Translations under genes and position numbers: made by a program
Source of the DNA: Terrabacter sp. Root181
Lineage (GTDB): Bacteria > Actinomycetota > Actinomycetes > Actinomycetales > Dermatophilaceae
Reading direction: 5' to 3'
Assembly: GCF_001428505.1 (NCBI RefSeq)
Contig: NZ_LMHU01000001.1
Location: 326,273 to 390,272, forward strand
Length of the DNA stretch: 64,000 bases
Notes under the pieces: generated by a model
What the model was told of the DNA's origin: nothing
Databases searched by the model: none
What the model saw: only the letters and a program-made list of their open reading frames with translations
Part shown: positions 1-64,000 of the stretch, in pieces
Position numbering within the stretch: position 1 is the stretch's first letter
Layout of the letters: every line of letters begins with the position of its first letter

Positions 1-535
1 TCTGCTGTGTGTCCGAGGTCGCCGGAGAGGGCCAGTTCGAGTATTCGATTCGATCGGCTAGGGCCGCAAGCAGCGCTGATGGAGCCGCCTTCTCGTCAAG
101 TTTGGTGGTCGCTTCGTGGAGCGCCGCGCGCAATTCTGGAACCTCGTCCCCTTCCATCTTGTCAAGGATGAGTTCGATGACCTTGCGGAGGTTGGTGCCA
201 TACTTGGGCACATAGATAACCCGCCTACGTTCGTTCCCATCGCCGATCTTCGCCCCCATCCAGCGAACCAGGTGCGACTTACCCGCGCCCGACTCCCCCC
301 GGATGGGGAGGAGCATCATCGACTCATTCTCGCGAAGGAACTCCTGCAGAAGTTCTTGCTCAGTGACGTATTTTGAGTCTCCCGAACCGGTAAACGAGGT
401 CCGGATGATCCTCATGGGTTGGTGCGTTGCAAGGAACACAGCATCGGAAGGTGACACCGCGTCCACAAAGACCGTCTTCTCGACCTCACTGGGGTTCCAG
501 CACAGGTACTGGCTAAACGACTCACTGACAGTCAT
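1..535 (-). CDS. dpdH: DpdH, ATPase of the Dpd restriction arm (partial)
   Basis: Reading the minus strand from an ATG at 535 gives an open frame of 178 residues that runs off the left edge of the window. A Walker A motif, GESGAGKS, lies near residue 77, so this is the N-terminus of a P-loop ATPase. The start overlaps the dpdG stop as ATGA (535-532), so the two are translationally coupled. DpdH is the ATPase encoded with dpdF and dpdG in 7-deazapurine DNA-modification islands and is assigned to restriction. The assignment rests on order F-G-H plus the P-loop; the C-terminus cannot be seen. Confidence 0.72.
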   Translation of the reverse strand, partial: MTVSESFSQYLCWNPSEVEKTVFVDAVSPSDAVFLATHQPMRIIRTSFTGSGDSKYVTEQELLQEFLRENESMMLLPIRGESGAGKSHLVRWMGAKIGDGNERRRVIYVPKYGTNLRKVIELILDKMEGDEVPELRAALHEATTKLDEKAAPSALLAALADRIEYSNWPSPATSDTQQ

Positions 536-1512
536 GCGAGCACCACCCTTGAAACGACTTTGCCATGTCCAATTGGGTTCGCGAGGGCCATAACGTCCGG
601 GGAGTCCGCTCTTGGTTCAAGGCTGAGCGTTCCTTCGTCGGAGAGGCGTTGCAGGGCGTGTGACAGGGCTGGGGAAAGTCGTTCCCTCGACACTGGGTTC
701 ATACCCTGGGCCATCCTCTGTGTGACCACTTCTTGCAGACGGCCGCCGTCCAACACAGGCAACTCGTTGGTCAGCTGCTTGACGAAGTTGCGGACACTCA
801 ATGTCGCTGGCCTTGCCATCGAGTGCACGACGTCCCGAATGGCTACGGTCGGATCCGGCACGAGCATCTCTTCTCGGCCACCCGTGGTATCCGTTGTCGC
901 CAGGCCCAGAAACACTGCCCATCGCTGAAACGCATTCCAGCGGATCCCGGTGTTGAACAACGCGACCTTCTTGCCGTCTGCTGCTTTGCCCATCGTGCCA
1001 ACATCGGGAAACTGGCGCGCTTGCTCGTGGAAAGCGCTTCTTGTTGGGTCTTCGGCGCTGAAGCGTCCGGGCGGGGCCCACACGTCCTGGACGAGAAACC
1101 ACGAGACCGCGCGTGTGAAGTCACGCATGTCCCGGTCCGACGCCCAAAGGTCCAACTTCTCACCGCCGTTTTGGCGGTCCGAAAGGATCTGTGACCGCAG
1201 ATGGCCCCTCAGCACAGCGACGTCCTCGTCGGTCTGGCTTGCCCTGGGAAGTGCCCGGTCTAGCGTCAATCGGGACTCATTGTCAACGAGGATGGTGCCC
1301 AACGCCCTCATTAGTGACACCGTCTCGTCAACCGCTCGTGTGCCCGCCGTTTCCTCTTCAGAGGCCTCACTGGAAGTGGGTGGCGAGATGGCGGTCGGCG
1401 CGACTGCACGCGCGAGGTCCGATTCCGTGACTGCATCAGTCGCGTACGACAAGTACCGATACACAACTAGAGCAACGCTCGGGAGCGCATTCGGACGATT
1501 TATGAGAGTCAC
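532..1512 (-). CDS. dpdG: DpdG, Dpd restriction-associated protein
   Basis: This 326-residue protein begins at a GTG (1512-1510) whose first base is the last base of the dpdF stop codon (TAGTG); its own stop overlaps the dpdH start. The start is chosen because the sequence MTLINRPNALPS opens a helical segment typical of DpdG, and the longer frame upstream is only antisense to dpdF. No catalytic motif is visible. DpdG is a family known only from the dpd locus and its biochemical role is unknown; position between the helicase DpdF and the ATPase DpdH suggests a subunit of the restriction complex. Confidence 0.75.
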   Translation of the reverse strand: MTLINRPNALPSVALVVYRYLSYATDAVTESDLARAVAPTAISPPTSSEASEEETAGTRAVDETVSLMRALGTILVDNESRLTLDRALPRASQTDEDVAVLRGHLRSQILSDRQNGGEKLDLWASDRDMRDFTRAVSWFLVQDVWAPPGRFSAEDPTRSAFHEQARQFPDVGTMGKAADGKKVALFNTGIRWNAFQRWAVFLGLATTDTTGGREEMLVPDPTVAIRDVVHSMARPATLSVRNFVKQLTNELPVLDGGRLQEVVTQRMAQGMNPVSRERLSPALSHALQRLSDEGTLSLEPRADSPDVMALANPIGHGKVVSRVVLA

Positions 1513-4190
1513 TAGTGGCCCCTGACTAGAGTGGAAAGCGAAATTTGAGGAAAGCGTCGAACCACGGCTAATTGAGACGGCGCGTCGGGGTCTTCCACAT
1601 CCTTGGGCAGGATGAATACGGTCGGTCTCCGTAGTCGCGCATTCCACAGCCATGACGGCAACTCATTCACGTCATCCAAAGGCCCGAGGAAGGCCGCCGT
1701 CGCCACCGGAGGGAGGTCATCGCGCACACAATTTCGGTAGTCGTGGAGGAAGACGAACCGTTCTGGCACGTGGACATGGGCACGCTGGAATTGGCCCATC
1801 CCGAGCAGTCGGCCGGATGCGATTAGGGTGCGCACACCGTGCCTCATGAGAGTCGGGATGAGTGTCTCGAGGAGGTCGACCCAGTCCTGCAGTTGCGCGG
1901 GTGATCTCGGCCGGTCGTAAAAGGTGAATAGTCGACCCTCGTTTCCTGCCCGCTCTGAGAGCCACTCCGCGACGGGGCCGACGAAGGGAATAGTTGGGGG
2001 AGTCGGGGTACCCGATGTCCAAGACCCTGGGTGGCCACAGTAGTCACATACCCCGCACGCCTTAACCGGGAAATGACCCTCGCCGTGCCGCGCAGGCATT
2101 GGCGGTAGCGTGTAAGTGTCGAGGAGCAGGTCACACACTTTCGACTGCCCGGTGAGAGCCTCTAGCATGCCAGTCAAGTTGATCCGGTCCCTGCGACGCG
2201 TCTCGGTCGCCACCTGGGCGACGGCCTTCCCCCATTCGTCGGCCGTGATCGACCCATGTCTTAGCCGGATTACGGCGGTCCCCAGGTACTCGCTCCAGGC
2301 GTCTTCGCGCTTCGTCTCCCATTCAGATTCGCTCTCTCCGGCACGGCGGTTTGGCGGGGTGTCGGCATCGAACTCGATGAGTCCGGCGCGCACCATCAGG
2401 GCCATCGTCCGTTCGTTCCACTCAACATTTCGATCGGAGGAGGCGAAGAGGCCAGGCCTGCCGCTCCGCGTTTCAGTTCTAAGGGCGTCGAGTCGTACTC
2501 GTGCGCGTCCGTCGGGTGCAGATCCACCCGCCGACGCCCAAAGAGCCTCCCAGCGGGGATAGCCGACTTCTTCCGAGATTAGGGTTGTGCTGGCAAGACT
2601 ACTAGCCACTGCCCGATCGCCTGGTTCATACAGTGTCAGAGAGACTGAGGGATTGCCGTCGCGGCCCCCGCGACCCACCTCTTGATAGAAGCGATCTACG
2701 GTCTCCGGGATGCACGCGTGGATAACCGTCCGGACGTCACTTTGGTCGATTCCTAGCCCGAAGGCGGACGTGCCAACAACGATGTCGTACTCGGTCCGTT
2801 TTACGCCCCGTCTGGTGTATGAACCCTGAAAGCGCTGCAGGACGTCCTGTCGGACCTCGCCCTGGGTATCTCCGGTCAGGAGCCCCACGCGCGCATACCC
2901 CTCGTCACGCAGTCGTTCAACCCAATAGGCGGCATCCGATTTGCGGGCGGTGTAAATGATCATAGGGCGCGGCAGGTGAGCGACAGCCTCTGCTAGTCGC
3001 ACTGCGCGCTGAGTGGAATCGACACAGGCGGAGGCCCAGTAATCTGGCTCACGACGCAGTGTTGACGAAGAAATGATTTCGAAGGGACCTGGCTCGTCAA
3101 ACAACTGGCCGAGGAGTTCTACAGAAGACCTGCCAAGAGTGCCCGAAAGTAGCACTGTTTTGAAGAGCGCGTACCCGTTGGCGGCGGCCTCTCGAAGCAG
3201 GTGCCTCCTGAGCCCGCTCAGCTGTTGGAAGGCAGGTCGGAAGTCGCTACCCCACTGCTCGACAAGGTGCGCCTCATCGATTACGAACAGGCGCAATCGT
3301 CCCGTTTGTGCCGCCACTGTCAGGGCATGTGATAAGCCTGCAATGGCCGACTCAGGGTTGAGTAACACCAGTGTCTGCGAGCCGTCCAGGATTCCTCGCC
3401 GGATACGCTCCCGATCTGCATCAGATTTTCCGCCGACGTAAGCGAGCGCGCGTTGGTAGGTCGGCTCGTCCAGCGCCTGCAACCGCGCTTCTTGGTCTAG
3501 GGCAAGGCTCACGGTAGGGACGACGAAGAGTGTCAGGCCGCCATGCCTGGCCTCAAGGGTCGCGGGGATGGTTGCGACCGCGGACTTGCCCTCACCTGTG
3601 GGCAGGTTGATTAGCGTTGTCGAACCGGGCGGCGCAAGGAGAACCGCGCGGAGCGCTTGCCGCTGCCCGGCCGACGTATATCTCTGGTACTGGCCGAGGC
3701 TTGCCGCCTCCAGATAGGGGTCGCCTGGCATTGTGAGATCGGGACGGCGCCGATGCCTCATGTCGCCTGCTGCGAACGCTTCCTTGCCGATCGGAAGTCC
3801 TCCGGAGTGCGCAAGCCAGTCCGGCATCCATGGCCCCGCGGAGACCTCTAGTCTGCCAGGACCGGCGTCGACCGCGTGACACCCGACGACACCCCAGTGG
3901 TGGTGAGTCGGCCATCTTGGTCCGCTCGGGACGACCAAGGTGAAGGGCGCATTATGTCTCGCCTCTTGCGCAAGGAGTGCATGCCTGACGAGGGTGGCCA
4001 CGTCGAGCGGGCCCACCAGTGCAAGGTCAGCCAGGCCATCACTACCCTCGACTGCGTCCAAGAGTCGCCGGTGGGGTCCGAACGCGAACGTCATGCGTGG
4101 GAGGGGCGAGGGCCAGTCTCGAAGCCATGTGCGCAGAACGAGGAACTCCGAAGAGGGATCAGTGCGCTGCCCCGCGTTGGTCTCGTCCAT
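1512..4190 (-). CDS. dpdF: DpdF, RecQ-like superfamily 2 helicase of the Dpd system
   Basis: A 892-residue superfamily 2 helicase. Visible motifs are Walker A (PTGEGKS, about residues 197-203), the DEAH box (305-308), the SGT motif III (349-351), a motif V region (GTSAFGLGID, about 473-482) and the arginine-finger motif QEVGRGGRDG (503-512), all RecQ-like. A CxxCxxC cluster (CGVCDYC) near residue 750 may bind zinc. The start at 4190 follows a clear GGGAGG ribosome site; further upstream codons lack one. It is the first gene of a tightly overlapping dpdF-dpdG-dpdH operon. DpdF is known from dpd islands as a restriction-arm helicase, presumed to act on DNA lacking the 7-deazapurine mark. Confidence 0.85.
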   Translation of the reverse strand: MDETNAGQRTDPSSEFLVLRTWLRDWPSPLPRMTFAFGPHRRLLDAVEGSDGLADLALVGPLDVATLVRHALLAQEARHNAPFTLVVPSGPRWPTHHHWGVVGCHAVDAGPGRLEVSAGPWMPDWLAHSGGLPIGKEAFAAGDMRHRRRPDLTMPGDPYLEAASLGQYQRYTSAGQRQALRAVLLAPPGSTTLINLPTGEGKSAVATIPATLEARHGGLTLFVVPTVSLALDQEARLQALDEPTYQRALAYVGGKSDADRERIRRGILDGSQTLVLLNPESAIAGLSHALTVAAQTGRLRLFVIDEAHLVEQWGSDFRPAFQQLSGLRRHLLREAAANGYALFKTVLLSGTLGRSSVELLGQLFDEPGPFEIISSSTLRREPDYWASACVDSTQRAVRLAEAVAHLPRPMIIYTARKSDAAYWVERLRDEGYARVGLLTGDTQGEVRQDVLQRFQGSYTRRGVKRTEYDIVVGTSAFGLGIDQSDVRTVIHACIPETVDRFYQEVGRGGRDGNPSVSLTLYEPGDRAVASSLASTTLISEEVGYPRWEALWASAGGSAPDGRARVRLDALRTETRSGRPGLFASSDRNVEWNERTMALMVRAGLIEFDADTPPNRRAGESESEWETKREDAWSEYLGTAVIRLRHGSITADEWGKAVAQVATETRRRDRINLTGMLEALTGQSKVCDLLLDTYTLPPMPARHGEGHFPVKACGVCDYCGHPGSWTSGTPTPPTIPFVGPVAEWLSERAGNEGRLFTFYDRPRSPAQLQDWVDLLETLIPTLMRHGVRTLIASGRLLGMGQFQRAHVHVPERFVFLHDYRNCVRDDLPPVATAAFLGPLDDVNELPSWLWNARLRRPTVFILPKDVEDPDAPSQLAVVRRFPQISLSTLVRGH

Positions 4191-4576
4191 TGCGTTTCCT
4201 CCCCTTTCGACTCGGTAGCGAATGTACCGAATCCGGCGCCAGGTACACACGGTGGTGTCAGCTACAACTCCAAACGCTCCGGTCACGGCCATCTGGCGGC
4301 CGGTGGCGGACATGCGTTCCGCGCTTTGCGGGCATAGGAACTGCACGACGCGACGTAGTCTCCTTGTCGACGGTCCAAGATTTACGCCCCTTCCTGGGGT
4401 TCGATGAGCGGTGCAGAAGCGCGCCAGCACAAACCAACCACGGGAGCCACGCACTTCGTCCACCGTGAGCGCGTGCACCACATGACTCCCAAACCCGTCG
4501 ATTTCGACCCGTCCCAGAGCGGACCGCATCATGCCCGAGGAACGCTCCGCCGAGTGTTGAAGATGCTCACTCGGTG
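4191..4576. other. dpdF upstream region, possible promoter
   Basis: No gene is supported in these 386 bases. On the minus strand a TACATT hexamer (4226-4221) sits inside a GGTA...TACC inverted repeat about 30 bases before the dpdF start and could be a -10 box; the matching -35 is weak (TGTGTA, about 4249-4244). The rest is open in several frames but looks like decayed sequence next to the IS remnant. Confidence 0.35.
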
Positions 4577-5670
4577 TTATCCGGCACAAGCCCATGTCCT
4601 CACTCGCGCCACTGCGGAGACAAGGCTCTCGCATTTGAGCGGGGCGGGCGCTGGTTTCGGTTGAGGCCCTCCGCGCGGGCGTTGGTCACGTTCTCGCTGA
4701 GCGCGACGACCACCACCGACCAACCACGTGTCGATGGTGGTGGCCTGGCGCGTGGTCGCCTCGGCGTGGGCCCTGGCAGCGGCGTCTTGGAAGCCGTACA
4801 GCCAACCCCGGATCCGGTGCGGGTCAGACTCGGACAGCGGCATGCGGAGGCGTTCCTTGACGGCGTGCGCGGCGTCCCATCTCGTTGGTCGGGTCCTCCG
4901 TGGCAGGCCGCGGTGAACCGGGCCCGTTGCTTGGGTGAGAGGTGCTCGTACCCGCTGAGAAGCCAGCCGCCGCGAGGGCCCAAACCTGGTCGGCGGCGAC
5001 CCCCCGTGCCATGCAACTGCCAACTGATCCCCTGTCGGATGTGGGTGACCGACAGGTTCTCGAGGGCGACGAGATGCCACTTGTCGACCGCGATCCGCGC
5101 GTCCGTTAGCGCGGAGCGGATCTCGCCGGCGTGGGGCGCGGCATAGGGCGATCACGCCCAACTCGACACCCCGCGGAACGCCGGCATGTGCAGCCCTAGC
5201 CACTCGATGACGCACGCCCGGAACGACCTGGGGTCGGCCCGAGAGACCCCCGCCGAGCTGCGTCAGCGGTCACGAAGCTTGTCATTCACGGCTCCGACCG
5301 CTTCCACCCGGCTTCGTCGACACTCAGCGCACCGACCTGGCCCTCGTTTCACCGATTCCTAGGACCCCGGATCGGTTCCGGTGCCGGTAGCCACCGGGCC
5401 GCGAGGGCGATCAGCGCCTTGCGCAGTCGACCACCCAACCTGGTACCCCCAGCGACCTCCCTGACCGCACGCTGGTCCGACGCGACTGTCAAGCGAGCCG
5501 ACCCGTCTCCCGCTCCGGGTCGTGATCCGCGATCGTGCGGGCGCGGCGGTGGATTGCTGCATGAACGTGCCTGTCGCATGAACTATTTCGCGGCACGTGA
5601 GGCGTCGCTTGAGGCACCACAACTCTATGCGCTGGCCCGAGACGGGCATACCCTTGAACTGCACTAGGGG
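4577..5670 (-). pseudogene. ISL3-family transposase remnant
   Basis: The minus strand carries pieces of one ISL3-type transposase scattered over different frames. The N-terminal part (about 5664-5350) has the CREI...GTFMQQST and AVREVAGG segments. The middle (about 5100-4820) has VDKWHLVALENLSVTHIRQG and GYEHLSPKQRARF. The C-terminal part (about 4720-4640) has NVTNARAEGLNR. Together they span roughly the 1.1-1.3 kb of an intact gene, but at least three frame changes separate them, so it is dead. It lies between the two dpd arms. No terminal inverted repeats were found. Confidence 0.75.
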
Positions 5671-5799
5671 ACCCCCTTGATCCTCGAGGCGGGCATCCCG
5701 CAGTTCGGGGCCCTCCGGTCGATCAACTCGATAACCACATGCACCATGTCCGGGTCAACTCGGTCGAACTCAGGACGCGGAACTCGTCCTCCATCCCGA

Positions 5800-6002
5800 G
5801 CAGCACTGACGTACCCTCATTCATGCTCATGGCCGGGTGGCTGCGTGCTTCCATCTTTAACTCCGATCACGGAGTCTGGTACACCTGCAAGGACTTCGCC
5901 GCAGTCTGCACCCCGTTCGAGGTCACCCTGACCCTCGGCAGCGTCGACTCGGGGGATAACGGCAGACGCGAGACGCTGGCCCGAGAAACCGCCTTCCGGT
6001 AG
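5800..6002 (+). pseudogene. IS3-family transposase (OrfB-like) fragment
   Basis: A short plus-strand frame contains FNSDHGVWYTCKDFAAVC, which matches the integrase-core signature of IS3-type OrfB (consensus SDHGSQYTS.....C), followed by degraded sequence resembling the usual GxxxDNALAES region. Only about 60 residues are recognisable and no full DDE core remains. It is a second, independent piece of IS debris beside the ISL3 remnant. Bases 6003-6127 hold nothing recognisable. Confidence 0.6.
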
Positions 6003-6127
6003 TGGTCGGACGGCGCGCGCCCGGGAGTGTGCTCCTGCTTAAGGATGAGTTTGTCGGTCTCTCGAGCGACCGATTTGCCAGTGCCGAACCGATTGTCCGC
6101 CGAAGCAGACTCAGTCCGGGGAGACGG

Positions 6128-7234
6128 CTAGCGGAGCGCGCGCAAGAGGTGTCCAGTGAGCAGTCTTATGTCGCTGGGGGTGTTCTGGAGGCCGTTCCAG
6201 CGCCGGATGTCGTCGTCAGCAAATGCCCAGGTTCCCTCCGTCCAAGCGCAGCAGGGAAGAAGTTGCGCCAGTTGGCTCTTGAGATCCAGGTCATCAAGTT
6301 CGTCGACGTTGAAGCCTTCCGTCAGGGCGTCCATGACGTAGCCGAGGGACTGAACCCCAACGCCGTGCGTAAGACGGGACTTGCGGGGTTCGAGTTGCCA
6401 CGGCTCGTAGAAAGTAGTCTGAACCGCGTCCCAAAAAGCGACGAGATGCGCAACCATGTTGTCCACGTTCGCAGATCCGTCTGCAGGGTCTCGGTATTGA
6501 TAGAGCGCGCCATCGGACAGGCTGTTTTCAATCATCCTAAGAACGCTATTGTCCTTAATGTACCCATCTGGCTGTGTCGGCGTAGCAATTCGACCCGCGA
6601 AGGGCTGGCCCTTCAAGTTGCGCGGACCGGCGTTGAGTCGTGTCATGATCTGCGCCGGCAATTGTTTCCTGGCATAGGCCGGGGGTAGATGCCCCGTGGT
6701 GTCAGGCAGCAGTTCGTGAATTAGGCCCTTGGGTAAGGGTTTTGTGTTGTTCACAAGGATGAACTGCGAACGCTGCTCTTCCTCGCCATCAGCGATGAAT
6801 CCGACCGCTGCGACCGCGAACTCCGCAAGATCCGCGTCGCGAATCGCGGCACTACGCTGTTGGCCATCGACAACCCAAGCGGGCCTCGCCTCTTCCGGGA
6901 TTGATTCGTCGATCGGGATCACGAGCTCCCCGATCGACGAGTAGTCGACCGCAGATTTTTCGCTGAACGCCTCAAACTTCACGCGGTCGTCAAAGGCAAA
7001 GACGACCGCGTTGGGAAGGAGCGGACCATCGGACTCGAGGTACCGGCGAATGGCCCGAATGTGCGTGAGCACCTCCGGCCGCTGGTATCCCTTTAGGTTC
7101 GCATCGTCTCGGTGGACCCGCGAGACCGTGGCGAAATCGTGGATGCGCTTACCATCAACTGCGAATGAATAGATGTACTTCTGTCCCTGCCTAATCCTCA
7201 AAGCAGGAAGGCGCAGTTCGTAACGGTCAGCCAT
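6128..7234 (-). CDS. dpdB: DpdB-type DGQHR-domain protein (copy 1)
   Basis: A 368-residue DGQHR-domain protein; the motif here is VVDGQQRSAAI (DGQQR at 123-127). DGQHR proteins are ParB/DndB-like. In dpd islands DpdB works with DpdA to put preQ0 into DNA, and is needed for the ATP-dependent base exchange. The chosen ATG (7234) overlaps the dpdA stop by 8 bases; upstream codons run antisense-like through dpdA. It is the last gene of the modification arm. A paralogue of similar length lies on the other side of dpdA, so which copy is the functional DpdB, or whether both are needed, cannot be told from sequence. Confidence 0.82.
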   Translation of the reverse strand: MADRYELRLPALRIRQGQKYIYSFAVDGKRIHDFATVSRVHRDDANLKGYQRPEVLTHIRAIRRYLESDGPLLPNAVVFAFDDRVKFEAFSEKSAVDYSSIGELVIPIDESIPEEARPAWVVDGQQRSAAIRDADLAEFAVAAVGFIADGEEEQRSQFILVNNTKPLPKGLIHELLPDTTGHLPPAYARKQLPAQIMTRLNAGPRNLKGQPFAGRIATPTQPDGYIKDNSVLRMIENSLSDGALYQYRDPADGSANVDNMVAHLVAFWDAVQTTFYEPWQLEPRKSRLTHGVGVQSLGYVMDALTEGFNVDELDDLDLKSQLAQLLPCCAWTEGTWAFADDDIRRWNGLQNTPSDIRLLTGHLLRALR

Positions 7235-8465
7235 GTGAGTCCTCGGTTGGATGGGGAAGTGAGAGGTTCTGAATCTTATGTGCGAGCACTGACAGGTTGT
7301 GGAATCCGCGACGCTTGTTGCGCTCGGTGCCTCGGAAGATGGCCACCTCGATGCCGAGTTCGCGACAGATCGAGCATGAGCATTTTGCCCAGGGCGCGGC
7401 GCGCAGGGTCCTTTCGTACTGGGAGAGGTAGCTCTTCTTGCTCTGGCAAATCGTCTCGTACCTGGCGAGCGCCGCCAGAACCTCACGCATACTGGACTCG
7501 GTTCCGTCATACGCGCGTAGTGCCCGCAAGCATTCGCGCTCACCGCTCACGGCATCTCGTTGGGACACTCTGCCAGCCAAGACGGCTCTGCGAAGGGTTG
7601 GATTGCCGTCAACCTGCGGGACGCGCAAAGCCACATACGCTTCGTCACGGGTGTGAAAGTTAAGCCGGTCGTCCATGAAGGCCTGCCGGAACGCCGAGGT
7701 GCTATCGAAACTCGTCACCCCAAATTCAGCGAAGCGCCCCATCGACTCGACCCGCGTGATGCCGAGGAGATGAAATTCCGTCTCGGGTGCGCGCACTCCG
7801 TCGATCGCCTCAAGACATTCTACGATCTGCCGAGTCTTGAGGGGCACCATGCCGCCGAGGGCAATGCGGCGATATCCGAAGTCCTGGAGTTGCTTTACGC
7901 TGTCCGCGTAGCTCGTCGGACTCCAGCCTTGGGCGGCGCCGACGGGTTCCAAATCGGTACCCCGATCGGCGACCCGCGTGATGAACTCTTCGGCGAGTCG
8001 GAGAGTCAGCAGTCGTCGTTGGGCCCAAGCAGGATCGACCGTGTTGAAGTCCGCCTCGGGTGCATAGCCGAAGATGATGTGGTCAACGCTCACCCCGGCG
8101 TCGAAGCCGCACCCTTCATAGAAGTCGAGCGTCTCATCTACGGTGACGGGAGGAACGAGTTCGTCAGCGTAATTGAACGCGCCGTTGTCGCCGAGTGTCA
8201 CGAGTTCGGGCGTCAGTCGGAAGAACTCACGAACGCCCAAGCGATACAGGCGTGCTCGCTGAGCTCCTGTGTACTTGCCAGCGCCCCTGATCGAGCCATC
8301 GACGATGGACTTGCTCACCAGAAGTCCGTGGTAGGGATGCTCGTCCAGCACCTCGTGGGCATAACGGTCATCGCGCTGCCTCACCCGTAGTGGGGAGTAT
8401 TCGTCACGTTGGAAGTCATACGTGGGGCTGACGAGGTCCTGGCTGTCGGGAAAGTAGAACCTCAT
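7227..8465 (-). CDS. dpdA: DpdA, tRNA-guanine transglycosylase-like DNA base-exchange enzyme
   Basis: A 412-residue member of the queuine tRNA-ribosyltransferase fold. The C-terminal zinc motif is intact: CSCSIC (C362, C364, C367) with H389 as the likely fourth ligand. Candidate catalytic aspartates are D93 (LGDNGAFNY) and D254 (TSFDSTS), by analogy with bacterial TGTs. DpdA replaces guanine in DNA by preQ0. The start ATG overlaps the stop of the upstream DGQHR gene (ATGA, 8465-8462). It is flanked on both sides by DGQHR genes and sits divergent from a preQ0 biosynthesis operon, which fixes its role as DNA rather than tRNA modification. Confidence 0.9.
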   Translation of the reverse strand: MRFYFPDSQDLVSPTYDFQRDEYSPLRVRQRDDRYAHEVLDEHPYHGLLVSKSIVDGSIRGAGKYTGAQRARLYRLGVREFFRLTPELVTLGDNGAFNYADELVPPVTVDETLDFYEGCGFDAGVSVDHIIFGYAPEADFNTVDPAWAQRRLLTLRLAEEFITRVADRGTDLEPVGAAQGWSPTSYADSVKQLQDFGYRRIALGGMVPLKTRQIVECLEAIDGVRAPETEFHLLGITRVESMGRFAEFGVTSFDSTSAFRQAFMDDRLNFHTRDEAYVALRVPQVDGNPTLRRAVLAGRVSQRDAVSGERECLRALRAYDGTESSMREVLAALARYETICQSKKSYLSQYERTLRAAPWAKCSCSICRELGIEVAIFRGTERNKRRGFHNLSVLAHKIQNLSLPHPTEDSHG

Positions 8466-9595
8466 TTTCTACTCATCCGCGCTGACAAATAGATGCGTAC
8501 GAGGTAGTTCGAAAGTGCGCTGATGTGTCTTGGCGTGTTCTGCAAGTCGTTCCATGTGAGCCCTAAGTCCTCCCACGTGCCGTCCGTCCAGCGGCATCTG
8601 TCCGCGATAAGGGCCAGTTCGGCGGAAGCTTGCTCGCGGGCATCGACGGCGTTCGCGTCTACATGTGCCATCACGCGGTCCATGAGTCGGCCCATCGCCC
8701 TGATGCCCACCCCGCCCATGAGGCGCGACTCTGTGGGAGGCAATCCCCACGCTCCCGGGAAGGTTTGACGCACGGCGCCCCAATAGGCAAGGAGTGCACG
8801 GCGGATGCCCTCGGTATCTGTCGTTCCGGTGGCGATGTTTCGGTATGGGAACAGCAGGCTCGACGGCGACTCGATCGACTCGCGCAAGGCTTCGACAAGG
8901 CCCGTGTCAGTCACCACCGCCACATGCTTGTTGTCCGTGGACGTCGAGGCGCGCCGGACAATGCCGTAGAAGGGAGAGTCAGGATCTTGGTTCAGCATGT
9001 CGACGAGAGCGGAGGGGAGTTGCCTGGTCGCCATCCGGGCTGACGGGACGCGTGCGATTTCAGGCAGCAGTTCTGTGACCAGACCCACTGGTAGGGGTTG
9101 CACGGTATTGACTCGCAGAAATTGCTCTCTTTGAACGTCCAGATCTTGCGTCACAAAGCCGGCAACGGGCACCGGCATGCGACGATTCTTGGTCCGTGAA
9201 AGCGCGAGGCTGCGCTGTTGCCCATCCACGATCCAGGCCGGGCGTGGGCCTTCGCCCTCCGGAGAAGTCGGAATCTCTAACGTGCCAGAGACGGCCAGGC
9301 CATCACTGGTGCCTGGGCCACGGCTGGACTTGAAACGTGTCTCAGGCGGTAGCGCCAGGATGAGCCCATTCGGGAACAGCACGTCGCCGGAGTCGAGGTA
9401 GTCCAGGATCTGCTTGACGTGCTTTTGCTTCTCGGGTCTCTGGTAGCCAATTAATTTGCCTGCCTCGTCGCGACCAATCCGAGAGACATCGGCCACCAGG
9501 TCGATCTCTTCAGCCGCGAGTGTGAAGAGGAATAATGGGACCTCAGTGTTCTGCAGCACTTTCAACGCGCGTCTCTCGATCCAACCCTCGGTCAT
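8462..9595 (-). CDS. dpdB: DpdB-type DGQHR-domain protein (copy 2)
   Basis: A 377-residue DGQHR protein with the motif WIVDGQQRSLAL (DGQQR at 124-128). It aligns by eye with the 368-residue copy downstream of dpdA over its whole length: GYQRPE near residue 50, the DGQQR core, a PLP-G-(L/V)-ELLP segment, RKQLPA/TRQLPS, and a DxWND/RRWNG LQNTP(R/S) ending. The two differ at most other positions, so they are old paralogues rather than a recent duplication. Its ends overlap the DpdC candidate and dpdA by four bases each, so all four genes form one operon. It may form a heteromer with copy 1. Confidence 0.8.
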   Translation of the reverse strand: MTEGWIERRALKVLQNTEVPLFLFTLAAEEIDLVADVSRIGRDEAGKLIGYQRPEKQKHVKQILDYLDSGDVLFPNGLILALPPETRFKSSRGPGTSDGLAVSGTLEIPTSPEGEGPRPAWIVDGQQRSLALSRTKNRRMPVPVAGFVTQDLDVQREQFLRVNTVQPLPVGLVTELLPEIARVPSARMATRQLPSALVDMLNQDPDSPFYGIVRRASTSTDNKHVAVVTDTGLVEALRESIESPSSLLFPYRNIATGTTDTEGIRRALLAYWGAVRQTFPGAWGLPPTESRLMGGVGIRAMGRLMDRVMAHVDANAVDAREQASAELALIADRCRWTDGTWEDLGLTWNDLQNTPRHISALSNYLVRIYLSARMSRK

Positions 9596-10464
9596 GAGAC
9601 CTCCTCCGTCTGCTGAAAGAGAGTTCCGAATCGGCGTTGTTCACATGCAAGATTGGAGTCGCGCAACTGGCGCAAGGCCCGAGACTTCGTGATGCCGGGG
9701 TCCATTTCACGAAAAGCACGGATTAGGTCCAAGATGGTTTCATCGGCAATCCGATCCCGGTTATACGACTCAGGGCGTGCCGCCTTCGTGCACCAGTCAT
9801 GCCACCGTTTAAGCGCCTCCGCGGAGAAGGCCCCGCAGGCGCCTGAAAGCTCCAGCCATTGCACAGCCATCCGCAAATTCAGACTATTCGCTGTGCCCCC
9901 AAGGGTCCGGCGGAGCTGCCGATTGGATGGGACGCGTCGATCGGATGGAACATCCACTGAGCCACCGAACACTAACAGTGGATCGCCGTTTGTTCGGGCA
10001 AGCATGTCGTCAGCGATCACCTTTGAGTAGTCCTTTGACAGCACCCACAACATGGGCCCGCTCAACGTTGAGGGCGAGTCGGCGCTGATTGCTTGCCACC
10101 ACCCTTGCGCCTGTTCGACGGTCAACGCGACGGAGTCATCGTGGCCTGTGGAAAACGTCGCTGCGTAGGCAGGCGCCCTGTGGTCGAGTGGGCGAAGGCC
10201 CAAGCCAGCGGAAGCAACTAGAACAACCGGGTCGTAGCCCGCCGCGCGGGCGGCACCCTCGAGACGAAGCACCTGAGACCAGGCCTCGCCCTGGTATAGC
10301 GCGCGGAGCGTCCTCCGGTCAGTCGCCCGACCTAGACTCTCGTCCCAGGCCGATGCGCGGGACTCGACCGTGCCGGGGCTGAGGTTTCGAATCCTGAGGT
10401 CGTCGGACACCGGGAGCGACTTGCGGTCAGTACACGTGACGACGATCGTCATCTGGTTGGTCAC
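9592..10464 (-). CDS. DpdC candidate, YaaA/DUF6884-like protein
   Basis: A 290-residue protein at the head of the modification arm. The N-terminus (TIVVTCTDRK, residues 6-15) and the later segment LVASAGLGLRPLD followed by an APAYAATF stretch (about 85-105) match the pattern of YaaA/DUF6884-type proteins, which have an early VxCxxxK and a later LSAxxGL...PY. As I recall the family, DpdC (DUF328/YaaA-like) turns preQ0 in DNA into 7-amido-7-deazaguanine. Location and fold suggest this is that enzyme, but similarity is weak by eye. An alternative start is the ATG five codons in. Confidence 0.55.
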   Translation of the reverse strand: MTNQMTIVVTCTDRKSLPVSDDLRIRNLSPGTVESRASAWDESLGRATDRRTLRALYQGEAWSQVLRLEGAARAAGYDPVVLVASAGLGLRPLDHRAPAYAATFSTGHDDSVALTVEQAQGWWQAISADSPSTLSGPMLWVLSKDYSKVIADDMLARTNGDPLLVFGGSVDVPSDRRVPSNRQLRRTLGGTANSLNLRMAVQWLELSGACGAFSAEALKRWHDWCTKAARPESYNRDRIADETILDLIRAFREMDPGITKSRALRQLRDSNLACEQRRFGTLFQQTEEVS

Positions 10465-10497
10465 GTCTCGGCCCCTGACTTGAAAACTGTCGGTGTG

Positions 10498-10532
10498 TTG
10501 ACGCTACTGTAGACCACAGTAAATCGTAGAGT
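10498..10532. promoter_or_regulatory. Divergent dpd / que promoter with inverted repeat
   Basis: The 111-base gap between the modification arm and queC holds a perfect inverted repeat, TACTGT-agacc-ACAGTA (10505-10521). On the plus strand a consensus-like -35 TTGACG (10498-10503) lies just before it and TAGAGT (10527-10532) just after. On the minus strand the repeat itself supplies a TACAGT -10 box. The repeat is therefore placed to control both directions at once and is a likely operator. Confidence 0.45.
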
Positions 10533-10575
10533 CAGATCGTACGCCCGGTGTTGGTTATGAAGGTTGGTGGATGAG

Positions 10576-11262
10576 ATGAAGGCCGTAGTTCTCCTCAGTG
10601 GCGGGCTCGACTCAACGACTGTGTTGGCCTACGCGAAGAGTCAGGGCTATGAGCCGTACGCGCTCAGCTTTCGCTACGGCCAGCGGCACGCTGTCGAGCT
10701 CGAGGCTGCCCGTCGCGTGGCCGCGGCGCAAGGGGTCGAGGGCCACACCATCTGCGACATAGACCTCACGGCATTCGGCGGATCGGCTCTGACTGCCGAC
10801 ATCGATGTTCCGAAGCACGACACCGCAGAGGAAGTGGCCGAAGACATCCCGGTCACATACGTGCCTGCCCGAAACACCATCTTTCTCTCGTTCGCCTTGG
10901 CGTACGCCGAGGTGGTCGGGGCGGCAGACATCTTCATCGGCGTGAACGCTCTCGACTACTCGGGCTACCCCGACTGTCGTCCGGAGTACATCAAGGCCTT
11001 CGAACACATGGCCAACCTCGCGACGCGTGCCGGGGTTGAGGGCTCGACGTTGAAGATTCACACGCCTCTGATGGACAAGACCAAGGCGCAGATCGTTGAA
11101 ATGGGCTTGGCCCTGGGCGTTGATTACGGCCTTACGAGTTCCTGCTACGACCCTGATGAGGCCGGTCGGTCCTGCGGGCATTGCGATTCCTGCTTGTTGC
11201 GTCTCAGAGGCTTCGCGGAAGCGGGATCAATGGACCCGATCAGCTATCAAGAGTCGGCATGA
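10576..11262 (+). CDS. queC: QueC, 7-cyano-7-deazaguanine (preQ0) synthase
   Basis: QueC converts 7-carboxy-7-deazaguanine plus ammonia and ATP to preQ0. The PP-loop SGGLDST lies at residues 8-14 and the zinc cysteines at 190, 200, 203 and 206 (CYDPD...CGHCDSC). Length, 228 residues, is normal. The ATG at 10576 gives the standard [10 protein letters not shown] start; GTG and TTG codons just upstream are in frame but would add residues absent from the family. It is the first gene of queC-queE-queD-folE2, overlapping queE by ATGA, and divergent from the dpd modification genes that use its product. Confidence 0.95.
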
Positions 11263-11894
11263 CGTACAAAATCAAGGAGATCTTCTACACCCTCCAGGGC
11301 GAAGGCGCCCACGCGGGCAGGCCAGCCGTGTTCTGCAGATTCAGCCTCTGCAACCTGTGGACGGGGCGGGAAGAGGATCGGGCCCGAGCGATCTGTCAGT
11401 TCTGCGACACGGACTTCGTTGGAACTGACGGGGAAGGCGGTGGCCGATTTAAGAGCGCTGATGATCTGGCCGACGCAGTCGAGGCTGCATGGCCGTCAGG
11501 GTGGACCAAGGACCGAATGGTTGTCTGCACGGGCGGCGAGCCTTTGCTGCAGTTGGACGAGGCGGCCGTCGTGGCACTTAAGGCCCGCGGTTTCTACGTG
11601 GCTGTCGAAACCAACGGCACACGGGTGCCGCCACCCGGCATCGATTGGTTGTGTGTCAGCCCAAAGATTGGGGCGGACCTGGTCGTCAGCGGCGGGCAGG
11701 AACTCAAGTTCGTGTACCCGCAGCTGAACGCCGACCCTTTGCAGTTCGAATCGCTGGCCTTCGAGAGTTACCGGGTCCAGCCGATGGACGGTCCCGATCT
11801 AGACGCCAACGTGAGTGCAGCGGTCAAATTCTGCCTCGACCACCCCAACTGGAACCTCAGCCTTCAAACGCACAAGTACTTAGGAATCCCGTGA
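11259..11894 (+). CDS. queE: QueE, 7-carboxy-7-deazaguanine synthase
   Basis: A 211-residue radical SAM enzyme that rearranges 6-carboxy-tetrahydropterin to 7-carboxy-7-deazaguanine. The cluster-binding cysteines are C31, C46 and C49, i.e. CX14CX2C instead of the canonical CX3CX2C; this long spacing is known in some QueE proteins. TLQGEG (11-16) and GGEP are the usual QueE signatures. The start overlaps the queC stop (ATGA at 11259-11262) and the stop overlaps the queD GTG, so translation is coupled through the operon. Confidence 0.94.
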
Positions 11895-12262
11895 GCCACA
11901 CCGCCGAGATCTATCGCGAGTTCACCTTCGAGTCTGCGCACCGTCTACCGAACGTTCCACAGGACCACAAGTGTGCGCGTCTGCATGGGCATTCGTATCG
12001 TGTTCAGGTGCACGTCACGGGGAACGTCGGCGCCCAGACCGGGTGGGTGCAGGACTTTGGCGACATCAAGGCCGCCTTCAAGCCGCTCGAGGATCAGTTG
12101 GACCACCACTATCTCAACGAGATTGGCGGCCTAGAGAACCCGACGAGCGAAGTGCTCGCTCGCTGGATCTGGGACCGACTGATCGATCACGTTGACGGTC
12201 TCAGCGCGGTACAGGTTCGAGAGACCTGTACGTCCGGTTGCATCTACCGGGGGGAGCGATGA
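11891..12262 (+). CDS. queD: QueD, 6-carboxy-5,6,7,8-tetrahydropterin synthase
   Basis: A 123-residue PTPS/QueD-family enzyme that makes 6-carboxy-tetrahydropterin from dihydroneopterin triphosphate. Zinc histidines are H17 (FESAHRL), H32 and H34 (LHGHSY), and the catalytic cysteine is C28 (KCARLHGH). The GTG start overlaps the queE stop (GTGA, 11891-11894) and the stop overlaps the folE2 ATG. The C-terminal ETCTSGCIY segment is typical of QueD, and the preQ0 operon context excludes a tetrahydrobiopterin role. Confidence 0.93.
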
Positions 12263-13044
12263 TCCTGCCTGATATTCAGGATCAAGTGGATACCCGCGGC
12301 ATCACGCTCGATGAAGTCGGTATCGACGGCGTGAGGATGCCAAGCACGTTTTCCGACGGGGAGACGGTTCAACCCGGCGTCGCTTCGTTCGAGGTCCTCG
12401 TCCAACTGCCGTCGGACCGGCGAGGCACGCACATGAGCCGCATGGTCGAGTTGGTGCACGAGCACTTACAGGTCATCGATCCTCGCGATCTCGCGACGGT
12501 CCTGAAGCAGGCAGCCGCCCGTTTGGAGGTTTCAGCCGCCTCCATCAGCGTTGTTCTCCCCTTCGCAACTCAGGTGACGTCGCCGGCGTCGGGTCGCAAG
12601 TCCTGGCAGGCCAGTGATCTGAGTCTGCGGGCCAAGCTGCGAGGGGACGCCTTTGAACTGGTGACTACCGTCTCGAGCGAGGTCACCAGCTTGTGCCCAT
12701 GCAGCAAGGCAATCAGTGACTACGGCGCTCATAATCAGCGCAGCGTGGTCTCCGTTGATGTGCATGGTCGAGACGACAGCCCGTATCCAGTCCCAGTTGC
12801 AGCCCTGGTGGAGCTAATTCGCAGCACGGGGTCGTGCCCCGTCTACCCGATCGTGAAGCGCCCCGATGAGCGTTCGATAACGATGACTGCGTTCGACCAT
12901 CCGGCGTTCGTGGAGGACATGGCGCGAGATCTCTCTGGCCGCTTGAGGAGCCAGGATGTCGCGCACAAGGTGCGCATTCGCAACCTGGAGAGCATCCATA
13001 GTCACGACGCCGTCACAACCGTCTCGTGGTGCCCTGGCACATGA
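12259..13044 (+). CDS. folE2: FolE2, GTP cyclohydrolase IB
   Basis: A 261-residue GTP cyclohydrolase of the FolE2 (type IB) family that converts GTP to dihydroneopterin triphosphate, the first step to preQ0. The GTHMSR segment (56-61), E141 and the CPCSK motif with C146/C148 are the family signatures; the conserved HNQRS follows at 159. The ATG overlaps the queD stop. With queD, queE and queC the four genes give a complete GTP-to-preQ0 route. A dedicated FolE2 in the island suggests precursor supply does not rely on the host folate enzyme. Confidence 0.93.
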
Positions 13045-13154
13045 GGCGATTCCTCTTGCCTTCGCACCGCCGAAGTTGGGCAGTTGCGCCGCTAGGCTTC
13101 GGGCCGTCTGCCAGCGCATTCTGTCATCGGACCTGAAGCCATTGACGCGTTCGC

Positions 13155-13709
13155 TCAGTCGCAGTTGGGGCAGGGGCCGGAGACGGGCATCTCCATGAAG
13201 CAGGTCGGGCAGACTGCGCCGCGGCGAGCCTCCGTGGCCGCCGTCGCACGCGGTGTGCTCGCCCGAACGACCCGCGCCTTGGCCGTCAGCGTCGGCACCG
13301 CGTCGGCGGGCACGTCGGCTCCCCAATGGCGGTAGCACTCGAGTCGCGCCGCGGCCGCGCTGTTCTCGCGCTCGAGCGGATCCGTGATGGGGGCTTCGCC
13401 AGCAACACGCAGCGCCTCGTCGTAGCCGGCGCCGACCTGCCCGTCGTCCTTGCGGACGACCAGTGACGCGAGCGGCGGCTCGTTGCGTACGTGGTTGACC
13501 TTGACCAGATCGGCGAGCAGAGGCCCGATCCAGTTGCGCATCTGCGACTTGGTCCGCAGCGCCGAGCGGCGCTGGACCTCCTCGGCGAGCTCGGAGTAGG
13601 TGATGACGGCGTTGTAGCGGCCGGCGGTCTCCACGAGCACCTCGTACGCGTGCTTCGCCCAGTAGGGCTGGGCGAACTTCGCAGTCACGAACGTCTCGTG
13701 GTCAGACAT
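13155..13709 (-). CDS. Hypothetical protein with C-terminal zinc ribbon
   Basis: A 184-residue protein of unknown function. The N-terminal half (AKFAQPYWAKHAYEVLVE, then a helical YSELAEEV segment) could be a winged-helix fold, and the C-terminus has CPTCFMEMP...CPNCD, a two-CxxC zinc ribbon. The ATG at 13709 is the first with family-like sequence; a longer frame upstream is not convincing. Base composition is that of the backbone, so it marks the first host gene to the right of the island. It is convergent with folE2 across a 110-base gap with no clear terminator. Confidence 0.65.
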   Translation of the reverse strand: MSDHETFVTAKFAQPYWAKHAYEVLVETAGRYNAVITYSELAEEVQRRSALRTKSQMRNWIGPLLADLVKVNHVRNEPPLASLVVRKDDGQVGAGYDEALRVAGEAPITDPLERENSAAAARLECYRHWGADVPADAVPTLTAKARVVRASTPRATAATEARRGAVCPTCFMEMPVSGPCPNCD

Positions 13710-13805
13710 GGTGAGCCATTCGATTCCTTCGTGGTTCTCTCGATGAGATACCAGTCTCCACCCATCGCCTCGGCGGCCCTCACCCACCCACCGATGAGTC
13801 AATCC

Positions 13806-14420
13806 TCAACGTGTGGAGGACTCAGACGCAGCGCCGATCCAGGCGATCATCTCGCCGGTCGTGGCGACCTGGGCGAAGAAGGTGCCGACCGTGGCCAGGG
13901 AGGCTCGCTGCACCTCCGAGACCTCCAGGCCGGGCACCCCGCCGGTCGTCGTGGCATCGCTGATGAAGAACGCGCGCACGTCGCGCACCATCGCCTCGCG
14001 AGCTGTCGTCTCGCAGCAGACGTTCGTCTCGATGCCCGTGATGATGATGGTGTCGGCACCGAGCAGCTCGAGCCGGGCCAGCAGGTCGGTGTCGTGGAAG
14101 GCACCGAAATGCGGCTTCTCGAGCACGTGGTCGGACGGATCCATGACGAGCGCCTCGTGGAAGGCGGCGCTGTGGGACGTTCGGTCGAGCATCCCCTCTC
14201 GCACCGGCGGGAACATCTCCCCGAGGATGCCGAGGTCGGCGCCCGCAGGCACCGCGTGCCGGACGTGGATGACCGGGGTGCCGGCCACGCGGCATACCTC
14301 CGCCAGGCGGTTGATGCGCTCGACCACGGCGGGCGCGTTCGCCGCCATCTCGACGAAGACGTTCTGGACGTCGATGTTGAGCAGGGCCATCCGGCGCGGG
14401 TCGACCTCGAACTGCATCAT
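13806..14420 (-). CDS. Isochorismatase-family cysteine hydrolase
   Basis: A 204-residue isochorismatase-like hydrolase. The catalytic triad is visible as D17 (LLNIDVQ), K102 (LEKPHFGAF) and C135 (GIETNVC), with the cis-peptide region just before the cysteine. These enzymes cleave isochorismate, N-carbamoyl compounds, nicotinamide and similar amides; the substrate cannot be named here. Two adjacent ATGs (14420 and 14417) follow GGAAGG; either could be used. It appears monocistronic. Confidence 0.82.
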   Translation of the reverse strand: MMQFEVDPRRMALLNIDVQNVFVEMAANAPAVVERINRLAEVCRVAGTPVIHVRHAVPAGADLGILGEMFPPVREGMLDRTSHSAAFHEALVMDPSDHVLEKPHFGAFHDTDLLARLELLGADTIIITGIETNVCCETTAREAMVRDVRAFFISDATTTGGVPGLEVSEVQRASLATVGTFFAQVATTGEMIAWIGAASESSTR

Positions 14421-14513
14421 GGTGCGCCTTCCGGTCGCGTCGGGCCCCTGCGTGCACGCTACGGCTCGCCGGCCCATAGCCACCGAGGAATCGAACAGCA
14501 GCGCCGCCACTCG

Positions 14514-15116
14514 TCAGGCGAGGGGGTCCCGGGTCGCACGCGCCAGGACCACTAGGCAGATGGCGCCCACGACACCCCAGAGCACGAACGAGCCCGTCCA
14601 ACGTTGCCCCGGCTCACTCGGGAAGACGTCGACCCAGCGCGAGAGCGGGTTCACGACGGCCAGCGCGATGACCACCGTCAGCAGTGCGCCGCCGACCGCG
14701 TCCCCGGGCTCGGTCACGTGCCGTCGCCACGCGGCGGCCGCGGCGACGGCCACGAGCACGGAGCCGGTCAGCCACACCATGACCCCGAGCCGAGCGCTCA
14801 ACCCGCTCCTGACCGCCAGGGCGGCGACCCCCATCGACCCCGCGACGAGCACCGCACCAGCCACGAGGAGTCGGGCTCGGCTGCGCCTCCGCAGGGATAT
14901 GGGCGCGGCCCCCACTGCCTCGGCTGCCGCCTCGTCGAGGACGTATGCCGTCGCCGCGGCGAGGGCGGCCACGCCCACCACGAGCGCCGTGCCCGCTACG
15001 GCGCTGGTGGTCCACGTCGCCGCGACCCCCAGAAGCAGCAGTCCCACTGAGGTCAGGGCCGCCACGGGCCGCCACGGGATGCCCGCGGCGGGCCCGAGGA
15101 CGCGCGAATGGATCAT
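14514..15116 (-). CDS. Membrane protein of the sigma-ABC operon
   Basis: A 200-residue protein with about five hydrophobic segments and no known catalytic motif. It starts at the ATGA overlap with the upstream permease (15116-15113), which makes it the last gene of a five-gene operon: sigma factor, anti-sigma, ABC ATPase, permease, this protein. The position suggests a second small permease subunit or accessory protein of the ABC transporter. Confidence 0.65.
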   Translation of the reverse strand: MIHSRVLGPAAGIPWRPVAALTSVGLLLLGVAATWTTSAVAGTALVVGVAALAAATAYVLDEAAAEAVGAAPISLRRRSRARLLVAGAVLVAGSMGVAALAVRSGLSARLGVMVWLTGSVLVAVAAAAAWRRHVTEPGDAVGGALLTVVIALAVVNPLSRWVDVFPSEPGQRWTGSFVLWGVVGAICLVVLARATRDPLA

Positions 15117-16063
15117 CGCGTCACGACCACGCTGTGGCCGTCGGGGTAGGAGCGCACCGGCTGGCTGAGGCCGGTGGCGGAGGCGAGGCCATAGGCGATC
15201 ACCGAGAGCGCGAGGGTCACCGCGCCCATCCGGACGAGCCGCCGCCGGGTCTGACCCTCCGACCGCCACAGCAGTGCGGCGACGGCCGCGAGGCCGCAGA
15301 GGGTGATGACCCAGACGAGGTACCACGCCGGCGACCCGGTCAGGCTGGTGACCGTGAGGTAGTCCGCCGATGCCGACGAGAAGTAGCCCACGGGGGCGAA
15401 GAGGCGAACCCAGCGGAACCACTCAGGCGGTGCCCCCTCGGTGGTGCTGAAGGCGCCGAGGACGCCGATCGTCCAGACGACCACCGCCAGCACGAGGACC
15501 GCCGACGCCCCACGGAACCGCCACCACCGGCCGGCTGCGATGCCGAGCAGGGTGCCGCCGACGGCCGTCGCGACCGAGTTCTCGACGAGGACCGCCGCGA
15601 CCGCCGCGTGAGACAAGGGGCCGTACATCCACTCCGGCGCGCTCAACCCCGACGGGCCGATGGCGTAGTAGAGGACGAGCCACGCTGAGGCGACGAGCGC
15701 AGGGACGCCAGCCATCAGGCAGAGCGCGGCCGTCCGGGTGGTGACGGAGGTGGGCGACGCCTCGAGCAGCTCACCGGCCCCGTGGAACGACCGCGTCAGG
15801 TGGTAGGCGGTGATCATCGAGGCCACCCCCACTGTCAGGGCGACGACGGGCAGGCTGAGAGAGTCGCTGGTGACCTGGTGTGCCTGCTCGTTGAGGGCCA
15901 TGACGGTGAAGACGACGCCGAGCGCCGTGCCCACCAGGAACATGGGGTGTCGCGCGAAGCGCCACGCCTCGATGCGGGCGAGCGCCGGGAACGGGCTCCG
16001 GTAGCCGCCGCGCGGAGAGAGCGCGGTCGTCACGGCGAGGGCGTCCTGCGGAGTGCTGGTCAT
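15113..16063 (-). CDS. ABC transporter permease
   Basis: A 316-residue integral membrane protein with about eight hydrophobic segments after a soluble N-terminus (ARIEAWRFARHPMFL), the layout of ABC-2-type permeases. The ATG at 16063 shares its first base with the ATPase stop (TGATG), and a GTG one codon earlier is the alternative. It pairs with the ATPase just upstream to form an exporter whose substrate is unknown. Confidence 0.78.
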   Translation of the reverse strand: MTSTPQDALAVTTALSPRGGYRSPFPALARIEAWRFARHPMFLVGTALGVVFTVMALNEQAHQVTSDSLSLPVVALTVGVASMITAYHLTRSFHGAGELLEASPTSVTTRTAALCLMAGVPALVASAWLVLYYAIGPSGLSAPEWMYGPLSHAAVAAVLVENSVATAVGGTLLGIAAGRWWRFRGASAVLVLAVVVWTIGVLGAFSTTEGAPPEWFRWVRLFAPVGYFSSASADYLTVTSLTGSPAWYLVWVITLCGLAAVAALLWRSEGQTRRRLVRMGAVTLALSVIAYGLASATGLSQPVRSYPDGHSVVVTR

Positions 16064-16962
16064 CACGCCACCTCCGCCGAGGTCGTGGCGTCATCCGATG
16101 AGGTGCTGGTGGCGCCCCGCAGCAGCAGGTAGGCGTCCTCGAGGCTGGGCTCGACGAGCTCGGCGCCGTTCGGCACGTGCTCCCCGACGTTGCGATAGCG
16201 CCCGGACGCGGTGCGCCACGACGCCTGCGCCTCAGCATCCGGCCCAGCGGCCATCCAGACACGTCCGGCCGCGAGCGACACGAGGTCGGGCACCGTGCCG
16301 TCGAAGTGCACGCGCCCGGCATCGAGCACGACGACCCGGCGGCACAGCGCGGCGACGTCCTCGGTCTGGTGCGTCGAGATGACCATCGTCGACGTCGCGG
16401 CGATGTCGGCGAGCACGCCTCGCAAGGACGCGCGCTGCTCTGGGTCGAGCCCGGTCGTCGGCTCGTCGAGGACCAGCAGCTCCGGTGTGCCGAGCAGGGC
16501 CTGGGCCAGAGCGACGCGGCGCCGCTGACCACCCGAGAGGCGACTGATCCGCTTGGCCGCGACGTCGCCGAGGCCGACGAGGTCGAGCACGCGTCTCACC
16601 TCGGTCGTGCGAGTCCCACGGTCGGCCCACTCCTTGAGCACTGCCATGTAGTTGACGAAGGCGAAGGCCGAGAAACCGCGCGGGAAGCCGAGCTCCTGCG
16701 GCTGGTAGCCGAGCCGCCGCCTGACCTCGGTGCGGGCATCCGGCTGGCTCGGGTCGCGACCGAGGAGCCGCACCTCGCCGGCGTCGGGGCGCAGCACCGT
16801 CGCCATGACGCGGAGCATCGTGGTCTTGCCTGCGCCGTTCGGACCGAGCAGTCCGGTGATGCCGGGCCCGAGGTCGAGGTCGACGTCATCGAGGGCCGCG
16901 AGGGAGCGGTAGCGCTTGGTGACACCGCGCAGGGAGACCGGGGTCGAGCTGGTTGCGGTCAT
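16063..16962 (-). CDS. ABC transporter ATP-binding protein
   Basis: A 299-residue ABC ATPase. Walker A GPNGAGKT (40-47), signature LSGGQ (142-146) and Walker B LLVLDE (162-167) are intact, followed by the H-loop STHQ. The single-domain CcmA/NatA-like layout with a C-terminal regulatory extension is usual for ABC-2 exporters. ATGA overlap with the anti-sigma gene upstream (16962-16959). Co-transcription with a sigma/anti-sigma pair suggests the exporter is induced by an envelope or extracellular signal. Confidence 0.88.
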   Translation of the reverse strand: MTATSSTPVSLRGVTKRYRSLAALDDVDLDLGPGITGLLGPNGAGKTTMLRVMATVLRPDAGEVRLLGRDPSQPDARTEVRRRLGYQPQELGFPRGFSAFAFVNYMAVLKEWADRGTRTTEVRRVLDLVGLGDVAAKRISRLSGGQRRRVALAQALLGTPELLVLDEPTTGLDPEQRASLRGVLADIAATSTMVISTHQTEDVAALCRRVVVLDAGRVHFDGTVPDLVSLAAGRVWMAAGPDAEAQASWRTASGRYRNVGEHVPNGAELVEPSLEDAYLLLRGATSTSSDDATTSAEVA

Positions 16963-17906
16963 GACGCGATCCTTCCGATCGTGCCGAGTCGCCGGGCTCG
17001 AAGGACGAGGACGGGCGGCCCGATGAGGAGCATGAGGACGTAGAGGACGAGGTACTGCGGCGCGAAGACGGCCCAGATCGTGTCGAGGCGGGAGGCCGCG
17101 CCGGTGGCGATGACCCAGACGACGGTGATGGCGCTCGCCGGGCGCCACGGCCCGAACCACGTCGAGAGGGCGAGGACCGCCGCGGTGAAGCCCAGCGCCG
17201 GGAGGAGCCACACCCACGCCGCCGACTCGGGGAAGACGAACTGGCCGACGAGGACGACGGGGAGCGCCGCGAGGAGCACGGCGGCGGTCCGGAGCAGCAG
17301 CAGGCGTGCGAGCGGGTACGGCGCCGAGCTCTCCTGCTCCAGCGCCGGCCCGCCCTCCGGACCGAAGGCCGTCGCCACGGCGAGCACCGGCACGAGCGGC
17401 GCCACGACGAGGAAGATCATGACGCTGCCGTTGCGCGCCGCCACGGCCCCGCCGACCGCGAAGGCGACGGCGAGTGCGACCGCGCAGATCCAGGACCCGC
17501 GCAGCGCCGGCGCCGCGGCCACGAGCATCGCGTCGCCGGGCGGCAGGCCGAGCCGCCCGAGGAGTCGCTCCAGCACCGACACGCGCGGCACCTCGATCTC
17601 GTCGCGCACGGCGGTCCAGACGGCCGCCAAGTCCGGCAGGTCGGGCGCGTCCAGCGGGTCAGGCGCGTCCGGAACGTCGGAAAGGGCTGGTGGCTCAGGC
17701 TGCCCGGGACGTGCTGCGTCCGAAAGGGGCGTCACGTCGGGAAGGGGGCTGACGGCATACGCCATCGATGGCAGCTCGGCCGCGACACCCGCCTGGCACT
17801 GCGCGCACCGCAGGAGGTGCTGCTCGAGCGACATCGACGTGACGGCGTCGGCCTCGCCGTGGACCCAGGCGCGCAGGTCGTCCGGCCGCACGTGGCGCGT
17901 ACTCAT
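16959..17906 (-). CDS. zf-HC2 anti-sigma factor-like membrane protein
   Basis: A 315-residue protein beginning with a zinc-type anti-sigma domain (H30, C34, C37: HLLRCAQC), a low-complexity proline/aspartate linker (about 55-95) and then about six membrane segments to the C-terminus. Most zf-HC2 anti-sigmas have one membrane helix, so the polytopic tail is unusual. The ATG at 17906 overlaps the sigma factor stop by ATGA. It should sequester the adjacent sigma factor at the membrane; the polytopic part could sense lipid or partner with the ABC permease. Confidence 0.75.
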   Translation of the reverse strand: MSTRHVRPDDLRAWVHGEADAVTSMSLEQHLLRCAQCQAGVAAELPSMAYAVSPLPDVTPLSDAARPGQPEPPALSDVPDAPDPLDAPDLPDLAAVWTAVRDEIEVPRVSVLERLLGRLGLPPGDAMLVAAAPALRGSWICAVALAVAFAVGGAVAARNGSVMIFLVVAPLVPVLAVATAFGPEGGPALEQESSAPYPLARLLLLRTAAVLLAALPVVLVGQFVFPESAAWVWLLPALGFTAAVLALSTWFGPWRPASAITVVWVIATGAASRLDTIWAVFAPQYLVLYVLMLLIGPPVLVLRARRLGTIGRIAS

Positions 17907-18457
17907 GACGACGCTCCTTCCAGCAGGCTCGCCCGCAGGCGCGCCCGTGCGCGGTGGGCCCGCGTCTTGACGGTGTTCTGGGGGATGCCCAGCAGGCGTG
18001 CGGCCTCCCGGGTGGTGAGGCCGTCGAGCACGGTCGCCTGCATGACGGCCCGCAGCTCGGGGGAGAGGGTGGCCATTGCCCGACCGAGGTCGCCGTACTC
18101 GACGCCGAGGAGCAGCTCGTCCTCGGCGGTCGGCGAGGCAGGGCCGGAGGCGCCCGGGTCGCGCAGGAGCACGACGTCCCGGCGCGACCGGAGACGGCTG
18201 ACGAGCCGTCGGATCGCGATCCCCCACATCCAGGCGCCGACCTCGCCCGTCCCCTGGTAGCGCCGGGCCCCTTGCCACACGGCGACGAACGTGTCCTGGA
18301 GGACGTCGGCCACGACCTCACGGTCGTTGCAGCGTCGCATCAGCCGGACCGAGAGCCACGGTGCGTGGCGCTCGTAGAGCCTCTCGAGGGCGCCGACGTC
18401 CCCGGAGGCCAGCGCCTCGAGGAGGCTCTGGTCGTCGGGAGCGACGAGTGGTGACAC
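17903..18457 (-). CDS. ECF-type RNA polymerase sigma factor
   Basis: A 184-residue sigma-70 family ECF factor. Region 2 (LYERHAPWLSVRL...VVADVLQDTFVAVW) and region 4 (LTTREAARLLGIPQNTVKTRAHRAR, helix-turn-helix) are both present, joined by an acidic linker. The frame starts at a GTG (18457). It heads the operon with its anti-sigma, an ABC exporter and a membrane protein, and likely transcribes that operon itself, though no convincing ECF promoter could be assigned upstream. Confidence 0.88.
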   Translation of the reverse strand: MSPLVAPDDQSLLEALASGDVGALERLYERHAPWLSVRLMRRCNDREVVADVLQDTFVAVWQGARRYQGTGEVGAWMWGIAIRRLVSRLRSRRDVVLLRDPGASGPASPTAEDELLLGVEYGDLGRAMATLSPELRAVMQATVLDGLTTREAARLLGIPQNTVKTRAHRARARLRASLLEGASS

Positions 18458-18523
18458 ATCTCTACTGTCGACCCGGAGGGCCGGATCGGTTCTCGGTATG
18501 GCGACGAAGCGCGCTGCGGGGCG

Positions 18524-20464
18524 TCAGCGGGGAGGCAGGTCGCCGCCCGTCTCGGTGGCGATGACGTGCATGACCGCGTTGATGAGGGCCAGGTGGGTGA
18601 ACGCCTGCGGGAAGTTGCCGAGGTGGCGGCCCGTGTGGGTGTCGATCTCCTCGGCATACAGCTCGAGCGGCCCGGCGAACGACAGCAGCTTGGCGCACAG
18701 CTCGTGCGCCCGCTTGTGCTCGCCGATCTCCGACAGCGCCGACACGAGCCAGAACGAGCAGATCGTGAACGTCCCCTCCTCGCCGGAGAAGCCGTCGTCG
18801 GTCTCGTCGACGCGATAGCGCAGCACCAGCCCGTCGAGAGTCAGCTCGTCGGCGATCGCGAGCACCGTCGCCTTGATGACCGGGTGGTCCGACGGCAGGA
18901 ACTGCACGAGCGGCGCCAGCAGCAGCGACGCGTCGAGGGCGTCCGTGCCGTAGTACTGCGTCAGGACGCCCCGCGAGTCGACGCCGTGCTCGAGGATGTC
19001 GGCCTTGATCTCCTCGGCGGCCAACTCCCACTCCGCGGCCTGTGAGTCCTCGCCGATCATCGACGCCAGCTTCGCGCCACGGTCGACCGCGACCCAGCAC
19101 ATGATCTTCGACGACGTGAAGTGCTTGAGCTCGCCGCGCACCTCCCAGATGCCGGCGTCGGGCTCGCGCCAGTGCTTGAGCGCCGTCCTCACCTGCTTCC
19201 CGAGGATCGGCCAGATGCGCCCGTCGAGGTGGTCGGCGACCTTGGAGTGCAGGTAGACCGAGTCGAGCAGCGCGCCCCAGACGTCGTGCTGCACCTGCGA
19301 GTGCGCGGCGTTGCCGATGCGCACGGGGCGCGACCCGGCATACCCCGACAGGTGGTCGAGCTCGAACTCCGGCAGCTCGCGCTCCCCGCCGATGCCGTAC
19401 ATGATCTGCAGGTCCTCGTCACGCTCGGCCATGTCGGCGATGAACGAGAAGAAGTCCACGGCCTCCCAGTCGAACCCGAGCGAGTACATCCCCCACAACG
19501 CGAACGTCGCGTCACGGATCCACGTGTAGCGGTAGTCGTAGTTGCGCTCTCCACCAATGGTCTCCGGCAGTGACGTCGTCGACGCCGCGGCGATCGCGCC
19601 GGTCGGCGCGTACGTCAGGCCCTTCAGCGTCAGCGCACTCCGCTGGAGATAGCTGCGCCACGGGTGGTCGGGGAAGCGTCCTCGGGCGAGCCAGTGCTGC
19701 CAGTGGTGCGCGGTCCACACGAGCCGCGAGTACGCCTGCCCGAAGTCCGTGGGCGGCGGGTGGGCGCCCCAGGAAAGAGCGATGTAACGGACGTCGCCCT
19801 CCCTGAGGAGCGTTCTCGCCGCGGCCTGCCCGCCCTCGAAACCGAGCCGCAGGTCCGTGGTGAGCGTGAGCGTGAGGTCGAACCCCTCGGCCGACGCCTG
19901 CCCCTGGTGGTAGCCGCGGTCGGTGTACGTCCACGTCACCGGCCGGCGCCCGTAGTCGAGCACCGGCTCGCACTCCATGACCGTCTGCACCTCGCCCGAG
20001 ACGCACCGGATCGTCCGCAGGAGCGTGTGCTCGGCGTCGTAGTCCATCGGCGTACGCCGGTGCTTGGGGGAGACGTCGTCGTCGTGCCGCCACGGCCCGA
20101 TGAGCAGCACGTCACGGACGATGATCCACCCGGTCGGCGTGCCCCAGCTCGTCTCGAGCACCATCGTGCCCGGCAGGTAGCGCCGCGCCGTCGGCACGCT
20201 GACGTCGGACGGCCCGAGCCGGAAGCGCCCCGAGTGCCGACCGAGCACGGCCCCGAAGACGCTCGGCGAGTCCAGGCGCGGCAGGCACATCCAGTCGACG
20301 TCGCCGCCCGGCGCCACGAGCGCCGTCACCTCGCCGTCGGAGAGGAACCCGTAGTCCGCGATCGGGACGGCCTTCACATGACCCGCCGGGCCCGTCGGGG
20401 CGTACGAGGTCGCGACGTCGGCTGCAGCGTCCATGTCCTCAGACTGCTCGAAGGCCGCCGCCAT
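18524..20464 (-). CDS. Glycoside hydrolase family 15 protein (glucoamylase/trehalase-type)
   Basis: A 646-residue enzyme with the GH15 layout: an N-terminal beta-sandwich domain (about 30-260, beginning with a [11 protein letters not shown] motif) and an (alpha/alpha)6 barrel with the hallmark [16 protein letters not shown] near residue 310. Actinobacterial members hydrolyse trehalose or alpha-glucans; this one has the trehalase-type [11 protein letters not shown] start but substrate is not certain. No signal peptide, so it is cytoplasmic. An alternative ATG 10 codons in follows GAGGAC. The gene upstream (20479-20973) is on the same strand 14 bases away. Confidence 0.83.
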
Positions 20465-20478
20465 CACAAGACCCGCGT

Positions 20479-20973
20479 CTACGGATCCGGTGCGACGGTG
20501 AGCCGCGGGCGAAGGCGAGGCTGGTGCCCCGCGCGATGGTCCATGACCCCGGTCCACCCGTGCGGGGTCACGACGTAGACGTCGCCGTCGACGGCGCTCG
20601 TAAGGTGGTCGCTGTAGCGCCACGCCCCGAACCACCGGTGCTCGGCAATCGTGTCGATGACCCGCCCTTCACGGCACACGACTGTGACCAGCAGGTGGGT
20701 GACGGGACTCCGCCCCGGCCTCGCGCCCGCGCCGGTGCTCTCGGGGACGAGCTGGAGCGCGACCTCGCTCAGCCGCGAGCTCGCGTCGTGCGGGTCCCAG
20801 AACGGTTGCGACTCAGCAGGATCCGGCACGTAGGCCGCTGCCGTCAGCTCCTGGCTGTCGAGGGTGAGGGCCGCCATGACGACGCTGCCGGAGACGAGCG
20901 GGCACACGTCGTCGATGGACCGCAGGACGAGCTCCGGGTCTTCGAGCTCCCAACGCTGACGAGGTCTGGTCAT
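20479..20973 (-). CDS. Hypothetical protein
   Basis: A 164-residue soluble protein I do not recognise. It has conserved-looking blocks LVLRSIDDVCPLVSG, HLLVTVVCREGR and WFGAWRYSDHLTSA, and no membrane segment or metal motif. It ends 14 bases before the GH15 gene and is probably co-transcribed. The ATG at 20973 is chosen because upstream sequence is arginine-rich and antisense-like. Confidence 0.6.
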   Translation of the reverse strand: MTRPRQRWELEDPELVLRSIDDVCPLVSGSVVMAALTLDSQELTAAAYVPDPAESQPFWDPHDASSRLSEVALQLVPESTGAGARPGRSPVTHLLVTVVCREGRVIDTIAEHRWFGAWRYSDHLTSAVDGDVYVVTPHGWTGVMDHRAGHQPRLRPRLTVAPDP

Positions 20974-21155
20974 GCCCCGACCGTGCCAGCGACGCGGGGG
21001 CCCGTGCTCGCGTTGTCCCCAGCCCCTGGCGCGGCCCACCGGTGAGCCGCTGCCTGTGGACGACGCCCTCCGACCCCGGGCGTGCGGTGCTTGGGTCGGT
21101 GCCACGACACCACCGCATCCCGACACCAACGCGCGGCGACCGACACGGAGGACCG

Positions 21156-21662
21156 ATGGGCTACAGCACGCACTACCTCGGCCGGCTCGACATCACGCCG
21201 GTGCTGCGCGAGCCGGAGATCGAGTGGCTGCGCGCCTACGCCGAGCTCATCGACCCTGGAGCGCACGGCTACGACCTTCCGCCGAACCCTCGGGCCGAGC
21301 GGGTGGACCGAGCCCGCCGCTCCCGCACCAGTCCCGTCCAGCCGCCCGAGTCAGAGATCCCGACGCCCTGGGGGATGTGCGACTGGAAGCCCTGCGTCGA
21401 GGGGTGCTGCCTGCGCTGGAGCGAGGTCGAGAAGTCCAACAACGCCGTGCCCTGGCTCGAGCACCTCGTCGACCACTTCCTCAGGCCCGACGGGCTGGCC
21501 CGCGGCGCGGGTGCCGACTTCGACGACTTCACCTTCGACCACGTCGTCAACGGCGTCCTCGCGGCGGAGCGTGGGGACACCCGCGAGCTCTACCTGATCC
21601 GAGCCGTCGACAACGTCATCACCACCGAGACGCTCGTCGCGGGCGACCCCCAGGGATGGTGA
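21156..21662 (+). CDS. Hypothetical protein
   Basis: A 168-residue protein with a good ribosome site (GGAGG) before the ATG at 21156. The sequence is acidic and tryptophan-rich, with a cysteine pair region (MCDWKPCVEGCCLRW, about 71-85) and FDDFTFDHVVNG later. I do not recognise the family and no enzymatic motif is evident. It lies upstream of the vapBC operator but has its own start signals. Confidence 0.6.
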   Translation: MGYSTHYLGRLDITPVLREPEIEWLRAYAELIDPGAHGYDLPPNPRAERVDRARRSRTSPVQPPESEIPTPWGMCDWKPCVEGCCLRWSEVEKSNNAVPWLEHLVDHFLRPDGLARGAGADFDDFTFDHVVNGVLAAERGDTRELYLIRAVDNVITTETLVAGDPQGW

Positions 21663-21698
21663 CCAAGGTGACTACAATGGCTCGTGAGGTGGTCACCA
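21657..21698 (+). promoter_or_regulatory. vapBC promoter and operator candidate
   Basis: A perfect 8-bp inverted repeat TGGTGACC (21657-21664) / GGTCACCA (21691-21698) brackets a -10-like TACAAT (21673-21678). The right arm ends at the A of the antitoxin ATG. Type II antitoxins usually bind such repeats to autoregulate, so this fits a vapBC operator. Confidence 0.5.
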
Positions 21699-21958
21699 TG
21701 ACTCATGAACAGGTCGGGATCCGCGAGCTGAAGAGCCGACTGAGCGAGTTCGTCGATCGCGCCCGCGCTGGGGAGACGCTCGTCGTCACCGACCGCGGCC
21801 GACCGGTGGCCGAGATCCGACCGCTCTCCGGTCGCACGACGCTCGAGACCCTCGTCGCCGAAGGCCTGGCGACTCCCGCCCGCCCCAAGCGCCCTGCCCC
21901 CGAACCCCTCGCCGTCAAGGGCGGGATCAGCGACCTCGTCGCCGACCAGAGCCGGTGA
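21698..21958 (+). CDS. VapB-type (Phd/YefM) antitoxin
   Basis: An 86-residue antitoxin of the Phd/YefM superfamily: the N-terminus MTHEQVGIRELKSRLSEF, then ETLVVTDRGRPVAEI, is the typical DNA-binding fold, and the C-terminal tail (after about residue 60) would wrap the toxin. An in-frame ATG 7 codons upstream is possible but lies inside the promoter. The stop overlaps the toxin GTG (GTGA). Confidence 0.88.
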   Translation: MTHEQVGIRELKSRLSEFVDRARAGETLVVTDRGRPVAEIRPLSGRTTLETLVAEGLATPARPKRPAPEPLAVKGGISDLVADQSR

Positions 21959-22386
21959 TCCTCTACCTCGACACGTCGGCCTTCGTGCCGCTCCTCGTCG
22001 CCGAACCCACCTCTGCCCTCTGCCGACGGCTCTGGGACGACGCCGACGACGTCGTCTCCTCCGTGGCCCTGCGCGCCGAGGCCGCCTCCGGACTCTGGGG
22101 GGCCCGGCACACCGGCCGCATCACCGCTCGTCAGCACCGCACACTGCTCGCTGCCGTCGCCGACCTGACCGAGCAGATGCACCTCGTGGTCGTCGACGAC
22201 CGGCTCTCGACGGCCGCGGCCGACCTCGCCTCCACCCACGGCCTACGGGGCTACGACGCCGTCCACGCCGCCACCGCGCTCACCGTCGTGGGGCCGGACG
22301 GGCTGGCCGCCTCGGGCGACACATCGCTTCTCGCCACCTGGCATGCGGCGCCCATCGCGACGTGCGACATCCACGCCGCGACGTAG
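21955..22386 (+). CDS. VapC-type PIN-domain toxin
   Basis: A 143-residue PIN-domain ribonuclease. The acidic metal-binding residues are D6 (LDTSAF), E42, D101 (GYDAVHAA) and D122 (SGDTSL), all present, so it should be active. VapC proteins cleave tRNA or rRNA and are neutralised by the cognate VapB. Translation starts at the GTG overlapping the antitoxin stop. Confidence 0.9.
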   Translation: MILYLDTSAFVPLLVAEPTSALCRRLWDDADDVVSSVALRAEAASGLWGARHTGRITARQHRTLLAAVADLTEQMHLVVVDDRLSTAAADLASTHGLRGYDAVHAATALTVVGPDGLAASGDTSLLATWHAAPIATCDIHAAT

Positions 22387-22510
22387 GACAGAGGGGCGTA
22401 TGCCGTCCGCTTCCGCAAGCGCGCTGCAAGAGTCCCGCAACGTCTCCCGAATTCAGACATTTCGCCGCGTTGCCGGGCCTCCACTAGGAGGAGTCGTCCA
22501 CCGACGACAC
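22387..22510. other. vapC downstream spacer with small hairpins
   Basis: No gene is supported between vapC and the two-hairpin element. Two perfect small hairpins stand side by side: CCTCC-acta-GGAGG (about 22481-22494) and GTCGTC-cacc-GACGAC. One copy of the GTATGCCG 8-mer lies at 22398. Confidence 0.4.
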
Positions 22511-22583
22511 AGACTTCGGCGGTTGGCCCGTTGTGGTACGTGAACCGTCACGGGGCCCGAGCTCGCAACGCGAGGCGGGCCCC
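22511..22583 (+). ncRNA. Two-hairpin intergenic element, copy 1
   Basis: A conserved element also found at 38131. Hairpin 1 pairs GGCGGTT (22518-22524) with AACCGTC (22543-22549) around an identical loop, GGCCCGTTGTGGTACGTG. Hairpin 2 pairs GGGGCCCG (22552-22559) with CGGGCCCC (22576-22583), closed by CTCGC-aac-GCGAG. Between the two copies the hairpin 2 sequence changes on both sides while pairing is kept. It could be a structured RNA, a transcript end or a small mobile palindrome; the strand is assumed. Confidence 0.5.
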
Positions 22584-22615
22584 ATCGTCATCCCCATAGC
22601 GGGCCTCACGACTCG

Positions 22616-22644
22616 CTGAGTCACCTGATGACCCAATGCACAGC
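22616..22644. repeat. 29-bp dispersed repeat, copy 1
   Basis: CTGAGTCAC...GACCCAATGCACAGC matches two copies arranged as an inverted pair at 56333-56361 and 56389-56417. The shared core is GCTGTGC(A/G)TTGGGTC then, after a variable stretch, GACTCAG on the other strand. Confidence 0.6.
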
Positions 22645-22673
22645 CCCCGCAACGAGGGTCGGAGGGACGCCCG

Positions 22674-23192
22674 TCAGGCCAGAGCGATGTCGACGAGCAG
22701 CTCGGTGGCCAGCCGCTCCAGGTCGGCGCGCAGCGCCGCGGAGTCGGACCCGCCGGGCACCCGCACGACGACGTGCGCCTCGAAGAGCAGCCCGCCGGCC
22801 ATCGGCGCCTCACGCGTCCCCGTCGTCATCGTCTCGATCGACAGCTCGTGCCGGCTCAGCACCGACGACACCTCCCGCACGATGCCCGGGCTGTCGTTGC
22901 CGAGCAGGTCGAGTGTCAGCCGCTGGGCATCGGCGTCGTCCGCCACGCCATCAGCCTCGGCCCCCGGGTGCGAGGTCACCTCGAGCAGCCCGTCGAGCTC
23001 GCGCAGCGCCGCGGTCAGCTCGTCGACGCGCTCGGCCGGCACCCCGACGACGACGATGCCGGCGAACTTGCCTGCCAGCTCTGCGAGCTGGCTGTCCTCC
23101 CAGTTGCCGTCGTGGGCGGTGACGACGTCCGCTAGGGCGCTGACGAGGCCGGCGCGGTCGTCGCCGATGACGGTGAGCACGAGTCTGGGCAC
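22674..23192 (-). CDS. ACT-domain (GcvR-like) regulatory protein
   Basis: A 172-residue protein made of two ACT domains (about 4-75 with VIGDDRAGLVSALADVV, and 90-165 with LLGNDSPGIVREVSSVL). This is the architecture of GcvR and related amino-acid-sensing regulators, with no catalytic part. It starts at a GTG with a -10-like TAGGCT (23204-23199) six bases before it, suggesting a leaderless transcript. The ligand is unknown. Confidence 0.8.
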   Translation of the reverse strand: MPRLVLTVIGDDRAGLVSALADVVTAHDGNWEDSQLAELAGKFAGIVVVGVPAERVDELTAALRELDGLLEVTSHPGAEADGVADDADAQRLTLDLLGNDSPGIVREVSSVLSRHELSIETMTTGTREAPMAGGLLFEAHVVVRVPGGSDSAALRADLERLATELLVDIALA

Positions 23193-23204
23193 GTCAGCAG
23201 CCTA
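23193..23204 (-). promoter_or_regulatory. Leaderless -10 box of the ACT gene
   Basis: TAGGCT on the minus strand (23204-23199) is followed by six bases and then the GTG start, so transcription would begin at the start codon. Confidence 0.45.
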
Positions 23205-23354
23205 CTGACCCGACGGCATACGGCCGCCGGGCCTGCGGATTCTCGCCATTCCTCGTCGCCGCGCCGAACGGCGGTGCTATCAAGGGAGGGTTGCACGGGG
23301 ACCCTGCCCGCGGGCTGCGCCAACCGTGGCAGCGGGCTCCGATCGGAGGTCGCG

Positions 23355-26300
23355 ATGTCACGCGCCGGTGGCAGTACCACTGCCCGTCCCATTACCCCCT
23401 TCCACCGCTTCCACCGCATCGCCGCCGCGTGTGCGCTTCTCCTGGTGGCGGCCCTGCTCGGCCCCGCCGGCAGCGCCTCGGCAGCACCGAGCACCGGCGA
23501 GATGTCGTATGCGTGCGCCCTCAAGAGCAACGGCCTCCTCCGTGCCGTCACCTCTCTGGGCGAGTGCAAGAGCACCGAGACGAAGGTGGCCTTCAAGCCC
23601 GGCCCGGTGCTCGTCTGCATCCAGCCGTCCGGCTCGACCCGCCTGACCAAGAACGCCCGTGACTGCAAGCCGCCGGCCACCTTCAAGACGCTCCCGCCGC
23701 TGGCCGGCACCGTGTACTTCTGCGCGGCCCTGCCCTCGGGCACCCTGCGCTACGTCACAGGTCCCGGCCAGTGCCTCACCGGCGAGGTCCAGGTCCAGGT
23801 GACCCCCAACGACGCCGCGCCGAGCGTCACGTCGACGTCGCCGACCACCAACGCGACCCACGTCGGCACGTCCGTCACCCCCGCCTTCACCTTCAGCGAG
23901 CCTGTCACCGCGACCGTCGCCTCCTTCGCGCTCGACTGCGACAGCGCGGCGATCCCCTTCAGCATCAGTGGATCCACCACGTCCACCGTCACGCTCCACC
24001 CGACCGGATCCCTGCCGCAGGGCGCCGCCTGCTCCGTCACCGCGTATGCCGCGGGCATCAGTGACGTCGACACCCTCGACCCGCCCGACAACCCCGCCGC
24101 CGACCGCACCGTCTCGTTCACGACCGACACAGCTCCATCCCTCGTCTCGTCCAGCCCGGTCGGGGACGCCACCGGGGTCGCGACGTCCACCGACATCGTG
24201 CTCACCTTCAGCGAGCCCATCGACGTCGCCGCCGACGCCTTCACGCTCTCCTGCGGCGGCCCGAACCTGGCGTATGCCGTCACCGGCTCGGGCACGTTGA
24301 CGGTGACCGTCAACCCCACCGCAAACCTCCCGCAGACCGCGACCTGCTCCTTGACGGCGCCCGCCAGCGCCATCACCGACGTCGACGCCGGCGACCCGCC
24401 CGACGCGCTCACGGCCGCCCTCAGCGTCACCTTCGTCACCGTCGACGCGGCGCCCTCGGTCGTCGCGACGACGCCCGTCGACGGCGCGACCAGTGTCTCG
24501 ACGACCGCCGCGCTCGCGGTCACCTTCTCCGAGCCGGTCACGCTCGCCGCCGGCGCCCTCACCCTCAGCTGCGACAGCGGCCCCGTCACCACGACGCCCG
24601 GCACGGCCGACCAGATCACCTACACCTTCACGCCGACCTCGGCCCTCACCGAGGGCGACGCGTGCACGGCCACCGTCGACAAGACCAAGGTCTCCGACGT
24701 TGACGCCGTCGACCCGCCCGACCATCCGGCCGCCGACCGCGTCTTCTCCTTCGTCGTCGACACGGCTCCGTTCGTCGTCAGCAGCTCACCGGCCGACGGA
24801 GGGACCGATGTGCCTGCAACCGGCGCGCTCACCGTCACGTTCAACGAGCCGGTCACCGTCGCCCTCGACTCCTTCGGGCTGACCTGCAACGCCACGCCCG
24901 TCGCGTTCACCCTTGGCGGCTCGGGCACCACGACCGCGACCCTGACCCCGACCGGCGCCCTGCCCGGCGCGGCATCCTGCATCCTCACGGTCGTCGCGAC
25001 CAAGGTGCACGACGTCGACGCCGGCGACCCGCCCGACACCATGGCGGCGAACTACACGGCCGGCTTCACCACCGTCGACACCGCCCCGACCGTCGTCTCG
25101 ACGTCACCGGCCGACGGTGCCACCAACGTGTCGGCGGGGGCCACGATCACGGTCACCTTCAGCGAGCCGGTCACGGCAGACGCCGACGCCTTCGGTCTCG
25201 AGTGCCCGACGGGCACGACGACCGCCTTCTCGCTGAGCGGGTCGGGCACCGCCGTCTGGACCCTCGACCCGACCGGGCTCCTGCCCGCCGCCACCGACTG
25301 CACCCTGACGATCACCGGCAGCCAGATCCACGACGTCGACACGGTCGACCCGCCCGACACCATGGTCGGCACCGTCACGGCTACCTTCGCCGTGGCCGCC
25401 AACAGCGCGCCGACCGCCCTCTCGCTCTCCCCGTCGACCGTCGCCGAGAACCAGCCGTCCGCCACCGCCGTCGGCACGTTCACGAGCACCGACCCCGACC
25501 CGGGCGACACCTTCACCTACGCCCGGGTCGCCGGATCCGGAGACACCGACAACGCCTCCTTCGCGATCGTCGGGGACGAGCTGCGCACGGCCGCCTCGTT
25601 CGACTTCGAGGCCAAGGCGTCCTACTCGGTCCGCGTCCGCACGATCGACTCGGCCGGGAACTTCTTCGAGAAGACGTTCACCATCACGGTCACCGACGTC
25701 AACGAGGCGCCGACCGACATCACCCTGACCAACAGCTCGGTCCCCGAGAACCAGCCCGTCGGCACCCTCGTCGGCACCCTCGGTGCCCTGGACCCCGACG
25801 CCGACCAGACGCATACGTTCTCGGTCGTCACCGTGGCCTCGCTGGGCTGCGGGGGCACGTACGCGGACGGCGCGAGCTTCAGCGTCAGCACCGGGTCGCT
25901 CGTCACCGCGGCGTCCCTGAACTTCGAGGCGAAGTCCTCCTACAGCGTCTGCGTGCGCGCCACCGACAGCGGCAGCCCCGTCAAGACGTTCGACAAGGTC
26001 CTCACGATCACGGTCACGAACGTCAACGAGGCGCCCGTCGTCGGCGGCGACAGCTACTCCGGCGCCATCGGCAACACCCTCGCCGTGCGCGGCGTGACGG
26101 CCACCGGCCCGAGCACGGCCCTGACGGGCGACCTGCCCCTCGCCAACGACTCCGACCCCGAGGGTGCCACCCTCTCCGTCGTCGCCGGCACCATCGCGAC
26201 GACCGGTGGTGGCAGCGCGACGATCAACGCCGACGGCACCTTCAGCTACCTGCCGGGGGTCGGGGACGTCAGCCAGACCGACACCTTCACCTACACCGTG

Positions 26301-28556
26301 ACCGACGGTCTGCTCACCTCCACCGGCACCATCAGCGTCGCCATCGGCGCCGACCGCGTCTGGTGGGTCGACGGTGCGGCAGCCCCGGGTGGCGACGGCC
26401 GCTCCACGGCCCCCTTCACGACGCTGACCCCGCTCAACGGGGCCGGCGGCGCGGGCGACCCCGACGGCACGGGCGACTACGTCTTCGTCTACGCCGCCCC
26501 GGGGTCGTATGCCGGTGGGCTGGCCCTCGAGGCCAACCAGCGGCTCTACGGGCAGAAGTTCGGTCTCGCGATCGGCGGTACGACCCTCGTGCCCGCCGGT
26601 GCCACCGCGCCGACGATCACCAACGCCGCCGGCAACGGCCTGACCCTGGCCAACGGGGTCGAGGTCCAGGGCCTCACGGTCTCCGGCGCCTCCGCCGACG
26701 GCATCCACGGCGACGCCGTCACGACCGCGACCATCGGCAGCACCGTCACGGTGAGCGCGAGCACCCAGGACGGCATCGACCTGACCGGCGCGGCCTCGGG
26801 CGGCATCTCCGTCGGCGCGACGGTCACCGGAAGCACCGGTCGCTCGGTCGCCGTCAGCAACCGCAGTGGTGGCACGACGACCTTCTCCGGTGCGATCACC
26901 GGATCGGGGATCGCCCTGACCTCCAACACCGGAGCGACGGTCACCTTCACCGCCCCGCTGACGATCTCGTCCGGCACGGCCAGCGCCTTCAGCGCCACCG
27001 GCGGCGGCACGGTCACGGCCAGCGACCTCACCTCGACCCTGACGAGCACGACCGGCTCGACCCTCGTCGTCGACAGCACGACGATCGGTGCTGCGGGCCT
27101 GAGCTTCCGGTCGGTGAGCGCGAACGGCGCGGCGAACGGCATACGGCTCAACGCCACCGGCAGCTCCGGTGGGCTGACGGTCGTCGGCGGGGGCAACACC
27201 TCCGTGGGCGGCAACGCGAGCGGCGGCACGATCCAGAACACGACTGGAGCGGGCGTCCTGCTGACGAACACCGCCGGCGTCAGCCTCACCAACCTCACGG
27301 TCAGCGGCACCCCGAACGCGCCGGGCATCGACGGGACGGCAGTCGCCGGCTTCTCCTTCACCAACGGCACCGTCTCGGGCAGCGGCACGGCGAAGGCGAG
27401 TGGCCTCCACTCGAGCATCGCCTTCAACGACGACGGACCCACGGTCGCCAACGTCACCGGATCACTCACGGTGTCCGGCTCCGTGCTGACCGGCGGCTAC
27501 GGCGGCGGACTCCACGTCGTCAACCGGAGCGGCGCACTCTCGTCGGTCACCGTCACGAACAACACCGTGCAGAGCCCCGCCGCAGCCGCCGACTCCGTCG
27601 GCTCGGGCGTCCTGCTCAACCTCTCCGGCTCCACCACGACGACCGCCACGATCGGCACGGGGTCGGTCACCGGCAACACCATCACGGGCTACCCGAACGG
27701 CGGCGGCATCATCCTGCTCGGTGGCAACCCAGAAAGCGCGTCGGCCCCCGTCGCGGACTTCGGCACCAGCGGTGCCCACGTGCTCATCGGCAGCAACCTC
27801 GTCGCGGGAGCCAGCAGCGCGAACCCGATGTCGACGCAGTGCATCCAGGTCGCGCTGACCGGTCGCGGCACGAGCTACGTCGACGTCACCGGCAACGGCA
27901 CGGGTGCCGCACCGCTCGGGCTCAACAAGGGCACGTGCGTCTCCGTCGACGTCGACGGCGCCCACGTCCTGACCAGCGCCATCACGGGCAACGTCGTCAA
28001 GCCCCAGGCCCAGCTCGGTGGCGCGTTCGGCATCGCCGGAGGCACGGACCAGAGGCTGCTCGCCGACACCAGCGTCCTCGACAGCGCCGTCCTCAACGCG
28101 ACGATCAGCAGCAACACGGTCTCGTCCTCCGACCGGTCGGGCATCCGCTTCCTGGCCAACTCGCGCGGGACGCTCAACGCGAAGATCGAGAGCAACACCG
28201 TGGCGGCGCCCCTGTCCACCACGGTGGCGAGCGTGCCCGGCATCCGCGTCGACTCCGGGACTGGTTCCAGCGCCGCGATCGACACCACCGTGTGCCTCAA
28301 GATCTCGTCGAACACGACGGCCGGCAACACAGCCGTCGGCACCACCACGCCGGGCATCGGCCTGCGCAAGCAGGGCACCGTGGCAACGACGAACGACTTC
28401 GGCGTCGTCGGCCTGAGCCCGAACCCCGCGACGGGTCCGCAGACCGAGGCCTACGTCTCCGGCCTCAACCCCGCGAGCGCCGCGGGCACCTTCGGCACGG
28501 GGGGCACGGCCGTCCTCTCGGGCAGCAGCTTCATCCCGTGCACCCTGTCCTTCTAG
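23355..28556 (+). CDS. Large secreted Ig-like / cadherin-like / beta-helix protein
   Basis: A 1,733-residue exported protein starting at an ATG behind a GGAGG site. Residues 1-43 form a signal peptide (hydrophobic core ending SASA). After a cysteine-containing domain (44-150) come five SbsA/Big_5-type Ig-like repeats (about 155-680; each opens AP(S/T)xVSxSP and contains FSEPV and D(V/P)D...DPPD), two cadherin-like repeats (about 685-890, VAENQPS, FDFEAKASYSVRVR), a third cadherin/VCBS-like domain (about 892-995) and a long right-handed beta-helix (about 1000-1733). No sortase motif or C-terminal membrane anchor is seen, so it is released or bound non-covalently. It leads a five-gene run with three tail-collar proteins and a GNAT gene. 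Confidence 0.85.
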   Translation: MSRAGGSTTARPITPFHRFHRIAAACALLLVAALLGPAGSASAAPSTGEMSYACALKSNGLLRAVTSLGECKSTETKVAFKPGPVLVCIQPSGSTRLTKNARDCKPPATFKTLPPLAGTVYFCAALPSGTLRYVTGPGQCLTGEVQVQVTPNDAAPSVTSTSPTTNATHVGTSVTPAFTFSEPVTATVASFALDCDSAAIPFSISGSTTSTVTLHPTGSLPQGAACSVTAYAAGISDVDTLDPPDNPAADRTVSFTTDTAPSLVSSSPVGDATGVATSTDIVLTFSEPIDVAADAFTLSCGGPNLAYAVTGSGTLTVTVNPTANLPQTATCSLTAPASAITDVDAGDPPDALTAALSVTFVTVDAAPSVVATTPVDGATSVSTTAALAVTFSEPVTLAAGALTLSCDSGPVTTTPGTADQITYTFTPTSALTEGDACTATVDKTKVSDVDAVDPPDHPAADRVFSFVVDTAPFVVSSSPADGGTDVPATGALTVTFNEPVTVALDSFGLTCNATPVAFTLGGSGTTTATLTPTGALPGAASCILTVVATKVHDVDAGDPPDTMAANYTAGFTTVDTAPTVVSTSPADGATNVSAGATITVTFSEPVTADADAFGLECPTGTTTAFSLSGSGTAVWTLDPTGLLPAATDCTLTITGSQIHDVDTVDPPDTMVGTVTATFAVAANSAPTALSLSPSTVAENQPSATAVGTFTSTDPDPGDTFTYARVAGSGDTDNASFAIVGDELRTAASFDFEAKASYSVRVRTIDSAGNFFEKTFTITVTDVNEAPTDITLTNSSVPENQPVGTLVGTLGALDPDADQTHTFSVVTVASLGCGGTYADGASFSVSTGSLVTAASLNFEAKSSYSVCVRATDSGSPVKTFDKVLTITVTNVNEAPVVGGDSYSGAIGNTLAVRGVTATGPSTALTGDLPLANDSDPEGATLSVVAGTIATTGGGSATINADGTFSYLPGVGDVSQTDTFTYTVTDGLLTSTGTISVAIGADRVWWVDGAAAPGGDGRSTAPFTTLTPLNGAGGAGDPDGTGDYVFVYAAPGSYAGGLALEANQRLYGQKFGLAIGGTTLVPAGATAPTITNAAGNGLTLANGVEVQGLTVSGASADGIHGDAVTTATIGSTVTVSASTQDGIDLTGAASGGISVGATVTGSTGRSVAVSNRSGGTTTFSGAITGSGIALTSNTGATVTFTAPLTISSGTASAFSATGGGTVTASDLTSTLTSTTGSTLVVDSTTIGAAGLSFRSVSANGAANGIRLNATGSSGGLTVVGGGNTSVGGNASGGTIQNTTGAGVLLTNTAGVSLTNLTVSGTPNAPGIDGTAVAGFSFTNGTVSGSGTAKASGLHSSIAFNDDGPTVANVTGSLTVSGSVLTGGYGGGLHVVNRSGALSSVTVTNNTVQSPAAAADSVGSGVLLNLSGSTTTTATIGTGSVTGNTITGYPNGGGIILLGGNPESASAPVADFGTSGAHVLIGSNLVAGASSANPMSTQCIQVALTGRGTSYVDVTGNGTGAAPLGLNKGTCVSVDVDGAHVLTSAITGNVVKPQAQLGGAFGIAGGTDQRLLADTSVLDSAVLNATISSNTVSSSDRSGIRFLANSRGTLNAKIESNTVAAPLSTTVASVPGIRVDSGTGSSAAIDTTVCLKISSNTTAGNTAVGTTTPGIGLRKQGTVATTNDFGVVGLSPNPATGPQTEAYVSGLNPASAAGTFGTGGTAVLSGSSFIPCTLSF

Positions 28557-28566
28557 GAGGAGCCAC

Positions 28567-29073
28567 ATGTCCGATCCCTTTATCGGCGAGATCAAGCTCG
28601 TCGCCTTCGGCTACCCCCCGAAGGGGTGGGCGCTGTGCAACGGGCAGCTGCTCCCGATCAACCAGAACCAGGCACTCTTCTCCCTCCTCGGGACGATGTA
28701 CGGCGGCAACGGGACGACCACCTTCGCCCTGCCCGACCTCCGGGGCCGGGTCCCGCTCCACACCGGGCAGGGCCTCACGCAGGGGCAGGTGCTCGGCGAG
28801 GCCAGCCACACCCTGATCGTCAGCGAGCTGCCGGCGCACCTGCACCCCGTCACCGCCACGAGCGCCGGCGCCACGACCGAGGCCCCCAGCGTGGACGTGA
28901 CGCTCGCGACGAGCGCCGGGTCGCCGGCCTACGCACCGGCGCAGAACCTCGTCGCCATGGACGGGGGCGCGTTCACCACCGTCGGCGGCAACCAGCCGCA
29001 CGAGAACCGGCAGCCCTACCTCGCCATGTTCATGTGCATCGCCCTCGTCGGCATCTTCCCGTCGCGCAACTAG
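28567..29073 (+). CDS. Tail-collar domain (MdpB-like) protein 1
   Basis: A 168-residue protein of the phage tail-collar/microcystin-dependent protein family. The hallmark N-terminal block is FIGEIKLVAFGYPPKGWALC, then LLPINQNQALFSLLGTMYGG and TFALPDLRGRVP; the C-terminus ends with an MQPY-like QPYLAMFMCIA segment. A strong GGAGG site precedes the ATG. It is the first of three paralogues in a row. No phage genes surround them, so this is a bacterial use of the fold, probably as a secreted or surface component. Confidence 0.88.
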   Translation: MSDPFIGEIKLVAFGYPPKGWALCNGQLLPINQNQALFSLLGTMYGGNGTTTFALPDLRGRVPLHTGQGLTQGQVLGEASHTLIVSELPAHLHPVTATSAGATTEAPSVDVTLATSAGSPAYAPAQNLVAMDGGAFTTVGGNQPHENRQPYLAMFMCIALVGIFPSRN

Positions 29074-29081
29074 GAGAGACC

Positions 29082-29594
29082 ATGAGCGAGCCCTACATCG
29101 GCGAGATCCGCCTGTTCGGCGGCACCTTCGCGCCCGTCGGCTGGCTGGCCTGCAACGGCCAGCTGCTGCCGATCGGCGTGTACGACGCCCTCTTCAACCT
29201 CATCGGCACGACCTACGGCGGCGACGGTCAGACGACGTTCGCCGTGCCCGACCTGCGCGGTCGGATTCCGGTGCACGCCGACGGCTCCGGCTACGTCCTC
29301 GGCCAGTCGGGAGGCGTCGAGTCGGTCACCCTCACGACCTCGCAGATGCCGGCGCACACCCACCCGGTCATGGGGTCCTCGGCCACCGCGTCCGTCACCT
29401 CAGCCACCGGCAACGTCCCGGCCACGACCGCGGGTGTGACCGTCTTCGCCTACGGCACCGACCAGCCGCACACGACGCTGCACCCGTCCACGGTGGCCCC
29501 CAGCGGCGGCTTCCAGCCGCACGACAACATGCAGCCCTACCTGTGCATCACCTTCATCATCGCCACCGAGGGCATCTATCCCAGCCAGAACTGA
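29082..29594 (+). CDS. Tail-collar domain (MdpB-like) protein 2
   Basis: A 170-residue paralogue of its neighbours: YIGEIRLFGGTFAPVGWLAC at the N-terminus, TTYGGDGQTTFAVPDLRGR in the middle and QPHDNMQPYLCITFIIA at the end. The spacing to the previous stop is 8 bases with a GGAGAG ribosome site. The middle region, after residue 90, differs strongly from the other two, as expected if it is the exposed variable part. Confidence 0.88.
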   Translation: MSEPYIGEIRLFGGTFAPVGWLACNGQLLPIGVYDALFNLIGTTYGGDGQTTFAVPDLRGRIPVHADGSGYVLGQSGGVESVTLTTSQMPAHTHPVMGSSATASVTSATGNVPATTAGVTVFAYGTDQPHTTLHPSTVAPSGGFQPHDNMQPYLCITFIIATEGIYPSQN

Positions 29595-29603
29595 GGTACC
29601 GCC

Positions 29604-30125
29604 ATGACCGACCCCTTCCTGGCCGAGATCCGCATCGTCGGCTTCAACTTCGCGCCGAGCGGCTGGGCCACCTGCGACGGTCAGCTCATCCCGATCAGCC
29701 AGAACACCGCCCTCTTCTCCCTGCTCGGCACCTTCTACGGCGGCGACGGCAGGTCTACGTTCGCGCTGCCCAACCTTGCCGGGTCAGCGCCCATGCACCC
29801 CGGGCAAGGTCCCGGCCTGACGCCGCGCGACCTCGGTGAGGTCGGCGGCGAGCCCAACGTGACGCTCATCCAGGGCGAGATGCCCGTCCACAACCATGGG
29901 GTGGCGGCGTCGCAGGCCGAGGGTGGCGACCGCAGTCCCGCAGCCAGCCTGCCCGCCGCCGAGGCAGGCGGCATCAACTCGTACGCGCCGCCCGGCGCCC
30001 CCGCCCAGATGGCGCCCACCATGACGGGTGCGGCAGGTGGGAACCTGCCGCACAACAACCTGCAGCCGTCCCTGGTGGTGACCTTCGTCATCGCGCTGCA
30101 GGGCATCTTCCCGCAGCGGCCCTGA
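29604..30125 (+). CDS. Tail-collar domain (MdpB-like) protein 3
   Basis: A 173-residue third paralogue: FLAEIRIVGFNFAPSGWATC, TFYGGDGRSTFALPNLAG and NNLQPSLVVTFVIALQGIFP. Here the LRGR of the other two copies has become LAGS. It follows 9 bases after copy 2 and ends 16 bases before the GNAT start. Three non-identical copies suggest a hetero-oligomer. Confidence 0.88.
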   Translation: MTDPFLAEIRIVGFNFAPSGWATCDGQLIPISQNTALFSLLGTFYGGDGRSTFALPNLAGSAPMHPGQGPGLTPRDLGEVGGEPNVTLIQGEMPVHNHGVAASQAEGGDRSPAASLPAAEAGGINSYAPPGAPAQMAPTMTGAAGGNLPHNNLQPSLVVTFVIALQGIFPQRP

Positions 30126-30141
30126 GGTGGGCGGAGAGCGT

Positions 30142-30657
30142 ATGCCGTCCGCCCCCGACGTGAGGTCGCCGGCCGTCACGCTGCGCCGCGCGACCGACGC
30201 GGACCGCGAGCTGCTCCTCGCCGTCTACCGATCCACCCGAGCGGCCGAGCTCGACCTCGTACCCTGGGACGAGGCGACGAAGACGGCCTTCGTCACGCAG
30301 CAGTTCGAGGCTCAGGACCGTGCGTGGTCGCAGCAGCGTCCCGATGCCGAGCGCAACGTGGTGCTCGTCGACGGCGTGTCGGCGGGGCGGCTCTACGTCG
30401 ACCGCACGGCGGACGAGATCCGGGTCCTCGACATCACCCTGCTGCCCGAGCACCGTGGTCGTGGCGTGGGGGAGGCGCTGCTCGAGCCGGTGCTGGCCGA
30501 GGGTGACCGCGACGGTCTGCCCGTGACGATCCACGTCGAGCGCCACAACCCCGCGCTGCGTCTCTATGCCCGGCTCGGCTTCGAGGTCGGCGAGGACCTC
30601 GGCGGCGTCTACCTCTTCCTGAGCCGTCCGGCCCGTCAGCCGAAGACGGCCTCGTAG
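30142..30657 (+). CDS. GNAT family N-acetyltransferase
   Basis: A 171-residue acetyltransferase with the GNAT acetyl-CoA loop (LPEHRGRGVGEALL, about 107-120) and the later NPALRLYARLGFE block. The ATG at 30142, behind GGAGAG, is preferred to a GTG 5 codons upstream; it lies within a copy of the genome-typical GTATGCCG motif. It is the last gene of the tail-collar run and overlaps the convergent DUF6916-like gene by 22 bases. The substrate may be one of the exported neighbours. Confidence 0.85.
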   Translation: MPSAPDVRSPAVTLRRATDADRELLLAVYRSTRAAELDLVPWDEATKTAFVTQQFEAQDRAWSQQRPDAERNVVLVDGVSAGRLYVDRTADEIRVLDITLLPEHRGRGVGEALLEPVLAEGDRDGLPVTIHVERHNPALRLYARLGFEVGEDLGGVYLFLSRPARQPKTAS

Positions 30658-30953
30658 CGGTGCCGGCCGTCGGCGCCCGGGCCGATGGGCACGAGGAAGA
30701 GGTCGAAGCCGCCGAGGGCATCGTGCTCGAGACGGTGCATGCCTTGTGCCGACGGGGGATTCGGGCCGCCCGCGAAGGTCAGGGTGAACGGCTCCCGCGT
30801 CGGCCCGCCGGCACGCCCGCGGCTGACCTCCGCGAGCACGACCGAGAAGCCGCCTCCGCCGCCGTCGCCATCCCCTGAGCCGGACACGGCGAACGCGGAC
30901 CCGACGTGCGGCTCGAAGTCGCCCGCTCCGACCCCGGCGAGGTCGAGCGTCAC
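30636..30953 (-). CDS. DUF6916-like protein 1
   Basis: A 105-residue protein with FEPHVGSAF at the N-terminus and the C-terminal family block REPFTLTFAGG...GMHRLEHDALGGFDLFLVPIGP, ending YEAVF. DUF6916 genes recur next to tail-collar triplets in actinobacteria and proteobacteria; the function is unknown. The GTG start overlaps the stop of the exported homologue upstream (GTGA). Confidence 0.7.
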   Translation of the reverse strand: MTLDLAGVGAGDFEPHVGSAFAVSGSGDGDGGGGGFSVVLAEVSRGRAGGPTREPFTLTFAGGPNPPSAQGMHRLEHDALGGFDLFLVPIGPGADGRHRYEAVFG

Positions 30954-31333
30954 AGGCGGTTCACCACGGCGGTCCACGTCTTGCCCGTCGGGCCGGGCAC
31001 GAGGTGGAGCGGCGTCGTCGTGAAGCCGGATCGGCTGACGCCGTAGGTGTCCTCGCGCGAGCCCATCGTCGAGGTGAAGTGCAGCGCGTAGCGCCGGTCG
31101 GAGCCCGGCGTCCCGGGCAGGTCGTTGACAGCGGACAACCGGCCGGTCCAGGCCGACGTCGCCGACTTCGCCGAGAAGGAGCTGCCGACCAGGGGGGTCC
31201 ATCGCGACCGGCTCAGCAGGTCGACCGGGGCCTTGGCTGCCGCTGCGGTGCCGGCGCCTGCCGCCGTCACAGCTGTGGCCACCGCGGCTGCGGGAACGGC
31301 CTGAAGCACTCGTCGACGACTGATCACGACCAT
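30950..31333 (-). CDS. DUF6916-like protein 2 with Tat signal
   Basis: A 127-residue protein with a twin-arginine signal (SRRRVLQAVPAAAVATAVTA, about 5-24, then an AAAA cleavage region), so it is exported folded. The mature part (TPLVGSSFSAK...TPLHLVPGPTGKTWTAVVNR) resembles the partner downstream. It is coupled by GTGA overlap to the cytoplasmic-looking DUF6916-like gene. Together with the secreted giant protein and tail-collar set, it points to an extracellular assembly. Confidence 0.65.
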   Translation of the reverse strand: MVVISRRRVLQAVPAAAVATAVTAAGAGTAAAAKAPVDLLSRSRWTPLVGSSFSAKSATSAWTGRLSAVNDLPGTPGSDRRYALHFTSTMGSREDTYGVSRSGFTTTPLHLVPGPTGKTWTAVVNRL

Positions 31334-31522
31334 GTCCGTACGCCTCTCGACACCCCCGCGGCGCCGGGGCTCTCCGGCACCCTCGCATCATCCCGCGCGG
31401 GCGTGCGTGCGTCAGCCGAACGGCATACGCCATCGGGCAACTCGGCAGGTGGCGAGCAGGGAGGCGCCGGGCCGGGTGCGCCCGCTTCTTGAGCGCCACC
31501 CGGCCCGGTCAAAGGTGGCCGC

Positions 31523-32491
31523 TCAGCGGGCGGCCCGGGCCCCGACGAGGTCATCCGTCTCGTCGGGGGGTCTGGGGGTGTCCGGCGAGGAGTCCGGTGC
31601 GGAGAGGGGCGCGGCGTCGGACGGGCGGCGCTCGGCGAGACCGGCCATGCCCCACCGCACCGCCGCCGTGCCGAGGTGCCCGAGCGGTCGCGCCACGAGC
31701 GTCGAGACGACGCCGGGCAGCGGGATGCCGAGCATCTCGCGGGCCCACCCGGGCAGCAGGGACACGCCGCCGGAGGCGAGGGTCCCGTAGCCGGGGCGGG
31801 CGTAGAAGGGTAGCGGGGGATCGAGCAGCAGGAAGCGCGCGGCCTCGCGTGCGGCCGGTGACGACTCGAGCTCGGGTCGGTAGGAGGCGAGGACGGTCCG
31901 CAGCTCGGCGACCGAGGTCGGCGGGTCGACGACGCCGAGGCGCCCGGCGGGGATGCCGGCCTGCGCGACGTAGACGTCGGCCTCGGCATCGGTCAGCGGC
32001 TCGTCGCCGAAGGTCTGATAGCCCCGGAGGAAGGAGTCGATCTCGGCGGCATGCACCCACATGAGCAGGTGCGGGTCGTCGGCGCGGTAGGGCCGGCCGA
32101 GGTGGTCCTTGCCGCGCACCCGCTCGTGGATCGAGCGGACCATCGCGATGGCCTCCTCGGCGTGCTCGACCGTGCCGAAGGTCGTCGTCGCGAGGTAGTG
32201 GCTCGTGCGCTGGAGGCGCCCCCACGGGTCGCTCTTGTAGCCGCTGTGGCCGGCGACCCCGGCCATCGCCATCGGGTGCAGCATCTGCAGGAGCAGCGAC
32301 GCGACGCCGGCCGGGAACATCGACGCGTCGGCGTGCACGCGCCACACCGGGTCCTCGGGGGTGAACCACCGCTCGCCCTCCGCACCCCAGATCCGCTGCG
32401 CACGGTCGGGCGCGTCATCGCCCGCGACCCTGCTGCGCAGCATGAGGCCGAGCCGGCGCTGGACCAGCCGGGCACCTGCGGTGTGGCTCAT
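31523..32491 (-). CDS. Oxygenase MpaB family protein (DUF2236)
   Basis: A 322-residue member of the MpaB/latex-clearing-protein family of heme b oxygenases. The core residues include the PVWRVHADASMFPAG block (about 49-63), MAGVAGHSGYKSDP and LLMWVHAAEIDSF, where the conserved histidines would bind heme. The substrate is unknown. The ATG at 32491 is supported by a TATGGT -10 box seven bases upstream; a start six codons earlier is possible. The C-terminal 45 residues are low complexity. Confidence 0.83.
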   Translation of the reverse strand: MSHTAGARLVQRRLGLMLRSRVAGDDAPDRAQRIWGAEGERWFTPEDPVWRVHADASMFPAGVASLLLQMLHPMAMAGVAGHSGYKSDPWGRLQRTSHYLATTTFGTVEHAEEAIAMVRSIHERVRGKDHLGRPYRADDPHLLMWVHAAEIDSFLRGYQTFGDEPLTDAEADVYVAQAGIPAGRLGVVDPPTSVAELRTVLASYRPELESSPAAREAARFLLLDPPLPFYARPGYGTLASGGVSLLPGWAREMLGIPLPGVVSTLVARPLGHLGTAAVRWGMAGLAERRPSDAAPLSAPDSSPDTPRPPDETDDLVGARAAR

Positions 32492-32504
32492 GGTCGAGAC
32501 CATA
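32492..32504 (-). promoter_or_regulatory. Leaderless -10 box of the MpaB-type gene
   Basis: TATGGT on the minus strand (32504-32499), seven bases before the ATG at 32491. Confidence 0.45.
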
Positions 32505-32553
32505 ACCACAGGTCAGCGGCGTGCGGAAACGACCTGTCCACCCTTTGTCCGCG

Positions 32554-32958
32554 TCAGCCCAGGGTGATGCGGATGCCGGCGCGTGGACCGCGGGGTCGGA
32601 CGCGGTCGGTGACCGCCGCCACGGCGTCGCCGAGCCGGGCCATGACGTACTTGCGGCCGATGGCGCGCTTGACCGCGGCGACGCCCTCCGAGCTGCGGTC
32701 GACGACGGCCGTGCCGGCATACGTCGGGGCCCCGTCGGGCACGCGCCCACGCATGTCGCACGGCCGTAGCTCGACCCGCGACGTGTGCGCGAGGCGCTTG
32801 AGCTTGCCGCTCGGGTCGACGGTGACGACGACGAGCTCGCCCGCGTCACGCGAGATCCACACGGCCGACGACACCGGGACCCCCGTCCGGCGGAACGTCG
32901 TCAGCGACACGTAGCGGTTGGCGTTGACGACGTCGAGGTCGTCCGGCATGGGGCTCAC
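32554..32958 (-). CDS. PPOX class F420-dependent oxidoreductase
   Basis: A 134-residue split-barrel flavin/F420-binding protein: YVSLTTFRRTGVPVSSAVWI at the N-terminus, GKLKRLAHTSRVELRPCDMRG in the middle. These patterns mark the PPOX F420-dependent subgroup. The frame starts at a GTG with TACGCT (32970-32965) six bases upstream; an ATG three codons in is the alternative. A second member of the family is at 56657. The substrate is unknown. Confidence 0.83.
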   Translation of the reverse strand: MSPMPDDLDVVNANRYVSLTTFRRTGVPVSSAVWISRDAGELVVVTVDPSGKLKRLAHTSRVELRPCDMRGRVPDGAPTYAGTAVVDRSSEGVAAVKRAIGRKYVMARLGDAVAAVTDRVRPRGPRAGIRITLG

Positions 32959-32970
32959 GCCGCCAGCGTA
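32959..32970 (-). promoter_or_regulatory. Leaderless -10 box of the PPOX gene
   Basis: TACGCT on the minus strand, six bases before the GTG at 32958; it overlaps a GTATGCCG copy at 32968. Confidence 0.45.
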
Positions 32971-33021
32971 TGCCGTGTGGTCGCCCGTGGACGCACGCCG
33001 GCACGGTGCCGAGCCGGCGCC

Positions 33022-34395
33022 TCAGACGAGCGTGCGGACCACCGCGACCACGCCGATGGTGAGGGCCGTCCCCGCCATCAGAGCCGCAGTCGTCGTGGCG
33101 GTCGCACCACCGCGACCCGGGCGACGTGCCAGGACGGTGGCCGTCGTCGTGAAGGCCGCGAGGAGCAGTGCGAGGTTCATGAGGTTGGCCGCGTCACCAC
33201 GTCGCTGCGAGGAGTCGACGGCCTCGTGCTGGGCGGCGAGGAGCGCGTCGTAGTCGGCCGGTTCGGACGTGACCATCGCGACGACGGCGGGCGGGACCCC
33301 GTCGGACTCGCTCGGCGGCGCCGTCATCGCCGTCGCGACCTGCGCCCACGTGGACGCCGCTGCGGCGTCGGCGCTCGCGAGCTCTGACTGACCCGGCACG
33401 TCGTCGCCCACGGCGACGAACTGCCTTGCGAGGGAGAGCATCCCGAGCTGCACCTGCTGGTGCTGGCTCCGGAGCGCGAACGAGCTGAAGAGCTGGCTCG
33501 CGAGCAGTGAGCCCGTGATCGTCGTCGCCCGCCGTGACGACTCAGCATCGTCGCGAGCCGACCCGCTCGAGAGCACGAGCTGCGCCGCCGTCAGGACCGG
33601 GAGCAGCAGCCACGCGACGAGGGCCACGCCTGCGCCCACCCGCTGGGCACGCGTCCGCTCCTGCCACGGCTGGGGGACGAGCCCGACGTCCTCGCCGTCG
33701 CCGGGGGACGAGCCGCCGGACGCCGACCTCGCCGTCGACCCCGCCGCCGGGTCCGCCTGCGGTCGGTGCCGGTTGCCAGCGGTGCGCAGGACGACGAACG
33801 CGGCCGCGGCGACCACCGACAGGGCAGCCAGGCGCAACGCCCACGCCGCTCGCTCGTCGCCGTCGGCCACGGCGTCCTCGACGCCTTGCGGGTCGGCCCC
33901 GGCGGTGGTGAGCGCGTCCGCGAGACGGGTGCTCACGGCATACCCGTGGTCGGCCCGCTCGTAGTCGGCGGACAGCAAGGAGCTGCCGGCCTGCTGCAGC
34001 CCGGCCCGGAGCTCACCGGCGGCCTTGCGCAGCGTCGCGGCCTCCGCGGCCGCCAGCCGGCTGCCCGGGGTGGCGAGACCCTGCGAGGTGACCGTGTCGG
34101 ACGCGTCCTGGAAGGCATCGGCTCGCACCTCGAGCAGCGCGAGGTCGAGCGCGACCGGCGCCTGGTCCTGGTAGAGGTGACGCAGCTCCTCGACGGTGAG
34201 CGCCATCGAGCGCGTCTCGAGTCGGGTCGACTGCAGCCAGTCGCCACTCGCCTGGGCGGCGAGCCAGGTGCCCGCAGCCAGAAGCGCGGCGATGAGGACG
34301 GAGACGACGACCTGCGCCGGGTTCGAGCGGACCCGGGCAGCCCAGTCGTGCAGGCGTGCTGCGGCACGTTCGGTCAGCGCGTCGTCGCCGCTCAC
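33022..34395 (-). CDS. Hypothetical membrane protein
   Basis: A 457-residue protein with membrane segments near residues 25-45, about 190-210, about 260-280 and two at the C-terminus, separated by alanine-rich, probably extracytoplasmic helical regions. The architecture resembles a sensor (two large helical loops) but there is no kinase or HAMP motif. The GTG overlaps the lipoprotein stop (GTGA at 34395-34392), so the pair is co-translated. Confidence 0.65.
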   Translation of the reverse strand: MSGDDALTERAAARLHDWAARVRSNPAQVVVSVLIAALLAAGTWLAAQASGDWLQSTRLETRSMALTVEELRHLYQDQAPVALDLALLEVRADAFQDASDTVTSQGLATPGSRLAAAEAATLRKAAGELRAGLQQAGSSLLSADYERADHGYAVSTRLADALTTAGADPQGVEDAVADGDERAAWALRLAALSVVAAAAFVVLRTAGNRHRPQADPAAGSTARSASGGSSPGDGEDVGLVPQPWQERTRAQRVGAGVALVAWLLLPVLTAAQLVLSSGSARDDAESSRRATTITGSLLASQLFSSFALRSQHQQVQLGMLSLARQFVAVGDDVPGQSELASADAAAASTWAQVATAMTAPPSESDGVPPAVVAMVTSEPADYDALLAAQHEAVDSSQRRGDAANLMNLALLLAAFTTTATVLARRPGRGGATATTTAALMAGTALTIGVVAVVRTLV

Positions 34396-35000
34396 CGTGG
34401 TGGCTCCTGCGTCACCGGCTCGTAGGTCACGGCCCCGAACTTCCCCACGAGGACGAGGTCCTCGCCCTGCCTCGACCACGAGTAGGTCTCCGGCGACAGG
34501 TCATCGAGCGGGCGGCCGTCGTAGCTGCCCGAGGGCGAGTCCGGGTCGTGCAGCGTCTGCACGCCACCCTGGGGCTTCAGCGTCAGCGTCGAGCCGGTCA
34601 CCTCGACGACCCCCTTGGTGCCGATGGCGAACTCGAAGGTGCCGCTCGACCGCGACTGCATGAGCACCTCGGCCCGCTCGAACCGGCCGTCGGGCCGGAA
34701 GGTGTAGAGCACCTCGGCCGACCCCTGGTCGAGGCTCTGCCACGTGCCCTCCAGCTGACCCAGGGTGGAGGTCGGGGTGGAGGTCGTGGAGGGCGGCGTG
34801 GACACCGGTCGCGGTGCTGGGGTGTGCGTGACCGTCACGGTCGTCAGCGTCGGCGTGGCACCCGACTGTCTCGCCGAGGAGCACGCCGCGAGCGACAGCG
34901 GGGCCGACGCCACCACGCTGAGTGCGAGCACCGCGGTCCAGCGCCACCTCGTGCGGTCCGGCGGGTTCGTGGTCATGTGGTCGTCCATGGGCTCGGGCAT
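34392..35000 (-). CDS. Probable secreted lipoprotein
   Basis: A 202-residue protein with an N-terminal hydrophobic segment ending in a lipobox-like SLAAC, a threonine/proline-rich linker (TVTHTPAPRPVSTPPSTTST) and a mature domain with EGTWQSLDQGSAEVLYTF, which looks like a small beta-barrel/lipocalin-type fold. The ATG at 35000 follows GAGGAGGG; ATGs 4 and 8 codons on are alternatives. It is coupled to the membrane protein downstream. Confidence 0.7.
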   Translation of the reverse strand: MPEPMDDHMTTNPPDRTRWRWTAVLALSVVASAPLSLAACSSARQSGATPTLTTVTVTHTPAPRPVSTPPSTTSTPTSTLGQLEGTWQSLDQGSAEVLYTFRPDGRFERAEVLMQSRSSGTFEFAIGTKGVVEVTGSTLTLKPQGGVQTLHDPDSPSGSYDGRPLDDLSPETYSWSRQGEDLVLVGKFGAVTYEPVTQEPPR

Positions 35001-35133
35001 CGGCTCGCCCTCCTCGTGCCGGGCACCTCGTCGGTGCCTCTTTGCGCCTCTTCCCATCGGACGTGGCGGCCGGGGCCGGTGATACATCCGGCCGCCGGCC
35101 GGTCTCGCGGGGTGCCCGTGCGCACAATGGGCC

Positions 35134-35658
35134 ATGGCGCTCGCGCTCTGCCTCCTGCTCGACCGCAGGTCGGACCGCGCCGTCCGCGCGCTCTGGGAGC
35201 GGCTCGAGGCGGACGGCGTACCGACGCTGCTCACCCACACCCACGGTCACCACGTGCCCCACCTGTCGTATGCCGTCCTGCTGGCCTGGGAGCGCGAGGC
35301 GGTCCGCTGCGCCGTGGCCGGGCTGGGCGACGGTGGGCCGGTGGAGGTGTCGGTGCAGGGCACGGTGGTCTTCCCCCGAGGGCGCGTGGCGCTCGCCGGG
35401 TCGGCCTCCGTCGATCTCGCGACGCGGCAGGCCCGGGTGGTCGAGGCGCTGCGCGACACTGGAGCGACGATCCACCGGCACTACGAGCCCGGCCACTGGA
35501 TGCCGCACGTGTCCGCGACGACCGGCGTTCCGGGCTCGCACCTGCAGGGCGTCGTCGACGCCGTGTCGGACCGGCTGCCGCTGACCCTCCGGTGCGACCG
35601 GGCCGCCCTCATCGACACGACCGACGGGGCCACGTGGGACCTGCCCGTCGTGCCGTGA
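35134..35658 (+). CDS. 2'-5' RNA ligase / 2H phosphoesterase family protein
   Basis: A 174-residue member of the 2H phosphoesterase superfamily. The two catalytic HxS/T motifs are HLS (VPHLSY, about 42-46) and HVS (MPHVSAT, about 122-127), spaced as expected. Such proteins act on 2'-5' RNA bonds or cyclic phosphates. It appears monocistronic. Confidence 0.8.
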   Translation: MALALCLLLDRRSDRAVRALWERLEADGVPTLLTHTHGHHVPHLSYAVLLAWEREAVRCAVAGLGDGGPVEVSVQGTVVFPRGRVALAGSASVDLATRQARVVEALRDTGATIHRHYEPGHWMPHVSATTGVPGSHLQGVVDAVSDRLPLTLRCDRAALIDTTDGATWDLPVVP

Positions 35659-35694
35659 GCACCGTCCGGTGATGGCGCCTCTACGGGGCGTCCG

Positions 35695-36597
35695 TCAGGG
35701 CGCCGAGCAGACGACGCCAAGGCACTGGGCGAGGTCGCCGTTCCCGGCCGCCTTGTTGCCCCCACCGTCCGTCACGTCGGACGTCGCGCGGATGCCCAGC
35801 TGCCCGTTCCAGGTCGCGAGGTTCTGTGCCAGCGTGGTCGTCCCCGCCGCGTCGATGCCGTCGCCGCCGTTGAGCGTGACGGTGTTCTGGCCGACCAGGG
35901 TGCTGGTGGTGTCCGCGGCCACGTTGATGCCGTCCGCCCAACCACTGCTCACCGTGTTCTGGCTGAGCGTGATCCCCGTCGTGCCGCTGAAGACGGCGAG
36001 ACCGGCGTTCCGTGTGCCCGTCACGACGTTGCGGGTGACGCTGACGGTGCCCGCGAAGTCGGCGACGTAGATGCCGAAGACGTTGTCGGTGGCCACGTTC
36101 TGGGTGACCATGCTCGCGTCGGACCCGCCGACGCGGATCGCGTCGCCCTCGTTGGCCCAGACCGTGTTCTTCGTGACGAGCAGGTTGTCCCCGTTGGCGA
36201 TGTTGATGCCGCGGATGTTGTGGTGGGCCGACACCTTCGACACCGTGGTGAAGTGTGAGGTGTCGACGACCACCCCGGTCTCGAAGCCCGACACCGTCCC
36301 GTTGGTGATGGTGACGCCAGTGCGCTCGACCGCCCTGATGCCCGCGCCCTCGCTCGGGCCGGCGCCCGGTCCGGTGATGCTGTGTCCCTTGAGGTCGAGG
36401 ACGACGTTGTCGGCGGCGATGACGAGCGCGTCCCCCGTGCCGGTGCAGACGAGGTCGGTGGTCAGCGCCGTGCTGGACGTGATGACGTCTCCGCACGCGA
36501 CCGGCGCGACGGCCTGCGCGGATCCGGTCGCGAGCGTCGCGCCGAGCGCGGCGACGGCCGCGACCCCGAGGGTGCGGCGCAAGGTGAACGTGTACAT
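35695..36597 (-). CDS. Secreted right-handed beta-helix protein
   Basis: A 300-residue exported protein. A signal peptide (residues 1-30, ending GSAQA) follows a strong GGGGAGG ribosome site. The rest is a parallel beta-helix with repeated NTV/NxV turn motifs (for example LLVTKNTVWANEGDAIRV, ITLSQNTVSSGWADGINV), as in pectate-lyase-like and periplasmic copper-binding NosD-type proteins. No catalytic residues can be assigned. It is divergent from a papain-like protein across a 212-base gap with a clear inverted repeat. Confidence 0.8.
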   Translation of the reverse strand: MYTFTLRRTLGVAAVAALGATLATGSAQAVAPVACGDVITSSTALTTDLVCTGTGDALVIAADNVVLDLKGHSITGPGAGPSEGAGIRAVERTGVTITNGTVSGFETGVVVDTSHFTTVSKVSAHHNIRGINIANGDNLLVTKNTVWANEGDAIRVGGSDASMVTQNVATDNVFGIYVADFAGTVSVTRNVVTGTRNAGLAVFSGTTGITLSQNTVSSGWADGINVAADTTSTLVGQNTVTLNGGDGIDAAGTTTLAQNLATWNGQLGIRATSDVTDGGGNKAAGNGDLAQCLGVVCSAP

Positions 36598-36718
36598 GGG
36601 TTTCCTCCCCGCGAGCCACGGCCTGAGACCTCTCCCCAGCGGCAACCGTGTCCGCCCACCGAGTGTGCGCCCAGCGCGACCGGCATCGCTGGGGATTGCC
36701 GGTTCCAGGCATCCGCGG

Positions 36719-36743
36719 TGGGCGTTCTGAGTACGAATGCCCA
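36719..36743. promoter_or_regulatory. Inverted repeat between beta-helix and papain-like genes
   Basis: TGGGCGTTC (36719-36727) and GAATGCCCA (36735-36743) form an 8/9 inverted repeat around TGAGTAC. It lies in the middle of the divergent gap 67 bases before the plus-strand start and is a likely regulator site. Confidence 0.45.
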
Positions 36744-36809
36744 GTATCGATCGGGACGCCCGTCGCTCTTCTCCCCGACCAACCAACCTTCGGGGAAAGA
36801 CACACGATC

Positions 36810-37958
36810 ATGCGCATCAGCTTCACGCCCGCCGAGAACGGCTTCGCCTTCAGCAACGGCTTCACCAACCACGTCCTCCGCGTCCCGGCCGTCGGCGTCG
36901 ACATCACGACCCGCGGCCGCTGTGGCGGCATGGCGGCCGCCGCCATGGACTACTGGTACGCCGGCCTGGCCATGTCGACGAACGGCACTCTCCCGCAAGA
37001 CGGCTCGCTCGTCGGCGACTACGTCTACGCCCGGCTCATGGACACCTTCGTCGACAACGGCCTGAAGTTCGTCCAGTACGCCACGAGCCTCGACCACCCG
37101 ACCTGGCTGCGCGGCAAGGGCGTCGCCCGGATGACCCGCGAGGACGAGCTGCCCAAGCTCAAGGCACGGCTCAACTCGGGACAGCCCGTGCTCCTCGGCC
37201 TGACCCAGGCCCGCTCGGTGACCGAGCTCGGCAACGACCACCAGGTCGTCGCCTACGGCTGGGAGCAGGACAGCCGCTACACCTACGTCCTCGTCTACGA
37301 CAACAACAACCCGGGCCAGGAGGTCCGGCTCAGGCTCACCACCGTCGACGACCCGGCCGAGCGGGCCATCACCGGGAGCAACGGCAAGACGTGGCGCGGC
37401 CTCTTCGTCGAGAGCTACACCCGCAAGGTCCCGAGCTACCTCGCCGACGGTCGCGTCATCCACGACTCCACCGACCCGCGCATCATGGTGATCCGCGGTG
37501 GCGGGCAGTTCTGGGTGCCGTCACCGGCCGAGTTCGACGCGTGCGGGCTCCGTTGGGACGCGGTCGTGTCCGCCAAGTCGGGCTCGATGGCGCACGTCGC
37601 GACCCACCCGGGCAACGGCACGCTCGTCCGCGAGCGCGGCACCGACCCGATCCACGTCGTCTACGGCGGCAAGGCCTTCTGGATCCCGTCGCCCGAGGTC
37701 TTCGAAGGGCTGGGACTCGACTGGGGGAAGGTCCGCGAGATCCCGCAGGGCACGCTCGCCGGACTGCGCTCGATGCCGCTCGACCGGACGTTGCTGCGTG
37801 AGCGGTCGGCCGACCCGGTGTGGCTCGTCGACGGCGGACGCCTCCGGCACGTCACGAGCCAGGCCGTCATGGACCGGCTCGGCCTCGAGTGGGGCTGCGT
37901 GCGTGTCGTGCCCGACGGGGCCCTCGCGGGTCTCGCGACGGGAACGCCGATCACCTGA
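36810..37958 (+). CDS. Papain-like (C39-type) protein with C-terminal repeats
   Basis: A 382-residue protein. The N-terminal half has RGRCGGMAAAAMDYW with C38 as a candidate nucleophile, H144 in LGNDHQVVAYGW and D164 in VYDNNNPG, the order of a papain/C39 cysteine protease. The C-terminal half (about 225-382) holds three imperfect repeats of a VxGGxxFWVPSPxxFxxxGLxW type. No signal peptide is seen, so a cytoplasmic or non-classical location is implied. It may be a peptidase or a catalytically used binding fold; the divergent beta-helix gene may be its partner. Confidence 0.6.
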   Translation: MRISFTPAENGFAFSNGFTNHVLRVPAVGVDITTRGRCGGMAAAAMDYWYAGLAMSTNGTLPQDGSLVGDYVYARLMDTFVDNGLKFVQYATSLDHPTWLRGKGVARMTREDELPKLKARLNSGQPVLLGLTQARSVTELGNDHQVVAYGWEQDSRYTYVLVYDNNNPGQEVRLRLTTVDDPAERAITGSNGKTWRGLFVESYTRKVPSYLADGRVIHDSTDPRIMVIRGGGQFWVPSPAEFDACGLRWDAVVSAKSGSMAHVATHPGNGTLVRERGTDPIHVVYGGKAFWIPSPEVFEGLGLDWGKVREIPQGTLAGLRSMPLDRTLLRERSADPVWLVDGGRLRHVTSQAVMDRLGLEWGCVRVVPDGALAGLATGTPIT

Positions 37959-38130
37959 GGATGGCCGACCGGCGGCCGGCGACCGGTGGCCGGCGGCCGG
38001 CGGCCGGCGGGACTAGTCACCGGTGGTCCTTTTGCACCATGGTGCGCCATTTCGACGACGTGCGCCGACACCGGCGTGTCACTCTGTCTCGGTCGCTCCT
38101 GCGCGGGACACTCGTTCTCAGGAAAGACCG
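37959..38130. other. GC-rich spacer with palindromes
   Basis: No gene is supported. The first 70 bases are a CCGGCGG-rich simple-sequence stretch; then come a perfect palindrome GCACCATGGTGC (38034-38045) and a perfect 9-bp inverted repeat GTCTCGGTC (38086-38094) / GACCGAGAC (38126-38134), which runs directly into the two-hairpin element. Confidence 0.45.
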
Positions 38131-38204
38131 AGACTTCGACGGTTGGCCCGTTGTGGTACGTGAACCGTCACTGGTAGCCCGGCATCGCGAACGCGAGCCG
38201 GGCT
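38131..38204 (+). ncRNA. Two-hairpin intergenic element, copy 2
   Basis: Second copy of the element at 22511. Hairpin 1 pairs GACGGTT (38138-38144) with AACCGTC (38163-38169), with the same loop. Hairpin 2 pairs AGCCCGGC (38176-38183) with GCCGGGCT (38197-38204), closed by TCGC-gaac-GCGA. The outer stem here differs from copy 1 at both strands yet pairs perfectly. A stem GTCTCGGTC/GACCGAGAC precedes it only in this copy. Confidence 0.5.
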
Positions 38205-38262
38205 CCAACACATTTTGGGGGAGGGTGGCGCGGATCTCGCGGCCCGACAACGGTTTCCGGAC

Positions 38263-38275
38263 TACCGTGAAAGGC
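38263..38275 (+). promoter_or_regulatory. Leaderless -10 box of the SRPBCC gene
   Basis: TACCGT (38263-38268) lies seven bases before the ATG at 38276. Confidence 0.45.
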
Positions 38276-38929
38276 ATGAGGCGCCTGGTCGCACCAGTGG
38301 TCGTCGGCGCCGCGGTCGTGACCGTGGTGACGCTGCGCTGGTCGGCCCTGCACTGGGGCGCCACCACCGAGGAGACGCGTGAGCACCTGCCGGGTGACGA
38401 GATCCTCCCGGTCGCCGGCCTCGTCGCCACCCGTTCCATCACGGTCCAAGCCCCGCCCGAGGACGTGTGGCCCTGGGTCGTCCAGCTAGGCGCGGACCGC
38501 GGTGGCTTCTACAGCTACGACCGTCTCGAGAACCTCGCCGGGTGCCGGCTGCACAGTGCGGAGAACGTCGTCGAGGAGTGGCAGCACCTCGAGGCCGGCG
38601 ACGTCGTCCGCCTCCACCCGCAGGTCGCGCTCGCCGTCGCGTCGGTCGACCCCGGGCGGTCGCTCGTGCTCCACGCGGCACCCGCCATGCCAGGCGACCC
38701 GGCGGCGGCCCCCTACGACTTCACGTGGTCGTTCGTCCTGCGCCGCCACCCGCACCTCGCGACCCGGCTCATCACCCGCGAGCGCTTCGCCTACACGCAC
38801 CGGTGGTCGCCGTTCCTCGTCGAGCCGGTGTCGGCCGCGAGCTCGCTGATGAGCCAGAAGATGCTGCGCGGCATCCGTGACCGCGCCGAGCGCGCGGCCG
38901 AGTCGTCGGGCCGCGCGCCCGTCGTGTGA
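38276..38929 (+). CDS. SRPBCC-fold protein with N-terminal membrane segment
   Basis: A 217-residue protein. Residues 3-22 are hydrophobic (APVVVGAAVVTVVT). The rest has the SRPBCC (START-like) start RSITVQAPPEDVWPWVVQLGADRGGFYSYDRLENLAG and a later DFTWSFVL block, as in polyketide cyclase-like lipid-binding proteins. Ligand and role are unknown. The ATG is preferred over a GTG three codons earlier because of the -10 box position. It follows the two-hairpin element by 71 bases. Confidence 0.75.
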   Translation: MRRLVAPVVVGAAVVTVVTLRWSALHWGATTEETREHLPGDEILPVAGLVATRSITVQAPPEDVWPWVVQLGADRGGFYSYDRLENLAGCRLHSAENVVEEWQHLEAGDVVRLHPQVALAVASVDPGRSLVLHAAPAMPGDPAAAPYDFTWSFVLRRHPHLATRLITRERFAYTHRWSPFLVEPVSAASSLMSQKMLRGIRDRAERAAESSGRAPVV

Positions 38930-38941
38930 CGACGGCGGGAC

Positions 38942-39586
38942 TCAGGTGGCCGAGCCTGTGCCGGTGCGCACGTTCCACGTCGCCGAGATGGTCTCGCCGA
39001 CCCCACCGGTCGCACTCTGGAGGAAGAGCGTGTACTTGATGATCGCGAACGCCAGCGAGAGCGATTCGAAGGGGGGCCCTTCTGACGCGGACGACTGGTA
39101 GGAGATGACGGCGACGTCCTTGAGCTCGAGCTCGAGGAACTTTCTCGGCGTGTCCCCGCCGGTCATGCCCTGGAGCACGGCCGTCGACACGTGCTTGCCA
39201 TTCATGGTGCGAAGGAAGAGAAGCGGACTGGCGGAACCGAACTGTGTCGACAGATTGAGATTGCTGATGCTGGCCTTGCTCGACGACCAGCCCGATCCCG
39301 AGACGGCAGACGAGTTCGAGGCTCCCCAGGAGTAGCTCTCCACGTCGATCCACGCGAGGTGCCGCTCATCGACACTGTCCCCGGGGATCCCATCGAGCTG
39401 GAGGAAGTAGGAACCTCCGGAGACGCCCGCCAGCGCGGCGACCGTGTCCATCGACGGGAGGGCGGCAGCCGAGGCCGCTTCGGTGCCACCGAGCGCGATG
39501 GCGCTGGTGAGGCCACCGAGGCCGAGGGCCCCGGTCTTGAGAGCCCCGCGGCGGGTGGTGGTGAATGCATCGTTGCCGTCGACCAT
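38942..39586 (-). CDS. Tat-exported Hcp-like (type VI tube fold) protein
   Basis: A 214-residue protein with a twin-arginine signal (TTTRRGALKTGALGLGGL, about 9-26) and a mature domain that follows the Hcp pattern: YFLQLDGIPGDSVDERHLAWIDVESYSWG, then FLRTMNGKHVSTAVLQGMTGGD and ELELKDVAVISYQ. Hcp normally builds the tube of a type VI system, but none of the other components is here and the organism is Gram-positive-like. The export signal shows the fold is used outside the cell, perhaps as a surface tube or ring. Confidence 0.78.
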   Translation of the reverse strand: MVDGNDAFTTTRRGALKTGALGLGGLTSAIALGGTEAASAAALPSMDTVAALAGVSGGSYFLQLDGIPGDSVDERHLAWIDVESYSWGASNSSAVSGSGWSSSKASISNLNLSTQFGSASPLLFLRTMNGKHVSTAVLQGMTGGDTPRKFLELELKDVAVISYQSSASEGPPFESLSLAFAIIKYTLFLQSATGGVGETISATWNVRTGTGSAT

Positions 39587-39720
39587 GACTGCCTCACATC
39601 GATCAGGTGGCCTGACTGGCCACGGACTCCGATCGTGGCGCGAAAAACAATGAGCCGCAGTCAAACTCAACAAACCCCGAGAGTTGAGGATGGCGCGATG
39701 TCATGGCATGTCGACCGATG
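39587..39720. promoter_or_regulatory. Hcp-like upstream region with two inverted repeats
   Basis: Two perfect inverted repeats lie upstream of the Hcp-like gene: GTGGCC-tgact-GGCCAC (39607-39623) and CTCAAC...GTTGAG (39666-39671 / 39683-39688). Either could be an operator or attenuator. Confidence 0.4.
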
Positions 39721-39960
39721 TCAGGACGGCACCTCCGGGACCGCCACCTTGCGCCCGCGTGCGAAGTAGGCGAGCGGGCCCACGAAGTTGATCGCGATGA
39801 TGGCGGCCCACTTCGCCTTGCTCCCTGCAACCTGACTCGCCGGTCGCCGGGCCAGGTCGGCCCAGGCCGTCGCCGCCAGGGACAGCTGGATGCATCCCGC
39901 CACGAGGATCGCCGTCTGCTGACCACTCGTCAGGTCCGACCACTTCTTCTTCTGGGCCAT
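39721..39960 (-). CDS. PLDc_N-type small membrane protein
   Basis: A 79-residue protein with two membrane helices and the PLD nuclease N-terminal-domain look: LAVAGCIQLSLAATAWADLARRP between helices and WAAIIAINFVGPLAYFARGR after. No catalytic domain is attached. Such small free-standing PLDc_N proteins are common in actinobacteria; function unknown. Confidence 0.78.
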   Translation of the reverse strand: MAQKKKWSDLTSGQQTAILVAGCIQLSLAATAWADLARRPASQVAGSKAKWAAIIAINFVGPLAYFARGRKVAVPEVPS

Positions 39961-40004
39961 GCCCCCTCCTCAGGGACTCTCACGCTCTCGGTGCAGGACG
40001 ACGG

Positions 40005-41264
40005 TCAGTGCAGGATGTTCCGGAAGGCGTCGAGGAGGATCTCGAGCTCCATCTCCCCGATGACGAGCGGGGGAGCGATGCGCACCGTCGAGCCGTGCGT
40101 GTCCTTGACGAGGACACCGTGCTCGAGCAGGCGGTGCGACGCCTCGCGCCCGGTCATGAGCCGCGGGTCGATATCGACGCCGGCCCACAAGCCGCGGCAG
40201 CGCACCGCGTCCACGCCGTGGCCGAGCAGCTCGCGCAGCCCGGTCTCGAGCTGCGCCCCGAGCCACCGTGCCCGCTGCTGGAACTCGCCGGTCGACAGCA
40301 GGCCCACCACCGCCTGGCCCACCGCGGCCGCGAGCGGGTTGCCGCCGAACGTCGACCCGTGGCTTCCCGGCGTGAAGACGCCGAGCACATCACGGTCGGC
40401 GACGACCGCCGACACCGGGACGATGCCGCCGCCGAGCGCCTTGCCGAGCAGGTAGACGTCGGGCACGACGCCCTCGACGTCACAGGCGAAGGTCGTGCCG
40501 GTGCGGCCCAGCCCCGACTGGATCTCGTCGGCCACCATGAGCACGTTGCGCTCCCGGGTGAGGGCGCGCACGTCGCGCAGCCACCCCTCGGGCGGGATGA
40601 TGACGCCGCCCTCGCCCTGGATCGGCTCGAGCAGCACCGCGACGGTCTCGTCGGTGATGGCCGCCTCGAGGGCCTCGAGGTCGCCGAACGGCACCATGTC
40701 GAAGCCCGGCGTGTAGGGGCCGTAGTGGTCGTGGGCGAGCGGGTCGTCGGAGAAGCTGATGATCGTCGTCGTGCGGCCGTGGAAGTTGCCGGCCATGACG
40801 ACGATCCGGGCTCGGCCGCCGGGCACGCCCTTGACCTCGTAGCCCCATCTCCGGGCGGTCTTGATCGCGGTCTCGACGGCCTCGGCGCCGGTGTTCATCG
40901 GCAGCACGAGCTCCTTGCCGGCGAGCGTCGCGAGGTCACGACAGAAGGGGCCGAGCCGGTCGCTGTGGAAGGCGCGGCTCGTCAGCGTCAGCCGGTCGAG
41001 CTGCGACCGTGCTGCGGCGACGAGAGTCGGGTGGAGGTGCCCGAAGTTGAGCGCCGAGTAGCCGGCGAGGGCATCGAGATAGCGGCGTCCCTCGACGTCC
41101 GTGACCCACGCGCCCTCGGCGTGCGCGATGACGACGGGCAGCGGGCTGTAGTTGTTGGCCACCCAGCTCTGCGCCAGCGAGACGTGCTCGTGGGTGGTGG
41201 TGCGGGGACCCGGGGTCGGGCTGGTCTGCTCGCTGGCCCCGGTTCGTGCGGCCGTGTCGCTCAC
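40005..41264 (-). CDS. rocD: Ornithine--oxo-acid aminotransferase
   Basis: A 419-residue class III PLP aminotransferase that moves the delta-amino group of ornithine to 2-oxoglutarate, giving glutamate semialdehyde. The PLP lysine is K275 (LLGKALGGG); GNFHGRTT, EPIQGEGG and DEIQSGLGRTG are the other family blocks. YSALNFGH and the TSRAFHSDR segment are typical of ornithine rather than acetylornithine enzymes. Starts at a GTG (41264). It stands alone, divergent from the P-loop gene at 41440. Confidence 0.88.
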   Translation of the reverse strand: MSDTAARTGASEQTSPTPGPRTTTHEHVSLAQSWVANNYSPLPVVIAHAEGAWVTDVEGRRYLDALAGYSALNFGHLHPTLVAAARSQLDRLTLTSRAFHSDRLGPFCRDLATLAGKELVLPMNTGAEAVETAIKTARRWGYEVKGVPGGRARIVVMAGNFHGRTTTIISFSDDPLAHDHYGPYTPGFDMVPFGDLEALEAAITDETVAVLLEPIQGEGGVIIPPEGWLRDVRALTRERNVLMVADEIQSGLGRTGTTFACDVEGVVPDVYLLGKALGGGIVPVSAVVADRDVLGVFTPGSHGSTFGGNPLAAAVGQAVVGLLSTGEFQQRARWLGAQLETGLRELLGHGVDAVRCRGLWAGVDIDPRLMTGREASHRLLEHGVLVKDTHGSTVRIAPPLVIGEMELEILLDAFRNILH

Positions 41265-41439
41265 CCCTCGATCGTGGCACCGAGCCGCCTGTCCGGCACC
41301 GGAATGTGAGGTGATCCGCCTCTCGGACCGCCGCCGGCCGCGGACCCCGGTGGGACACTGGCAGAGGCGGGTCCCGCAGCCAGGACTACCCGCGGTGGGG
41401 TGTGTCGGTCACGTCGGTGACCCAGCCATGGAGATGGTC

Positions 41440-42888
41440 ATGAGCGCCCCCAGCACGCCTGTCACGACCCGCGCCGCCTCTGAAGCCGTCGGCGACGTCG
41501 CCCCACGGACGCGAGTCGTCATCCTGGGCGCGGCTGGACGCGACTTCCACGACTTCAACGTCGTGTTCCGCGACGACCCGGCCTACGAGGTCGTCGCCTT
41601 CACGGCGACGCAGATCCCCGACATCGACGGCCGCCGCTACCCGCCGGAGCTCGCGGGATCCCTGTATCCGCAAGGCATCCCGATCGTCACGGAGTCTGAG
41701 CTGACCGACCTCGTCGAACGCGAGCACGTCGACGTCGTCGTCTTCGCCTACTCCGACGTGCGGCACGAGCAGGTCATGCACCTGGCGTCCCGGTGCATCG
41801 CTGCCGGCGCCGACTTCCGTCTCCACAGCGCGCGGCGCACGATGCTGCGCAGCACGAAGCCCGTCGTGGCCGTGACGGCCGTGCGCACGGGCGTCGGCAA
41901 GAGCCAGACGACCCGCTACCTCGCGCGGATGCTCATCGACCTCGGCCTGCGCGTCGTCGCGATCCGGCACCCGATGCCCTACGGCGACCTCGCCGCCCAG
42001 GCGTGCCAGCGCTTCGCAACGTATGCCGACCTCGACCTCCACGACTGCACGATCGAGGAGCGCGAGGAGTACGAGCCGCACCTCGACGCGGGCGTCGTCG
42101 TCTACGCGGGCGTCGACTACGAGCGGATCCTGCGCGAGGCCGAGCAGGAGGCCGACGTGATCCTCTGGGACGGCGGCAACAACGACCTGCCCTTCTACGT
42201 CCCCGACCTCCACGTCGTGCTCGCCGACCCGCTGCGACCGGGTGACGAGGCGGCCTACCACCCGGGCGAGGCCAACGTCCGGATGGCCGACGTCGTCGTC
42301 ATCGCCAAGTGCGACTCGGCACGGACGGCCGACATCGAGGCCGTCGAGGCGTCCGTGCGTGACCTCAACCCCGGCGCCACGGTGCTGCGCGCCGACAGCC
42401 CTGTCACCGTTGACGATCCGGCCGCCGTCCACGGTCGCCGAGTCATCGTCGTCGAGGACGGCCCGACGCTGACGCACGGGTCGATGACCTACGGCGCCGG
42501 CGTGGTCGGCGCCCGCGCGGCCGGTGCCGCCCTGCTCGTCGACCCGACCCCGTATGCCGTGGGGTCCATCGCCGCGACCTACGCGAAGTACCCGAACGCG
42601 CGGGGTGTCCTGCCGGCCATGGGCTACGGAGCGGAGCAGGTGCGCGACCTCGAGGCGACGATCCGGGCCGCGGTCGACGCGGGGGAGTGCGACGCCGTCG
42701 TCAGCGGCACGCCCATCGACCTCACCCGGGTGCTGTCGGTCCCGGCGCCCCTCGTGCGGGCCCGCTACGAGCTGCGGGAGGTCGTGCCCGGAGGCCTTGC
42801 CGCCGCAGTGCGGACCGCACTGCCGCTCGACGTCCTCACCGTCCTCGGCGCCCACGCGGGCGCCTCGTTCGCCGGGAGCGCGTCATGA
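41440..42888 (+). CDS. Cyclic 2,3-diphosphoglycerate synthetase-like P-loop protein
   Basis: A 482-residue protein. It opens with VVILGAAGRDFHDFNVVFRD, a Rossmann-like block, and has a P-loop GVGKSQTTR (about 142-150) in the middle, followed by PNARGVLPAMGYG and GTPIDLTRVL. This layout is that of the cyclic 2,3-diphosphoglycerate synthetase-related family, which is also found as an uncharacterised GTPase in mesophiles. The third of three clustered ATGs (41440) is chosen because GGAG lies 10 bases before it. The stop overlaps the next gene (ATGA). Confidence 0.75.
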   Translation: MSAPSTPVTTRAASEAVGDVAPRTRVVILGAAGRDFHDFNVVFRDDPAYEVVAFTATQIPDIDGRRYPPELAGSLYPQGIPIVTESELTDLVEREHVDVVVFAYSDVRHEQVMHLASRCIAAGADFRLHSARRTMLRSTKPVVAVTAVRTGVGKSQTTRYLARMLIDLGLRVVAIRHPMPYGDLAAQACQRFATYADLDLHDCTIEEREEYEPHLDAGVVVYAGVDYERILREAEQEADVILWDGGNNDLPFYVPDLHVVLADPLRPGDEAAYHPGEANVRMADVVVIAKCDSARTADIEAVEASVRDLNPGATVLRADSPVTVDDPAAVHGRRVIVVEDGPTLTHGSMTYGAGVVGARAAGAALLVDPTPYAVGSIAATYAKYPNARGVLPAMGYGAEQVRDLEATIRAAVDAGECDAVVSGTPIDLTRVLSVPAPLVRARYELREVVPGGLAAAVRTALPLDVLTVLGAHAGASFAGSAS

Positions 42889-43370
42889 CCACGCCGACCG
42901 AGCACCTGCCCTCCGACTCGCGCGACCACCACACCGGCCACCAGCTCGACCCGCCTGCCCCTGCGCCCGTGGGGGGCCGCCGCGGCGCATCCTTCGGCTC
43001 GCTGGTCGTCAGCCTCGTCATGCTCGTGCTCGTCAACGTCTGGCCCGGCTGGGAGGCCGTGCCGTTCCTCACCGCCCGCACGGTCCTCGTCATCGGGGCG
43101 GTCAACGCCTCGATCATCGCCCGGGCGATCGCCGACCTCGTCAACGTCGTCGTCGACCGGCCGCGCCCTCGGGCGTTCGGCGACATCATCTCCATCGGCT
43201 TCGGCCTCATCGCCATCACCCAGGTCTGGCAGGTCTTCCCGCTCGACGTCATCGGCACCGGCTGGGAGGTCGTCGCGCGCGTGCTGCTCGCCATCGGCTT
43301 CGTGGGCAGCCTCGTCGGGATCGTCGAAGCCATCGTCAGACTCGTCACCGGCCGCTTCCCGAGGATGTGA
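42885..43370 (+). CDS. Small multi-span membrane protein
   Basis: A 161-residue protein with an N-terminal soluble tail (histidine-rich, residues 10-25) and about four membrane helices (from FGSLVVSLVMLVLVNVW to VLLAIGFVGSLVGIVE). Related small membrane proteins often follow this P-loop gene in actinobacteria, to judge from the overlap ATGA at 42885-42888. Function unknown. Confidence 0.7.
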   Translation: MTTPTEHLPSDSRDHHTGHQLDPPAPAPVGGRRGASFGSLVVSLVMLVLVNVWPGWEAVPFLTARTVLVIGAVNASIIARAIADLVNVVVDRPRPRAFGDIISIGFGLIAITQVWQVFPLDVIGTGWEVVARVLLAIGFVGSLVGIVEAIVRLVTGRFPRM

Positions 43371-43375
43371 TCGCC

Positions 43376-45016
43376 ATGACCTCCACCACGCCCACCGGCC
43401 CGGCCCCCGTCAGCCCCGACCCGATCGCCAGCCCGGTCGCTCCGCCCGACCGGACGCATCCGGCCAGCCGGCACCTCGTCGCGCTCATCATCGGGTGCCT
43501 CCTCATCCTGCCCGGCCTGGGCCTGCTCCTCGGCGGCGCCGGCCTCGCGGTCACGTATGCCGTCGGACGGGACGACGCGGGCTACCTGTCCCTGACGCTC
43601 CCCGCCCTCACCAGCCAGTCGCCGGCGATCACGGCGGAGGACATCGTCGTCGAGACCGGTCCCGACGTGCCGTCCTGGGTGCTCGACCGGCTCGACGTCG
43701 ACCTGAGGCTCACCGCACGCCCGCTCGTGTCCGGGCGCGAGGTCTTCCTCGGCGTCGCACCCGCCAGCAGCCTCACGGCATACCTCAAGGGCGTCGCGCA
43801 CGAACAGGTCGTCGGCATCGCCGGCGGCCGGAACGGGAGCGCGAGCGCCGCTGTCCTGCAGGCGACCCCGGGTGTCTCGACCGTGGCCGCGCCGACCACC
43901 CAGACCTTCTGGACCGTGTCGGCCACCGGCGCCGGCCGGCAGGAGCTGGCCTGGCGCGTGACCGGGGGCGAGTGGGCCGCCGTCATCATGAACGCCGACG
44001 GCAGCCCCGGTGTCGCGGTCGCGTCGACCATCGGCGTGCGCGCAGGCTTCCTCCTGCCCGTCGCCCTGCTCATGCTCGGGATCGGCCTCGTCGTGACCGG
44101 GATCGCCGTCGCGCTCGTCGTCCGTGGTGCGAGCGGCAGCAGGCCCTCCGCGAGCGGCACCGCGACGCCGCCCGCATCGTCGACTGGCCCCTCGACGACC
44201 GCGGCGCCGATGACCGCGGCACCGCTGGTCGGGGCACCCGTGTCGCAGCTGCCGCACCCCCGTGCGGTGAGTCCGGTCGCGCTCGACGCGCGTCTCGACG
44301 AGCCGCTCTCGCGGTGGCTGTGGCTGGTCAAGTGGTTCCTCGCGATCCCGCACTACGTCGTGCTCGGCTTCCTGTGGTTCGCGTTCATGATCGTCAGCGT
44401 CATCGCGTTCTTCGCGATCCTCTTCACCGGGCGCTACCCACGCGGGCTCTTCGAGTTCAACCTGGGCGTCCTGCGCTGGACGTGGCGCGTGTCCTACTAC
44501 GCCAGCAGCGGAGGCCTCGGCACCGACCGCTACCCGCCGTTCAGCCTCCAGGCCGAGCCGGAGTACCCGGCACGGCTCGACATCGCCTATCCCGAGCGGC
44601 TCTCGCGCGGCCTCGTCCTCGTCAAGTGGTGGCTGCTCGCCATCCCGCACTACCTCATCGTCGGCCTGCTCGTCGGTGGCGGATCGTGGGCGTGGACGTG
44701 GGCGCGGGACATCGACGGGAGCTCCCGCCTCAACGTGCTGAGCGGTGGCCTCCTCGGCCTCCTCGTCCTCGTCGCGGGCCTCTCGCTCCTCTTCGCGGGC
44801 CACTACCCGCGGGCGCTCTTCGACCTCGTCGCCGGACTCAACCGCTGGGTCTACCGCGTCGTCGCGTATGCCGCGCTCATGACGGACGTCTACCCGCCGT
44901 TCCAGCTCGACGAGGGCGGCGCCGAGGTGCCGCTCCCGCCGCCCACACTCCCGCCACCCACGCTCCCGCCGCCGGTGGCCGACGACCGGGTCGGGCCGCC
45001 ACCTCAGGCCAAGTAG
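43376..45016 (+). CDS. DUF4389-type membrane protein
   Basis: A 546-residue membrane protein. After an N-terminal helix (about 32-60) there is an exported beta-rich domain (about 65-220), a helix, a threonine/alanine-rich linker and two DUF4389 repeats, each with the block KWFLAIPHYVVLGFLW / KWWLLAIPHYLIVGLL and a following FTGRYPRGLFEFNLG / FAGHYPRALFDLVAG. The C-terminal tail is proline-rich. It follows the previous gene by 5 bases. Function unknown, though duplicated DUF4389 units suggest an internal dimer. Confidence 0.8.
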   Translation: MTSTTPTGPAPVSPDPIASPVAPPDRTHPASRHLVALIIGCLLILPGLGLLLGGAGLAVTYAVGRDDAGYLSLTLPALTSQSPAITAEDIVVETGPDVPSWVLDRLDVDLRLTARPLVSGREVFLGVAPASSLTAYLKGVAHEQVVGIAGGRNGSASAAVLQATPGVSTVAAPTTQTFWTVSATGAGRQELAWRVTGGEWAAVIMNADGSPGVAVASTIGVRAGFLLPVALLMLGIGLVVTGIAVALVVRGASGSRPSASGTATPPASSTGPSTTAAPMTAAPLVGAPVSQLPHPRAVSPVALDARLDEPLSRWLWLVKWFLAIPHYVVLGFLWFAFMIVSVIAFFAILFTGRYPRGLFEFNLGVLRWTWRVSYYASSGGLGTDRYPPFSLQAEPEYPARLDIAYPERLSRGLVLVKWWLLAIPHYLIVGLLVGGGSWAWTWARDIDGSSRLNVLSGGLLGLLVLVAGLSLLFAGHYPRALFDLVAGLNRWVYRVVAYAALMTDVYPPFQLDEGGAEVPLPPPTLPPPTLPPPVADDRVGPPPQAK

Positions 45017-45035
45017 ACGACGTCTCCCGGCGGGG

Positions 45036-45224
45036 TCAGGGCCGGCGGCGCGGTCGTGACAGCGCCAGCCCGAGACCCGCCACGGCGACGATCGGTCCGA
45101 TGACCGCCCACAGGGTCACGCCCGACATGGCGCTGCCGCTGACGTAGCCGAGCCCCTGCAGGGTCCACAGCGTGCCGACGAGCAGCACGAGGACGCCGAC
45201 GATGACGCGCACGGGACGACTCAC
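45036..45224 (-). CDS. Small membrane protein
   Basis: A 62-residue protein of two helices joined by a short loop (VRVIVGVLVLLVGTLWTLQG; VTLWAVIGPIVAVAGLGLAL) and a basic C-terminus RPRRRP. It converges with the DUF4389 gene across 19 bases. It starts at a GTG. Function unknown. Confidence 0.65.
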   Translation of the reverse strand: MSRPVRVIVGVLVLLVGTLWTLQGLGYVSGSAMSGVTLWAVIGPIVAVAGLGLALSRPRRRP

Positions 45225-45344
45225 GACAGGACCCGCAGACCGGTGCTCATGTCCTGACGCTACGTCCCCGCGACCCGTCGCGTCACCAGCCGCTCGCCGA
45301 GAACGCTACAACGGTCGTATGCGGTCCGGTGACCCCTGCGTCAG
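45225..45344. other. Spacer before the 64-bp repeats
   Basis: No gene or motif is seen in these 120 bases between the small membrane protein and the tandem repeats. Confidence 0.4.
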
Positions 45345-45536
45345 TGTTGCACCCCGTGCAGCACTGACGTAGCGAACGGGGCGGGTCGGGCGCCTCGTCC
45401 TACGTCACTGTTGCACCCCGTGCAGCACTGACGTAGCGAGCGGAGCGGGTCGGGCGCCTCGTCCTACGTCACTGTTGCACCCCGTGCAGCACTGACGTAG
45501 CGAGCGGAGCGGGTCCGGCGGCTCGTCCTACGTCAC
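45345..45536. repeat. Three 64-bp tandem repeats with hairpins
   Basis: Three units of exactly 64 bases (45345-45408, 45409-45472, 45473-45536). Each begins TGTTGCACCCCGTGCAGCAC and, with the flanking bases, forms a nearly perfect hairpin: TACGTCA...TGTTGCAC-ccc-GTGCAGCA...TGACGTA. Units 2 and 3 differ from each other at only a couple of bases. The array sits 12 bases past the end of the lipase gene, so the hairpins could act as its terminator. Confidence 0.8.
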
Positions 45537-45548
45537 AGACCCGGCGGG

Positions 45549-46475
45549 TCAGGCCTTGGCGGGCAGGTGCGCGTCGAGCCAGTCGACGAGCTCGACCTCG
45601 ACCTCGTCGCGGTTCGTCTCGTTGAGGATCTCGTGCCGGGCCCCGGGCCAGAGCGTGAGCGTCACGTCCTGCACCCCGACCTCGCGGAACCGGTCGGCGA
45701 CCTCGCGCGGGCCCTTGCCGTCCTCGCCGACCTGGCACCGGTCCCCGGAGGCGAGATGGATCGGGAGGTCCTTGGGCACGCGGGATGCCGACCGGTCGGT
45801 GTTGACGTCGGCGAGGCCTCGGACCATGTCGGCGAGCCCACCCGTGCTCATGATGAAGCCGCAGTCGGGATCGGCGACGTACTTGTCGACCTCCGCGGTG
45901 TCGCGCGAGAGCCAGTCGAAGTCGGTCCGGGTCGGCTTGAAGGCGGCGTTGAACCGACCGAACGACATCGAGTTCAGCAGGGTGCTGACGTGGTCGTGAC
46001 CTCGCACCCTGGCCTGTGCGCTGGCGATCGCCAGGCCGACCTTCCCGATGGCGCCGGCGCCCCCGGCGGTCCCGAGGAGCACGAGACCGGCGAGCTCGGA
46101 GCCGAAGCGCGCGGCGTAGGACCGCGAGAGGAACGAGCCCATGCTCATCCCGATGAGGAAGACGGGGAGGTCCGGGTGCTCCTCCCGGGCCTTCTCGGTG
46201 ACCGCGTGGAGGTCGTCGACGACGCTCTGCCACCCGTCCTTCGGAGCGAAGACCCCTCGCGCGCCGGACGTGCGCCCGTGCCCACGGTGGTCCGACGCGT
46301 ACACGGCATACCCTCCCGCGGTCAGGCGCTCGGCGAACCGGGCATAGCGCCCCGAGTACTCGGCCAGGCCGTGCGCGATCTGCACGATCGCCTTGGGGTC
46401 GCCCTCGGGCAGCCAGCGGTTGACGAAGACGTCGGTGCCGTCGGGCGTGGTGACCGTGAAGGTGCTGCTCTGCAT
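45549..46475 (-). CDS. Alpha/beta-hydrolase, monoacylglycerol lipase type
   Basis: A 308-residue alpha/beta hydrolase. The oxyanion segment HGLAEYSGRY (35-44), nucleophile elbow GMSMG with S111 and a late H in WPGARHEILNE (about 275) give the triad of monoacylglycerol lipases. The ATG at 46475 follows the usual length; no good ribosome site is seen. No signal peptide, so it should be cytoplasmic. Confidence 0.83.
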   Translation of the reverse strand: MQSSTFTVTTPDGTDVFVNRWLPEGDPKAIVQIAHGLAEYSGRYARFAERLTAGGYAVYASDHRGHGRTSGARGVFAPKDGWQSVVDDLHAVTEKAREEHPDLPVFLIGMSMGSFLSRSYAARFGSELAGLVLLGTAGGAGAIGKVGLAIASAQARVRGHDHVSTLLNSMSFGRFNAAFKPTRTDFDWLSRDTAEVDKYVADPDCGFIMSTGGLADMVRGLADVNTDRSASRVPKDLPIHLASGDRCQVGEDGKGPREVADRFREVGVQDVTLTLWPGARHEILNETNRDEVEVELVDWLDAHLPAKA

Positions 46476-46733
46476 GGATCGTCCTCGATCTCGCGTCGGT
46501 CTGGCTCTCGAGCGGCAGCGTATGCCGTCACCGAGGTGCCGGGGGAGGGTCCGCTCACGACGTGGTTCGGGCAACCGCGTCGCCCGTCCGGATTGCCCGT
46601 TTCGCCGGACCGGATCACAGAAAACCACAGAAACGGGTGCCCGAGTCTATTTACTTCACGCCGAACCGGTGGTTTCCTTGTGTCACGAGCCCGACAGGGC
46701 ACGATGGGCAACGACACAGGACGAGGGAGTCCG
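46476..46733. promoter_or_regulatory. Upstream region of the fructose operon
   Basis: The 258-base divergent gap contains two direct repeats CACAGAAA exactly 10 bases apart (46616-46623 and 46626-46633), i.e. on one face of the helix, about 100 bases before the regulator start. They are candidates for the DeoR-type operator. A GTATGCCG copy lies at 46520. Confidence 0.4.
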
Positions 46734-47495
46734 ATGTACGCAGCGGAGCGGCAGCAGCGGATCATCGCTGAGGCACGTCGTGCCGGCCGGGTCGAGGTCA
46801 CCGCCCTCGCCGACTCCCTCGGGGTCGCCGCCGAGACCGTGCGCCGCGACCTCACCGCCCTCGAGCGCCGCGGCTCCCTCCGCCGGGTCCACGGGGGCGC
46901 GATCCCCGTCGAGCGCCTCGAGGTCGAGCCGACGCTCGCCACCCGCTCCGGCCGGCTCGCCGAGGTCAAGCGCCGCATCGCCGCCCGCGCCCTCGACGAG
47001 CTGCCCAGCGGCGGCAGCATCATCCTCGACGGCGGGTCGACCACCCTCGCCGTCGCCGAGATGCTCCCGCCCGACCTCGACCTCACCGTCCTCACCAACA
47101 GCCTCGCCGCGGCCACGGTCCTCTCGACCCACCCCGGCATCAAGCTCTACCTCCTCGGCGGACGCGTCCGCGGCACGACCGGTGCCGCGGTCGGCGACTG
47201 GGCGACGGGCGCCCTGTCCGACGTCGTCGTCGACGTCGCGATCATCGGCACCAACGGCCTCTCGGTCGCCCGCGGCCTCACGACGCCCGACCAGTCCGAG
47301 TCCCTCGTCAAGCGCGCCATGGTGGGCGCCGCCCGCAAGTGCGTGGTCCTCACCGACTCGAGCAAGGCCGGCGACGACCACCTCCACCGATTCGCCCAGC
47401 TCGCCGACGTCGACGTCGTCATCACCGACACCGACCTCGACGACGACGTCGCCGCCGAGATCCGTGCGGCCGGACCGGAAGTGGTGACCGCATGA
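46734..47495 (+). CDS. DeoR-family regulator of the fructose operon
   Basis: A 253-residue DeoR/GlpR regulator: N-terminal helix-turn-helix (AAERQQRIIAEARRAGRVEV...SLGVAAETVRRDL, about 3-45) and a C-terminal sugar-phosphate sensor (DGGSTTLAVAEML, LGGRVRGTTGAAVG, DSSKAGDDHLHRFA). A GAGGGAG site precedes the ATG. Its stop overlaps the fruK start (ATGA), so it is the first gene of the operon and probably its repressor, released by fructose 1-phosphate. Confidence 0.87.
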   Translation: MYAAERQQRIIAEARRAGRVEVTALADSLGVAAETVRRDLTALERRGSLRRVHGGAIPVERLEVEPTLATRSGRLAEVKRRIAARALDELPSGGSIILDGGSTTLAVAEMLPPDLDLTVLTNSLAAATVLSTHPGIKLYLLGGRVRGTTGAAVGDWATGALSDVVVDVAIIGTNGLSVARGLTTPDQSESLVKRAMVGAARKCVVLTDSSKAGDDHLHRFAQLADVDVVITDTDLDDDVAAEIRAAGPEVVTA

Positions 47496-48436
47496 TCGTC
47501 ACGCTCACACCCAACCCGAGCATCGACCGCGCCGTCCTCATCGACGCGCTCCGTCGGGGCGAGGTGCACCGCGCCACGAGCAGCCGCATCGACCCGGGCG
47601 GCAAGGGCGTCAACGTCTCCCGCGCCCTGGCCGCGCAGGGCGGCCCGACCGTCGCCGTGCTGCCGAGCGGAGGTCCCGAGGGCCACCTGCTCGAGGAGCT
47701 GCTCGACGCCGCCGGGGTCGGCTACGTGTCCGTGCCGGTCGACGGCTCGGTCCGCATGAACATCAGCGTCCTCGAGCCCGACGGCACGACGACCAAGCTC
47801 AACGAGCCCGGCCCCGACCTGTCCGCCGCCGAGGTCGAGGCGCTGCTCACGACCACCCTCGAGCGCGCCGACGGCGCGCAGTGGGCCGTCGGCTGCGGCA
47901 GCCTCCCGCCCGGCGCCTCGACCGACCTGTATGCCGGCCTCGTCAGCCGGGTGCGCGAGCGCGGCGGACGTGTCGCCATCGACTCGTCCGGCGCACCGTT
48001 CGCCGCCGCCGTCGCCGCGAAGCCGCACCTCATCAAGCCCAACCACGAGGAGCTCGCCGAGCTCGTCGAGCACGACCTGCCCACCCTGGGCCACGTCCGC
48101 GACGCAGCCCGTGAGCTCGTCGCCGGCGGCATCGACGTCGTGGCCGTCAGCCTCGGCGGCGACGGCGCCCTGCTCGTGACCGCCGACGAGTGCGCCCATG
48201 CACGCGCGACGATCACGGCACCCCTGTCCACCGTGGGCGCCGGCGACTGCATGCTCGCCGGCCTGCTCCACGGCCTGTCCACCGGCCTCGACCCGGCGGA
48301 CGCCCTCATGACGGGGGTGACGTGGGGCGCCGCGGCGGTCACCCTCCCCGGAAGCCGCGTGCCCGCACCCGAGGACCTCGACGGCATACGCGCTGTGCTG
48401 ACCCGCGAGCCCGACTTCGACCGCGTCCTGTCCTGA
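47492..48436 (+). CDS. fruK: FruK, 1-phosphofructokinase
   Basis: A 314-residue PfkB-family kinase that phosphorylates fructose 1-phosphate to fructose 1,6-bisphosphate. GGKGVNVSRALAAQG at the N-terminus and the catalytic GAGDCMLAG (D252) are present. It is coupled to the regulator upstream and followed 55 bases later by the fructose EIIABC gene, which delivers its substrate. Confidence 0.92.
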   Translation: MIVTLTPNPSIDRAVLIDALRRGEVHRATSSRIDPGGKGVNVSRALAAQGGPTVAVLPSGGPEGHLLEELLDAAGVGYVSVPVDGSVRMNISVLEPDGTTTKLNEPGPDLSAAEVEALLTTTLERADGAQWAVGCGSLPPGASTDLYAGLVSRVRERGGRVAIDSSGAPFAAAVAAKPHLIKPNHEELAELVEHDLPTLGHVRDAARELVAGGIDVVAVSLGGDGALLVTADECAHARATITAPLSTVGAGDCMLAGLLHGLSTGLDPADALMTGVTWGAAAVTLPGSRVPAPEDLDGIRAVLTREPDFDRVLS

Positions 48437-48491
48437 CGCGCCCACCCACGCCGAACACCTCGATCGTCCAGATCCTCCGAAAGGAAATCCC

Positions 48492-50549
48492 ATGTCCCTG
48501 ATCACCGAAGACCAGGTCGTCCTCGACCTCGTCGGTGCCGACCGCCACGAGGCGACTCGGAGGCTCGGCGAGCGCCTCGTCGCGTCCGGCCGGTGCACCG
48601 ACCTCGACGCCTTCTTGGGCGATGTGCGCAAGCGCGAGGAGACGATGGCGACCGGCCTGCCCGGCGGCATCGGCATCCCGCACGCCCGCAGCGCCGCCAT
48701 CACCGAGCCCTCGCTCGTCTTCGGCCGCTCCGGTGACGGCATCGACTGGGGCGCCAAGGACGGCCCGGCGACGCTCGTCTTCCTCATCGCGGCCCCCGAG
48801 GCCGGCGGCGACGCGCACATGCAGATGCTGCCCAAGCTCGCCCGCGCCCTCATGAAGAAGGACTTCAAGGCCGCGCTCGCCGCCGCGACGACGGAGGCCG
48901 AGGTCGTCCGCATCGTCAGCGCCGAGGTCGAGCTCGACCAGCCGGCCGCCGCTCCCGCGGCAGCCGCCGGCGGGGCGGACACCACGGGCGCTGCAGCGCC
49001 GGCCGCCAAGCGCGCGCTCAACCTCGTCGGCGTCACCTCGTGCCCGACCGGCATCGCCCACACCTACATGGCGGCCGAGGGCCTCGAGAACGCCGCGAAG
49101 GCGGCCGGGCACACGATGAAGGTCGAGACACAGGGCTCCGCGGGCTCGACGCCACTCAGCGCGGCCGAGATCGCCGCCGCCGACGCCGTGATCTTCGCCC
49201 ATGACCTGCCCGTCAAGGACGCCGGCCGCTTCGCCGGCAAGCCCCTCGTCGACGTCGGCGTCAAGAAGGGCATCTCCGACGGCCCGGCGCTCGTGACGCA
49301 GGCCGAGCAGCTCGTCACCGAGTGGGACGCCGACCCGAGCAAGCGCGAGGCCGCCGTCGCGGCAGCCGCTGCCGCTGGTCCATCCGGTGGCCTGACCTCG
49401 AAGGTCGAGAGCGGCGCGAGCACCGGCACGAAGATCCGCCAGTGGCTGATGACGGGTGTCTCCTACATGATCCCGTTCGTCGCAGCCGGCGGCATCCTCA
49501 TCGCCCTGTCGTTCATGCTCGCCCAGATCGCCCTCGGTGAGCAGGGGCCCATCGAGATCGTCAAGTACGGCCTCACGGCCGAGGGCAAGTACAACATCAC
49601 CCAGAGCTTCAGCGCCTTCAGCCTCGAGTCGTGGGCCGGCCTGCTCTTCGTCATCGGCGGCGCCTCGTTCGGCTTCCTCGTCCCGATCCTCTCCGGCTTC
49701 ATCGCCTTCGCGATCGCCGACCGCCCCGGCCTCGTGCCCGGCATCGTCGGTGGCTCCATCGCCGCGACGATGGGCGCCGGCTTCCTCGGCGGCCTCGCCA
49801 CCGGCTTCCTCGCCGGCTTCGTCGCCCGCTGGATCGCGCACTGGAAGGTGGCCAAGGGGGTCCGCGGCGTCATGCCGGTGGTCGTCATCCCGCTGCTGTC
49901 GACCCTGATCACGGCAGGCCTGTTCATCACCGTGCTCGGCCGTCCGATCAAGGCCCTCAGCGACGCGCTGACGAGCGGCCTGAACAACATGAGCGGCTCG
50001 AGCGCCCTGCTGCTCGGCATCGTGCTCGGCGCGATGATGGGCTTCGACCTCGGTGGCCCAGTCAACAAGGCGGCCTACTTCTTCGCCACCGCGGGCCTGG
50101 CCACGGCCGGCACGGTGGCCGACGCTCCCCAGCTGAAGATCATGGCGGCCGTCATGGCCGCCGGCATGGTCGCGCCGCTCGCCATGGCCCTCGCCACGAC
50201 GGTCCGCCCGCACCTCTTCTCCGAGCCCGAGCGCGAGAACGGCAAGGCCGCCTGGCTGCTCGGCGCCTCGTTCATCTCCGAGGGCGCCATCCCGTTCGCC
50301 GCGGCCGACCCGGTGCGCATCATCACCTCCTCCGTGATCGGCTCCGCCGTCACCGGTGGCCTCGTGATGGTGTTCGGCGCGACGCTCCGGGCCCCGCACG
50401 GCGGCATCTGGGTGCTGCCCCTCATCGGCAACTTCCTGCTCTTCCTGCTGGCTCTCGTCATCGGCGTCCTCGTCATGACGGCCATCGTGGTCAGCCTGAA
50501 GTCCCGCGACACGCACCTTGCCGAGGTCGACGCGAGCGCTACGGTCTGA
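48492..50549 (+). CDS. fruA: Fructose-specific PTS enzyme IIABC
   Basis: A 685-residue fusion in the order EIIA (1-145; phosphorylated H64 in GIGIPHA), an alanine-rich linker, EIIB (about 173-275; C184 in TSCPTGIAHT) and EIIC (about 310-680, with about nine membrane helices). It imports fructose as fructose 1-phosphate using phosphate from HPr. An AAGGAA ribosome site precedes the ATG. Part of deoR-fruK-fruA-ptsH-ptsI. Confidence 0.93.
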   Translation: MSLITEDQVVLDLVGADRHEATRRLGERLVASGRCTDLDAFLGDVRKREETMATGLPGGIGIPHARSAAITEPSLVFGRSGDGIDWGAKDGPATLVFLIAAPEAGGDAHMQMLPKLARALMKKDFKAALAAATTEAEVVRIVSAEVELDQPAAAPAAAAGGADTTGAAAPAAKRALNLVGVTSCPTGIAHTYMAAEGLENAAKAAGHTMKVETQGSAGSTPLSAAEIAAADAVIFAHDLPVKDAGRFAGKPLVDVGVKKGISDGPALVTQAEQLVTEWDADPSKREAAVAAAAAAGPSGGLTSKVESGASTGTKIRQWLMTGVSYMIPFVAAGGILIALSFMLAQIALGEQGPIEIVKYGLTAEGKYNITQSFSAFSLESWAGLLFVIGGASFGFLVPILSGFIAFAIADRPGLVPGIVGGSIAATMGAGFLGGLATGFLAGFVARWIAHWKVAKGVRGVMPVVVIPLLSTLITAGLFITVLGRPIKALSDALTSGLNNMSGSSALLLGIVLGAMMGFDLGGPVNKAAYFFATAGLATAGTVADAPQLKIMAAVMAAGMVAPLAMALATTVRPHLFSEPERENGKAAWLLGASFISEGAIPFAAADPVRIITSSVIGSAVTGGLVMVFGATLRAPHGGIWVLPLIGNFLLFLLALVIGVLVMTAIVVSLKSRDTHLAEVDASATV

Positions 50550-50625
50550 TCAGGGCGTGAGCTCGATCGCCGTCTGATCCACATCGACAGCACGACCACT
50601 CTGAATCCATAGAAGGAGCACGTCC

Positions 50626-50895
50626 ATGGCAACCCGCACCGTCACCATCGCCTCCTCGGTGGGCCTCCACGCCCGCCCGGCCGCCCTCTTCGTCGAGGCG
50701 GCGAGCGCGTCCGGGCTCGACGTCGAGATCGCCAAGCCCGGCGAGGACCCGGTCGACGCGACGAGCATCCTCGGCGTCATGGCCCTCGGGGCCAGGCACG
50801 GCGAGGAGGTCGTCCTGACGGCCGACGGCGACGGCGCCGACGAGACGCTCGACTCGCTCGTCGAGCTCCTGTCGCGCGACCTCGACGCGGAGTAA
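50626..50895 (+). CDS. ptsH: HPr phosphocarrier protein
   Basis: An 89-residue HPr with the active H15 (VGLHARPA) and S47 in DATSILGVMALG, the site of regulatory phosphorylation. It passes phosphate from EI to the EII proteins. It sits 76 bases after fruA behind a perfect AAGGAG site and is followed five bases later by ptsI. Confidence 0.93.
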   Translation: MATRTVTIASSVGLHARPAALFVEAASASGLDVEIAKPGEDPVDATSILGVMALGARHGEEVVLTADGDGADETLDSLVELLSRDLDAE

Positions 50896-50900
50896 CGAGC

Positions 50901-52607
50901 ATGGCCGAGTCGGAGACCCCGTCGCAGACCCAGTCGGAGACCAGGCACGGCATCGGTGTCAGCCCGGGCACGGCCTACGGGCCGGTGGTGCAGGTCGCAC
51001 CACCGGTCCGCCCGCCGGCCGACGAGGGTGCCGTCGACGACGAGGAGGCAGCGCTCGCCGACGTGCGCGCGGCATTCGAGTCGGTCGCCGTCTCGCTCGA
51101 GGAGCGGGCGACCCGGGTCGACGACACGGCCCAGCAGATCCTCAAGGCGACCGCCCTCATCGCGCGCGACAAGGGCCTCGTCAAGGCCGCGGCCAAGGAG
51201 CTCGCCGCCGGGCACGGGCGGGCCCACTCCATCGCCAACGCGGTGGAGACCTATGCCGCCCAGTTCGAGGCTCTCGGCGGCTACTTCGCCGAGCGGGTGG
51301 CCGACCTGCGTGACGTCGGGTCACGCGCTGTCGCAGCGGTGCTCGGGGTCCCGGCCCCCGGCGTCCCCCCCTTCACGGAGCCCAGCGTCATCGTCGCGGA
51401 GGACCTCGCGCCCGCCGAGACCGCGACGCTCGACCGGCGACTCGTCGTCGGCATCGTCACCGAGGCCGGCGGTCGCACGAGCCACACGGCGATCCTCGCC
51501 GCGCAGATGGGCATCCCCGCTGTCGTCCAGCTCGCCGGCGCGACCGAGATCGCGGCAGGTACCCCGATCGCGCTCGACGGCGACACCGGTGAGGTGACGA
51601 TCGCCCCGGACATGGAGCTCGTCACCGCCCAGCGGGAGCGGGCGGCGCGTCGGGCCGAGGCGCTGTCGCACCTCTCTGGACCGGGTCGCACGTCCGACGG
51701 CGCCGAGGTCGCGCTGCTCGCCAACATCGGTGGCGTCGAGGACGCCGTCGCCGCAGGCGCCCAGGACCTCGAAGGTGTCGGGCTCTTCCGCACCGAGTTC
51801 GTCTACCTCTCGGCGACCAAGGCCCCGACGGTCGAGGAGCAGACCGAGATCTACCGCGGTGTCTTCGCGCCCTTCGAGGGCCGGCGCGTCGTCGTGCGCA
51901 CCCTCGACGCCGGCGCCGACAAGCCGCTCAAGTTCGCCGACCTCGGGCCGGAGGAGAACCCCGCCCTCGGGCGTCGCGGCCTGCGGCTCTCGGCCGAGCG
52001 ACCCGACCTGCTCGACGCCCAGCTCGAGGCGCTCGCCGTCGCCGCCCGCGAGACCGGGGCCGACGTGCGCGTCATGGCCCCGATGGTCGCCACGGCCGAG
52101 GAGGCGGCGTGGTTCGCCCGACGGGTCCGCGAGAACGGGCTGCCCAAGGCGGGCGTCATGATCGAGGTGCCGGGAGCCGCCCTGCGGGCCCATGACGTCC
52201 TCGGTGAGGTCGACTTCGGCTCGCTCGGCACCAACGACCTCGCGCAGTACACCATGGCCGCCGACCGCATGCAGGGCGCGCTGTCCGACCTGCTCGACCC
52301 GTGGCAGCCGGGCGTCCTCGACGTCGTCGGGCTCGCGTGCGAGGGCGCCGCCCGGGCCGAGCGACCCATCGGGGTCTGCGGCGAGTCGGCCGGCGATCCG
52401 CTGCTCGCGCTCGTCCTCGTCGGGCTCGGCGTCTCGTCGCTGTCGATGGCGCCGAGCAAGGTCCCGGTCGTGCGGCTGGCACTGTCCCTCCACTCGGTCG
52501 CCGAGTGCCAGGCCCTCGCGGCCGCGGCCCGCGGTGCGCGCACCGCGATCGACGCCCTCACCGCCGTCCGGGAGGCGGCCCGCACCGAGCTCACCGACCT
52601 GCTCTGA
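50901..52607 (+). CDS. ptsI: PTS enzyme I (phosphoenolpyruvate-protein phosphotransferase)
   Basis: A 568-residue enzyme I. It has the phosphorylated histidine H195 (GGRTSHTAILAAQMGIP), the LFRTEFVYL and the GTNDLAQYTMAADR blocks of the C-terminal PEP-binding domain. Residues 1-15 are an extra acidic, glutamine-rich leader. Its last 17 bases overlap the convergent methyltransferase. Together with HPr and EIIABC it makes a complete PTS in a single locus. Confidence 0.93.
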   Translation: MAESETPSQTQSETRHGIGVSPGTAYGPVVQVAPPVRPPADEGAVDDEEAALADVRAAFESVAVSLEERATRVDDTAQQILKATALIARDKGLVKAAAKELAAGHGRAHSIANAVETYAAQFEALGGYFAERVADLRDVGSRAVAAVLGVPAPGVPPFTEPSVIVAEDLAPAETATLDRRLVVGIVTEAGGRTSHTAILAAQMGIPAVVQLAGATEIAAGTPIALDGDTGEVTIAPDMELVTAQRERAARRAEALSHLSGPGRTSDGAEVALLANIGGVEDAVAAGAQDLEGVGLFRTEFVYLSATKAPTVEEQTEIYRGVFAPFEGRRVVVRTLDAGADKPLKFADLGPEENPALGRRGLRLSAERPDLLDAQLEALAVAARETGADVRVMAPMVATAEEAAWFARRVRENGLPKAGVMIEVPGAALRAHDVLGEVDFGSLGTNDLAQYTMAADRMQGALSDLLDPWQPGVLDVVGLACEGAARAERPIGVCGESAGDPLLALVLVGLGVSSLSMAPSKVPVVRLALSLHSVAECQALAAAARGARTAIDALTAVREAARTELTDLL

Positions 52608-53625
52608 CACCGCCCGATTCGGTCACCGGCCTCGCGCGTGCCTCGAGGATCACGACGTCGGCGTCGGTCTCCACCAGGCGTGCGGGCCCGAAGCCGGCGG
52701 CGACGAACAGCGCGTCGAACTGCGCCGCCGTGCGTTCGCGCCCACCCGGCAGCACGAGCATGTTGAGGTCGGACAGGGCGGACTCGAGCTCGTGGCCCGG
52801 CCGGTCGAGCACGAGCTCGACGACGAGCACCACTCCGCCCGGTTCGAGGGAGCGACGACACGTGCGCAGGATCTCGACGCACCGCTCGTCGGACCAGTCG
52901 TGCAGCACCTTCTTCAGCAGGTAGGCGTCGGCGGACGGGACTGCCTCGAAGAAGCTGCCCGCCGCGACCGACCATCGGGACGCGACCGACTCGCTCGCAG
53001 TGGAGGGTGGACCGCCCGGTATGGCCTGGGGCAGGTCGAACACCGTGCCGTGCAGGTGCTCGTGCCGGGCCAGGACGGCCTCGAGCAGCACCCCGTGTCC
53101 ACCACCGACGTCGACGACCGAGGTGAGCCCGCCGAAGTCATACGCTCGAGCCACCGCCGCCGCCACCCTCGAGGTCAGCGCCGTCATGTTGTCGTTGAAG
53201 ATCGCGTTCGCCTCCGCGTGGGAGGCCCGGTAGGTCCAGACGTCCTCGCCGTGCAGGGCCTCGAACGCGTTGTCGCCCGTCCGCACGCTGTCGGCGAGGT
53301 GCCCCCAGGCCGCCCACGTCGCCGGGTCCTGGAGCGTGCGGGCCAGAGGCCGCAGCGAGCCGGCGACGTCGGTACGCAAGCCGGCCCCGAGCGGTGTTGC
53401 GGTGTAGGCGCCCTCGGTCGACACGGCATACAGCCCCAGTGCGACGAGCACCCTCATGAGCCGATCGAGGGTGTCCTCGTCCGCGCCCACGCGTCCCGCG
53501 AGCTGCGTCAGGGGCAACGGGCCGAGCGCGAGCTCGTCACTGAGCCCCAGCTCGGCGGCTGCGCTGACTGCCGCCGACGTCCGGAAGCCGGTGATCAACG
53601 ATCTGAGGTCAGGCGTCACGTCCAT
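52591..53625 (-). CDS. O-methyltransferase (family 2)
   Basis: A 344-residue SAM-dependent methyltransferase with an N-terminal winged-helix dimerisation domain (residues 1-110, LDRLMRVLVALGLYAV) and a Rossmann domain with VVDVGGGHGVLLEAVL (about 170-185) and LKKVLHDWSDERCVEIL, as in acetylserotonin/caffeate O-methyltransferases. It may belong to a small-molecule pathway; the acceptor is unknown. It converges with ptsI. Confidence 0.83.
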   Translation of the reverse strand: MDVTPDLRSLITGFRTSAAVSAAAELGLSDELALGPLPLTQLAGRVGADEDTLDRLMRVLVALGLYAVSTEGAYTATPLGAGLRTDVAGSLRPLARTLQDPATWAAWGHLADSVRTGDNAFEALHGEDVWTYRASHAEANAIFNDNMTALTSRVAAAVARAYDFGGLTSVVDVGGGHGVLLEAVLARHEHLHGTVFDLPQAIPGGPPSTASESVASRWSVAAGSFFEAVPSADAYLLKKVLHDWSDERCVEILRTCRRSLEPGGVVLVVELVLDRPGHELESALSDLNMLVLPGGRERTAAQFDALFVAAGFGPARLVETDADVVILEARARPVTESGGVRAGR

Positions 53626-53751
53626 CTCGCCATCGTCCTCCAGAAAGGGCCGTGACCACCCTCATAGGTCTGGAACGGTTGCAGGCCAAGGCGGCTCGAT
53701 AGACTCGAGGTGGACGTCGACACCGGCGCCCACGCGGCAAAGGAGCTCGGC

Positions 53752-54093
53752 ATGAGCACGTCCAGCCTCTTCATGGATCGGGTCCGTCTCGAGGACGGCT
53801 ACCACGAGGACGACCTCCCCTTCATCGAGCACGCGCTGACCCAGCTGTTCACCCAGCTCGAGCGCTTCGACCCCTCGATGGTCCACATCGGGCTCAGGGT
53901 CAAGGACCGCGGGCAGCCCGGCATGCACACCTCGGTCGAGGTCTGCATCAGCGGCCTGCCGACCGTTATCGGCGTCTCCAACCTCACCGACACCAAGGCC
54001 GCACTCAACGACGCCGAGATGAAGGTCGTGTCGCAGCTGCGCGAGGCCGCCGACCGCCACCACGACCGCCGTCCTCGCCAGCCCCGTCACTGA
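53752..54093 (+). CDS. HPF/RaiA-like ribosome hibernation protein
   Basis: A 113-residue protein. It has the ribosome-hibernation-factor profile: FIEHALTQLFTQLERF, LRVKDRGQPGMHTSVEVCISG, and a basic histidine/arginine C-terminus (DRHHDRRPRQPRH). It lacks the long C-terminal domain of the full actinobacterial HPF. An AAGGAG site precedes the ATG. Assignment is by pattern and moderate. Confidence 0.6.
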   Translation: MSTSSLFMDRVRLEDGYHEDDLPFIEHALTQLFTQLERFDPSMVHIGLRVKDRGQPGMHTSVEVCISGLPTVIGVSNLTDTKAALNDAEMKVVSQLREAADRHHDRRPRQPRH

Positions 54094-54096
54094 GCG

Positions 54097-56289
54097 TCAG
54101 TCGGACCCGGCGGAGAGCACGTCGGCGAGGTCGTAGCTGACGGGCTCCTCGAGCTGGTCGAACGTGCACGACTCGGGCGTGCGGTCCTCGCGCCACCGGA
54201 CGAACTGCGCCGTGTGCCGGAAGCGCGTGCCCTCCATGTGGTCGTAGCGCACCTCGACGACGCGCTCGGGTCGCAGTGGCACGAACGAGAGGTCCTTCTG
54301 GTTGTTCCAGCGGGAGTACTCCGACGACCGCGGAGTGCGTACGCCGCCGGCGTCCTCCGCGGGAGCCGCCCAGTTCCAGGGGTGCTCGTCCCACTCGGCG
54401 ACGAGCGGCTGGAGCTCCTCGAAGAGCTCCTTGCGGCGAGCCATCGGGAACGCGCCGATGACGCCGACCGAGGCGAGCTGCCCGTCCGCCCCGTAGAGCC
54501 CGAGCAGCAGCGAGCCGATGGCGTCGGGGCCGCTCTTGTGCACGCGGTAGCCGGCGACCACGCAGTCGGCGGTGCGCTCGTGCTTGAGCTTGAACATCAG
54601 TCGCTTGTCGGGCTCGTAGGCGATGTCGACGGGCTTGGCGATGACGCCGTCGAGCCCGGCGCCCTCGAACTGGGTGAACCAGCCCGTGGCGACGTCGCGG
54701 TCGGCGGTGGCGGCCGTGAGGTGGATCGGTGCCTCAGCCGTGGCGAGTGCCTTTTCGAGGGCCGCGCGCCGCTCGGCGAACGGCTTGTCGAGGTAGGACT
54801 CCTCGCCGAGCGCGAGCAGGTCGAAGGCGACGAACGACGCCGGCGTCTCGGCGGCGAGCTTCTTGACGCGTGAGGCCGCCGGGTGGATGCGCTGCTGGAG
54901 CAGGTCGAAGTCGAGACGGTCGCCGGACTCCGGTGCCACGAGGATGATCTCGCCGTCGATGACGCACTTGTCGGGGAAGTTCGCGAGGACGGCCTCGACG
55001 ACGTCGGGGAAGTAGCGCGTCATCGGCTTCTCGTTGCGCGACCCGATCTCGACGAGGTCACCGGACCGGAAGATGATCGACCGGAAACCGTCCCACTTCG
55101 GCTCGTAGAGCACGTCGACCTTGACGGCCGAGAAGTCCTTGACCGGCTTGGCCAGCATCGGTGACACGGGAGGGACCACCGGCATACCCCACGTCGTGCG
55201 CAGGTCGGCGTCGCGCTCGGCCTTGGGGGCCATGTACTCGGTGTCGGCCTTGTCCTGGCGACGCTTGCTCGGCTGCACGCGCGGCGGCTCGCCCGGCATC
55301 TTGGGGTAGTCGGGCGGGAAGTTCAGCTCACCGAGTCCACGCTCGCTGACGTCCTTGTCCCACAAGGTGATTGCGGCCGCCACGTCACCGACCTCATCGT
55401 CGATCCCGGCCCAGGCGTCGCTGCGGTCGGCGACGAGCTGCGGCACGGTCCGCACCGTGAGCTCCTTCGGGTCGACCGACCCGAGCTCGTCCCACGTGAC
55501 CGGCGTCGAGACCGGCGCGCCCGGGAGCGGCCGGGGGGAGTAGGCCGATGCGATGGTGCGGTCGCGGCAGGCCTGGTTGAAGTCGACGAAGATCTTCTCG
55601 CCGCGCTCCTCCTTCCACCACGAGGTCGTCACGAGGTCGGGCAGCCGGCGCTCGAGCTCGCGCGCGATGCCGATGACGCCGTGACGCACGTCGAGGAACT
55701 CGTGGGTCGGCGCGACCCGCGCGTAGACGTGCACGCCGCGGTTGCCGGACGTCTTGGCCCACGCCGTGAGGCCGATCTCGGCCATGACCTCGCGGAGCGC
55801 CAGGGCGGCCTCGACCGCGTCCTTGAAGCCCCGGCCCGGTTGCGGGTCGAGGTCGATGCGCAGCTCGTCCGGCTTGTCGACGTCGGCCGTGCGGACCGGC
55901 CACGGGTGGAAGGTGATGGTGTTCATCTGCGCCGCCCAGACGGCATCGGCGATCTCGTCGATGACGAGCTGCGGGTGCTTGCGGCCCGACGGATAGGTGC
56001 ACATGACCGTGCGCGTCCCCTCGGGCACGCCCTTGGGCGGGTTCTTGGAGAAGAACTCCTCGCCCTCGATGCCCTCCGGGAAGCGCTGCAGCGTCACCGG
56101 TCGGTCGCCGAGCGCGCGCAGCATGGGGTCGGCGACGGCGACGAGGTAGTGCGCCATGTCGAGCTTCGTCACCGGCTGGCCGTCCGCCATCCCGGCTGCC
56201 GGCCACAGCACCCGGTCGGGGCTCGAGACGCGCACCTCCCGCACCCCGGACGGACCTGGCGCTTCGACGACAGCGGGCTTGGCGCTCAC
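54097..56289 (-). CDS. ligD: LigD, polymerase-ligase of non-homologous end joining
   Basis: A 730-residue protein with a primase-polymerase domain first (about 15-300; metal-binding D146 and D148 in RIDLDPQ, and D236) and an ATP-dependent DNA ligase domain second (about 370-720; nucleophile K398 in EPKWDG). No nuclease (phosphoesterase) domain is present. A GTG start follows a TACGAT -10 box by six bases. No ku gene is in the window. It ends 4 bases after the hibernation-like gene on the opposite strand. Confidence 0.9.
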   Translation of the reverse strand: MSAKPAVVEAPGPSGVREVRVSSPDRVLWPAAGMADGQPVTKLDMAHYLVAVADPMLRALGDRPVTLQRFPEGIEGEEFFSKNPPKGVPEGTRTVMCTYPSGRKHPQLVIDEIADAVWAAQMNTITFHPWPVRTADVDKPDELRIDLDPQPGRGFKDAVEAALALREVMAEIGLTAWAKTSGNRGVHVYARVAPTHEFLDVRHGVIGIARELERRLPDLVTTSWWKEERGEKIFVDFNQACRDRTIASAYSPRPLPGAPVSTPVTWDELGSVDPKELTVRTVPQLVADRSDAWAGIDDEVGDVAAAITLWDKDVSERGLGELNFPPDYPKMPGEPPRVQPSKRRQDKADTEYMAPKAERDADLRTTWGMPVVPPVSPMLAKPVKDFSAVKVDVLYEPKWDGFRSIIFRSGDLVEIGSRNEKPMTRYFPDVVEAVLANFPDKCVIDGEIILVAPESGDRLDFDLLQQRIHPAASRVKKLAAETPASFVAFDLLALGEESYLDKPFAERRAALEKALATAEAPIHLTAATADRDVATGWFTQFEGAGLDGVIAKPVDIAYEPDKRLMFKLKHERTADCVVAGYRVHKSGPDAIGSLLLGLYGADGQLASVGVIGAFPMARRKELFEELQPLVAEWDEHPWNWAAPAEDAGGVRTPRSSEYSRWNNQKDLSFVPLRPERVVEVRYDHMEGTRFRHTAQFVRWREDRTPESCTFDQLEEPVSYDLADVLSAGSD

Positions 56290-56301
56290 CCGGCGATCGT
56301 A
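56290..56301 (-). promoter_or_regulatory. Leaderless -10 box of ligD
   Basis: TACGAT on the minus strand (56301-56296), six bases before the GTG at 56289. Confidence 0.5.
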
Positions 56302-56332
56302 GCGATGCGGTGCGACGTCGGGGCCGGGCCGC

Positions 56333-56417
56333 GCTGTGCATTGGGTCAGGGGGCGACTCAGCCCGGCGTGGAGCACGCGGGCCGCGGCCTGAGTCACGTG
56401 GCGACCCAACGCACAGC
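56333..56417. repeat. Inverted pair of the 29-bp dispersed repeat
   Basis: Left arm 56333-56361 (GCTGTGCATTGGGTC...GACTCAG), right arm 56389-56417 (CTGAGTCAC...GACCCAACGCACAGC). The arms match each other at about 21 of 29 positions and the single copy at 22616. The 27-base centre is GC-rich. Confidence 0.65.
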
Positions 56418-56460
56418 GTCCGGCGGCCGACAGCCCCGAAACGTCCGAACGGCGGCCGGG

Positions 56461-56610
56461 CGCGACGCGATCGTCTCCGTCCTCGACCACGTGGCCATCC
56501 CCACCGCGTGGGAGGTCACGGCCCCGGCCCGCCGTGTCGAGATGACGCAGTCCGGACGTCACCTGTCCGACCACGACGCGTACGTCGTGGACGTCGAGCC
56601 GGGCGCCTGA
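56461..56610 (+). pseudogene. C-terminal remnant of an endonuclease/exonuclease/phosphatase family protein
   Basis: An open plus-strand stretch encodes RDAIVSVLDHVAIPTAWEV...RHLSDHDAYVVDVE, where SDHD is the C-terminal active-site motif of DNase I-like phosphatases. Only about 50 residues remain, without the N-terminal catalytic motifs or a start codon. It abuts the inverted repeat pair, as if a deletion or insertion had removed the rest. Confidence 0.6.
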
Positions 56611-56656
56611 TCCGAGGCGCTGCACGCCATCCGCGCCGAGCGGGTACGTCTTCGCC

Positions 56657-57058
56657 ATGACCCAGGCGCCCACGCTCCACAACCTCGGCGGCGAACGCTT
56701 CGTGCTGCTGACGACCTACCGCCGCACCGGCGAGCCGGTCCCGACGCCCGTGTGGGTGCTCCCCGACGCCGGCGCCGCGATCGTCAGCACCCCCGAGGGC
56801 GCCGGCAAGCTCAAGCGCCTGCGCAACGACCCGCGCGTCACGATCCAGCCGTGCGACCGCCGCGGCAACGTCGAGCCCGACGCCCCCCTCGTCGACGGAC
56901 GAGCCGAGATCATCCGCGACTCGGCCGCCTCCGAGGCCGTCAACCGCCGGCTCGCCCGCAAGTACGGCGTCGAGTTCCGCATCTTCATGGCCATCGAGTG
57001 GGTCGCGCGCCGCGGCAACAGCAACCGCGTCGTCGTGCGGATCACCCCCACCGACTGA
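56657..57058 (+). CDS. PPOX class F420-dependent oxidoreductase
   Basis: A 133-residue split-barrel protein, paralogous to the one at 32554: RFVLLTTYRRTGEPVPTPVWVL, GKLKRLRNDPRVTIQPCDRRGN and a basic C-terminus. It would bind F420 or flavin. The ATG is preceded by TACGTC at six bases, a weaker leaderless pattern. The window therefore has two members of this family. Confidence 0.85.
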   Translation: MTQAPTLHNLGGERFVLLTTYRRTGEPVPTPVWVLPDAGAAIVSTPEGAGKLKRLRNDPRVTIQPCDRRGNVEPDAPLVDGRAEIIRDSAASEAVNRRLARKYGVEFRIFMAIEWVARRGNSNRVVVRITPTD

Positions 57059-57081
57059 GAACGGCTGAGACCGGCCGGCTG

Positions 57082-57900
57082 TCAGCTGCGCGCCACGAGG
57101 CTGACGACGTTAGCGAGCGCGATGAGCACCGCCGCCACGAACGGCACGCGCCCGCGCGCCACGACGGCGACGACCGCGAGGGCGGCGCACGCGACGAGCA
57201 GTGCCAGCCCGGTGGCGTCCAGGCCGGGGCCGAATGCCGCCACGACCGACCCCGCTAGAAGCACCGCGGGTGCCAGCCACCGCACGACCCGCTCGCCGAG
57301 GCGGTGCGGCAGGCCGCGCACCCCCGTGGCCTCGTCGTCGGCGAGGTCCGGCAGGGCGTTGAGCAGGTGGGCGCCGACGCCGAGCAGGCCGCCCGTGACG
57401 AGCACCCACGCGGGCGGCCAGACGGGGGAGGGGAGGGCGAGCGTGACGACGGCCGGCAGCGCGGCGAACGCGACGGCATACGGCAGCGGGGAGAGCGCGG
57501 TGCGCTTGAACCAGAGGTTGTAGGCCCAGCCGGACGCGACTCCGAGGAGCAGGTGGACAAGGCCCGAGGCCCAGCCGCACGCGAGCGACAGCACGACGCA
57601 GGCGACGAGGGCAGCGCCGCAGGCGGCCCGGACGACCGTCTCCGTCACGTCCCCGGCGGCGAGGGGCTTGTCGGTGCGCCCGACGGCGCGGTCGCGGCGC
57701 GCGTCGATGAGGTCGTTCGACCACCCGATCGAGAGCTGGCCGGTGAGGACGGCCGTGGTCACGAGGAGACCGCGCGTCAGGGTGTGCCCGGCCGACCAGG
57801 CGAGCAGGGCGGTGAGCACGGTGACGGCCAGGGTCGGGCCGGGGTGGCAGGCGAGCACCAGTGCACGCACCGTCCGCCCGACCCGCTGAACCTCCGCCAC
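57082..57900 (-). CDS. UbiA-family prenyltransferase
   Basis: A 272-residue integral membrane prenyltransferase with about eight helices. The first aspartate motif is ND(L)IDARRD (WSNDLIDARRD, about 61-70) and the second PDLADDE (about 190-196). It would attach an isoprenyl chain to an aromatic or polyketide acceptor. It starts at a GTG with TAGGCT (57912-57907) six bases upstream and is divergent from the type III PKS, 93 bases away. Confidence 0.87.
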   Translation of the reverse strand: MAEVQRVGRTVRALVLACHPGPTLAVTVLTALLAWSAGHTLTRGLLVTTAVLTGQLSIGWSNDLIDARRDRAVGRTDKPLAAGDVTETVVRAACGAALVACVVLSLACGWASGLVHLLLGVASGWAYNLWFKRTALSPLPYAVAFAALPAVVTLALPSPVWPPAWVLVTGGLLGVGAHLLNALPDLADDEATGVRGLPHRLGERVVRWLAPAVLLAGSVVAAFGPGLDATGLALLVACAALAVVAVVARGRVPFVAAVLIALANVVSLVARS

Positions 57901-57912
57901 GGGCCGAGCCTA
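57901..57912 (-). promoter_or_regulatory. Leaderless -10 box of the UbiA gene
   Basis: TAGGCT on the minus strand, six bases before the GTG at 57900. Confidence 0.5.
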
Positions 57913-57981
57913 GGCGCCCCGAAGGGACCGTCCCGGGGACGAGCGTGTCCAGTGTCAGGCCCCACCGGCGCCCGCGGCGCC

Positions 57982-57993
57982 TACGCTGGCCCG
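57982..57993 (+). promoter_or_regulatory. Leaderless -10 box of the type III PKS
   Basis: TACGCT (57982-57987) lies six bases before the GTG at 57994. Confidence 0.5.
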
Positions 57994-59064
57994 GTGAGCC
58001 ACCTTGCGGCCGTCCGCGGCGTCCTGCCTGACCACAGCTACGCGCAGGCCGACGTCACGGCCGCCTTCGCCGACGTGCTCGGCTCGACCGGGTCCGACCG
58101 CGCACTGCTCGAGCGGTTCCACGCCAACGCGGGAGTGAGCCAGCGACACCTCGCGCTGCCCCTCGAGCGCTACTGGCAGCTCGCGGACTTCGGGGCAGCC
58201 AACGACGAGTTCATCCGCGTCGGGACCGAGCTCGGCTCGCACGCCGTCACCAAGGCGCTCGCGGCATCCGGTCTCACTCCGCGGGACGTCGATCTCATCA
58301 TGTCGACGACGATCACCGGGCTGGCCGTCCCGTCTATCGAGGCCCGGGTCGCCGCCGAGATCGGCCTGCGCGACGACGTGAAGCGCGTCCCGCTCGTCGG
58401 ACTCGGCTGCGTCGCCGGCGCTGCAGGGGTCGCCCGCGTCCACGACTACCTCCTCGGCCACCCCGACGACATCGCTGTGCTCCTCTCGGTCGAGCTGTGC
58501 AGCCTCACCGTGCAGCGCGACGACCGGTCGACCGCGAACCTCGTCGCCAGCGGCCTGTTCGGGGACGGCGCGGCCGCGGTCGTCATGGTCGGGGCCCACC
58601 GCGCCGCGGCCCTCGCCCCCGCCCAGCCGCGCGTCGTCGCCACCCGCAGCCGGCTCTACCCTGGCACCGAGCGCGCCATGGGCTGGGACGTCGGAGCCAC
58701 CGGGCTGCGCATCGTCCTCGGCGCCGAGGTGCCCGACCTCGTCCGCGAGAACGTCCGCGACGACGTCGACCGCTTCCTCGCCGGCCAGGGCCTGACCCGC
58801 GCCGACATCGGCTGGTGGGTCGCCCACCCGGGCGGTCCCAAGGTCCTCGAGGCGATGGAGGAGGCGCTCGAGGTCGACCGGGAGGCCCTCGGCGTCACGT
58901 GGCGCTCGCTCGACCGCATCGGCAACCTCAGCTCCGCCTCCGTGCTCCACGTGCTCGCCGACACCCTCGCCGACCACACACCGGAGCCCGGCTCGTGGGG
59001 TGTCCTCATGGCGATGGGCCCCGGCTTCTGCCTCGAGCTCGTCCTGCTCCGCGCGGCCGACTGA
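57994..59064 (+). CDS. Type III polyketide synthase
   Basis: A 356-residue chalcone/stilbene synthase-like enzyme. The catalytic cysteine is C139 (LVGLGCVAGAAG), with His in AHPGGPK and Asn in IGNLSSAS completing the triad. It should condense malonyl-CoA units on an acyl starter to give a resorcinol, pyrone or phenol. The four genes that follow are tightly spaced on the same strand, so it leads a prenylated-polyketide operon with UbiA across the divergent promoter. Confidence 0.92.
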   Translation: MSHLAAVRGVLPDHSYAQADVTAAFADVLGSTGSDRALLERFHANAGVSQRHLALPLERYWQLADFGAANDEFIRVGTELGSHAVTKALAASGLTPRDVDLIMSTTITGLAVPSIEARVAAEIGLRDDVKRVPLVGLGCVAGAAGVARVHDYLLGHPDDIAVLLSVELCSLTVQRDDRSTANLVASGLFGDGAAAVVMVGAHRAAALAPAQPRVVATRSRLYPGTERAMGWDVGATGLRIVLGAEVPDLVRENVRDDVDRFLAGQGLTRADIGWWVAHPGGPKVLEAMEEALEVDREALGVTWRSLDRIGNLSSASVLHVLADTLADHTPEPGSWGVLMAMGPGFCLELVLLRAAD

Positions 59065-59071
59065 GGCGCCG

Positions 59072-59623
59072 ATGACCTCCCAGTGGCTCTTCACCGGCCT
59101 CGTCGTGCTCGTCGGCCTCGAACGCGTCGCCGAGCTCGTCGTGTCGAAACGCCATGCGGCGTGGGCGTTCTCGCGCGGTGGTGTGGAGCTTGGCCAGTCG
59201 CACTACCCCTTCATGGTGGGGCTTCACACCGGCCTGCTCGTCGGCGCCGTCGCAGAGGTCTGGGTGGCCGACCGTCCCTTCGTCCCGGTCCTCGGCTGGG
59301 TCATGCTCGCCCTCGTCGTCGCCAGCCAGGCCCTGCGCTGGTGGTGCATCACGACCCTCGGCAACCAGTGGAACACCCGCGTCATCGTCGTGCCGGGGCT
59401 CTCGCTCGTGCGACGCGGCCCCTATCGCCTCATCCCGCACCCGAACTACGTCGCGGTCGTCGTCGAGGGCTTCGCCCTGCCGCTCGTGCACACGGCCTGG
59501 CTCACAGCGCTCGTCTTCACGGTCGCCAACGCGGCACTGCTCACCGTACGCATCCGGGTCGAGAATGCCGCCCTGCGCGAGATCGCCTCTCCCGTAGGCG
59601 CTTCCGACGGGGCCGTCGCATGA
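59072..59623 (+). CDS. Isoprenylcysteine carboxyl methyltransferase-like protein
   Basis: A 183-residue membrane methyltransferase of the ICMT family. The C-terminal core is NQWNTRVIVVPGLSLVRRGPYRLIPHPNYVAVVVE, with the family motif RRGPYRLxxHPNY. Several hydrophobic segments precede it. Here the likely target is the hydroxyl of the polyketide ring or a quinol, since no protein prenylation is expected. It follows the PKS by 7 bases. Confidence 0.85.
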   Translation: MTSQWLFTGLVVLVGLERVAELVVSKRHAAWAFSRGGVELGQSHYPFMVGLHTGLLVGAVAEVWVADRPFVPVLGWVMLALVVASQALRWWCITTLGNQWNTRVIVVPGLSLVRRGPYRLIPHPNYVAVVVEGFALPLVHTAWLTALVFTVANAALLTVRIRVENAALREIASPVGASDGAVA

Positions 59624-60705
59624 GTGCCGACGTCATCATCATCGGTGGGGGCCCCGTCGGGCTCGCCGCGGCGTTGTACGCCGCGCGCTCGGGTCTCGCT
59701 CCCGTCGTCCTCGAGCCTCGGGCCGGCACGATCGACAAGGCGTGCGGTGAAGGCCTCATGCCCGGGGGCCTTCTCGCCCTCGGCGCGCTCGGGGTCGACC
59801 CGCAGGGCCACGACCTGCGCGGCATCCGCTACGTCGCCCGGGGCCGCGTCGTCGAAGCCGACTTCAGGGCAGGCCCGGGTCGCGGCGTGCGACGCACCAC
59901 CCTCCACGACGCCCTGCGCGAGGCCGTTGCCGCGGCGGGCATCGAGATGCTCCCGTTCAGCGCGATCGAGGTGACGCAGGACGACGCCGCCGTGACGGTG
60001 CGCACCGGCCACTCGGGCACCGCCGGGCCGGTGTTGACCGCTCCGTGGGTCATCGCGGCCGACGGGCTGCACTCTCCGACGCGCCGCTCCCTCGGACTCG
60101 ACCGCGACCACGGCGCCGTCGGCCGAATGGCCGGCATGCGCCCACTGCGCCGCTACGGGCTGCGCCAGCACTACGGCATACGCCCGTGGGGAGACCACGT
60201 CGAGGTGCACTGGGGCACGCACGGCGAGGCCTACGTCACGCCGGTCTCCGACGACCTCGTCGGGGTGGCCGTCCTCAGCAAGCAGCGGAACCCTTTGTCC
60301 GACAGCCTCGCCGAGTTCCCACACCTGCGCGAGCGACTCGACGGAGCGCCCGTCGTCACGTCGGTGCGCGGCGCCGGACCGCTGCGTCAGCGCACGACGC
60401 GCCGGGTCGCGGGACGCGTCCTGCTTGCGGGTGACGCGAGCGGCTACGTCGACGCCCTGACCGGGGAAGGCATCTCGCTCGGCCTTGCTCACGCGCGGGC
60501 GGCGGTGGCAGCCTTCGTCGCCGGCGACCCTCAGTCCTACGAGCGGTCCTGGCGCCTGGCCAGCCGGCGCTACTCCCTGCTGACCCACACCCTCGTCCAG
60601 GTGACCCGACCGACCTGGACCCGGCGGCTGCTCGTGCCTGCCGCCGCGACGCTGCCCCCGGTCTTCCACGGGGCGGTCAACGAGCTCGCGAGGCCGGGGA
60701 GTTGA
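59620..60705 (+). CDS. FAD-dependent oxidoreductase (geranylgeranyl reductase/monooxygenase type)
   Basis: A 361-residue flavoprotein with the dinucleotide motif GGGPVG (9-14) and the second FAD motif GRVLLAGDASGYVDALTGEGIS (about 266-287). It could hydroxylate the phenol ring or reduce the prenyl chain. The start overlaps the methyltransferase stop (ATGA). Confidence 0.87.
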   Translation: MSADVIIIGGGPVGLAAALYAARSGLAPVVLEPRAGTIDKACGEGLMPGGLLALGALGVDPQGHDLRGIRYVARGRVVEADFRAGPGRGVRRTTLHDALREAVAAAGIEMLPFSAIEVTQDDAAVTVRTGHSGTAGPVLTAPWVIAADGLHSPTRRSLGLDRDHGAVGRMAGMRPLRRYGLRQHYGIRPWGDHVEVHWGTHGEAYVTPVSDDLVGVAVLSKQRNPLSDSLAEFPHLRERLDGAPVVTSVRGAGPLRQRTTRRVAGRVLLAGDASGYVDALTGEGISLGLAHARAAVAAFVAGDPQSYERSWRLASRRYSLLTHTLVQVTRPTWTRRLLVPAAATLPPVFHGAVNELARPGS

Positions 60706-60710
60706 CCGGG

Positions 60711-61355
60711 ATGCAGCCGACCCGCACGGTCGACCCGACCGACCCCTCGGAGGAGCTCGTCGTCCTCGTGTCCCCGGACGGCCGGGCCATCGGCACGGCG
60801 CCGAAGGCGACGGTCCACCACGCCGACACCCCGCTCCACCTTGCGTTCTCCGTCTACCTGTTCGACGACGCCGGCTCGCTCCTCGTGACCCAGCGCGCCC
60901 TCGGCAAGGCCACGTTCCCGGGGGTCTGGACCAACTCCGCGTGCGGCCACCCGGCGCCGGGGGAGCCCGTCGAGGATGCCGTACGCCGTCGCGCCCGTGA
61001 CGAGCTCGGCCTCGAGCTGCATGGCCTGCGGCTCGTGCTGCCGCGCTTCTCCTACCGCGCCGAGATGGACGGCGTCGTCGAGTTGGAGCTGTGCCCCGTC
61101 CTCGTCGGGCGGGTGGCCGGTGTGGCACCCCGGGTCGATCCGGACCCGAGCGAGGTCGAGGGCGCCGCATGGCTGCCGTGGGACGAGTTGGCCCCGGACG
61201 TGCTGGCCGGGACCCGGGTGGTCTCGACGTGGTGTCGCGAGCAGGTGACGGAGCTGGCCGCCCTCGGCCCCGACCCGGCCGCCTGGCCGACCGCCGACTC
61301 CGCCGACCTCCCACCCGCCATGACCTCCCACTCGAGTGGGAGTGGAGTCAGCTGA
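60711..61355 (+). CDS. idi: Isopentenyl-diphosphate delta-isomerase (type I)
   Basis: A 214-residue Nudix-fold enzyme that interconverts IPP and DMAPP. The active cysteine is C78 (WTNSACGHP), metal histidines are near 36 and 43, and the Nudix-like RRRARDELGLEL follows. The ATG at 60711, behind GGGGAG, is preferred to a TTG that overlaps the previous stop. It supplies prenyl donor for the UbiA enzyme of the cluster. Confidence 0.9.
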   Translation: MQPTRTVDPTDPSEELVVLVSPDGRAIGTAPKATVHHADTPLHLAFSVYLFDDAGSLLVTQRALGKATFPGVWTNSACGHPAPGEPVEDAVRRRARDELGLELHGLRLVLPRFSYRAEMDGVVELELCPVLVGRVAGVAPRVDPDPSEVEGAAWLPWDELAPDVLAGTRVVSTWCREQVTELAALGPDPAAWPTADSADLPPAMTSHSSGSGVS

Positions 61356-61794
61356 CGAGGACTTGGTCGGCGAGGGCCTCGAGCGCGGCGGTCTCGCACC
61401 CGGCGGCAAGGGCCTCCTGTGTGGCCTGCCGAGCGGCGACGAGCGCGTCCGGCTTGAGCGCCGCGATCACCGCGCCGACCGCCCGGGCCTCGATGCACTC
61501 GTCGTGCAGGCGCATCTGGTCGAGGTTGCACGTGCTCGGGTGGGTGCCGAGGTGGGCCTCGCAGGCGGAGTCGAGGTCGCGCTCGAGGTCCCACAGCGCG
61601 ACGAGGTCCTCGGTCTCGGGATAGTGCTCGAGACCACCGCGGGCGACCTCGAGGGCGTTGCGGTCATGGACCCCCGCGACCGCGCACGCCAGGCGTGCGA
61701 CACGGAAGGCGAAGCGTCGGGCCTCCCCGCGTTCGGCGCCCGCGATGCGCGCGGCGATGCCGGGAACCAGCCCCTCGACCGGGTGCAGCTTCAC
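61348..61794 (-). CDS. Hypothetical protein
   Basis: A 148-residue, mostly helical protein with several cysteines and histidines (STCNLDQMRLHDECIEARAVGAV, about 85-110). A GAGGAG site stands before the GTG at 61794. I do not recognise the family. It converges with idi, overlapping by 8 bases. Confidence 0.6.
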   Translation of the reverse strand: MKLHPVEGLVPGIAARIAGAERGEARRFAFRVARLACAVAGVHDRNALEVARGGLEHYPETEDLVALWDLERDLDSACEAHLGTHPSTCNLDQMRLHDECIEARAVGAVIAALKPDALVAARQATQEALAAGCETAALEALADQVLVS

Positions 61795-61933
61795 GGGTAC
61801 TCCTCGACGGTCCGGGGCGGAGCTGCAGGAGCAGCCCACCGGGCCATACCCGCTCGGGCGCCGGCCCACCCGTATTGTCCCAGAAGGAAGGCGTCGGCGT
61901 GGTCGCTTCTGCCACGAACCGACGCAAACGCCC

Positions 61934-62839
61934 TCAGGTGTGGGCGACCGTCACGGTGCGCACGCCCCGCAGGTGCAGGTCGGTCCGGTGCAGGAGACTC
62001 AGGGGGCCGTCACCCAGCAGGGTCGTGAGCGTGAGGCGGTCCTCGGCGTCCAGGCGGTCGGCGAGACCGTGCGAGAGCCGGTCGAACCAGCCGCGCGCGT
62101 ACGGTCCGGCGAGCGGGTGCTCCGGTGACGACTCGTCGATGACGAGGTCGTGCTGCCCGGTCACCGTCCATCCGGCGTCGCCGAGGATCGAGGCCCACGG
62201 CGCCCCCAGGGTCGGCACGGCCTCGGCGTGCACCACGGAGAGCGCGTCGAGCGCCCGCGTCTCGAAGCCGGGACGACCGACACCCAGGTCATCCGGCAGG
62301 AAGCGCAGCGGCTCGTCGAACTCGGCCACCGCGACGAGCCCTCCGGTCCGGGTCACCCGGCGGAGCTCGGACAGCGAGCGAGTGGGATCGGCCAGGTGGT
62401 GCAGCGACATCGAGGCCCACGTGAGGTCGACGGGGCCGAGGTCGGGCCACCCGGCGTCGAGGTCGACCACCAGGGTGCGGACCCGGTCGCCGGTCCCGGC
62501 GGCCTCCGCCTTGGCGTGGATGCGGGCCAGCGACAGCTCGGAGACGTCGACGGCGACGACCTCGGCGTCCGGCAGCCGACGCGCCAGGCCCAGGGCACCG
62601 GTGCCGGTGCCGGCCCCGAGGTCGACGACGCGGGCAGGCGAGCGCTCCCCGCGCGCGGCCCGCTCCGACAGGGCCGCCGTGGCGAGGTCGAGGGCGGAGT
62701 CCCAGTAGCCGTGGAGCACCTGGGCGTCGAGGTCGAGCAGGTCGGCACCGTCGGACTCGAGCTCGGCGGAGTCGTGGTCGTGGGTGTGACCGACACCCTC
62801 GTGGAGGTCGGATGCGTCGTGGTGGTGGGAGTGCGGCAT
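61934..62839 (-). CDS. SAM methyltransferase with histidine-rich N-terminus
   Basis: A 301-residue class I methyltransferase: VVDLGAGTGTGALGLARRL (SAM motif I, about 71-89), motif II in EVVAVDVSELSL, and the ASMSLHHLADP post-motif. The first 25 residues contain seven histidines (PHSHHHD...GHTHDHD), a possible metal-binding tail. A TACCGT -10 box seven bases before the ATG at 62839 fixes the start. It is divergent from an XRE-cupin regulator. Confidence 0.83.
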   Translation of the reverse strand: MPHSHHHDASDLHEGVGHTHDHDSAELESDGADLLDLDAQVLHGYWDSALDLATAALSERAARGERSPARVVDLGAGTGTGALGLARRLPDAEVVAVDVSELSLARIHAKAEAAGTGDRVRTLVVDLDAGWPDLGPVDLTWASMSLHHLADPTRSLSELRRVTRTGGLVAVAEFDEPLRFLPDDLGVGRPGFETRALDALSVVHAEAVPTLGAPWASILGDAGWTVTGQHDLVIDESSPEHPLAGPYARGWFDRLSHGLADRLDAEDRLTLTTLLGDGPLSLLHRTDLHLRGVRTVTVAHT

Positions 62840-62852
62840 ACGTGACACGGTA
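62840..62852 (-). promoter_or_regulatory. Leaderless -10 box of the histidine-rich methyltransferase
   Basis: TACCGT on the minus strand (62852-62847), seven bases before the ATG at 62839; a GTATGCCG copy contains that ATG. Confidence 0.45.
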
Positions 62853-62860
62853 GGAGATCC

Positions 62861-62896
62861 TTGCGCCGACACCATACGATCTTGCCAATGACGCAA
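62861..62896. promoter_or_regulatory. XRE-cupin promoter and operator candidate
   Basis: The plus-strand TACGAT (62875-62880) is seven bases before the ATG at 62888. CTTGC (62881-62885) and GCAAG (62893-62897) form an inverted repeat around the start codon, and an outer TTGCG/CGCAA pair (62861-62865 / 62892-62896) encloses the whole box. Confidence 0.45.
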
Positions 62897-63496
62897 GAAC
62901 TCGATCTCGACGCCGTCATCCGCGCCCGCGTCCGTGGCCTGCGGATCGCCCGCGGCTGGTCCCTCGACACCCTGGCCGGACGATGCGGTCTCAGCCCCTC
63001 GACCCTGAGCCGGATCGAGACGGGGCACCGGCGGATCGCGATCGACCAGCTGGCCCCCATCGCCCGGGCCCTCGGCACGACCATCGACCAGCTCGTCGAG
63101 CTCGCGGGCGACGACGACGTCGTCATCCACCCGCGGCGGGACACCGCCCACGGCCGCACCACGTGGCTGCTCACCCGTGACGACGAGCCGCACGGCCTCG
63201 TCGTCGCGAAGATGCGGATCACGGCTCGCCGTCCCACTGCCCCGCTCGGCGTGCACCCGGGCCACGAGTGGTTCACCGTGCTGTCAGGGACCGCCCGGCT
63301 CCACCTCGGCGACCGCACGGTCCTCGTCGAGGAGGGCCAGTCGGCGCAGTTCTCGACGATGGTCCCGCACGCGATCACCGCTCCGGAGGGCCCGGTCGAG
63401 GTCATCGTCGTGCTGGACCGCGACGGTCGGCGGGCCCACCTCGACGCGGCGCCGGCCGACGCCGGCGCCGGCGCCGGCGTCGACACCGACGCCTAG
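62888..63496 (+). CDS. XRE-cupin transcriptional regulator
   Basis: A 202-residue regulator: helix-turn-helix (about 14-65, RGWSLDTLAGRCGLSPSTLSRIETG) followed by a cupin domain (about 115-180, HPGHEWFTVLSGTARLHLGDR). It should control its own promoter and the divergent methyltransferase in answer to a small ligand bound by the cupin. The C-terminus is a short alanine-glycine repeat. Confidence 0.88.
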   Translation: MTQELDLDAVIRARVRGLRIARGWSLDTLAGRCGLSPSTLSRIETGHRRIAIDQLAPIARALGTTIDQLVELAGDDDVVIHPRRDTAHGRTTWLLTRDDEPHGLVVAKMRITARRPTAPLGVHPGHEWFTVLSGTARLHLGDRTVLVEEGQSAQFSTMVPHAITAPEGPVEVIVVLDRDGRRAHLDAAPADAGAGAGVDTDA

Positions 63497-63498
63497 GC

Positions 63499-63846
63499 TC
63501 ACTCGGCCTGCAGTGCCCGCACCTCGACGGGCGCGCCGCAGGCCGCCGAGCCCTCCCGGGCCAGCGACAGCGCAGCGTCGAGGTCGGCGGCCTCGACGAT
63601 CCAGAAGCCCCCGAGCCACTCGCGGGCCTCGCTGAACGGCCCGTCGGTGACCGACCCGGCGCCGGCCGACGCGTCGACGACCTTGGCCTGGGTCACGTCG
63701 GTCAGGCCCGCGGCGTGCACCCACGCCCCGTCCTGCTGGAGCTTGCGGTTGAAGGCGTCGACGGAGGCGTACATGCGCTGGATCTCGTCATCGGACGGCA
63801 TGGCGTCGCCGACGGTGTGGTGGACGGAGAGGAAGTACTGGGTCAT
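63499..63846 (-). CDS. YCII (DGPF)-family protein
   Basis: A 115-residue protein: QYFLSVHHTVGDAMPSDDEIQRMYASVDAFN at the N-terminus and VTDGPFSEAREWLGGFWIVEA, the DGPF family signature. It is often found with ECF sigma factors; the next gene is outside the window. The ATG at 63846 is preferred over a longer frame. Confidence 0.83.
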   Translation of the reverse strand: MTQYFLSVHHTVGDAMPSDDEIQRMYASVDAFNRKLQQDGAWVHAAGLTDVTQAKVVDASAGAGSVTDGPFSEAREWLGGFWIVEAADLDAALSLAREGSAACGAPVEVRALQAE

Positions 63847-64000
63847 CTCGGTGCTCCTGGTCGATGGTCGGCTGTGCTGCGGTCGGGTGCCGGTGTGGCT
63901 CCCGTTCACCCGCACGTCGAACGGCCCGATGCCGTCTCGACACCGTTCGACGAGGGAGATCCAGGCCGGGGGAGCGCTCAGCCGACGGGCAGGCGCTCGC
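63847..64000. other. Window end: inverted repeat upstream of the YCII gene
   Basis: No gene is supported. A perfect 10-bp inverted repeat CGTCGAACGG (63915-63924) / CCGTTCGACG (63943-63952) lies 70-105 bases before the YCII start and may be a regulator site or a terminator of a gene to the right. Confidence 0.4.

Follow-up and report, generated by a model that had tools for sequence, protein, structure and literature searches.

What kind of island does this stretch of DNA open in, and do the genes that would mark DNA share a history with those that would restrict it? The window, by which we mean the whole stretch of 64,000 nucleotides analysed here, was confirmed on the strength of its genes to begin within an island of the Dpd (7-deazapurine-in-DNA) type from a Terrabacter-like actinobacterium, an example of a known system type. 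The first-pass annotation had the Dpd identity right: every gene that it named is present, and all score above a curated cut-off with the exception of DpdC and the piece of DpdH cut by base 1. The lack of further dpd genes leftward, which it had named as speaking against its reading, was not what was found, since the rest of dpdH, a candidate dpdI, dpdJ, dpdK and dpdD were located past base 1; dpdE, also sought there, has no gene in the genome and is represented only by a relic. Comparison with congeners places the island borders at C1:~312747-339425, that is, up to about position 13153 of the window. The cassette and the arm have GC contents of 0.605 and 0.608, respectively, lower than the 0.70-0.72 of the flanks, as had been noted, with 0.67 in the insertion-sequence (IS) debris. 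The setting is probably a defence hotspot.

Marking genes and the supply of preQ0

The marking and preQ0 genes of the window are as follows.

6128..7234, minus strand: dpdB2, DGQHR/ParB-like, the downstream paralogue by tree (NF041060, 504.6 bits, cut-off 300)
7227..8465, minus strand: dpdA, DNA-guanine transglycosylase (NF041059, 593 bits, cut-off 200)
8462..9595, minus strand: dpdB1, DGQHR/ParB-like, the upstream paralogue by tree (NF041060, 389 bits, cut-off 300)
9592..10464, minus strand: dpdC (PADLOC DpdC model, 325.8 bits over residues 3-287)
10576..11262, plus strand: queC, with SGGLDS and C-x9-C-x2-C-x2-C motifs (TIGR00364, 220 bits, cut-off 150)
11259..11894, plus strand: queE, Cx14CxxC type (TIGR04508, 336.9 bits, cut-off 240)
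11891..12262, plus strand: queD, with a GTG start at 11891 (PF01242, 128.5 bits, cut-off 22.4, C1:338178-338528)
12259..13044, plus strand: folE2 (FolE2, 229 bits, cut-off 215; PF02649, 240.5 bits)

With the chosen starts, consecutive genes overlap by 4, 4 and 8 bases along dpdC-dpdB1-dpdA-dpdB2 and by 4 bases at each of the three que junctions. The PADLOC model that identifies dpdC has no curated cut-off, and the gene has no NCBIfam or Pfam match. Residues 1-402 of the 412 of DpdA align with PDB entry 7ui4, and C362, C364, C367, H389, D93 and D254 are kept in 85 of 85 alignment rows, in agreement with the earlier description of an intact zinc motif. Following the transglycosylase (TGT) literature, we take D93 and D254 to be the catalytic aspartates and the three cysteines with H389 to be the CxCxxC...H zinc site.

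Both DpdB genes occupy fixed positions in 78 of 80 actinobacterial loci (the best 80 of 294 by likeness to DpdA, counted with trimmed frame coordinates), and a DGQQR motif is invariant in DpdB1; by sequence, the two are old paralogues with fixed positions. Their predicted models (mean pLDDT of 78.5 for DpdB1 and 80.7 for DpdB2) gave ParB as the best structural match of DpdB1 (Z 6.5) and ParB tied with sulfiredoxin for DpdB2 (Z 6.2), both being weak and below the level of a clear match, while the best hit of a DpdB2 profile against PDB sequences had E=0.16.

Judging by family roles, QueC, QueE, QueD and FolE2 would convert GTP to preQ0, DpdA, together with DpdB1 and DpdB2 from the same overlapping operon, would exchange guanine in host DNA for preQ0, and DpdC would hydrolyse preQ0 to ADG. 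The proposed preQ0 supply was correctly recognized, all four genes being present, and QueC and FolE2 have one match each in the genome. Were these genes there for queuosine in tRNA or for a secondary metabolite, their location next to dpd genes would be incidental, an explanation to which a second PTPS-family gene at C1:885502 lends something but which is highly improbable: no tRNA-guanine transglycosylase and no QueF were found in the genome, against 14/14 and 8/14 control genomes, respectively, and 78 of the 80 related loci (again the best 80 of 294) carry queC, queE and queD together. Having neither enzyme, the genome offers no visible tRNA use for the preQ0 of the island, which strengthens the case for its delivery to DNA.

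The restriction arm and its join to the cassette

The arm, the remnants at its join and the adjoining cassette are listed below.

1..535, minus strand: 5' part of dpdH (whole gene C1:323760-326807, 1015 aa; NF041065, 740 bits, cut-off 450)
532..1512, minus strand: dpdG (NF041064, 155.8 bits, cut-off 80; the match begins at residue 50 in the longest frame)
1512..4190, minus strand: dpdF, RecQ-like DEAH helicase (NF041063, 778 bits, cut-off 550; the match begins at residue 169 in the longest frame)
4981..5109, minus strand: ISL3-like transposase remnant (35% identity in 43 aa by tblastn, E=0.002, with the ISL3 transposase of C1:314167-315396)
5948..6103, minus strand: dpdE relic of 52 residues, matching residues 81-132 of the DpdE frame of Terrabacter sp. 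Ter38
6128..13128: conserved modification cassette, 93.5% identical at the nucleotide level (7008 columns) to the one that Ter38 has at this locus
beyond base 1: dpdJ (1610 bits), dpdK (182 bits) and dpdD (437 bits), all above the NCBIfam cut-offs
beyond base 1, in the expected position between dpdH and dpdJ: candidate dpdI (37.6 bits, below the cut-off of 150)

The starts of dpdG (GTG at 1512) and dpdF (ATG at 4190) were chosen, the former by the model match; an ATG at 1653 and a longer frame to 4634, respectively, are possible. DpdH is an AAA ATPase with the Walker A motif GESGAGKS. In DpdK, HxK occurs without a full HxKx4D, as in most of the 56 DpdKs compared, and a simple Walker A pattern had no match in dpdF. 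The far end of the arm holds an ISL3-family transposase (PF01610).

The origin of this arm becomes apparent on comparison with Ter38, with which both flanks are syntenic. DpdA, DpdB1 and DpdB2 are 96-97% identical to their Ter38 counterparts, the six arm proteins that can be aligned are 27-39% identical and dpdI has no match in the Ter38 arm. Homology ends at the dpdB2 stop codon, beside the dpdE relic and the IS debris. The relic is most similar to Ter38 (65%), followed by T. aerolatus (60%), N. caeni (58%) and four Streptomyces (50-40%), and the remaining DpdEs in the comparison do not match it significantly. IS debris had been noted before, and the ISL3-like remnant bears this out; judged by eye, the debris extends over about 4650-5900, and the longest frame at the remnant has no family match. 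The edge at the dpdB2 stop codon, the relic and the debris remaining there are the signs from which the replacement of an arm is read. The island is thus in all likelihood chimeric as judged by its sequence, with a marking cassette shared with Terrabacter relatives and a dpdF-G-H-I-J-K-D arm that would have displaced, in a single block, the Ter38-type arm present before.

The loss of dpdE bears on what the arm can still do. Searches of the genome returned six weak helicase matches, all below cut-off and equalled by the same background in 14/14 controls; dpdE is present in every one of the 24 other actinobacterial arms amenable to examination (16 + 8), and the one alphaproteobacterial arm (L046) shows none either. 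Whether the present arm restricts without dpdE is uncertain. It is conceivable, if somewhat doubtful, that the arm became non-functional with this loss and that the island now only marks DNA, as the rarity of arms lacking dpdE and the IS debris located at the join would suggest. On the other hand, dpdF, dpdG, dpdH, dpdJ, dpdK and dpdD are full length, unbroken and above their model cut-offs, with Walker A motifs in dpdH and dpdJ, DEAH in dpdF and DEVH in dpdJ, all of which speaks against a defunct arm. The earlier proposal of a restriction arm acting on unmarked DNA therefore stands as regards the genes, and is less sure as regards the activity, since the arm is transplanted and lacks dpdE. 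Membership of the Dpd family is unaffected, because islands without some arm genes are still counted as Dpd in PMC11888242.

Arm exchange among related islands

Related islands were compared in the same 80 loci, a sample biased to Actinomycetota. Among the 30 comparable pairs with a cassette identity of at least 95%, the arms are at least 90% identical in 17 and at most 62% identical in 13, with none between. In 103 of 109 mismatched pairs, the point at which homology ends is no more than 200 bases from the dpdB2 stop codon, and in the other six it is farther away, by at most 892 bases; of 25 arm-matched pairs, only 16 show homology as a single BLAST piece that reaches beyond 1 kb after dpdB2. 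Both flanks match in three of five pairs with whole arms. Arm genes covary strongly with each other (0.84-0.92) and weakly with the cassette (0.26-0.30), a gene present in both loci without a BLAST match having been set to 25%. The orientation of the arm changes at least eight times on the cassette tree, on which changes exceed the number of arm classes minus one by only 6, 3 and 3 at the 66, 75 and 85% levels because most classes are singletons.

Restriction genes that simply evolve far faster than marking genes would account for the generally greater divergence of arms between distant islands (mean arm identity below 45% in 814 of 1000 pairs in the 60-70% cassette band). That exchange never happened is nevertheless very unlikely, being difficult to reconcile with the gap between 62 and 90% among near-identical cassettes, with the repeated changes in orientation, with a Ter38-type dpdE relic beside a non-Ter38 arm and with dpdF, dpdG and dpdH being 87-94% identical between Nocardioides caeni and two Terrabacter whose cassettes are 74-75% identical. 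Moreover, between Ter38 and T. aerolatus the arms (73-90%) have diverged about as much as the A and B proteins (77-82%), which shows that faster evolution is not inherent in an arm left undisturbed.

Which part moved is a separate matter. In this genome, fourfold-site identity to Ter38 is 82-95% in the cassette (67% in folE2) and 52-96% in the flanks, values that favour neither part; in all such comparisons, the flank genes come from automatic frame calling and may include some that are not genes. Copying of near-identical cassettes into islands already bearing different arms would explain the Agromyces pair L057/L065, in which dpdB1 and dpdA are 97-98% identical at fourfold sites, dpdB2 reaching 74% and the single flank frame in the comparison 67%, and the Streptomyces pair L087/L089, with 99.6% identical cassettes, arm proteins at 33-50% and distal flanks that are not collinear. 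We consider it unlikely that the cassette rather than the arm is the mobile part: in the Nocardioides pair L061/L062, dpdA and dpdB2 are 73-79% identical at fourfold sites, which falls inside the 50-88% spanned by the flank frames, whereas the arm, at 29-36%, is near saturation, and the relic in the present genome records the loss of an arm. Cassettes recombine too, and purifying selection also adds to their conservation.

As to how arms would be exchanged, the distance between the ends of dpdB2 and dpdD in the Nocardioides swap is 3 bases in L061 and 228 bases in L062; past dpdE, the flanks become homologous again after 191 and 728 bases. These junctions leave little room for an intact IS, and a general role of such elements as the vehicle was rejected; homologous recombination in cassette and flank would be a simpler route. 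The likeness of dpdC was also discarded as a predictor of arm likeness (partial rank correlation 0.08 over 86 pairs, cassette identity being allowed for; no coupling). Viral contigs searched for DpdA relatives contained six stretches that fitted the pattern, none of which was confirmed.

Significance and comparison with known systems

Since related islands appear to exchange arms likewise, the arm may be viewed as a plug-in, which would have to be compatible with the mark of whichever cassette it joins. We lean slightly towards Dpd arms being interchangeable, versions about 30-50% alike fitting the same near-invariant dpdC-B1-A-B2 cassette and still sparing marked DNA. If so, what an arm recognizes would be one mark found across the actinobacterial Dpd islands and not a signal peculiar to its partner, and phage pressure would diversify the arms around a constant mark. 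A 2025 review (PMC12707154) describes restriction linked to the ADG mark as not explored further, and natural swaps on near-identical cassettes would provide ready-made experiments on how Dpd restriction reads its mark; a pair such as L087/L089 could reveal whether an arm responds to any lack of the mark or to one particular partner. Titles and the beginnings of abstracts in the open-licence literature yielded no report of Dpd arm exchange or of two DpdB clades, and an earlier report is possible.

Among known systems, the dpd island of the Enterobacter cloacae plasmid pPOL9A (NZ_CP086409) has a DpdA that is 47% identical and the order dpdC-like, dpdA, dpdB and then a convergent arm, D-K-J-(I-like)-H-G-F-E. 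Its dpdC-like gene, annotated as hypothetical, is 25% identical to DpdC here, its single DpdB is of the downstream type (45% to DpdB2, 33% to DpdB1) and no que genes are annotated within the stretch viewed. Such single-DpdB systems may miss a component kept in 78 of 80 actinobacterial islands (the best 80 of 294), and the Enterobacter mechanism may therefore not describe the latter.

As presented in part of PMC12458937, the haloarchaeal BRIGADE systems share 7-deazaguanine genes with YprA-like helicases and differ in being archaeal, with ARMADA-like helicases; DpdA matches on haloarchaeal plasmids are distant only, most in several pieces, and our guess is that these plasmids carry BRIGADE. In the Dnd phosphorothioate system (DndABCDE with or without DndFGH), the marking module is commonly decoupled from the restriction module, as here, and DndB is ParB-like, as DpdB may be; the mark is different, and in Dpd the arms exchanged are homologues of one another, all versions of a single operon (PMC10853773).

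The closest counterpart is the Dpd system itself (dpdA-K; Salmonella Montevideo and Kineococcus radiotolerans), which, as set out in part of PMC11888242, shares dpdA, dpdB, dpdC, the preQ0 genes and a restriction operon with helicases, an ATPase and a PLD-like protein. In the section concerned, that work (GATOR-GC) counts 801 extra dpdB copies and contains no analysis of them. Unlike the system described there, the present island has two DpdB paralogues around dpdA, lacks dpdE and probably bears an arm transplanted onto the cassette of another lineage.

Gene content and preQ0 supply of the island

The source genome (4.94 Mb in 12 contigs, with a stated completeness of 100%) carries a Dpd island of open, full-length genes: a marking cassette (dpdC-dpdB1-dpdA-dpdB2 with queC-queE-queD-folE2) and, leftwards, a minus-strand restriction arm. 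Among the matches listed, its nearest named relative at the locus is Terrabacter sp. Ter38 (DpdA 97% identical). The dpd and que genes recognized in the first-pass annotation are borne out by NCBIfam, PADLOC and Pfam; of the further dpd genes expected to the left of window base 1, four are present on C1 (contig NZ_LMHU01000001.1), while a dpdE gene is absent. On this contig the window covers C1:326273-390272.

Arm genes to the left of the window
C1:323035-323763, minus strand, dpdI (candidate, below its model cut-off)
C1:318515-323038, minus strand, dpdJ
C1:317979-318605, minus strand, dpdK
C1:315769-317976, minus strand, dpdD

A model search of the genome for dpdE gave weak helicase matches only, none above the cut-off, as it did in 14 of 14 control genomes.

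With the chosen start codons, dpdC, dpdB1, dpdA and dpdB2 overlap successively by 4, 4 and 8 bases on the minus strand, and queC, queE, queD and folE2 by 4 bases at each junction on the plus strand; such overlaps in both operons suggest that translation may be coupled. DpdA residues 1-402 align with 7ui4, a solved DNA-guanine transglycosylase, and all 85 sequences compared keep Asp93, Asp254, Cys362, Cys364, Cys367 and His389, the roles of which we presume from TGT enzymes. Residue 94 of DpdA (window 7227-8465) lies in GDNGAF, where most sequences have GDCGAF (Asn in 15 and Cys in 70 of the 85).

The genome contains neither TGT, found in all 14 control genomes, nor QueF, found in eight of them, and has single copies of QueC and FolE2; the preQ0 of the island thus has no visible use in tRNA. 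A second gene of the PTPS/QueD family lies far from the island and outside the window (C1:885502-885879). From what is known of these families, the island genes would synthesize preQ0, DpdA would perform the guanine exchange, DpdC the conversion to ADG, and DpdB would use ATP. The arm would spare marked DNA and attack unmarked DNA.

Positional DpdB paralogues

A single scan of a species-genome collection was made for DpdA relatives. In the best 80 of 294, all Actinomycetota by title, a dpdB1-type gene before dpdA and a dpdB2-type gene after it occur in 78 loci, dpdC is detected in 78, queC, queE and queD are all present in 78 and folE2 in 70. In a tree of 63 DpdB sequences, among them those of two loci from Alphaproteobacteria and of an Enterobacter plasmid, one branch with an SH-aLRT of 100 separates upstream from downstream paralogues; the program flagged the Enterobacter and Methylobacterium rows as long-branched. 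For each paralogue, 97% or more of 80 sequences retain GYQRP, DGQQR and ELLP, so that neither looks dead. The predicted structure of DpdB1 best matches ParB (Z only 6.5), and that of DpdB2 matches ParB tied with sulfiredoxin (Z only 6.2). We infer that DpdA, DpdB1 and DpdB2 form a putative complex.

Some loci are organized differently. In Actinomadura sp. J1-007 (L118:8211-11212), dpdA directly follows queC-queE-queD, and no dpdB, dpdC or arm gene was detected within 10 kb of it. The locus of Actinokineospora inagensis looks like a decaying island: it has dpdC-dpdA, but dpdB1 was not detected, the dpdB2 match is short at 110 codons, and of the que genes only queC and folE2 are there. DpdA-like matches on haloarchaeal plasmids (L051:5403-7603 and plasmid matches H18-H25) are mostly in two or three pieces, that of L051 adjoining DUF6884 and PLD-like proteins; these loci are perhaps the BRIGADE systems described in PMC12458937.

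Arm and cassette ancestry

The arm and the cassette differ in ancestry. A 7.0 kb block (window 6128-13128) is common to Ter38 with 93.5% nucleotide identity, starting at the final base of the dpdB2 stop codon, and left-flank homology resumes at C1:312746. Arm proteins D, F, G, H, J and K are only 27-39% identical to those of Ter38, and dpdI has no match in this comparison; of the arm classes seen, none is close to this one (best identity per gene 26-43%). Both Ter38 and T. aerolatus have a Dpd island at this locus, and between them arm proteins are 73-90%, A and B proteins 77-82% and dpdC 46% identical, so that an undisturbed arm diverges no faster than A and B. The T. aerolatus dpdC is 45-46% identical to those of the present genome (window 9592-10464) and Ter38, the neighbouring queC and dpdB1 being 77-79% identical, which reflects either faster divergence or a separate exchange.

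Adjoining dpdB2 is a 52-residue dpdE relic (window 5948-6103), 65% identical to the DpdE of Ter38 (itself scoring 1139 bits), 60% to that of T. aerolatus and 58% to that of N. caeni. Among 29 DpdE rows, in which Ter38 is counted twice, its other significant matches are four Streptomyces proteins (40-50%), the same four that come next closest to Ter38 DpdE. This relic, together with the dissimilar present arm, suggests that a Ter38-type arm, once present in the lineage, was lost and that a different arm is now in its place. Either end of the current arm is flanked by ISL3-family material. An ISL3-family transposase frame (C1:314167-315396, outside the window) stands between dpdD and the left flank; its inverted ends, as judged by eye, are ggctcatcacaa/ttgtgatgagcc.

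Similar mismatches occur among 80 cassettes (78 loci from the best 80 of 294 DpdA relatives, one further genome and the present one). Thirty-three pairs, which are not independent and by eye on the tree would derive from about eight separate events, share at least 95% DpdA+B1+B2 identity. Mean arm identity in the 30 comparable pairs is at least 90% in 17 and at most 62% in 13, with none between; two pairs have opposite arm orientation and one has an arm gene out of reach. Arm orientation changes at least eight times on the cassette tree (FastTree; orientation known for 67 loci), and of 109 mismatched pairs with a cassette identity of at least 85%, 103 lose nucleotide homology no more than 200 bases from the dpdB2 stop. 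Whole arms were compared in five pairs. Three of them (Nocardioides L061/L062, Agromyces L057/L065 and the present genome/Ter38) also share a homologous, collinear distal flank, so that the arm was replaced in place; the sole distal match of L087/L089 is inverted, and L111/L117 has none. The arm genes move together, since dpdJ, dpdK and dpdD identities correlate mutually at 0.84-0.92 and with the cassette at only 0.26-0.30 (1378 pairs, 53 loci). The reverse case is N. caeni and Ter38, with dpdF, dpdG and dpdH 87-94% and cassettes 74% identical.

At fourfold sites, the Nocardioides pair shows 73-79% identity in dpdA and dpdB2, inside the 50-88% spanned by flank frames, and 29-36% in arms. The Agromyces pair contrasts in the opposite direction (dpdB1 and dpdA 97-98%, one flank frame 67%), so cassettes recombine as well. 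For the present genome and Ter38 (cassette 82-95%, folE2 67%, flanks 52-96%) the overlap is too broad to tell.

The arm would tolerate cassettes of other lineages. dpdE is present in all 16 codirectional and all eight whole convergent arms examined from other actinobacteria, and none was seen in the Methylobacterium arm L046; the present arm, lacking dpdE, may or may not still restrict.

Insertion site and relation to known systems

The right flank, searched in nine genomes of the genus, is matched in six: the present one, two at the contig positions of Ter38 and T. aerolatus, and three (G767, G751 and G771) that lack a Dpd island at this site and carry other genes instead. Nine of the 31 larger frames there were scanned for families, revealing a type I methyltransferase, a type IV enzyme and a DrmD-like helicase in G767, a DruF/DruL-like protein in G751, and TmtA-like and DrmA proteins in G771; for two of these frames no family was matched. 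The edges of this defence hotspot lie at C1:~312746-312795 and 339426. The 215-residue frame at window 13155-13802 matches no family and has a zinc-ribbon-like CPTC...CPNC in its C-terminal part; since part or all of its DNA is conserved in these three genomes, it is a hotspot border gene and not an island gene.

Three features may be new, no earlier report of them having been found in the open-licence literature: an arm that behaves as a plug-in, the scar marking its exchange here, and the positional DpdB paralogues. The island is otherwise an ordinary member of the known Dpd system, and differs from that of the Enterobacter plasmid, which has the downstream-type DpdB alone, in carrying both types.
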